Virus record (IMG/VR): IMGVR_UViG_3300020421_000144
Coordinates: 1 to 23,702 of that record
Reading direction: 5' to 3' (one strand)
Length of the DNA: 23,702 nt
Origin: a virus
Part shown: piece by piece, positions 1 through 23,702 of the stretch
Numbering within the stretch: position 1 is the first letter of the stretch
Layout: every line of letters begins with the position of its first letter
Translations under genes and position numbers: made by a program
The notes under the pieces: generated by a model
The model's input: the letters and a program-made list of their open reading frames with translations, nothing else
Databases searched by the model: none
What the model was told of the DNA's origin: nothing

Positions 1-3000
1 TGATTGTTCGTTGAACTGTTCAGTTATTAAATTACCAGTAGCAGTGTCATTAGTCCATGAGTTGTTGTTTACAGCAAGGTAAACTTTATTATTATCATTA
101 TCAATTCTTACAATGTAACCGCTATTGACAAACTGTCCAGAATCATTGTTTAAACGTAGTTTAGTACCAACACTAAATCTAAATGCCTGATTAATCGTTA
201 ACTCTTGTATATTATCAATCTTGATTGTAGGAGTAACCTTGAAGAAATATCTGTCCTTAACAACAGCAGATACGTTAAGTTTCTGAGATCCAGGTGAAGG
301 AACAGTAGCAGTTCTAGAACTCCAAACATCTTGAGTATAAGTAAGAGTTTCAGTTCCAGGAGTCATATTGATTGTAGCATCATCAAAGTCAAGAGATTGG
401 AATCCTGCTTCTGATAAAGAATAACCAGTATTCTGCATAGTGAGTGTACTACCAATGACGGGAGTAACTGCAGTTCTAGTAAATCCTAATTGAGTATTAG
501 TTTGTGTAGAAATTGTACCAAGTCTTGCAGAATCAGCGTTCTTATCAACTTTAAGTGCAAAACCATCATAATCAATCAAATCATATCTGTTAAGGTTAGT
601 AGTGAACCATGCAGTATCAGACCAAGTATATGAGAATCCAAATGCACCTGTAGTTGGGAATACAGAAACATCAGAAGGAACAGTAGGAGTGATTGCTCTA
701 TTTCTTAATCTAAAGTTATCAACCTGGAACTGACCTTGCTCATTAACTCTAAAGTTACCTGCAGAACCAGATCTGCCAGGAATTTGACCAACATAAAGAT
801 GCTTACTACCAAGAGCAGTAGAAGGAACTGTAGATTGAATTGCTTGAATACCGTTAACATATACGGTAAAGACATTTCCTTCTTTCTTCAATCCAATGAA
901 TTGCCATGTGTTATCGGCAAACATGTTATTGAGACTGGACTGTCCTGCACCAGATGCATTGTTAATCTTAGTAGATCCATTAGTTACAACAAGTTCTAAG
1001 TATCCAGTGCTTACATCATAATACAACCAAAGACCACCAGTTGCCTCTTCAGCATCACCGATAGCAATAAGAGTATGTTGAGTAATACCAGAAACTGCAG
1101 TTGTAGCAGTATTCTTGAATATCATCATCTCAACAGTGAAATCACTATTGAGTTTTGCCCCTAATTGAGCAGAAGTAATTTGTAAGTTAGATTGAGTCCA
1201 AGTACTTTGACCAGTTGCATAACCATTAATCTTAGCAACATTATCAGCATATGTGATAGAGTTGTTTGTTGATGTAGAAGTTAATGTATAATGAGTAGTT
1301 GTATCAGCATTAGATCCTGATGTGAATGGGAAGATAAACTCATTTCTATTCCACTGAGTTTGACCTGCAACATGGATATCACCAGAATTATCAACATCTA
1401 CAGAATATGCTGTGATGCCTTCAATATTATTTTGAGTAAACTGATTGGTGGTGTGATTCTTGATCTTTCCATCATATCCAATCTTAACAGTATCAACTGT
1501 AGTTAAAGTATCCGTATTATTAGTGCTAGTAAATGCAATATTCAAATCACCAAAGATATCGATTGCAGAACTAGGAGCAACACTTACTGATCCTCCAGAT
1601 GGAGCAACATAACGATAATTCCAGATAAATGTGCCATTTGCATCAATCTTACCAACCCAGAAACTATCTTTAGTAGTATCATCAGACTTAAGTCTTAGAC
1701 CACCAGTAACATAAAGTTCTTTAAATTCATCAATAGTGATACTAGTATTCATGATTGAATACAAACTATTAGTAAACTGTTTGATCCAATTTACAGTAAT
1801 TGCATTAGTACCAAAAGCAATCTTAGCAACACCAGTATCGATGTCTGCTTCATTTACAGTGCTTGCAAGTTCTAAGGATGCATATACATCAGTTCCATCA
1901 ATAACAATATCGGTAATCTTCTCTGACTTATTAGGAGAAGCAAGTTTTCTCTTAATTGCAAAGTTACCACTAGTATCAATAGATGCAATAAAGGCATCAT
2001 AAGGTGCACCAGAGTTAGTATTGGTATATCCTCCAATAATGAATCTAGTATCAGAGTATTTCTGAATTGCAGTGATAAAGTCGCCACGAGTAGAACCAGA
2101 GATACCTGCATAACCTTTTTGGAAGGTTAATGCTGCACTTAGTCCGTTTGCTGCTTCAGTATACTTACAAAGAACGATATCAGGATTATATGCAGCAAGA
2201 ATAGAACTATTGGGACTGTTTTGACCAACAACCCAAATATCCTTACCATCAACATATAATTTAAGGAATTCAGAGTCTTCCTGACCACCTGCAAGTTCTA
2301 AACTTGCTTCCCACTCTTTAACACCAGTAGCAGAAAGTTTTGCAACAACTGCAACATCATTTGATGCAGCATCATAAGTTTTACCACAGATATAAACTTC
2401 TTTAGAATCATTGATATAAACATCACTGATTTTAACGTAATTTCTATTTACAAACTTAGCAACGTAATAATCTGCTTTCTTAAAGACCTGAGGATGAGAT
2501 AAGATGACACGAGGGTTACTTGTATAACCATAACCAGAGTTAATAATATTAACAGTGTCAATAGAACCAACAGAACTTACAACTGCTTCAAGTCTACCAC
2601 CAGTTCCGTTACCATCAATAATAATGGTTGGGGGAATGTCAGTATTATAACCTGATCCAGTTTGATTAATTACAATTTGTTCAATACCTTTAAACTGTCT
2701 AACTGTAAACGTCTTATTGGTATTGTCCATAACAGGAGTATAGTCAATAAAGACACTATCTCCTGGTTGTAGGTTGTGAGGATTGACTGTAGTAAGTTTA
2801 CCGAAGTTATTACCACTAATGTTCTCAAATGTATATGCTTCGACTGCTTCACCTCTAATTCTAGCAACACGAGCAGAAACACCACTACCATCAGTATCAG
2901 AATTATCAAAGATCAATCTGTCATTGACCTGATAGTTAATACCTGGGTTCTCAACTGTAAATCCAGTTACAGAAGCGTCTTCAAACTTAGTAGTAGTTTC

Positions 3001-6000
3001 AACTTCAATATCAACCTTAGAGTCAAACTTAACTTTAGGGAAATAGTCAAATAACTGTAATGGTGACTCTTCAAAGACTTGATCGGGATCATCAGTTTCA
3101 TCTTGCTCGATAACACCGCTTCTATCTTCGTCTTCTATGTCAAACAGTAAGATATCACCATTCTCTAGTGTTAGAGCGTTTGTAGAGGCATTTGGTGCCC
3201 TCTCAACGTCAATATCAACATTCTCGTAAGGATCACGATATCTAACAACTCCAGTAGGAATGTTTTGCTGTACCGCAGTAGGACTTAAGTTCCAAGTATC
3301 AACAACAGAGTTGAAATCAGGACCCATCACATATGGGAACAGTGGATTACCATCTTCAGTAGCATCAATAGTAACAAAGTAGCAATATCTACCTTCTGGA
3401 TACTCAGGAGTCTTACAGAATCTACCATTGTACTGATCTAATGCACCAAGACCAAAAACGTATTCATAGTCTTCAATAAACTTACCTGCTGCTTCTGCAG
3501 AAAGTAAAGGTCCCGCTGTTCTGACGGGATTTGGATTAGAGTCAACATTATAGACAAGATTTGTCTTGAGTCTATAGGAGGTGTTGAGTTTTGTGATGGA
3601 AGATGATTGATCAGTAGGATCGGAGTAACCATAAGGACCATAAATCGGGTTACCATCAAATGCCCAACCAATAATAGGAGAGTGAATCAATCCCTCTTCT
3701 CGTTCCTTAATTAATCCTGCTGTATTCTCAAATAAGTTATCACCAAGGATGTATCTCAGTGTTTGAGGATTTGATAAGTGAGCATACTCACCACCATACT
3801 GGTTATTAAATCCCTCAAAGACAGAACCCTTAGCATTATCAAATGTAGTAGTTTCTTGTAAGTTATATGTCCATTCAAAAACGTTAGCACTAAATGCTGC
3901 CTCTGCACCAACAGAGTTTAGATTGATAATTGTAGTTCCTTGAGTATATCCAATACCTTTGTTAATAATAGTGATACCAGTCACTCTACCCGCATTTTCA
4001 CCATCAGTATCGATGGTTGCTCTAGCAACAGCACCAAAACCTTGACCTTGAATAGTAATCTCAGGAGCAGTTGTATATCCAGAACCTGCAGAGATGATAG
4101 CAATAGAAATAATTCTACCGTTAGCAACGATTGCTTGTGCAACAGCACCACTACCAGAACTTAATGTGACATTAGGAGTAGAGGTGTAGGATTGACCACC
4201 TGATCCAACAGTAACTGCTTGAATAGGACCACGAACAGATGCAGTTGCTTGTGCACCAGTACCACCGCCACCAACAATAGTGATAGAAGGTTGTGAGGTA
4301 TATCCAGTACCGCCTGAGTTGATTAGAATTCTAGATACAACGCCTTTTGTAATAATAGCAGTTGCAGACGCTCCAGAACCGCCTCCACCAACGATAGAGA
4401 CCAGAGGAGAAGAAGTAAACCCAGAACCCGCTGCAGTAACAGTGATTTCGGAGACAGAACCGTTAACAGTAACGCTTGCAGTTGCTCCAGTTCCTCCACC
4501 ACCACTAATTGTTAAAACTGGTGGAGATGCAGCATCATAGTCTTTACCCGCATTTGTAATAGCAACACTAGTTACAGCACCAAAAGTTTTCTTAATAGTT
4601 GACTTGTAAGACCAGATAGATACGCCATTTACCCAAGTTCCAATAGGACCTGGATTAACACTGTTCTTAGTAGAGATTGTTTGTGAAACAATCGGGAAAC
4701 GATTTAATTTACGTTGGTTTCCTGGAAGAAGGGCAGATCCTGGGAAAGGACCAATCTTGTAGTTAGGAATACCAGTAGATGCTAAGTAAGCATGCTGTGT
4801 ATTGAAGAACGAGTTCTGAACGTTAGTTGTATAAGGACCAACAGCATTCAATACTGCAGTGCTATCAGACTTACCTTTGTTTAAGTCAACAGATACTAGA
4901 ATATTACCTTGTGGTGTTACAGTTGCAGGTTGAGGTAATTGATATTGGAATACAGTATTACTATCTCTAGATGTTACAAGGAACGTTCCGTTATAGATGA
5001 TTGGGTTTGCACCATAAACAGTAACCTGATCACCAACCAACAAACCATGATTGTTTGAGCAAGTAATAGTTGCAAACTGATTGTTAATGCCTCCAAACGT
5101 AACGCTAGTTACATTAATAAGTTTTTTTACGTTATATAACCATGTCGTCAAGTGGGGATCGATGCTAGTTCCACCTAGTTTCGACACAGTGAGTTTATCA
5201 CCAGGTAAGTAATAAGATCCAGTGTCAGTAAGGGTAGTCTGTTGTGCATCAACAATACCAACAACATTCAAGACAACTTCTTGAGGAGTGCCTTTATTAA
5301 CGAATACAGTGAAGTTGGATGTAACTTGAGTTGCAGAATCCCAATCTTCTACAATATTGTTAGCAGAACGAGTACACTCAATAAACTGGTTAAGTGATTT
5401 CTCTTTGTATTGTACAAGTTCAGATCCAGTACCTCTACCAATTACAAACTCACCGTTTCTTTCTGGCCAACCAATAGTAGAGTCAACCGTAATGATTGAA
5501 TCGGTTGTATTAAGAGGTTCTGCAAGTTTTGTTTTGTATGGTACGGTAAACGTCCCAACAATAGTTTCTTCAGAGAGAACAAGTTCAAAAATCTCTACAT
5601 CTGAAGTTTTGATTGAAATATAGTTTTCAACTAGTGCACTTGCATTAGTTACATTAGGATCTGCAATATCTGCTTCTTGAGTAAGCAAACCATCTCTAAT
5701 ATCATCAGGATTACCACTTACTAAGGTTGCACGCAAAATGGTATCAATAGACCAAGTTGCAGCAGAGGGTTTAATAATTTGGTCTTTTGGATATGTAACC
5801 GTTACAGTTTCACCGTAAAGTAACTTGAACAGATATGCAATACTGAATGAAGTACCTTTAGATGAATAAAAATCTTTAATAGTTTTGATCGCTGTACGAA
5901 CATCGATCTTCTTATAGTCAAGTTCTGGAACATCTGGTAAGAATTGTTCTGTATACTTGTCTAATAATCTCTTGATAAACAACGCATCAAGACATTTTAC

Positions 6001-7938
6001 ATTTGCGCCAATAGCAGCACTTGCAGCAATAGTATTGTTGGTGAATACCGCGTTACCATCCTCAGTATACTTTGTAATTCCAGATGCTGCTCTTGCACAT
6101 CCAGTAAACGCTGCTTTGTTGTATCCATTACCCGCTTCTGTTACAACAAAACCAGTAACTTCATTTAATCCAATCTCAACAGATGCTTTTGCTTGAGGAG
6201 GTGCTTGAATTACAATCTCAGGAGGATTAGCAGCAGAATATCCGCTACCAAAGGCAGTAATATTAATATCTGTAATTTGACCGTTGAAAATTGAAGCAAC
6301 AGCAGTTGCACCAGTTCCACCGTTGATTCTATTGTCTACAATGTACACTGAAGGCACATCATCATATCCGCTGCCACCATTCAGTAGATCAACTCTAATA
6401 ACACGCCCATCACCATCAACAATGGTTTCTAATACTTGTGCACCTACAGGATCGATAATAGCAACCCTAGGTGTAGTAGTGTATCCTTGTCCTGCATTCA
6501 AAACTGTAATGCTGGTGACCTTACCATCAGCAAGATCTGCTCTCAATGCTGCCTTGATTGGGTTAGAACCAGTTGGTTCATCAACATATACAATAGGAGC
6601 AGTAGTGTAACCAAAACCTCCGTCAGTCACGGGGATTGACATTAACTGCTCATTAGTAATCACGGGAGATCCCAGTTTAGCACCACCAGGTTGAATAAAA
6701 GTGATTCTAGGAGTAAAAGTATAACCAGAACCAGAATTTGTAATATCAAGACCAGTAACAGCACCATCAGTAACAGTTGCTGAAATAGTTGCTTGACTAG
6801 AACCAGTTTTAGTTGGTGATTGTACTTGCACCACAGGAGGGTTAGAGACGCTGTAACCTCTTCCACCCTCTAATAGGGAGATTGCCTTGATACCGTTGAC
6901 AAGGGCAGTTGCAGCACCACCAGAACCGTTCTCAGAGTCAATACTAACTTGAGGAGGATATTCAAAACGATATCCAGAACCAATTTCACTGGATACAATG
7001 CTTGTTAAGTTTCCAAGATTATCTACACGAGAAAATCCAACCGCACCTGCACCGAAAGAGGGGATTGGTGCTTCTATAGAATGAATTGATAAGAAACGAC
7101 CATTAAGAGGTGCTATCTTAAATACAAACTGATCTTTATCGATAAAGTAGTCAACTTTTGGTACAAGAAGTCTATTATCGTAAATTACGTTTAAATACTC
7201 TTCAACTTCTGGTTCATACTTTACACCATTACGAGTCATGGTAAATTGCTTCTTACCATCTCCAAAAGCACCAGAAAGATTGTCTAAATTGTAAATGGTG
7301 TTCTCAACAAAACCGCTGAGATAGTAGATATAGGTTGAACCTGCATCATCAGCAGGAATCTTGGTTCTGGGTGCAGTAGTGAATACAATGTTTGATCCCG
7401 AAATTGTGTAATCAACATTAGGGATTAAAATCTTACCATACAAAGATACAATCAGATGCTGTGCTGAAGGAGGAGCAATCGGACTGTCTTGGGATGTTAA
7501 TGGGAATTGAGTAGCAGTGCTATCAAATGAGGAAAGGAGACTTGCAAGAGTAGTCCACTTAAGTTTTACCTGCTCATAAGAAATACCTGGAGACAGGGCA
7601 ACACTAGGAGACTTATCAACACTTTCGTAGAATATAACTTCATCACCAACTAGAATAGATCCATTCTCTTCTAGGAAAGGATCAATACTTTCTACAACGA
7701 TCTTATCATCTGTTACACTAACTGGTTCTACAACCGTAGTTGCACCATCTAGGATACCGATATCAAGTTTGTCGATATCGAGATACTGAAGGAAGTTATT
7801 AAGTATGTTTTGCCCCAGACCAGTTTTTTCTTGAGACTTGTAGTAATACTCAAGAAACTTATTAAACAGGGGATATTCTGATCCAATGAAGTCTGGTGAT
7901 TGAGACTCAATCGACTGGGATACCTTATTGATGTTCAT
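1..7938 (-). CDS. Giant baseplate/tail-fibre-like protein (gp7 position), 3' end cut by window edge
   Basis: An open frame of 2646 codons runs from ATG at 7938 to base 1 with no stop, so the C-terminus is missing. It starts 6 nt after the gp6 stop, the position of gp7 in T4-like phages, but I cannot prove gp7 homology. Approximate layout by residue: 1-60 helical N-terminus (PDFIGSEYPLFNKFLEYYY) like phage baseplate proteins; 316-580 about seven Gly-rich GxGY/PxV repeats; 650-930 a baseplate-like core (RTAIKTIKDFYSSKGTSFS); 1126-1345 about six more repeats; 1420-1445 a YHYH-type motif (GWAFDGNPIYGPYGYSD); 1660-1810 further repeats; 1830-2190 propeller-like strands (IWVVGQ, FIIGGY, LYVTGG); 2259-2412 LamG/ConA-like fold (FTVEMMIF, WQFIGLKKEGNVFTVYVNG). 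Inferred role: distal baseplate wedge with carbohydrate-binding host-contact modules. The fibre or adhesin part could be annotated separately from the core. Confidence 0.9.
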   Translation of the reverse strand, partial: MNINKVSQSIESQSPDFIGSEYPLFNKFLEYYYKSQEKTGLGQNILNNFLQYLDIDKLDIGILDGATTVVEPVSVTDDKIVVESIDPFLEENGSILVGDEVIFYESVDKSPSVALSPGISYEQVKLKWTTLASLLSSFDSTATQFPLTSQDSPIAPPSAQHLIVSLYGKILIPNVDYTISGSNIVFTTAPRTKIPADDAGSTYIYYLSGFVENTIYNLDNLSGAFGDGKKQFTMTRNGVKYEPEVEEYLNVIYDNRLLVPKVDYFIDKDQFVFKIAPLNGRFLSIHSIEAPIPSFGAGAVGFSRVDNLGNLTSIVSSEIGSGYRFEYPPQVSIDSENGSGGAATALVNGIKAISLLEGGRGYSVSNPPVVQVQSPTKTGSSQATISATVTDGAVTGLDITNSGSGYTFTPRITFIQPGGAKLGSPVITNEQLMSIPVTDGGFGYTTAPIVYVDEPTGSNPIKAALRADLADGKVTSITVLNAGQGYTTTPRVAIIDPVGAQVLETIVDGDGRVIRVDLLNGGSGYDDVPSVYIVDNRINGGTGATAVASIFNGQITDINITAFGSGYSAANPPEIVIQAPPQAKASVEIGLNEVTGFVVTEAGNGYNKAAFTGCARAASGITKYTEDGNAVFTNNTIAASAAIGANVKCLDALFIKRLLDKYTEQFLPDVPELDYKKIDVRTAIKTIKDFYSSKGTSFSIAYLFKLLYGETVTVTYPKDQIIKPSAATWSIDTILRATLVSGNPDDIRDGLLTQEADIADPNVTNASALVENYISIKTSDVEIFELVLSEETIVGTFTVPYKTKLAEPLNTTDSIITVDSTIGWPERNGEFVIGRGTGSELVQYKEKSLNQFIECTRSANNIVEDWDSATQVTSNFTVFVNKGTPQEVVLNVVGIVDAQQTTLTDTGSYYLPGDKLTVSKLGGTSIDPHLTTWLYNVKKLINVTSVTFGGINNQFATITCSNNHGLLVGDQVTVYGANPIIYNGTFLVTSRDSNTVFQYQLPQPATVTPQGNILVSVDLNKGKSDSTAVLNAVGPYTTNVQNSFFNTQHAYLASTGIPNYKIGPFPGSALLPGNQRKLNRFPIVSQTISTKNSVNPGPIGTWVNGVSIWSYKSTIKKTFGAVTSVAITNAGKDYDAASPPVLTISGGGGTGATASVTVNGSVSEITVTAAGSGFTSSPLVSIVGGGGSGASATAIITKGVVSRILINSGGTGYTSQPSITIVGGGGTGAQATASVRGPIQAVTVGSGGQSYTSTPNVTLSSGSGAVAQAIVANGRIISIAIISAGSGYTTAPEITIQGQGFGAVARATIDTDGENAGRVTGITIINKGIGYTQGTTIINLNSVGAEAAFSANVFEWTYNLQETTTFDNAKGSVFEGFNNQYGGEYAHLSNPQTLRYILGDNLFENTAGLIKEREEGLIHSPIIGWAFDGNPIYGPYGYSDPTDQSSSITKLNTSYRLKTNLVYNVDSNPNPVRTAGPLLSAEAAGKFIEDYEYVFGLGALDQYNGRFCKTPEYPEGRYCYFVTIDATEDGNPLFPYVMGPDFNSVVDTWNLSPTAVQQNIPTGVVRYRDPYENVDIDVERAPNASTNALTLENGDILLFDIEDEDRSGVIEQDETDDPDQVFEESPLQLFDYFPKVKFDSKVDIEVETTTKFEDASVTGFTVENPGINYQVNDRLIFDNSDTDGSGVSARVARIRGEAVEAYTFENISGNNFGKLTTVNPHNLQPGDSVFIDYTPVMDNTNKTFTVRQFKGIEQIVINQTGSGYNTDIPPTIIIDGNGTGGRLEAVVSSVGSIDTVNIINSGYGYTSNPRVILSHPQVFKKADYYVAKFVNRNYVKISDVYINDSKEVYICGKTYDAASNDVAVVAKLSATGVKEWEASLELAGGQEDSEFLKLYVDGKDIWVVGQNSPNSSILAAYNPDIVLCKYTEAANGLSAALTFQKGYAGISGSTRGDFITAIQKYSDTRFIIGGYTNTNSGAPYDAFIASIDTSGNFAIKRKLASPNKSEKITDIVIDGTDVYASLELASTVNEADIDTGVAKIAFGTNAITVNWIKQFTNSLYSIMNTSITIDEFKELYVTGGLRLKSDDTTKDSFWVGKIDANGTFIWNYRYVAPSGGSVSVAPSSAIDIFGDLNIAFTSTNNTDTLTTVDTVKIGYDGKIKNHTTNQFTQNNIEGITAYSVDVDNSGDIHVAGQTQWNRNEFIFPFTSGSNADTTTHYTLTSTSTNNSITYADNVAKINGYATGQSTWTQSNLQITSAQLGAKLNSDFTVEMMIFKNTATTAVSGITQHTLIAIGDAEEATGGLWLYYDVSTGYLELVVTNGSTKINNASGAGQSSLNNMFADNTWQFIGLKKEGNVFTVYVNGIQAIQSTVPSTALGSKHLYVGQIPGRSGSAGNFRVNEQGQFQVDNFRLRNRAITPTVPSDVSVFPTTGAFGFSYTWSDTAWFTTNLNRYDLIDYDGFALKVDKNADSARLGTISTQTNTQLGFTRTAVTPVIGSTLTMQNTGYSLSEAGFQSLDFDDATINMTPGTETLTYTQDVWSSRTATVPSPGSQKLNVSAVVKDRYFFKVTPTIKIDNIQELTINQAFRFSVGTKLRLNNDSGQFVNSGYIVRIDNDNNKVYLAVNNNSWTNDTATGNLITEQFNEQS

Positions 7939-7944
7939 CTACGC

Positions 7945-9978
7945 TTACGAGAAACAGGTTGATGTGTTTAGACCACCGCTGTTATCAATCGGGGCAACCT
8001 CTACAACTGCAGGGGTTGAGTCAAATATCGTTGGTGTCAAACTATTTAGAGGGACAGAGGCAGGTGGTGTAGTACCAATCGGTGCTACTGTTACTTCTGG
8101 AGAAATAACATTGATAATAGTTCCAGGTGTGGAAGCAGGAATAGTTCCACTATTAGCAGGAATAGTAACAACAGGGATCTTAAGATCTCCAGGAAGGAGT
8201 GAAGGATCCGTGACACTACCTGTACCAGTAACACTATCGGTAACGTTGACTGATGAGGTAGAAGGAGTATTTGTTCCTGTACTAATTACATTTACTGGTC
8301 CAAAGCAAACTTCACCAGTATCGTAGTTGACCGTGCCGATTGTATTGTTCGTGTATACCTTCTTAGTACCTGTATTGTAGAAAGTGCGTAGATTTCCGTA
8401 TCCATCGTCTTCAAACTGCTGATCTACACCAGGGCGATCCGCAGTTCGGAATGTTCCTGATAACAGGATAGGTTCTTTCTTACAATCTCCGTTATCACCG
8501 TCTTTAGAAGGTGCGGAGTTATAAAGTCCACTACCAGTGCTAACGCAGTAAGTATTAGTTTGATTACTGTTTGGATAGATGTATTTAAGATTGGTTGTTT
8601 GTAGTGAAACGTCAGTAATAGCGTTATTAGCAAGAGAGATCGCTTTCTCGTATGCAGATCCTCTAAACGTTGAGTTGAAGTTATTGATCTGAGTTTGAGT
8701 TGCCCAGTCAGTGATTGCATTCTGAATATCGGTCTTAATCTGAGAAGAACTGCTTCCTGCTCCAGTATCATATAGAGCAAAGATCTTAGTATAGATGTAG
8801 ATGTTATCAGGATCGACTACAACAGGGTCAATCGATGCCATGGCATACTTCCTAAGGTTAGCAGAGATTTCCTTCTTTGTAGCGTCATTTAGAAGGGATC
8901 CAGTCTTAGTTTTGATAGCAATGAATACTTTTCCATAAATGGGAGGATTCAAACTATCTCCACCGTATGCAACAACGGAATCTGCGTTATCGTAAATTCT
9001 TTGAGTAATTAGAGCATAATCCTGTGCTGTAACTGCTCTGTATTGGGAAGAGTAGTATCTTGGTGCATTGTACTTGATAGATTCAATGCTTTCCGCATCA
9101 GAACCCATCTGAGAACGATGTAATACCTCAAGAGTAGTATTAGCACTTGAAACGATAAGTCCAGTAGAGTCTACAACACTTCCAATGAAGTTAAAGACCT
9201 TAACTTCGTTTGCTGCCTTACCAGAAGTGACCAAATACTCAAGTTGAACAACTTCTCCGTCTTTTAATGCTCTACCAACACTGTCATCACCAAATCTAAC
9301 CTCGAAGCGCATATCTTCGCCTTCAGAAAGGAAGTATGCACGGGCATTCGCGGATAAACCAGTAACAGTATCTACAAGATTGTAAATATCCGCTGCTGTC
9401 GCGGTCTCGTTTGCCTTTACACTGACTTTAAGTGTTGCAAGGTCCGCTTCTGCAGATGGAATAGTATAATTCTGTCTAGCAAAGGTATTAACGATGTACT
9501 GGAAGTTTACAAGTTGACCTTCATAGATACAAACCTCTGGAAATATTGCGATACCAGTTGTAGGACTAACTTCAATAGTAGTGTCTCTTGTAATGTTCCA
9601 AACAAAGTTACCACCAGTAGCAACTGCACCTTTTTTTACAGTTACGCTACTTGGATACACTCCGTTTGTTTGTGCTGTCTGAACTTCGAGTTTTACAGAC
9701 GCTCTAGATGAAATAACACTTCTTGGAGTGTAATTCATCAACTTGGCAATATTAACTACGTTATCTCTAACAGTGGATGATGGTAAAAATGCCTCATTCA
9801 ATGACATGTTGGCATTGAACGCTGAATAGTAAGTATTATAAGCAAGTGCATCAACCATATAAGACAATGCAGAACCGTCAAAGTCATAATCCGTGAACTC
9901 TGTGCGGGTTCTTAGGTATGATTTGATACTTGCTTTGACATCCTCAAAGTCTAGTGCTGTTAGATTGTTTGGTTGCAT
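7945..9978 (-). CDS. 6: Baseplate wedge subunit gp6
   Basis: 677 aa, close to T4 gp6 (about 660 aa). T4-type gp6 dimers form the inner ring that joins the baseplate wedges around the hub. The N-terminal 100 residues carry the family hallmark (LTALDFEDVKASIKSYL, then DYDFDGSALSYMVDALAYNT and AFLPSSTVRDNV), and the middle has the gpJ-like segment around APRYYSSQYRAVTAQDY. The last ~90 residues are a low-complexity Thr/Pro/Val/Ser tail that I do not associate with T4 gp6. The ATG at 9978 overlaps the gp25 stop by one base (TAATG), so the two are translationally coupled. A late-type box lies 150 bp upstream inside gp25. Family assignment is confident; the function of the tail is unknown. Confidence 0.93.
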   Translation of the reverse strand: MQPNNLTALDFEDVKASIKSYLRTRTEFTDYDFDGSALSYMVDALAYNTYYSAFNANMSLNEAFLPSSTVRDNVVNIAKLMNYTPRSVISSRASVKLEVQTAQTNGVYPSSVTVKKGAVATGGNFVWNITRDTTIEVSPTTGIAIFPEVCIYEGQLVNFQYIVNTFARQNYTIPSAEADLATLKVSVKANETATAADIYNLVDTVTGLSANARAYFLSEGEDMRFEVRFGDDSVGRALKDGEVVQLEYLVTSGKAANEVKVFNFIGSVVDSTGLIVSSANTTLEVLHRSQMGSDAESIESIKYNAPRYYSSQYRAVTAQDYALITQRIYDNADSVVAYGGDSLNPPIYGKVFIAIKTKTGSLLNDATKKEISANLRKYAMASIDPVVVDPDNIYIYTKIFALYDTGAGSSSSQIKTDIQNAITDWATQTQINNFNSTFRGSAYEKAISLANNAITDVSLQTTNLKYIYPNSNQTNTYCVSTGSGLYNSAPSKDGDNGDCKKEPILLSGTFRTADRPGVDQQFEDDGYGNLRTFYNTGTKKVYTNNTIGTVNYDTGEVCFGPVNVISTGTNTPSTSSVNVTDSVTGTGSVTDPSLLPGDLKIPVVTIPANSGTIPASTPGTIINVISPEVTVAPIGTTPPASVPLNSLTPTIFDSTPAVVEVAPIDNSGGLNTSTCFS

Positions 9979-10397
9979 TATTCGGGTCTCTGTAAGACAA
10001 AGGATATAGACTCAACAACAGGTAATCCAACAATCTTGTACTCGATCTCGATGTTAATCTTATTGTTAGCAACGATTGGAGTAACTACGACTCGTGTTAG
10101 GTTTACTCTTGGTTCATACTGTTTAATTGTATTTATTATCTCTTCCTTGATTGCATCTGCGGTAAATGCATCTAATGGTTCAAAAAGTAACTCATTTACT
10201 CTTGAACCAACCAGGGGTTGAAAGGGTTTTTCACCAGGAACAGTCAAAACTAGATTTTTGACTGCCTGTTTGATAGCATTATCGTTTTTCACGCTATAAA
10301 CGTCATTCGTAAAAGGATTTAATGGCAAAGCAATATTGAGATCTGCGAAATTACGAGATCTCTTAAAATTTTGCCCTTTTATGTCCTTTAACGCCAT
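9978..10397 (-). CDS. 25: Baseplate wedge subunit gp25 (GPW/gp25 family)
   Basis: 139 aa, about the length of T4 gp25 (132 aa). This small wedge protein helps start sheath assembly at the baseplate and is conserved from phage tails to type VI secretion (TssE). The diagnostic stretch is at residues ~30-75: TNDVYSVKNDNAIKQAV, then PGEKPFQPLVGSRVNELLFEP. The C-terminal half (INTIKQYEPRV, VVTPIVANNKINIEIEYKI) matches the strand-rich end of the family. The ATG overlaps the end of the 46-aa gene upstream by 10 nt, and its own stop overlaps the gp6 start. No residue seems to be missing. Confidence 0.93.
   Translation of the reverse strand: MALKDIKGQNFKRSRNFADLNIALPLNPFTNDVYSVKNDNAIKQAVKNLVLTVPGEKPFQPLVGSRVNELLFEPLDAFTADAIKEEIINTIKQYEPRVNLTRVVVTPIVANNKINIEIEYKIVGLPVVESISFVLQRPE
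10130..10137 (-). promoter_or_regulatory. Possible late promoter box inside gp25
   Basis: The minus strand reads AATAAATA, seven of eight bases of the T4 late box TATAAATA, 150 bp upstream of the gp6 start. It lies inside gp25 coding DNA, so it may be chance, or a secondary late start for gp6. Confidence 0.3.
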
Positions 10398-10528
10398 TTG
10401 CTATGAGGTCTTTCTTTTTTGTCGGGGTTTGCTTTCTCTATGTAGGGTGTAAGATTGTAATCTGTAACTAAACCTACAGTTCCATGAGTTTCCTTCATGT
10501 ACTTTGGATCGCGATCGGGATTAATCAT
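10388..10528 (-). CDS. Small hypothetical protein (46 aa) between PAAR and gp25
   Basis: The frame runs from ATG at 10528 to TAA at 10390-10388, overlapping the gp25 start by 10 nt. It is hydrophilic and basic at the end (MINPDRDPKYMKETHGTVGLVTD at the start, KKERPHSKWR at the end), with no membrane segment. Its start codon sits directly on the 3' foot of a hairpin and has no Shine-Dalgarno sequence. The overlap with gp25 and the late promoter 54 bp upstream suggest it is the first cistron of the gp25-gp6 unit, co-translated with baseplate proteins. I do not recognise the family. It could instead be only a translated leader that couples ribosomes into gp25. Confidence 0.7.
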   Translation of the reverse strand: MINPDRDPKYMKETHGTVGLVTDYNLTPYIEKANPDKKERPHSKWR

Positions 10529-10560
10529 AAAAGTTCAATGAGTAGTACATTAGAACTTTT
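10529..10560 (-). promoter_or_regulatory. Leader hairpin abutting the start codon of the 46-aa gene
   Basis: An 8-bp outer stem (AAAAGTTC with GAACTTTT) continues into a 4-bp inner stem (AATG with CATT) with one bulged base and a 7-nt loop. On the minus strand the hairpin ends exactly at the ATG at 10528. It lies in the leader expected from the late promoter at 10582-10589. The A+T-rich stem and lack of a long U tract argue against a normal terminator. Control of translation or mRNA protection is more likely. Confidence 0.6.
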
Positions 10561-10581
10561 TATGGGGTTGCTATCCCAATC

Positions 10582-10589
10582 TATTTATC
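10582..10589 (-). promoter_or_regulatory. T4-type late promoter (GATAAATA)
   Basis: The minus strand reads TGATAAATAG, matching seven of eight bases of the T4 late box TATAAATA and the xATAAATA form of cyanophages. The PAAR stop codon TGA overlaps it. The expected start near 10576 would give a leader of about 48 nt containing the hairpin, then the 46-aa gene, gp25 and gp6. Recognition would be by the phage gp55-type sigma factor. Confidence 0.65.
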
Positions 10590-11136
10590 AACCTCCGATG
10601 AAAACATTCTTACTTGATCCAGAAACTACACTTAAACATGGGAAAGGAGTAGTACCATTTCCAAATGGGTCTGCAAATCTACCTGCACGCCTACCGTTAA
10701 TGAATACTGTCTTTGTAGTTGCAAAAAGTCTTCGAGCATGACCTGTTGATGCTTCTCTACCTGCAGCGGTTCCTAAAGTACAATGCCAAGCAGGAGTATT
10801 CCTCACCGTAAAGCATTTCTTACCAACAGACATCGTTTTGTGCTGTGTAAAGGTGGGATGCGGAACTAGATCATCCTGATCAATGATTGGGATTAGATTA
10901 TTGATCATAACATTACGAACAATGGTAGTAGCAGGTTGTTGTGGCCAAGGTGTCCATGTTGCAAAATTATCCGCAATCGGCATTGCTCTAGTGTTGATCT
11001 GCGGTGCTAAGGAAGCATGAGGGCAAGGATTTGCAAAACCTCCACCTGGACCTGGTTGCCAGAGAACGCCATTTGCCTTACCATGTCCACTACATGTTCC
11101 CATGAATAGTGCTGCTGCTCCAGTCGCTCCAGTCAT
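10588..11136 (-). CDS. PAAR-domain baseplate spike-tip protein
   Basis: 182 aa. PAAR proteins sharpen the tip of the central spike of contractile tails (T4 gp5.4) and bind a metal through His and Cys. Support: Gly/Ala-rich N-terminus (MTGATGAAALFMGTCSGHGK), paired Cys/His segments (NPCPHAS, WHCTLGTAAG, VPHPTF), and the C-terminal signature at residues ~143-182 (TVFINGRRAGRFADP, then GSSKNVFIGG). It is longer than a minimal PAAR (about 95 aa), fitting the extended DUF4150-like form. A strong Shine-Dalgarno (AAGGAGG) lies 7 nt before the ATG, inside the preceding 26-aa frame. It sits next to gp25 and gp6, consistent with baseplate assembly. Confidence 0.88.
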   Translation of the reverse strand: MTGATGAAALFMGTCSGHGKANGVLWQPGPGGGFANPCPHASLAPQINTRAMPIADNFATWTPWPQQPATTIVRNVMINNLIPIIDQDDLVPHPTFTQHKTMSVGKKCFTVRNTPAWHCTLGTAAGREASTGHARRLFATTKTVFINGRRAGRFADPFGNGTTPFPCLSVVSGSSKNVFIGG

Positions 11137-11216
11137 TAATCCTCCTTTACGTCAAAGTAGTTAGAAACACATACACCCCAAAGAACAAATGCTCCAAAAA
11201 AGATTAAGTATTCCAT
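11136..11216 (-). CDS. Possible 26-aa membrane peptide
   Basis: An ATG at 11216 directly follows the TAA of the 870-aa gene, and its own TAA overlaps the PAAR ATG by one base. The product starts MEYLIFFGAFVLWGVCVSNY and ends FDVKED: one hydrophobic segment and an acidic tail. The tight packing on both sides favours a real gene or a coupling frame. It contains the PAAR Shine-Dalgarno. It has no clear ribosome site of its own, so it probably depends on reinitiation after the upstream stop. Confidence 0.5.
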   Translation of the reverse strand: MEYLIFFGAFVLWGVCVSNYFDVKED

Positions 11217-13829
11217 TTATGTTACCAAATAAGGGTTACCGTATACTCTAGTTGCTTTTGCCATGGTTTGTGCAGCATTAGTAAAGTCATTACGCATTAT
11301 CATGTCCCCACTTGCGCTCCAATTTTGACATCCTGGACCCTGAGGTACTTGTCCAAAGGGGAATGTGAATGTAGATGATGTAACTGCGCCAGTATTAGGA
11401 TCTGTAACACTTGGTCTACTTGAAGCAGATGCGCTACAAGAGAAATGTGCTTTTCCTACATTCTGTTGAGTAACTCCGAGTGTAACACGGATGTTTAACT
11501 GTTCCCTATTATCGGGTCTATACTGTCGTAATATGTATTTAGTTAGGTTTGACGCATATGGTAGTTCAGAGAAGGGTCCTTGTACTGTTTGAATAAAAGT
11601 CTCATCATATACCACAATTTCTGGAATTACATCTTGAGTAAAGTCCTCAGTTAGGTTTTCAATCGCTGTTCCTAGAGTTTCCATGTTATCTTTTGCTGCT
11701 TTCTTGAAATTTTGTGCTAATGCACTAGGTCCTAGGTCAACTCCATCAATTTCCTTATAACTTTGCTTTGGAAGCATGACTTCTTTGATAGATTTCATGT
11801 CTCCTCTTGAAAATTGCCTCTGAACCATGATTTCTCTACGCTTACTCTTAGGATCTAACTTAATTTCAATGTTTGGTTCGACAATTTCCGTAACTTGCTC
11901 TGCTAATTTATTCAAATCTTCCTTTCTTTGCGTATTATCTGCTAAAATCTCTTGAATTTTGGTCGAAGAGAGTCCATCAAACGCTTCTGCTGCGTCTGGG
12001 AACGTTTTATAGAAATTTTCGAGGTTATCAAACCCAAGATCGCGCAAAGATTCGTCTACAAACTTTTCAGTTCGCTTTTTATGGATGTTTACTACGGAAA
12101 TTTGAGGTAAATTGTTGCCACTATACCCGCTACCACCGTTTTTAATAGTAATTCCAGTCAAAACACCGTTTGTAAACTCCCCTTCAACCTCTGCAGGTGT
12201 TCCAGAATCAACATATGGTGCGGTAATACTTAATTGAGGTGTTCTTCCAAGCGTATCCCAACCAGAACCGCCTCCATTTGTGTTAATAATTGCTCCAACT
12301 ACCGTTCCATTAGCAACAACTGTCGAAACATCGGGTTGAATTAGAGTATTATAGACATCAGGAGCATTTTTATCAACAAAACCAGTGGCATATTGTACAG
12401 ATTTCTCTGTAAACTCGTAAAGTCCACCAAAAAACCCAACATCTTTGATGCCATAACCTGCAATTACCTTCACATCATGGTTACGATTGCTTGTATAATC
12501 AGTATTTTTGGTAAAATCACTACCATTTCCATCAAGATAAGCAAAATGATAAGGGAAATACCCTAGAGAAGGATCAAAATCACCTGCTACAGACGGTCCA
12601 TGAAGGACACGAGTGATTGTATGACCATTTAATGTGTCACCAGAGCGTAAAAGATCACTAATAGTTCCTGATTGTGATGGAATAGGTCCAACAGTAGTAA
12701 TTTTAATCGTCAGTGTAAAGGTTGTAGTACTATTATCGGGATGAATATGGTCATGAGTGATATTAAAGGTATCATTTACAGCATATCCTGTGCCAGGTTG
12801 AACAATATCAAGCACTGTCCAACGTGTACCACTGAATACAGTAGGATCAACTGACTCATCTTTGATAGGTTCGATACGAATATTGACTTGAAGACCTGTT
12901 TTTCCTGCTGTTTCAAGAGTATATACAGTAAATGTGGTTGCGCCCTCATCGCCCGCTTGCCAAGTATTCTGGGGAGAGTCGAATTGAATACCCTCAAGTT
13001 CACCTTCGTTCCATGCATCAGAGTAATTTACCCCATCATAGGACACTGAGAGGTCCGTTACACCGTTTGGAATGGTAGTAGATAGGGAATTGTATTCAAA
13101 TACGACTTTCTTACTACCTGTACCAATACCAAAGAGTGTGGGATGGGGGCAGTCGGGGTCGCCCGTATAATCGATATCCTGATCAATGGTATATGAACAC
13201 TGTGTGGAAGCGGGGGTACAGGTAAATCCTGCACAAGGGTGACAGATGGTATTATTAATGCTGCTCGACGCCCCAGGAGTTGTTGTTACCTCACCTGTCT
13301 CTGGATCTGTAGTAGTAGTGCTAGGCAGTGTAGTCGTGGATTCCTCGTCCTCAATGATATAAGCAGCAATACCGACCTGACCTGAGTTACTTGTTATATC
13401 ATACACATAAGCAAACCATGTATCACTCCCTTGAAACCCAAAGGAGAGTTCATTCGGGAAATAATCATAGATTGCAACAGCACCATCACTACACTCAGAA
13501 CAATCTGAAGAGGATTTAACTGCTTTACCACAGTTAGCAGCAGAAGCAGGTTGATAGAAACTTCCAGGACTTGTCCCGAAACTGGAATCACCTTCCTCTA
13601 GACAGACAATCTGGGAAGGATACATCACTGCTTGTCCCTCAGCACCAGAGACATTCACAGCATAGTTGTTTAAACTCAGACTGTTGCGTATAAAAGACTT
13701 CGGATACTCTTTATAAGACAATCCGATTGTTTGATCTGAAGGAGCAGGTACAAATCTAGGACATCCGTTTGGATCATCGCATGGATCTGTGATTCGATCT
13801 GCTCTCCCATCGACTATTTTACATCCCAT
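11217..13829 (-). CDS. Virion structural protein, 870 aa, function unknown
   Basis: I do not recognise the whole protein. Its place between small late genes and PAAR/gp25/gp6 implies a tail or baseplate part. The N-terminal ~230 residues are rich in Cys (CHPCAGFTC, SSDCSECSDG) with a Thr/Ser/Pro linker near residues 160-190. A YHYH-like stretch (YFPYHFAYLDG) lies near 421-435. Gly-rich repeats like those of the giant protein occur at about 343-365 and 496-583 (GITIKNGGSGY). From ~590 the chain becomes charged and helical (DESLRDLGFDNLENFYKTFP, SKRREIMVQRQ), then a strand-rich end. ATG at 13829 overlaps the upstream gene by 11 nt. Alternatives include a hub-associated protein or a short fibre. 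Confidence 0.85.
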   Translation of the reverse strand: MGCKIVDGRADRITDPCDDPNGCPRFVPAPSDQTIGLSYKEYPKSFIRNSLSLNNYAVNVSGAEGQAVMYPSQIVCLEEGDSSFGTSPGSFYQPASAANCGKAVKSSSDCSECSDGAVAIYDYFPNELSFGFQGSDTWFAYVYDITSNSGQVGIAAYIIEDEESTTTLPSTTTTDPETGEVTTTPGASSSINNTICHPCAGFTCTPASTQCSYTIDQDIDYTGDPDCPHPTLFGIGTGSKKVVFEYNSLSTTIPNGVTDLSVSYDGVNYSDAWNEGELEGIQFDSPQNTWQAGDEGATTFTVYTLETAGKTGLQVNIRIEPIKDESVDPTVFSGTRWTVLDIVQPGTGYAVNDTFNITHDHIHPDNSTTTFTLTIKITTVGPIPSQSGTISDLLRSGDTLNGHTITRVLHGPSVAGDFDPSLGYFPYHFAYLDGNGSDFTKNTDYTSNRNHDVKVIAGYGIKDVGFFGGLYEFTEKSVQYATGFVDKNAPDVYNTLIQPDVSTVVANGTVVGAIINTNGGGSGWDTLGRTPQLSITAPYVDSGTPAEVEGEFTNGVLTGITIKNGGSGYSGNNLPQISVVNIHKKRTEKFVDESLRDLGFDNLENFYKTFPDAAEAFDGLSSTKIQEILADNTQRKEDLNKLAEQVTEIVEPNIEIKLDPKSKRREIMVQRQFSRGDMKSIKEVMLPKQSYKEIDGVDLGPSALAQNFKKAAKDNMETLGTAIENLTEDFTQDVIPEIVVYDETFIQTVQGPFSELPYASNLTKYILRQYRPDNREQLNIRVTLGVTQQNVGKAHFSCSASASSRPSVTDPNTGAVTSSTFTFPFGQVPQGPGCQNWSASGDMIMRNDFTNAAQTMAKATRVYGNPYLVT

Positions 13830-14046
13830 TGACTTCTTTCTCCAACTTATCTAAACGTTGGTAGATATGATCGTAGTTTTCCTTTATATTTAAGTACTTT
13901 TCGTGTCCGTTTGGTTTATATAATATCTTTTCATGAAATGGCATTGTAGTTACATACTCTTCAATCTGTTTAATTCTATCTCCAAGGGAAAGTAAACACT
14001 CGTTGATAGTGTTCAAAGCAGTTACTACATCTTGTTCATTGTTCAT
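13819..14046 (-). CDS. Small hypothetical protein with coiled-coil character (75 aa)
   Basis: The frame opens MNNEQDVVTALNTINECLLS and continues with heptad-like hydrophobic spacing (LGDRIKQIEEYV), then a second heptad stretch at the end (YQRLDKLEKEV). Its start overlaps the upstream AbrB-like gene by 11 nt and its end overlaps the 870-aa gene by 11 nt, so it is in the same late transcript and translationally coupled. A short coiled coil made just ahead of a structural protein could be an assembly partner, but that is inference. I do not recognise the family. Confidence 0.8.
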   Translation of the reverse strand: MNNEQDVVTALNTINECLLSLGDRIKQIEEYVTTMPFHEKILYKPNGHEKYLNIKENYDHIYQRLDKLEKEVNGM

Positions 14047-14200
14047 TGCGTTTCTTCAAAGTAAAGGAGTCTTCCTCTATAGTGTAATCAAGTTCAGAGT
14101 TAACGGTCCAACCAAGTTCTTCACAAACCTCGTAAGGAATCGTAAGGATGAGATCACCAAAGTCGTCTTCTTCGAGTGTAGTGTAGAATCTGTGTGACAT
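14036..14200 (-). CDS. AbrB/MazE-like small protein (54 aa)
   Basis: The start is ATG at 14200, 3 nt after the previous stop, and the TGA is at 14038-14036. The sequence MSHRFYTTLEEDDFGDLILT, then IPYEVCEELGWTVNSELDY and a final strand (DSFTLKK), follows the swapped-hairpin pattern of AbrB/SpoVT/MazE N-terminal DNA-binding domains: a short strand, (D/E)xxGDLxLxIP, a helix EExLGW, and a closing strand. Small proteins of this kind are common in T4-like cyanophages. It could bind DNA as a dimer and regulate late genes or host functions; no toxin partner is visible nearby. The fold call is from pattern only. Confidence 0.78.
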   Translation of the reverse strand: MSHRFYTTLEEDDFGDLILTIPYEVCEELGWTVNSELDYTIEEDSFTLKKRNEQ

Positions 14201-14203
14201 ATT

Positions 14204-14407
14204 TCATAGGGGGTTCGTATTCTTAGAGGGGTGCATAGTCTTCCACCCCATCCATAGTGTATATAGTGCTTCGGGATTTTTGGTTGTATACGCACCTAGG
14301 TACATATCTGCAACCTGATACATGTCAGTGTGTAAGCAATTCTCATAGTGTATTAAAGACTCTAGGCACCATGTACGAAGATCTTGAGGATAATCTCTGG
14401 AGGGCAT
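14204..14407 (-). CDS. Hypothetical protein (67 aa), first gene of the late block
   Basis: The product opens MPSRDYPQDLRTWCLESLIHY and is rich in Trp, Tyr, Cys and His (NCLHTDMYQVADMYLGAY, LYTLWMGW), which suggests a compact helical fold. I do not recognise the family. It is the first gene below the 14408-14661 intergenic region and ends 3 nt before the AbrB-like gene. The leader has only a weak purine run (AGAGAAAAA) before ATG. A late-type box lies 33 nt upstream. Confidence 0.78.
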   Translation of the reverse strand: MPSRDYPQDLRTWCLESLIHYENCLHTDMYQVADMYLGAYTTKNPEALYTLWMGWKTMHPSKNTNPL

Positions 14408-14439
14408 TTTTTCTCTGGGAAATTTTTTGAATCTAGGTG

Positions 14440-14447
14440 TATTTAAT
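14440..14447 (-). promoter_or_regulatory. Candidate late promoter (weak box)
   Basis: The minus strand reads ATTAAATA, six of eight bases of the T4 late box, 33 nt before the 67-aa gene. The position suits the start of the late block, but the match is poor and the DNA is A+T rich. Confidence 0.3.
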
Positions 14448-14568
14448 AATTGAAATAATATAACTCTCGCTCTTGGGTACCTTTGTAGGTTAGGGTAGTT
14501 AACCGTTTTAATATAAGGGCGCGATTTTAGGGCGAGAACCCGCGCTATGACTGCGATCTCGACTGTTT

Positions 14569-14596
14569 ATTATAATATATAAGAGACTGCGGTTAA
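14569..14596 (-). promoter_or_regulatory. Candidate sigma70-type promoter in the junction region
   Basis: A perfect -10 (TATAAT, 14569-14574) lies 16 bp from a -35 with four of six matches (TTAACC, 14591-14596). It would give a leader of about 155 nt to the 67-aa gene. The -35 is imperfect. The rest of the leader includes a GC-rich patch (around 14520-14555) that stands out from its surroundings. Confidence 0.4.
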
Positions 14597-14607
14597 TTCA
14601 TAACATT

Positions 14608-14631
14608 AAAAAGGGGGTTGTTTTACCCCCT
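14608..14631 (-). terminator. Intrinsic terminator at the end of the small-gene block
   Basis: On the minus strand AGGGGG, an 8-nt loop and CCCCCT form a GC stem followed by a run of five T. It stands 31 nt after the stop of the 111-aa gene and separates the small-gene block from the late block. Confidence 0.8.
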
Positions 14632-14632
14632 A

Positions 14633-14661
14633 ATTATATCATTTTTTGGTGTGTCTGTCAA
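14633..14661 (-). promoter_or_regulatory. Consensus sigma70 promoter overlapping the terminator
   Basis: TTGACA (14656-14661), 17 bp, TATAAT (14633-14638): every base is consensus on the minus strand. The -35 begins directly after the stop codon of the 111-aa gene. The expected start, near 14626-14628, falls inside the first arm of the terminator. Transcripts begun here would lack much of that arm and could escape termination. Likely a strong early promoter read by host RNA polymerase. Confidence 0.8.
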
Positions 14662-14997
14662 CTAGGCGAAGCACCCGTTGAAATTTACCTCGATTCCGTT
14701 TTCAAAATCTTTAACTGTTTTGTTCTGGTAGTCACCTACGAACCATTCCCAGTTTTTTTGAAATACTCCGAAACCTGTCGCAAACTCATAACATAGAGCG
14801 TTTAATCTGCTCTTAGTTGTGTTTGACTGCCAACCGCCATCGAATAAAACAACAGTGCTATCTGTTACTGTTGCGATGTGATTGCCATGTAAAAAGACCT
14901 GTGCACCGTTTTCATCATGTGAAACAGAAGTGTTAGAACTGCTGAAGTTGTTACCAGTTCTGATTGCTCTGTTCATTTGTGCTTCGATCTTTCTCAT
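14662..14997 (-). CDS. Conserved cyanophage-type hypothetical protein (111 aa)
   Basis: The true start is probably ATG at 14997 (MRKIEAQMNRAIRTG). An upstream in-frame ATG at 15075 only translates the promoter module and would begin upstream of the predicted transcription start. The segment VVLFDGGWQSNTTKSRLNAL, then GFGVFQKNWEWFV, is a pattern I associate with small uncharacterised proteins of T4-like cyanophages; it is a strand-rich, Trp-containing fold. Promoter module 1 lies directly upstream and an intrinsic terminator follows, so it forms a monocistronic unit. The leader has no Shine-Dalgarno; it is A-rich (ACATAACAAACAAAG). Function unknown. Confidence 0.83.
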   Translation of the reverse strand: MRKIEAQMNRAIRTGNNFSSSNTSVSHDENGAQVFLHGNHIATVTDSTVVLFDGGWQSNTTKSRLNALCYEFATGFGVFQKNWEWFVGDYQNKTVKDFENGIEVNFNGCFA

Positions 14998-15024
14998 GTG
15001 TGTTGCTTTGTTTGTTATGTACTT

Positions 15025-15083
15025 ATTATAACCCCCTAGCAACCCCTGTGTAGTCACCTTATGCCACTTTGTCAACTGTCACA
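15025..15083 (-). promoter_or_regulatory. Promoter module 1 (24-bp TGNCA element + 29 bp + TATAAT)
   Basis: Element at 15060-15083: TGTGACA at the left, AAAGTGGCATA at the right. Spacer of 29 bp. -10 box TATAAT at 15025-15030. No -35 at 17 bp. The element encodes the last codons and stop of the upstream 68-aa gene. It drives the 111-aa gene. The -10 and next 19 nt are identical to module 2. Confidence 0.8.
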
Positions 15084-15265
15084 GGGCATTTGATTTCCAT
15101 ATAATAACCGATTGATTTAATATAATCAAATACGGATAATTTCGGCAATTCTTTATATCTTTCCCCTCTACGGTTTCTAACATCGTCCATAAAATGTTCC
15201 ATGTCGTAAATTGATACAAACTCCCCTACAAGTTCGCATTCTTCGTTGTAAATTAGATAGGTCAT
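15059..15265 (-). CDS. Hypothetical protein (68 aa)
   Basis: The preferred start is ATG at 15265 (MTYLIYNEECELVGEF), because GGAG lies 7 nt upstream; an ATG four codons earlier (15277) is the alternative. The chain is strand-then-helix with acidic and aromatic residues (SIYDMEHFMDDVRNRRGERY, FDYIKSIGYYMEIKC). Its last eight codons and stop are also promoter module 1, so the C-terminus (CPVTVDKVA) may be shaped by DNA constraint rather than protein function. It follows the 66-aa gene by 21 nt and shares its transcript. Family not recognised. Confidence 0.78.
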   Translation of the reverse strand: MTYLIYNEECELVGEFVSIYDMEHFMDDVRNRRGERYKELPKLSVFDYIKSIGYYMEIKCPVTVDKVA

Positions 15266-15286
15266 TTTATTCTCCATTGTTTATAT

Positions 15287-15487
15287 TTAAGGGGTGTAAA
15301 CATAATAACAATAACCTTCTGACATGAGATAATTTGCTGTCTTAGTTAACATCGGATCATCCCAACATTGATCGGTATCTAACAAGAATTGAAACAAAGA
15401 GATACCTTCATTTAGTGGGCATAATCCTTTCTCATAAAGTGTTAATAACTCAAGGTACTTTTGAGGTGCTTTGATGTTACTTAGCAT
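15287..15487 (-). CDS. Hypothetical protein (66 aa)
   Basis: The product opens MLSNIKAPQKYLELLTLYEK and ends YLMSEGYCYYVYTP. It is helical with an acidic middle (DTDQCWDDPMLTKTANY). I do not recognise a family, though the general look is common among small cyanophage early genes. A consensus-like sigma70 promoter lies about 39 nt upstream, giving a leader of about 30 nt, so this is likely the first gene of a two-gene early unit with the 68-aa gene. Confidence 0.8.
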   Translation of the reverse strand: MLSNIKAPQKYLELLTLYEKGLCPLNEGISLFQFLLDTDQCWDDPMLTKTANYLMSEGYCYYVYTP

Positions 15488-15525
15488 TGATACTTAGAAC
15501 CTTTGTTTGAAACCCTACAGTGTTA

Positions 15526-15554
15526 ATTGTACCAGAATTATAATAATTTGTCAA
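15526..15554 (-). promoter_or_regulatory. Strong sigma70 promoter (TTGACA-17-TACAAT)
   Basis: The -35 TTGACA (15549-15554) is perfect and the -10 TACAAT (15526-15531) has five of six matches, at the ideal 17 bp. The spacer is itself palindromic (AATTATTATAATT). It lacks the 24-bp element, so it probably belongs to a host-recognised early class. Upstream DNA to 15677 is A+T rich and noncoding; I see no other feature in it. Confidence 0.78.
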
Positions 15555-15677
15555 GTCTATCTGAGTTTTCTGACAGATGTTGACTTTCGGTAAGTTGCGT
15601 GCTAAGAGTACATTTAGTTGACACATTTAACACACTATTGTAAACACTTAGTGATTTTTTTAAGTATTTAACAATAT

Positions 15678-15821
15678 TCACAAATTTCTACGGAAAGTAA
15701 CATTTTTCCTTCTTACAGTTAATCTATAATAGTCCCATAAGTCTACAGTCAGTTCTTTACACATAGTCCAAAATGTGTTAAACTCGTTGTTACTTACTCC
15801 CTGCGGATTACTCTCCTTCAT
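15678..15821 (-). CDS. Small hypothetical protein (47 aa), overlaps upstream gene
   Basis: The frame starts at ATG 15821 inside the end of the 80-aa gene (14-nt overlap) and stops at TGA 15680-15678. It opens MKESNPQGVSNNEFNTFW and ends in a basic tail (RLTVRRKNVTFRRNL). The stretch FNTFWTMCKELTVDLWDYYR looks like an amphipathic helix. An overlapping start of this type is typical of translationally coupled phage genes. Family not recognised; it could be a small nucleic-acid or host-protein binder given the basic end. Confidence 0.68.
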   Translation of the reverse strand: MKESNPQGVSNNEFNTFWTMCKELTVDLWDYYRLTVRRKNVTFRRNL

Positions 15822-16050
15822 TGTTAGTTACCTCTTCAAAGTACCTATTCTGTTTATTACTTTTAACCATATCTTTCCATTGATGACTATACACTAAGAG
15901 GTTTACTTGTTGATACTTACTACATGCACCTATCTGTAATTCTTCTCTCTTTTCCCATTCATTTAGTACTAGGGTTATATAATCTTTATCAATGAAATTA
16001 ACGAACCCAAAATGTTCATTAAGTGAGTAATAATCGCCTTTTTGAAACAT
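15808..16050 (-). CDS. Hypothetical protein (80 aa)
   Basis: The product opens MFQKGDYYSLNEHFGFVNFI and continues with a strand-rich, Trp-containing middle (DYITLVLNEWEKREE, VNLLVYSHQWKDMV) and a polar tail (NRYFEEVTNNEGE). The alternating hydrophobic pattern suggests a small SH3-like barrel, but this is only an impression. It follows the 70-aa gene by 2 nt and overlaps the 47-aa gene, so the three form one unit. Family not recognised. Confidence 0.82.
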   Translation of the reverse strand: MFQKGDYYSLNEHFGFVNFIDKDYITLVLNEWEKREELQIGACSKYQQVNLLVYSHQWKDMVKSNKQNRYFEEVTNNEGE

Positions 16051-16052
16051 AA

Positions 16053-16265
16053 TTAGATCTTTAAATAAGGGAACTGATTGTTATCGAAAAAGACTAATTC
16101 ATTATGAACTAGACACTTTTCGTTTAAATGTTCATCATAGATAGCAACATTCTTTTTCAACTGATTAGGGTTGAGTTGTTGTAACTTAGTGAGCAAATCT
16201 TCATAGGTCATTGTTGCCATTACGTTAGTAGTTTGTTCACTCCAAGGGATAAGATTCCAAGACAT
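16053..16265 (-). CDS. Hypothetical protein (70 aa)
   Basis: The core MTYEDLLTKLQQLNPNQLKK, then NVAIYDEHLNEKC and ELVFFDNN, resembles a small phage protein pattern: a helix that starts TYEELL, followed by an xVxVYD strand. The ATG at 16265 is used here, but ATGs at 16220 and 16211 (MATMTYEDLL, MTYEDLL) would give the compact family-like form. None has a Shine-Dalgarno, so the start is uncertain. A late-type box lies 44 nt upstream of the longest start. Confidence 0.75.
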   Translation of the reverse strand: MSWNLIPWSEQTTNVMATMTYEDLLTKLQQLNPNQLKKNVAIYDEHLNEKCLVHNELVFFDNNQFPYLKI

Positions 16266-16307
16266 TTGAATTAATAAGTTAATACTACTTATACATGATT
16301 GCGGACG

Positions 16308-16514
16308 TTATTTATCACTTTCCGCACCAAGTTCATTTAGATCCGCAATAGTGAATAATTGATAATCTTCCTCCAATTCTTTAATATCAAACTCCATCAT
16401 GTAATGATCTAGATTAACACCTAATCGGGCAATTTCATTTAGATAAGATTGCATAACTTTCTTAGACTTGAAGTCATAAATGTTATGTTCTGTTGTCAAA
16501 GTTTGCTTAGTCAT
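16308..16514 (-). CDS. Hypothetical protein (68 aa)
   Basis: The product opens MTKQTLTTEHNIYDFKSKKV and is acidic and helical thereafter (LNEIARLGVNLDHYMMEFDI, then KELEEDYQLFTIADLNELGAESDK). It stands 41 nt after the 151-aa gene stop and is probably read from the same promoter (module 8); a TATACT-like -10 in the gap has no convincing -35. No family recognised. Its stop overlaps a late-type promoter box. Confidence 0.78.
   Translation of the reverse strand: MTKQTLTTEHNIYDFKSKKVMQSYLNEIARLGVNLDHYMMEFDIKELEEDYQLFTIADLNELGAESDK
16309..16316 (-). promoter_or_regulatory. Candidate late promoter inside the small-gene block
   Basis: The minus strand reads GATAAATA, the same box as at 10582-10589, again on a gene's stop codon (GAT AAA TAA). 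It lies 44 nt before the 70-aa gene. It is framed by a 5-bp inverted repeat (GCGGA/TCCGC). Confidence 0.4.
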
Positions 16515-16555
16515 TGTTAATTAGTGAGTAGAGTAAGTATAAAGAAAACAGGCGA

Positions 16556-17011
16556 TTATCTCATATAGAGATGACCACCTGCCCAGTCTGTATTGATTGG
16601 ATTGTGTATATAATTTCTCTCTCTGATAATTCTCATATCAAATCTTACATGTTTAGCGGGACTTTTCCATGATGCAGGTTTATATACCTGACCAGTTTTT
16701 TTATCAACAAATGCTGTTACTGATCCGCCAGAATGTCTAGGATCAACTTGAATAATCTTGAAATACTTTTTACCAGACTTGATTTCAAACTTAAGTAATT
16801 TCTCTGTACCGTCTTCGATACCTTTTAATTGCTGTTTAGCATAGTCTGATAAGTCTGCTCTAGGGTTAAGAATATTTCTAGAGTGCATATTAATACGATA
16901 CTGCTTATAATTCTCAGTCAATGCGTTTGCATATGCTTCAGTCCATTCTACAACTCTTTGCTCTAGAGTTTTTGTTTCTAATTCTTGAGTAGTTAGAGTT
17001 GTGATTGTCAT
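16556..17011 (-). CDS. Conserved cyanophage-type hypothetical protein (151 aa)
   Basis: The largest of the small-gene block apart from the helicase. It has a helical N-terminal half (VVEWTEAYANALTENYKQYR, then NPRADLSDYAKQQLKGIEDG) and a strand-rich C-terminal half with a distinctive motif (DPRHSGGSVTAFVDKKTGQV, then YKPASWKSPAKHVRFDMR). This motif looks familiar from uncharacterised cyanophage proteins; a basic groove (KSGKKYFKIIQV, KHVRF, IIRER) could bind nucleic acid, but this is inference. It is expressed from promoter module 8 through an ~80-nt leader with an 11-bp inverted repeat. No Shine-Dalgarno precedes ATG 17011. Confidence 0.85.
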   Translation of the reverse strand: MTITTLTTQELETKTLEQRVVEWTEAYANALTENYKQYRINMHSRNILNPRADLSDYAKQQLKGIEDGTEKLLKFEIKSGKKYFKIIQVDPRHSGGSVTAFVDKKTGQVYKPASWKSPAKHVRFDMRIIRERNYIHNPINTDWAGGHLYMR

Positions 17012-17037
17012 AGTGAGAATAATAAAGAAAAAAGGGA

Positions 17038-17090
17038 ATAAGCAAGAAAGGTATCCCTAAGCACTTGTGAATGTTAGCATTCTTGCTTAT
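17038..17090 (-). repeat. 11-bp inverted repeat in the leader of the 151-aa gene
   Basis: Minus strand: ATAAGCAAGAA (17080-17090) pairs perfectly with TTCTTGCTTAT (17038-17048) across a 31-nt loop, followed by UCCC and six U. A second, smaller hairpin (GAATG/CATTC) competes for part of the 5' arm. It begins about 7 nt after the -10 box, so it is in the transcript. It may act as an attenuator or structured leader. Confidence 0.65.
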
Positions 17091-17096
17091 GTTCTT

Positions 17097-17155
17097 ATTA
17101 TAGGGGAAGAACCAACCACATAAGGGCAATAGTGGACAGTTTATAAAGTGTCACT
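17097..17155 (-). promoter_or_regulatory. Promoter module 8 (24-bp TGNCA element + 29 bp + TATAAT)
   Basis: Element at 17132-17155 (AGTGACACTTTATAAACTG then TCCAC), the most diverged copy but keeping all seven invariant bases. Spacer of 29 bp. -10 TATAAT at 17097-17102. It contains the stop codon of the 59-aa gene and drives the 151-aa gene. No -35. Confidence 0.72.
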
Positions 17156-17320
17156 ATGCTGCTTGACAAGATATTCTCCTGTCTGTATTCTTTCAAATAC
17201 TGCTGACTGTTCATCAGTCAGTTCAAAATCCATATCTCTGAGAATATCCCAAAGTTTAATCATCTGGTAAGATTCATCAAATGACATTGGAATTGAAATG
17301 GGGAAATAAGTTTTTGACAT
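17141..17320 (-). CDS. Hypothetical protein (59 aa)
   Basis: ATG at 17320 overlaps the upstream TAA by one base (TAATG), and the TAA at 17143-17141 lies inside promoter module 8. It opens MSKTYFPISIPMSFDESYQM and has helical segments (IKLWDILRDMDFELTDEQSA, FERIQTGEYL). It is the last gene of the unit that starts at 17849. No family recognised. The tail (KQHSDTL) is encoded by the regulatory element. Confidence 0.78.
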   Translation of the reverse strand: MSKTYFPISIPMSFDESYQMIKLWDILRDMDFELTDEQSAVFERIQTGEYLVKQHSDTL

Positions 17321-17481
17321 TAATCGTACAATGGGTAACGTACTTCTTTTTCAACTGCATCCTTCATTACATCATACATTGCAAATTCGGGATCTTCCAA
17401 TTTACAAGTTGATAGGATGTTGATAACCTCCTCCATGAGACCGATTATCATTTTTTCTTTTGGTGTTGTCTTCATTGGCAT
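17320..17481 (-). CDS. Hypothetical protein (53 aa)
   Basis: The start at ATG 17481 (MPMKTTPKEKMI) is supported by GAGG 4 nt upstream; ATG 17475 is an alternative that overlaps the previous stop as ATGA. A TTG start at 17517 would only add residues from inside the upstream gene. The product is a short helix-rich protein (GLMEEVINILSTCKLEDPEF, then MKDAVEKEVRYPLYD). It is coupled to its neighbours by overlaps on both sides. No family recognised. Confidence 0.75.
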   Translation of the reverse strand: MPMKTTPKEKMIIGLMEEVINILSTCKLEDPEFAMYDVMKDAVEKEVRYPLYD

Positions 17482-17630
17482 AAGTCCTCGAATCTTTCTC
17501 TTGCAATATACTCGCAATGCTCCTGCAATGCTTCCTCGGTTAGTGTATCAGCAATGCCTGATTTCTTCATTGCTTCATACTCTTCATCAAAAAGAGTTTC
17601 TAACATATCTGCGTGATGTAAAACTGACAT
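17472..17630 (-). CDS. Hypothetical protein (52 aa)
   Basis: ATG at 17630 follows the TAA of the 72-aa gene directly. The TGA at 17474-17472 overlaps the next gene. It opens MSVLHHADMLETLFDEEYEA and continues acidic and helical (MKKSGIADTLTEEALQEHCE, YIARERFEDL). No motif that I recognise. The precise stop/start packing makes it a credible gene. Confidence 0.76.
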   Translation of the reverse strand: MSVLHHADMLETLFDEEYEAMKKSGIADTLTEEALQEHCEYIARERFEDLCQ

Positions 17631-17849
17631 TTAAGCAACCTCCCTTATGTAACCGTTTTCTGCTTTGATGAATGCATCTAACTTAGCAACATCTAGATCA
17701 GCATCATCAAATTCAATTTTAGCACATCCTGTAACACCCCACTCTTCCAACTCTTGAGTAAATTCTGCCCAGTTAGAGCAACAACATGCCATGTTTTGAA
17801 AGTTGTCAACTTGAACGATTCTGTTCATGATTGTTTGAGTTTTGTTCAT
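17631..17849 (-). CDS. Hypothetical protein (72 aa)
   Basis: First gene of a four-gene unit under promoter module 2. It opens MNKTQTIMNRIVQVDNFQNM, then has a triple-Cys patch (ACCCSNWAEFTQELEEWGV), and an acidic part (CAKIEFDDADLDVAKLDAFI). The Cys cluster could bind metal or form disulphides, but no full zinc motif is seen. The leader (AAGTACATAACAAACAAAG) has no Shine-Dalgarno and is shared with the 111-aa gene. An internal ATG at codon 8 is a possible second start. Confidence 0.82.
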   Translation of the reverse strand: MNKTQTIMNRIVQVDNFQNMACCCSNWAEFTQELEEWGVTGCAKIEFDDADLDVAKLDAFIKAENGYIREVA

Positions 17850-17873
17850 AGTATCTTTGTTTGTTATGTACTT

Positions 17874-17933
17874 ATTATAAACAATAATGAGATCAAAAGA
17901 AACCCACCTTGTGCCACTTTGTTATGTGTCATA
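17874..17933 (-). promoter_or_regulatory. Promoter module 2 (24-bp TGNCA element + 30 bp + TATAAT)
   Basis: Element at 17910-17933 (left TATGACA, right AAAGTGGCACA). Spacer of 30 bp. -10 TATAAT at 17874-17879. It holds the stop codon of the 44-aa gene. The right half and following AGGTG match module 1, as do the -10 and 19-nt leader. Confidence 0.8.
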
Positions 17934-18056
17934 GTCCTCCAGTTTTTTGAATAGGTTTGCATTAATGTGAATTATCTCTGCTTTGAGATCATCATTCTCA
18001 GAATAATGAAAGTTTAAGCATTCTTTGAGATATTCAACTTCTTCCTTACTAAACAT
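17922..18056 (-). CDS. Small hypothetical protein (44 aa)
   Basis: ATG at 18056 overlaps the upstream gene by 8 nt, with GGAGG 6-10 nt before it. TAA at 17924-17922 lies inside promoter module 2. It opens MFSKEEVEYLKECLNFHYSE and ends AEIIHINANLFKKLEDYDT; it is almost wholly helical, with a leucine/isoleucine heptad look. It is the last gene of the module 3 unit. Family not recognised; the start F-S-K-E-E is similar in style to the next gene (RDLTREEYELL). Confidence 0.75.
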   Translation of the reverse strand: MFSKEEVEYLKECLNFHYSENDDLKAEIIHINANLFKKLEDYDT

Positions 18057-18204
18057 TAGCACCCTCCAGTTTATCGAATGAATGATAGAATAAGAGATCC
18101 AAAATTCTCTCGCTTAATACTTCTTCTTTATCAGTCATATAAAGACGGTAGTTTTTAAATGCTGAATAGAGTAGTTCATACTCTTCTCTTGTTAAATCTC
18201 TCAT
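18049..18204 (-). CDS. Small hypothetical protein (51 aa)
   Basis: ATG at 18204 overlaps the previous TGA (ATGA), and TAG is at 18051-18049. It opens MRDLTREEYELLYSAFKNYR and continues with a second helix (LYMTDKEEVLSERILDLLFY). A two-helix protein with no recognisable family. It sits in the module 3 unit between the 45-aa membrane protein and the 44-aa gene. The C-terminus (KLEGANV) encodes the Shine-Dalgarno of the next gene. Confidence 0.75.
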   Translation of the reverse strand: MRDLTREEYELLYSAFKNYRLYMTDKEEVLSERILDLLFYHSFDKLEGANV

Positions 18205-18338
18205 TTTTTATCATTATTAAGTGGACTTGCGAAGTAATCCCTATTGGCAACAAATAAAACTAGCAATGCTGTGAAGATGCCAAAGAATCCAATTATCAAT
18301 ATTGGGGACTGGGGAAAATCGTAGGTTGGAATTGTCAT
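18201..18338 (-). CDS. Single-pass membrane protein (45 aa)
   Basis: ATG at 18338, TGA at 18203-18201. A short polar N-terminus (MTIPTYDFPQSP) is followed by one strongly hydrophobic helix at residues ~13-34 (ILIIGFFGIFTALLVLFVAN) and a polar tail (RDYFASPLNNDKK). The size and layout recall small photosystem or cytochrome subunits that cyanobacteria and their phages use, but I cannot match it to any named Psb, Psa or Pet protein. It could also target the cell envelope during infection. The start overlap with the next gene is of the ATGA type. Confidence 0.72.
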   Translation of the reverse strand: MTIPTYDFPQSPILIIGFFGIFTALLVLFVANRDYFASPLNNDKK

Positions 18339-18341
18339 TGT

Positions 18342-18506
18342 TTAATCCTCGTAGTATGGTGCAAAAAGTTGATAGTAAAAATCATCAAAGATTTGAAACT
18401 GGTAAGCGGTATCTGCTAGAGTTTCATCCTGATCCCATCCTTTACCGATTGTATTAGTGGGATGATTGTAACAGTCTAGAACTGCCTGATAAGTATCGTA
18501 TTTCAT
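18342..18506 (-). CDS. Hypothetical protein (54 aa)
   Basis: ATG at 18506 overlaps the stop region of the 70-aa gene by 4 nt. The TAA is at 18344-18342. It opens MKYDTYQAVLDCYNHPTNTI and is rich in Asp, Tyr and Phe (KGWDQDETLADTAYQ, then FDDFYYQLFAPYYED). The product is acidic and aromatic; DNA-mimic or protein-binding roles are possible but unsupported. It ends 3 nt before the 45-aa membrane protein. Confidence 0.76.
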   Translation of the reverse strand: MKYDTYQAVLDCYNHPTNTIGKGWDQDETLADTAYQFQIFDDFYYQLFAPYYED

Positions 18507-18715
18507 TTCTTTAAAATTCCTCTAGTTGAAGTTGACAAGTAAGTAGACTTTGCTGACATTACATTGTCTACCATGTTATCGAAAGTCTGGACATCCCAGT
18601 CTTTCATTTCTGCGATGTCTAGATCATATGCTGACATCACGAGGTCAACGAGCATATCGTATTGACCAGAAGTAATCTCGATGTTGAGACCTTTAGTGGA
18701 AGTTGTTTTGTTCAT
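18503..18715 (-). CDS. Hypothetical protein (70 aa), probably leaderless
   Basis: The preferred start is ATG 18715 (MNKTTSTKGLNIEITSGQYD). An in-frame extension to 18781 would only translate the promoter module and the end of the upstream gene. The -10 box of module 3 ends 7 nt before this ATG, so transcription should begin at or beside the start codon. The product is acidic and helical (MLVDLVMSAYDLDIAEMKDW, then FDNMVDNVMSAKSTYL). First gene of a five-gene unit; family unknown. Confidence 0.8.
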   Translation of the reverse strand: MNKTTSTKGLNIEITSGQYDMLVDLVMSAYDLDIAEMKDWDVQTFDNMVDNVMSAKSTYLSTSTRGILKK

Positions 18716-18721
18716 GTCTTT

Positions 18722-18780
18722 ATTATAACCACTCATGACCCCATTGCGAGGATCATTGTGCCACTTTATCATCTGGCACA
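18722..18780 (-). promoter_or_regulatory. Promoter module 3 (24-bp TGNCA element + 29 bp + TATAAT)
   Basis: Element at 18757-18780: TGTGCCA and TGGCACA, a perfect 7-bp inverted repeat around AGTG-like centre. Spacer of 29 bp. -10 TATAAT at 18722-18727. It contains the stop codon of the upstream 97-aa gene. No -35 match at 17 bp (CTCGCA). Confidence 0.82.
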
Positions 18781-19062
18781 AGGGTTTGGATTTCCGTTGT
18801 GATCTTTTGGTAGTCTTAAATCGTTCTCATCAGTATAGTATGAGTCTACTGCATTCTTCACTTCTTTATAAACACCTAAAATGGCATCTTTACCAAAATA
18901 GTCATGTTCGATTGTATCATGACCAGTACAAGAAGATCCCCAACTTGTTACATCGCTATCGATGCGAGCATATAATCCTCTGGTTATATGGTTAAGTAAT
19001 CCTAGTTCTCTTTTAGATAATCGGATTACTACTTCTTTTGAATTGTCGTAGTTCATGAGCAT
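18769..19062 (-). CDS. Hypothetical protein (97 aa)
   Basis: The start is placed at ATG 19062 (MLMNYDNSKEVVIRLSKREL); ATG 19056 overlaps the previous stop as ATGA and is equally possible; ATG 19110 would overlap the upstream gene by 58 nt. No start has a clear ribosome site. The chain has a helix (LGLLNHITRGLYARID), a Ser/Cys/His loop (TSWGSSCTGHDTIEHDYFGK), then another helix (GVYKEVKNAVDSYY). The last codons and stop lie in promoter module 3. Last gene of the module 4 unit; family unknown. Confidence 0.78.
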   Translation of the reverse strand: MLMNYDNSKEVVIRLSKRELGLLNHITRGLYARIDSDVTSWGSSCTGHDTIEHDYFGKDAILGVYKEVKNAVDSYYTDENDLRLPKDHNGNPNPCAR

Positions 19063-19331
19063 TGTAAAGTGTAAAGTTTTCTCTCTTCTGTTGTTAGACA
19101 ACATTCGCAAATTCGATGTGCGAAATCGTAGAACATAACAGGGGCATCATCATCCCATCCGTAAACATCGTTTGGTGTAATGTCTTCATCAAGTGGAATC
19201 TTTGTATCACATCTGTCACACTCTAGTGAAGCACATTCAGCACACATATAACCATCATCGGACGGTATTCTGTTTACATACCATCCAGATCCAAAATCTA
19301 CGGATCTACCACATTCTGTGCAACATGTCAT
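19053..19331 (-). CDS. Cys-rich zinc-ribbon-like protein (92 aa)
   Basis: Several CxxC knuckles are visible: CTEC (residues 4-7), CAEC (30-33) and CDRC (38-41), then CECC (75-78). They could hold two zinc ions, as in small treble-clef or zinc-ribbon proteins. The middle is acidic and aromatic (DVYGWDDDAPVMFYDFAHRI). Such proteins often bind nucleic acid or other proteins, so a regulatory role is possible. Its start overlaps the previous gene by 4 nt (ATGA type). Third gene of the module 4 unit. Confidence 0.83.
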   Translation of the reverse strand: MTCCTECGRSVDFGSGWYVNRIPSDDGYMCAECASLECDRCDTKIPLDEDITPNDVYGWDDDAPVMFYDFAHRICECCLTTEERKLYTLQCS

Positions 19332-19546
19332 TTTTGATCTCCATAATAGTTTACTGCATCGGACACAACTAAGTGCCTATGAATGTAGAGTAACTTATCA
19401 AGTTCGATACCCTCTAAGTCAGTCCACTCACTCACATAATCGGTTTGATCTTCCATGAGAGTGCCATCCTTTAACCAAGGACATGAGCATAAGTTATGCT
19501 CTTCATCTAACCAAAATGCTCTACCAAAGTGAAGTGAATGTATCAT
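19328..19546 (-). CDS. Hypothetical protein (72 aa)
   Basis: It opens MIHSLHFGRAFWLDEEHNLC, with a Trp/Cys-rich N-terminal part (SCPWLKDGTLMEDQTDYVSE), then a helix (EGIELDKLLYIHRHLVVSDA). The start overlaps the upstream stop by 4 nt. The motif of a short LDEE..LCSCPW..DG resembles bacterial and phage proteins that contain a small strand hairpin, but I cannot name a family. Second gene of the module 4 unit. Confidence 0.8.
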   Translation of the reverse strand: MIHSLHFGRAFWLDEEHNLCSCPWLKDGTLMEDQTDYVSEWTDLEGIELDKLLYIHRHLVVSDAVNYYGDQK

Positions 19547-19806
19547 CTGAAATTCAACTCCCTGACTGGGTTTTGAGCATCTTCGATTGCTCTAGTTTCG
19601 ATGATGATGTCTCTGACTCTTTCTCTATCGAGACTATCGCCCTCGCCCCAGTTGATTGTATCAGTTGATGCACATAGATCAAGATACTTAAGGATTGCGA
19701 TTGCGATCTCTCCAGTTGTTAGTCCATCGATAGGATAGAGAACATCGGGATGACTAGGTAAGTAGAATGATTCAACATACTCTAGAAATTCTTGAAAGTT
19801 GTGCAT
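19543..19806 (-). CDS. Hypothetical protein (87 aa)
   Basis: First gene of the module 4 unit. A Shine-Dalgarno-like AAAGGA lies 5 nt before ATG 19806. It opens MHNFQEFLEYVESFYLPSHP and has an ordered helical middle (GLTTGEIAIAILKYLDLCAS) and a charged end (DRERVRDIIIETRAIEDAQN). Family not recognised. The helix-loop-helix layout with an acid/base-rich C-terminal helix suggests a small soluble protein. Confidence 0.82.
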   Translation of the reverse strand: MHNFQEFLEYVESFYLPSHPDVLYPIDGLTTGEIAIAILKYLDLCASTDTINWGEGDSLDRERVRDIIIETRAIEDAQNPVRELNFR

Positions 19807-19829
19807 GTGTCCTTTGCTTAACTATTATT

Positions 19830-19888
19830 ATAATAGAGGATATTCACAACGAATGGGGAAACTATGTGCCACTAATCGAACTGGCACA
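19830..19888 (-). promoter_or_regulatory. Promoter module 4 (24-bp TGNCA element + 29 bp + TATTAT)
   Basis: Element at 19865-19888 (TGTGCCA and TGGCACA, perfect inverted repeat ends). Spacer of 29 bp to TATTAT at 19830-19835; an overlapping TATAAT lies 3 bp further. The element starts directly after the TAG of the 77-aa gene. No -35. Confidence 0.8.
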
Positions 19889-20122
19889 CTACCACATTTC
19901 TTCTGGTTGTTTTGCTCTATTATCCATCATTAGTTGATATTCTTCTTCTGTTCTTACTCTGAGTCTATCTTGTGTCTCTTGTAACTGTTGTAATGTGTTC
20001 TCTATCTCTGGAAATTCGAGATCACATCCTGCTTCATTGATCTCTGAGATCTTCCACTCAAGATAGTAAATCACATCACTTAGTTGATCGTAACTAAGGG
20101 GAACATTGATTGTTTTGGTCAT
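19889..20122 (-). CDS. Hypothetical protein with coiled-coil region (77 aa)
   Basis: It opens MTKTINVPLSYDQLSDVIYY, then LEWKISEINEAGCDLEFPE and a long Gln/Glu/Leu helix (ENTLQQLQETQDRLRVRTEE) typical of a coiled coil. It may form a dimer or wrap a partner protein; no family recognised. Start overlaps the previous gene by 4 nt. Last gene of the module 5 unit, and its stop abuts module 4. Confidence 0.82.
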   Translation of the reverse strand: MTKTINVPLSYDQLSDVIYYLEWKISEINEAGCDLEFPEIENTLQQLQETQDRLRVRTEEEYQLMMDNRAKQPEEMW

Positions 20123-20364
20123 GCTAGTCTCCTGTCAAGTAAGTAAGAAATAAAGTTGTTGTGGTCTGCCCAGTCCTGATCGTAAAAGTCTTCGATGACT
20201 TGTTCAATTACTTCCTGTTTAGTTTGCTCACTCGCAAACTCATATCCATAGGATTGTATGACATGCTCAATATCTGCTCTCACGTCAACATACTCAAGTC
20301 TAAACTTAAGGATGTCTGGGCAAGATTCGATCCATGCCTGAAAATCTTTGTCTGCTTGATTCAT
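20119..20364 (-). CDS. Hypothetical protein (81 aa)
   Basis: It opens MNQADKDFQAWIESCPDILK and is acidic and helical (EYVDVRADIEHVIQSYGYEF, QTKQEVIEQVIEDFYDQDWA). The chain is strongly negative, a trait of host-takeover proteins, though that is not evidence by itself. Starts and stops overlap its neighbours by 4 nt. Third gene of the module 5 unit. Confidence 0.82.
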   Translation of the reverse strand: MNQADKDFQAWIESCPDILKFRLEYVDVRADIEHVIQSYGYEFASEQTKQEVIEQVIEDFYDQDWADHNNFISYLLDRRLA

Positions 20365-20582
20365 TCTTTGATCTCCTCGATAATTTCATCAAAATACTCA
20401 TCCCAGTACGAGTATGCTTCATCAATAAATTCTGCTTCATTTAACTCGTTGACATAGTTGTATAGATCATCAGTCACATATTGAATAAGTGACTTCATGT
20501 CCATACCGTCTACCATTCTCTCAACATACAAATCTTTGAGATTGTCAAGTTGGTTGTCTGTTAGATCTCCTGTTTTAAGCAT
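20361..20582 (-). CDS. Hypothetical acidic protein (73 aa)
   Basis: The start is placed at ATG 20582 (MLKTGDLTDNQLDNLKDLYV), which overlaps the previous stop by 8 nt; ATG 20651 would lie deep in the upstream gene. GGAG lies a few bases before it. The product is helical and very acidic at the end (EAEFIDEAYSYWDEYFDEI, IEEIKE). Family unknown. Second gene of the module 5 unit. Confidence 0.78.
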   Translation of the reverse strand: MLKTGDLTDNQLDNLKDLYVERMVDGMDMKSLIQYVTDDLYNYVNELNEAEFIDEAYSYWDEYFDEIIEEIKE

Positions 20583-20781
20583 TGTCTTCTCCGATTGTAA
20601 AGTTTTTAAGGAAAATGAATTTGTAATCGCCATCTTGCGGATCTTTGCCATCTACCAACCACTCTTCACATATAGCAAGAGCATCAAGTTGTTTCTCACT
20701 CTTGATAAGATTCTTCATCTGGTCAAAGAGTGAATCTGCCATGTTGTCGATGGCATATTCTCTTTCGAGTTGTAGATCCAT
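20575..20781 (-). CDS. Hypothetical protein (68 aa)
   Basis: First gene of the module 5 unit, with AGGA 7 nt before ATG 20781. It opens MDLQLEREYAIDNMADSLFD and is helical (MKNLIKSEKQLDALAICEEW), ending in a short strand (YKFIFLKNFTIGEDNA). Nothing in it points to a known family. The next gene starts inside its last codons. Confidence 0.8.
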   Translation of the reverse strand: MDLQLEREYAIDNMADSLFDQMKNLIKSEKQLDALAICEEWLVDGKDPQDGDYKFIFLKNFTIGEDNA

Positions 20782-20803
20782 GTGTGTCCTGTTGAACTAT
20801 ACT

Positions 20804-20865
20804 ATTATAATGCCATAAAAAACCCCCTGATGGGGGGTTTAGTGGTCACTTTGTGAACTGTCACA
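20804..20865 (-). promoter_or_regulatory. Promoter module 5 (24-bp TGNCA element + 32 bp + TATAAT)
   Basis: Element at 20842-20865 (left TGTGACA, right AAAGTGACCAC). Spacer of 32 bp, which holds an intrinsic terminator. -10 TATAAT at 20804-20809. The element starts directly after the TGA of the 72-aa gene. The 3-bp longer spacer is the largest deviation in the set. Confidence 0.75.
20817..20840 (-). terminator. Intrinsic terminator inside the spacer of module 5
   Basis: Minus strand: AAACCCCC pairs with GGGGGTTT, loop of about 5 nt, followed by a T run (TTTTTT). It ends the module 6 unit and lies wholly between the 24-bp element and the -10 box of the next unit. Confidence 0.82.
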
Positions 20866-21084
20866 TCACTTGCCAATACCCATAGGATCATCTGCTTGAC
20901 TTTCTAGATCAGAAATGGTAGTTTCATCGTAGATCTTTTTTTGATACTCTGAAACAGACAGAAATTCATCGCTATCAATTTGATAGGATAAACCAGTATT
21001 AGCATCAAAGTAAAATCCATCCTCTGAACTATACCAGAAGTCATCCCAGTCCTTTTTTGAGTTGGTTACATCTTTAGTTGTCAT
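20866..21084 (-). CDS. Hypothetical acidic protein (72 aa)
   Basis: The start is placed at ATG 21084 (MTTKDVTNSKKDWDDFWYSS), overlapping the 49-aa gene by 11 nt; ATG 21144 would overlap far more. It is acidic and aromatic (EDGFYFDANTGLSYQIDSDE, then FLSVSEYQKKIYDETTISDL). The end is acidic as well. Last gene of the module 6 unit. Family not recognised. Confidence 0.78.
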   Translation of the reverse strand: MTTKDVTNSKKDWDDFWYSSEDGFYFDANTGLSYQIDSDEFLSVSEYQKKIYDETTISDLESQADDPMGIGK

Positions 21085-21223
21085 CGTAGTAAACCCTAAC
21101 TGAAAGTTCTGCATTGTCTGGTAGTTCTCCATACTGTTTTTCAAATGCTTCCCATAGTTGTTTTACTATTGGATTGTAAAGATCATCAGGTAGATCTACC
21201 AAGTTGTAATATTTATCAGTCAT
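21074..21223 (-). CDS. Small hypothetical protein (49 aa)
   Basis: ATG at 21223 has GGAG about 8 nt before it; TAA is at 21076-21074. It opens MTDKYYNLVDLPDDLYNPIV and continues KQLWEAFEKQYGELPDNAEL, with a strand end (SVRVYYDDN). The coding start contains GATAAATA, which looks like a late box but may be only codon use. It is coupled by overlap to the next gene. Family not recognised. Confidence 0.76.
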   Translation of the reverse strand: MTDKYYNLVDLPDDLYNPIVKQLWEAFEKQYGELPDNAELSVRVYYDDN

Positions 21224-21232
21224 TTTAGTCTC

Positions 21233-21466
21233 CTATAGAAATGATGTTAGAGCGTGGGGTGCATTTGGTTGGTAGTCAATCGATCTAATACACCAACCAG
21301 TTGTATCTGAGATTTTATCAACTAAGTCATCCTCTGACTCAACTTCCCAAAGACCAAGTGCATTGTTTGTGTTGAAGTCTTTTTCTTCCTGAGATAATTG
21401 CCACTCAGGGTTTCCATCCCCAAATTCATCAAAGTCAAACTCAATGTCTGTTACTAAAAGTTTCAT
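21233..21466 (-). CDS. Hypothetical protein (77 aa)
   Basis: ATG at 21466 overlaps the previous TGA (ATGA), with GGAG 8 nt upstream. It opens MKLLVTDIEFDFDEFGDGNP, then EWQLSQEEKDFNTNNALGLW and a second half (SEDDLVDKISDTTGWCIRSI). The pattern of an acidic strand, then WEV/DxxDLVDKISDxTGWCI, looks like a small alpha/beta fold of the DUF type common in cyanophages. I cannot give a function. Second gene of the module 6 unit. Confidence 0.82.
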   Translation of the reverse strand: MKLLVTDIEFDFDEFGDGNPEWQLSQEEKDFNTNNALGLWEVESEDDLVDKISDTTGWCIRSIDYQPNAPHALTSFL

Positions 21467-21642
21467 TTTGAATCTCCTAATGCTATTTTGTCCATTGCTT
21501 TAACTGCATCAAACAAATCATAGTGTGCATTATCCAATTCATATTCTCCTGCAAGTGCTTCAGACTTATAGATGTCTGGTAGATCTTTGACTGCATCATA
21601 CAGTTCATTGAATTGATCTTTTGTCAATGTGAGTGTGACCAT
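21463..21642 (-). CDS. Hypothetical protein (59 aa)
   Basis: ATG at 21642, TGA at 21465-21463. AAGG lies 7 nt before the start. It opens MVTLTLTKDQFNELYDAVKD and is helical afterwards (LPDIYKSEALAGEYELDNAH, YDLFDAVKAMDKIALGDSK). First gene of the module 6 unit, with a ~95-nt leader that folds into a long inverted repeat. Family unknown. Confidence 0.78.
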   Translation of the reverse strand: MVTLTLTKDQFNELYDAVKDLPDIYKSEALAGEYELDNAHYDLFDAVKAMDKIALGDSK

Positions 21643-21662
21643 AGTGACCTTAAATTAGATGG

Positions 21663-21736
21663 GTCGAAACAAAACTCACTGATTCTCATATCTTAGTAGG
21701 ATAACCCCACAAATGAGTTCGGTGGTTTGTTTCGAC
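21663..21736 (-). repeat. 11-bp inverted repeat in the leader of the 59-aa gene
   Basis: GTCGAAACAAA at one end pairs perfectly with TTTGTTTCGAC at the other (21663-21673 and 21726-21736). A second pair inside (AACTCA/TGAGTT) extends the stem across a 7-nt bulge, leaving a 35-nt loop. It begins about 7 nt after the -10 of module 6, so it should be the 5' end of the transcript. Possible structured leader or small RNA. Confidence 0.72.
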
Positions 21737-21742
21737 ATTATT

Positions 21743-21801
21743 AATATAACATGCTGAGACCCTGCTGTGTGCCTCTGTGTGCCACTTTAAGTAGTGGCAC
21801 A
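21743..21801 (-). promoter_or_regulatory. Promoter module 6 (24-bp TGNCA element + 29 bp + TATATT)
   Basis: Element at 21778-21801 (TGTGCCA and TGGCACA). Spacer of 29 bp. -10 TATATT at 21743-21748. The element starts directly after the TAA of the helicase gene. No -35 at 17 bp (CACACA). Confidence 0.8.
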
Positions 21802-23034
21802 TTAGGAAACATAGGATACTGGCGGAATGCCCTCAACAAAGATATAATCAATGACATTCTGTAGTCTCTTTGCAATGCGATCTCCATACTTGTAACCAGT
21901 AGGTACGATTGCCTGACCAAACTGTTTTTTATACAAGTTGAATGCACCAACTGGAATGAGTCCCTGCTCAACTGCTTTACGATCATCTTTGTGAATACGA
22001 ATGACCCTACCAATAGTTTGTGCCATTTCAATAATAGGCAAGTTCCTCAACAAAACAGTATGAGTGAGACCAGTAACATTGATACCTTCAGACAGTATGC
22101 TGTAGTGAAAAACAACGAACCTCCTACTGTTATCGTTGCCCCACTCAGTAAGAGTATTGAAAAACTCTTCACGTCCAACTTTCTTGCCATTGATGATAGC
22201 ACCAAACTTTGATGTGATATGCATAACGTCATATCCATTCTCTTTGAGATAGTGTAGAATGTCAGTCCTACCCAACATGAAACCTAGGATCTTTGAACTA
22301 GGGGCAGCAACCAAAACTTTTGCTACTTCATTACTATCGAATGAATCTAGAATGTCTTTTAGGTTGGCAGCATCTACCTCAAAGTTGTTGTGCTTATCCC
22401 TGACTCGATCAGTCTCGAAAGGCACAACTTTAGGTGGTAGAATAGCACCTGCTTCGATCAATTCCTGTGCGGGTACTGACTCTAGAGTCTGACCCCACAC
22501 TTGTGAGTTGTTCATGCCACGATTCTTTGATGCACCACGTCCAAACTTAGGTGTTGCTGTGAATGCAAACCTGCGACTAGCATTGTATGTCATGCCCATC
22601 ACACCTTCAAAGAATCTTTTGCCTGTTCCATTGTGTGCTTCATCGTAGTAAATGGTATCAACATTGATGTCAGCATCTACCACACGATGCAATGAGTGAT
22701 AAGTTGTAAAAATGATCTTATGCTTAGTATGTGTGCTTACAAATAGTTTCACATCCTCTGCTTTTGTGCTAGAGAAATAGTGTGTCTCTCCTGAGTGAAC
22801 ATGCATAATATCTGCATCGAGACTGAACTCTGTAAACTCTGCACACAACTGATTTGCCAACAGAATACGAGGTGCAACTACAACTGTAGTTGAATCATAT
22901 CTCTGCTTCATTTGCTCCAACAAATCAGCGATCATGATATAAGTCTTACCACCACCAGTAGGCACGATGATCTGACCCATGTTGTATTCCTGCATGCGAT
23001 CAAATGCACGTTGCTGATGTGGTCTCAAGTTCAT
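21802..23034 (-). CDS. Superfamily 2 DEAH-type DNA helicase (UvsW/SSL2-like)
   Basis: 410 aa. SF2 motifs in order: Q-like start (LRPHQQRAF), Walker A PTGGGKT (25-31), motif Ia VVVAPRILLANQ, Walker B DEAH (131-134), motif III FTATP (158-162), motif V SILSEGINV (312-320), and motif VI QTIGRVIR (339-346). This is a full ATPase and helicase core with no obvious missing residue. T4-like phages use UvsW-type helicases to unwind R-loops, regress forks and shut down origin-dependent replication; cyanophages carry relatives described as SSL2/DEAD-like. The length is near the family minimum, without extra domains. It is its own transcription unit under module 7, ending at module 6. The leader is about 16 nt without a strong Shine-Dalgarno. 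Confidence 0.9.
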   Translation of the reverse strand: MNLRPHQQRAFDRMQEYNMGQIIVPTGGGKTYIMIADLLEQMKQRYDSTTVVVAPRILLANQLCAEFTEFSLDADIMHVHSGETHYFSSTKAEDVKLFVSTHTKHKIIFTTYHSLHRVVDADINVDTIYYDEAHNGTGKRFFEGVMGMTYNASRRFAFTATPKFGRGASKNRGMNNSQVWGQTLESVPAQELIEAGAILPPKVVPFETDRVRDKHNNFEVDAANLKDILDSFDSNEVAKVLVAAPSSKILGFMLGRTDILHYLKENGYDVMHITSKFGAIINGKKVGREEFFNTLTEWGNDNSRRFVVFHYSILSEGINVTGLTHTVLLRNLPIIEMAQTIGRVIRIHKDDRKAVEQGLIPVGAFNLYKKQFGQAIVPTGYKYGDRIAKRLQNVIDYIFVEGIPPVSYVS

Positions 23035-23056
23035 AAATCAATCTTTCAATAATATA

Positions 23057-23115
23057 ATAATACAAGAAAAAACCCCTTGTGTCAAGGGGTTTAGTCCAGT
23101 TTGGCAACTGTCACA
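23057..23115 (-). promoter_or_regulatory. Promoter module 7 (24-bp TGNCA element + 29 bp + TATTAT) with -35
   Basis: Element at 23092-23115 (left TGTGACA, right AAACTGGACTA, the poorest right half). Spacer of 29 bp. -10 TATTAT at 23057-23062. Uniquely, a perfect -35 TTGACA (23080-23085) lies 17 bp upstream of the -10. It overlaps the stop codon of the 70-aa gene and drives the helicase. Confidence 0.8.
23067..23092 (-). terminator. Intrinsic terminator inside the spacer of module 7
   Basis: Minus strand: AAACCCCTTG, a 3-nt loop ACA, CAAGGGGTTT, then a T run. The -35 TTGACA is made of the stem top and the loop. It ends the unit upstream of the helicase while forming part of the helicase promoter. 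Confidence 0.85.
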
Positions 23116-23323
23116 AGGGTGTCACTTCATGACGTTTACACTCTACATTCAACTTAATGGATCGATCAGCAACATAATTGTCTACCCATTTAACCATACG
23201 ATCATTTTGTGCAACCTTACCTTTATGTGTTGTTGGTTTAGTTGGCATTGTCCTAGTGAACTGTTCGATAGTTCCATCGTTGTATTCAATTTTGATGTTG
23301 TACGTTTGAGTTGTCGTTTGCAT
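23111..23323 (-). CDS. Hypothetical protein (70 aa)
   Basis: The start is ATG 23323, one base overlapping the previous TGA, with GAGG 5 nt upstream; a TTG one codon earlier is less likely. It opens MQTTTQTYNIKIEYNDGTIE, a strand-rich start, then FTRTMPTKPTTHKGKVAQND and WVDNYVADRSIKLNVECKR. The basic Lys/Thr middle could touch nucleic acid. Last gene before module 7; family not recognised. Confidence 0.8.
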   Translation of the reverse strand: MQTTTQTYNIKIEYNDGTIEQFTRTMPTKPTTHKGKVAQNDRMVKWVDNYVADRSIKLNVECKRHEVTPL

Positions 23324-23484
23324 CAAACCTCTTGTCCTTTTTTGTTGAATGTAATGTTGAGATCAGGGATGAATAGCACACCATCATCTTTTAACAATGA
23401 TAGCATACGGAAGAACCAAATGTCGTTATACTGTTGCTCGTATGGATCGAGATCAGGATAATACTTTTGAGAGAATGCGATCAT
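23323..23484 (-). CDS. Small hypothetical protein (53 aa)
   Basis: ATG at 23484 overlaps the previous stop (ATGA) and has GAGG about 7 nt upstream. TGA is at 23325-23323. It opens MIAFSQKYYPDLDPYEQQYN and continues DIWFFRMLSLLKDDGVLFIP, then DLNITFNKKG. The pattern DPYEQQYNDIWFFRMLSLLKDDGVLFIP is compact and looks like a complete small domain. I do not recognise the family. Confidence 0.8.
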   Translation of the reverse strand: MIAFSQKYYPDLDPYEQQYNDIWFFRMLSLLKDDGVLFIPDLNITFNKKGQEV

Positions 23485-23702
23485 GATACCACCTCTGGAA
23501 TTGATACAGGAACGATATTAGTACTGACTACGTTATAATTGTCATCATACTTTGTATCAATAGCAAATGCTTCCCACTTGTCATTGTAGACATATAAGAA
23601 CTCTTCTCCTGAGTCTGCGTTCTCTGCATACTCATCAAAGTTTCCATCAAGACGAGGTGCTTCACTATCTCCACCATAATATTCTGGTGCGGGATCTCTT
23701 TT
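23481..23702 (-). CDS. C-terminal part of a hypothetical protein, 5' end outside window
   Basis: 73 codons are open from the window edge (23702) to TGA at 23483-23481; no start is visible, so the gene begins beyond the window. It includes an acidic stretch (GGDSEAPRLDGNFDEYAENA), then a strand pair with aromatic residues (FLYVYNDKWEAFAIDTKYDD). The end (NIVPVSIPEVVS) encodes the Shine-Dalgarno for the next gene. It is the same transcription unit as the next two genes. Family not recognised. Confidence 0.75.
   Translation of the reverse strand, partial: KRDPAPEYYGGDSEAPRLDGNFDEYAENADSGEEFLYVYNDKWEAFAIDTKYDDNYNVVSTNIVPVSIPEVVS

Follow-up and report, generated by a model that had tools for sequence, protein, structure and literature searches.

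A consensus promoter and an intrinsic terminator are fused in an intergenic element of a T4-like cyanophage, in a register that places the predicted transcription start inside the terminator hairpin. This composite probably acts as a stop-and-restart relay and would be a variant of the PeSL kind of element found in T4-type phages. The register recurs at related promoters with many different arm sequences, and the overlap of promoter and terminator is not a product of chance.

The window, meaning the whole stretch of DNA analysed, is a 23,702-bp IMG/VR virus record that DNA and protein matches assign to a T4-like cyanophage fragment. The best megablast matches of positions 12000–17000 are metaG-MbCM1 (MbCM1) and P-RSM1. 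Minus-strand genes in the window include one for a uvsW-like helicase and the counterparts of gene 25 and gene 6, which code for baseplate wedge proteins. The composite, at 14608–14661, sits between the small-gene block and the baseplate block, at the edge of the small-gene block in the variable (hyperplastic) location between the uvsW-like gene and gene 25.

Parts of the composite site

The following features, all on the minus strand, define the site and its surroundings.

14662..14997, minus: upstream gene, 111 aa, phrog_554, whose TAG abuts the −35; judged by position, the counterpart of T4-GC 637 in MbCM1
14664–14662, minus: TAG stop codon of the 111-aa gene
14661–14656, minus: −35 hexamer TTGACA
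14638–14633, minus: −10 hexamer TATAAT with TGA just before it (extended −10); spacer of 17 nt
14631–14612, minus: terminator hairpin AGGGGG/CCCCCT; seven pairs with the inner pair, five G–C, loop of 6
14626, minus: predicted +1, seventh nucleotide after the −10 and last G of the 5′ arm, placed by spacing
14612–14608, minus: terminator T run, five T
14479..14495, minus: single-copy element CCCTAACCTACAAAGGT (a 17-mer), intergenic, 137 nt downstream of the composite's −10
14204..14407, minus: first downstream gene, 67 aa, phrog_707; T4-GC 389 by position
14036..14200, minus: downstream gene, 54 aa, phrog_661; T4-GC 390 by position
13819..14046, minus: downstream gene, 75 aa, phrog_699; T4-GC 393 by position
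11217..13829, minus: downstream structural gene, 870 aa, phrog_719, baseplate wedge subunit

The original prediction described TTGACA-17-TATAAT directly after a stop codon, with its expected start within the GGGGG arm of the terminator. The coordinates and the description are exact, on a strand left unstated there, and the predicted start falls on the arm's last G. The hairpin starts 1 nt after the −10. This sigma-70-type promoter is the sole 12/12 match among 45 promoter-like hits in positions 10001–18000, and exact TTGACA-17-TATAAT occurs once in the record. The linked terminator has the same orientation, with a G+C-rich stem followed by TTTTT. A strict criterion leaves four T-tailed terminators in the window, every one on the minus strand, and this is the only one of them between 20820 and 3529. 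An Rfam search of 14000–15700 returned no match up to E = 1.

The host-like consensus suggests an early promoter. Unmodified host polymerase is believed to transcribe the early genes of cyanomyoviruses, according to passages of a review (PMC2984593). We infer the use of the composite promoter, its polymerase and its start position.

A probable stop-and-restart relay

A polymerase arriving from the upstream small genes would copy the whole inverted repeat; the hairpin would fold and the transcript would be released at the T run. A polymerase starting at TTGACA-17-TATAAT would begin at the end of the 5′ arm, and because its RNA would hold the 3′ arm only, that RNA should be unable to fold and should pass. 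The composite promoter, rather than read-through from upstream, would then set the level of downstream RNA. Termination at the hairpin, and the infection stage at which the relay would matter, are presumed.

In predicted folds, RNA containing the whole repeat reaches −12.6 kcal/mol, and RNA that begins at the predicted +1 and extends beyond the T run gives 0. The asymmetry claimed earlier, between upstream RNA with the full hairpin and new RNA without the arm, therefore follows from the sequence and its predicted fold. Among 110 distinct pooled sites of the same register, the full hairpin has a median of −12.7 kcal/mol. RNA begun at the seventh nucleotide after the −10 has a median of 0.0, with three sites at or below −6 kcal/mol, so that the hairpin is lost at 107 of the 110. 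Many of these loci had been retrieved with the composite pattern itself, and the sites were chosen by register, so this result is one of consistency and not of selection. The self-exempting argument hinges on the start: with RNA begun 4 nt after the −10, a hairpin of −6 kcal/mol or lower would persist at 79 of the 110 sites, and with RNA begun at 5 nt, at 24. Further downstream, the leader RNA is no more stably folded than shuffled sequences (z −0.85 and −0.12).

The site had also been read as a one-way insulator between the small-gene and late blocks. Its position between blocks, the predicted asymmetry and the excess of the register uphold part of that reading. The insulating purpose finds no support: the composite's own promoter feeds the next block, no late motif is evident there, and 37 of 59 orthologous promoters have no comparable hairpin. 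Being the only strict terminator in its interval, the hairpin would keep transcripts of the small genes from running on into the baseplate block. The composite promoter reads into three small genes (phrog_707, 661 and 699) and then the baseplate wedge gene; because it transcribes into the baseplate block, 'stop and restart' fits better than 'insulator'. Points against a relay include the T run of five T only and the T-less hairpins that occur in the same register, as well as the orthologous promoters that have no such hairpin.

Early or late timing of the genes at this locus is presumptive. TAAATA-type late motifs are strongly biased towards the coding strand in 14 cyanophage genomes (for example ATAAATAA, 251 vs 12). 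The late-type (A/C)TAAATA is absent from the composite's intergenic region in the window, which holds only TTAAATA, at 14446–14440. A late promoter in the intergenic region of relatives was considered and rejected: TAAATA is not enriched after the 17-mer, occurring in 15 of 125 distinct regions vs 17.2 in shuffles.

Recurrence of two overlap registers

In the 14 cyanophage genomes, 411 T-tailed terminators were compared with promoters carrying up to two mismatches, against a null of 2000 local and 2000 global shifts. In register A the hairpin lies over the −35 (starting −48 to −38 from +1), and in register B, that of the window composite, +1 lies inside the hairpin (start −8 to +2). Register A was observed 21 times, with 1.6 (local) and 1.7 (global) expected, and register B 12 times vs 1.6 expected; none of the 2000 local or 2000 global shifts reached either count. 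The 12 register B sites include homologues and are not independent, representing about nine loci by eye. Together, 33 of the 411 terminators fall in register A or B. Hairpins at +7 to +60 are about as frequent as chance predicts (10 observed, two of them at one place, vs 9.0 and 7.8 expected). For promoters with at most one mismatch, registers A and B and the downstream interval gave counts of 6, 8 and 1, with local expectations of 0.47, 0.53 and 2.9.

In IMG/VR, an exact pattern with the hairpin 0–4 nt after the −10 matched 55 contigs, compared with three at 10–14 nt and none at 30–34 nt. The 55 contigs collapse to 29 distinct sequences in eight promoter clusters, and the three controls to two sequences. 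Among the matches listed for a looser pattern, a T tail follows 80 of 124 register sites vs 15 of 82 downstream controls, leaving 44 and 67, respectively, without one. A strict pattern for register A found no matches in IMG/VR, which is uninformative because the pattern (GGGG directly followed by five T, and exact TATAAT) was over-demanding.

A landmark test used loci (L206–L315) fetched solely through the independent downstream 17-mer, with promoters sought within 230 nt upstream. A register B hairpin was found at 22 of 59 distinct landmark-anchored promoters and is T-tailed at 19 of them; 200 shuffles gave means of 0.135 in register and 0.0 T-tailed. The 22 sites carry 16 distinct arm pairs; such diversity at one position, with complementarity kept every time, is the pattern expected of a hairpin under selection. 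The register is also found in MbCM1 and P-RSM1, both with the arms AGAGGGG/CCCCTCT, unlike those of the window; the record of P-RSM1 names Prochlorococcus MIT9303 as its host. The remaining 37 promoters have no register hairpin above threshold (at one of them, L251, a weaker one is present); at the orthologous site the promoter is thus more frequent than the terminator. The T-less hairpins at three of the 22 sites are left unexplained by termination.

Alternative explanations

Chance juxtaposition is hardly credible. Promoter-like sites, many of them weak, are in excess in positions 10001–18000 (45 found vs 25.6 in shuffles), which would favour accidental overlap, but the genome survey, the IMG/VR spacing counts and the landmark test all argue against it. 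A DNA operator function of the inverted repeat, with a phage or host regulator acting over +1, is improbable. Such an operator would account for a perfect dyad spanning +1 and for the T-less hairpins in the same register; however, the variety of arms (16 pairs among 22 sites) is unlike a single operator, and 19 of the 22 sites have a T tail. A far stronger contender, a little short of an even chance, is genome compaction only, in which a gene-end terminator and the next promoter share bases for lack of space, and registers in which a promoter would stop its own RNA are avoided. This is compatible with the relay, as the mechanism is the same and only the insulating purpose is dropped. It fits the occurrence of two different overlap registers, the missing terminator at 37 of 59 orthologous promoters and the scarcity of hairpins fully downstream of +1 at the best promoters (one observed vs 2.9 expected with at most one mismatch). 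That scarcity disappears with up to two mismatches, where downstream hairpins are at chance (10 observed; 9.0 and 7.8 expected), and avoidance alone does not yield two sharp peaks.

A classical PeSL, that is, a mobile promoter–stem-loop cassette of T4-type phages, is an unlikely identity for the site even though the ingredients, the T4-like phage and the border of a variable small-gene region are the same. In favour of this identity, T-tailed hairpins that span +1 occur in RB49 as well (offsets −25 and −5; position 3201). Nevertheless, five of 20 exact-consensus RB49 promoters have a hairpin and T run in series before the −35, and one such series cassette has four further BLAST hits in RB49, whereas the composite has no second copy in the window.

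Comparison with known systems

PeSLs, said to have been described by Arbiol in 2010 and Comeau in 2014, are reportedly composite promoter–terminator motifs of T4-like phages. A hairpin upstream of the promoter, in series, is a possible defining trait. The window composite resembles PeSLs in fusing an intrinsic terminator to a sigma-70-type promoter as a short intergenic unit in a variable region of a T4-like phage. It differs in having +1 inside the hairpin (in the other register, the −35 is inside), and its hairpin does not lie upstream of the promoter in series. In E. coli, the frd terminator overlaps the ampC attenuator. As at frd/ampC, the terminator of an upstream operon overlaps control DNA of the next gene; in contrast, ampC RNA itself carries the hairpin as an attenuator, and RNA from the window composite would be without the 5′ arm.

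The RB49 series sites, identified by eye, are at 34481, 45322, 73845, 98959 and 140913; at the first four the hairpin ends about 16–18 nt before the −35, unlike the composite. The BLAST search that found four further places similar to the 34481 cassette in RB49 yielded no other copy of the composite within the fragment that the window represents. The composite of MbCM1 matched weakly and in part, once in MbCM1 (35 nt, 86%) and once in P-RSM1 (41 nt, 78%). Among 56 RB49 terminators, −10-like hexamers 15–20 nt after the hairpin end were counted 13 times, and T-tailed hairpins start at −25 and −5 from +1. RB49 positions 3201, 36985, 115033 and 121736 have, by eye, an inverted repeat over a strong promoter, like the composite, but with the dyad centred on the spacer or −10 and not just after the −10, and three of the four lack the T run that the composite has. 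At 3201 there is a T run, with one arm before and one after +1, which by eye is the same self-exempting logic; the idea is thus not confined to cyanophages. Since RB49 contains series cassettes and yet overlapping sites too, the window element is best called a variant of the composite promoter–terminator kind and is not a proven PeSL.

According to passages of a cyanophage paper that mentions PeSLs (PMC4503421), their density in S-PM2 is far lower. In Sullivan 2010 (PMC3037559), separate programs were used to predict promoters and terminators, and the relevant passages leave overlap unmentioned. The titles and abstract openings matched by a literature search, for which alone this holds, contained no report of the register with +1 inside the hairpin.

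Other composites, dyads and promoter families

Two further sites in the window place a terminator in the −35 region.

23057..23092, minus: second composite, register A, upstream of the uvsW-like helicase (21802–23034); terminator AAACCCCTTG-ACA-CAAGGGGTTT (23092–23070) holding the −35 TTGACA (23085–23080), with −10 TATTAT at 23062–23057
20804..20840, minus: third, composite-like site; terminator 20840–20820 in the −35 position, TATAAT at 20809–20804, no good −35

Each lies just after one TGACAGTT-N3-8-AACTGTCA dyad, a motif that occurs in the window at 23113, 20863, 17153 and 15081 (minus). In the 14 cyanophage genomes there are 143 such dyads (3–19 each) vs 29 with scrambled half-sites (0–8 each; equal in S-CAM8). 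At 37 of the 143 the first −10-like hexamer begins 29–33 nt later, mostly 31, a spacing counted without a control; S-SM2, S-MbCM6 and S-ShM2 have no dyad with a −10-like hexamer at that distance. The dyads may mark an activator-dependent promoter class.

Phage promoters resembling TTGACATTGTAGAGGTTAAGTAATATAAT (e.g. loci L024, L052 and L078) carry a register B hairpin that lacks a T run, with a GGAG-type ribosome site after it; termination does not account for this family. At L008, L072, L077 and similar loci, the T run of a composite is followed immediately by ATG (CCCCCTTTTTAATG). If this ATG is a start codon, the leader would be about 19 nt, with no Shine–Dalgarno site by eye.

The downstream 17-mer

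Among 15 aligned loci, CCCTAACCTACAAAGGT is exact in 12 and has one change in three; these loci share the composite pattern and resemble the window's intergenic region by BLAST, and are not a blind sample. The element occurs once each in the window, MbCM1, P-RSM1 and S-SSM5, and with 0–2 mismatches in 11 of the 14 cyanophage genomes. Only degenerate candidates exist in S-PM2 (4 mismatches), S-SSM7 and S-CAM9 (3 each), and with that many mismatches chance hits are seen; another hit in S-PM2, at a different place, scores better than its candidate. T4 and RB49 gave only 4-mismatch hits. A 36-base query on CCCTAACCTACAAAGGT matched 323 phage records at a lax threshold (E up to 10); in 66 the match spans 80% or more of the query, and 321 of the 323 are named Synechococcus, Prochlorococcus or cyanophages. 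Among the matches listed, 58 of 60 fall under no annotated feature. Exact matches in GTDB contigs number 10, none of them in a contig titled as a cyanobacterium. An AACCT/AGGTT dyad inside the element was considered as a conserved hairpin; it probably is not one, because it is broken in P-SSM2 and in the degenerate S-PM2, S-SSM7 and S-CAM9 candidates.

In the T4 record, oriF lies between uvsW and gene 25, the same interval as CCCTAACCTACAAAGGT, but the two are oriented differently with respect to gene 25 and have no sequence in common. The detrended GC-skew maximum is roughly 3–14 kb from CCCTAACCTACAAAGGT in 10 of the 14 genomes and far from it in four, which is not decisive for an origin. 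A broader proposal is that cyanophage self-exempting terminators, in two fixed registers, form a general relay that here shields a cis-acting CCCTAACCTACAAAGGT, for example a transcription-primed replication origin; this has a low likelihood, and an origin at CCCTAACCTACAAAGGT is itself a speculative idea with much the same slim prospect.

Implications

Passages of a 2010 review describe the mechanism of early and middle transcription in cyanomyoviruses as still unclear (PMC2984593). The two terminator–promoter registers, and the dyad often found about 31 nt before a −10, provide concrete sites to test. If the relay works as predicted, 54 bp would suffice to end one transcription unit and begin another while blocking upstream RNA, and such a compact stop-restart part might also serve synthetic circuits. 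Judging from sequence comparisons, similar compact stop-and-restart sites appear to recur in related ocean viruses.
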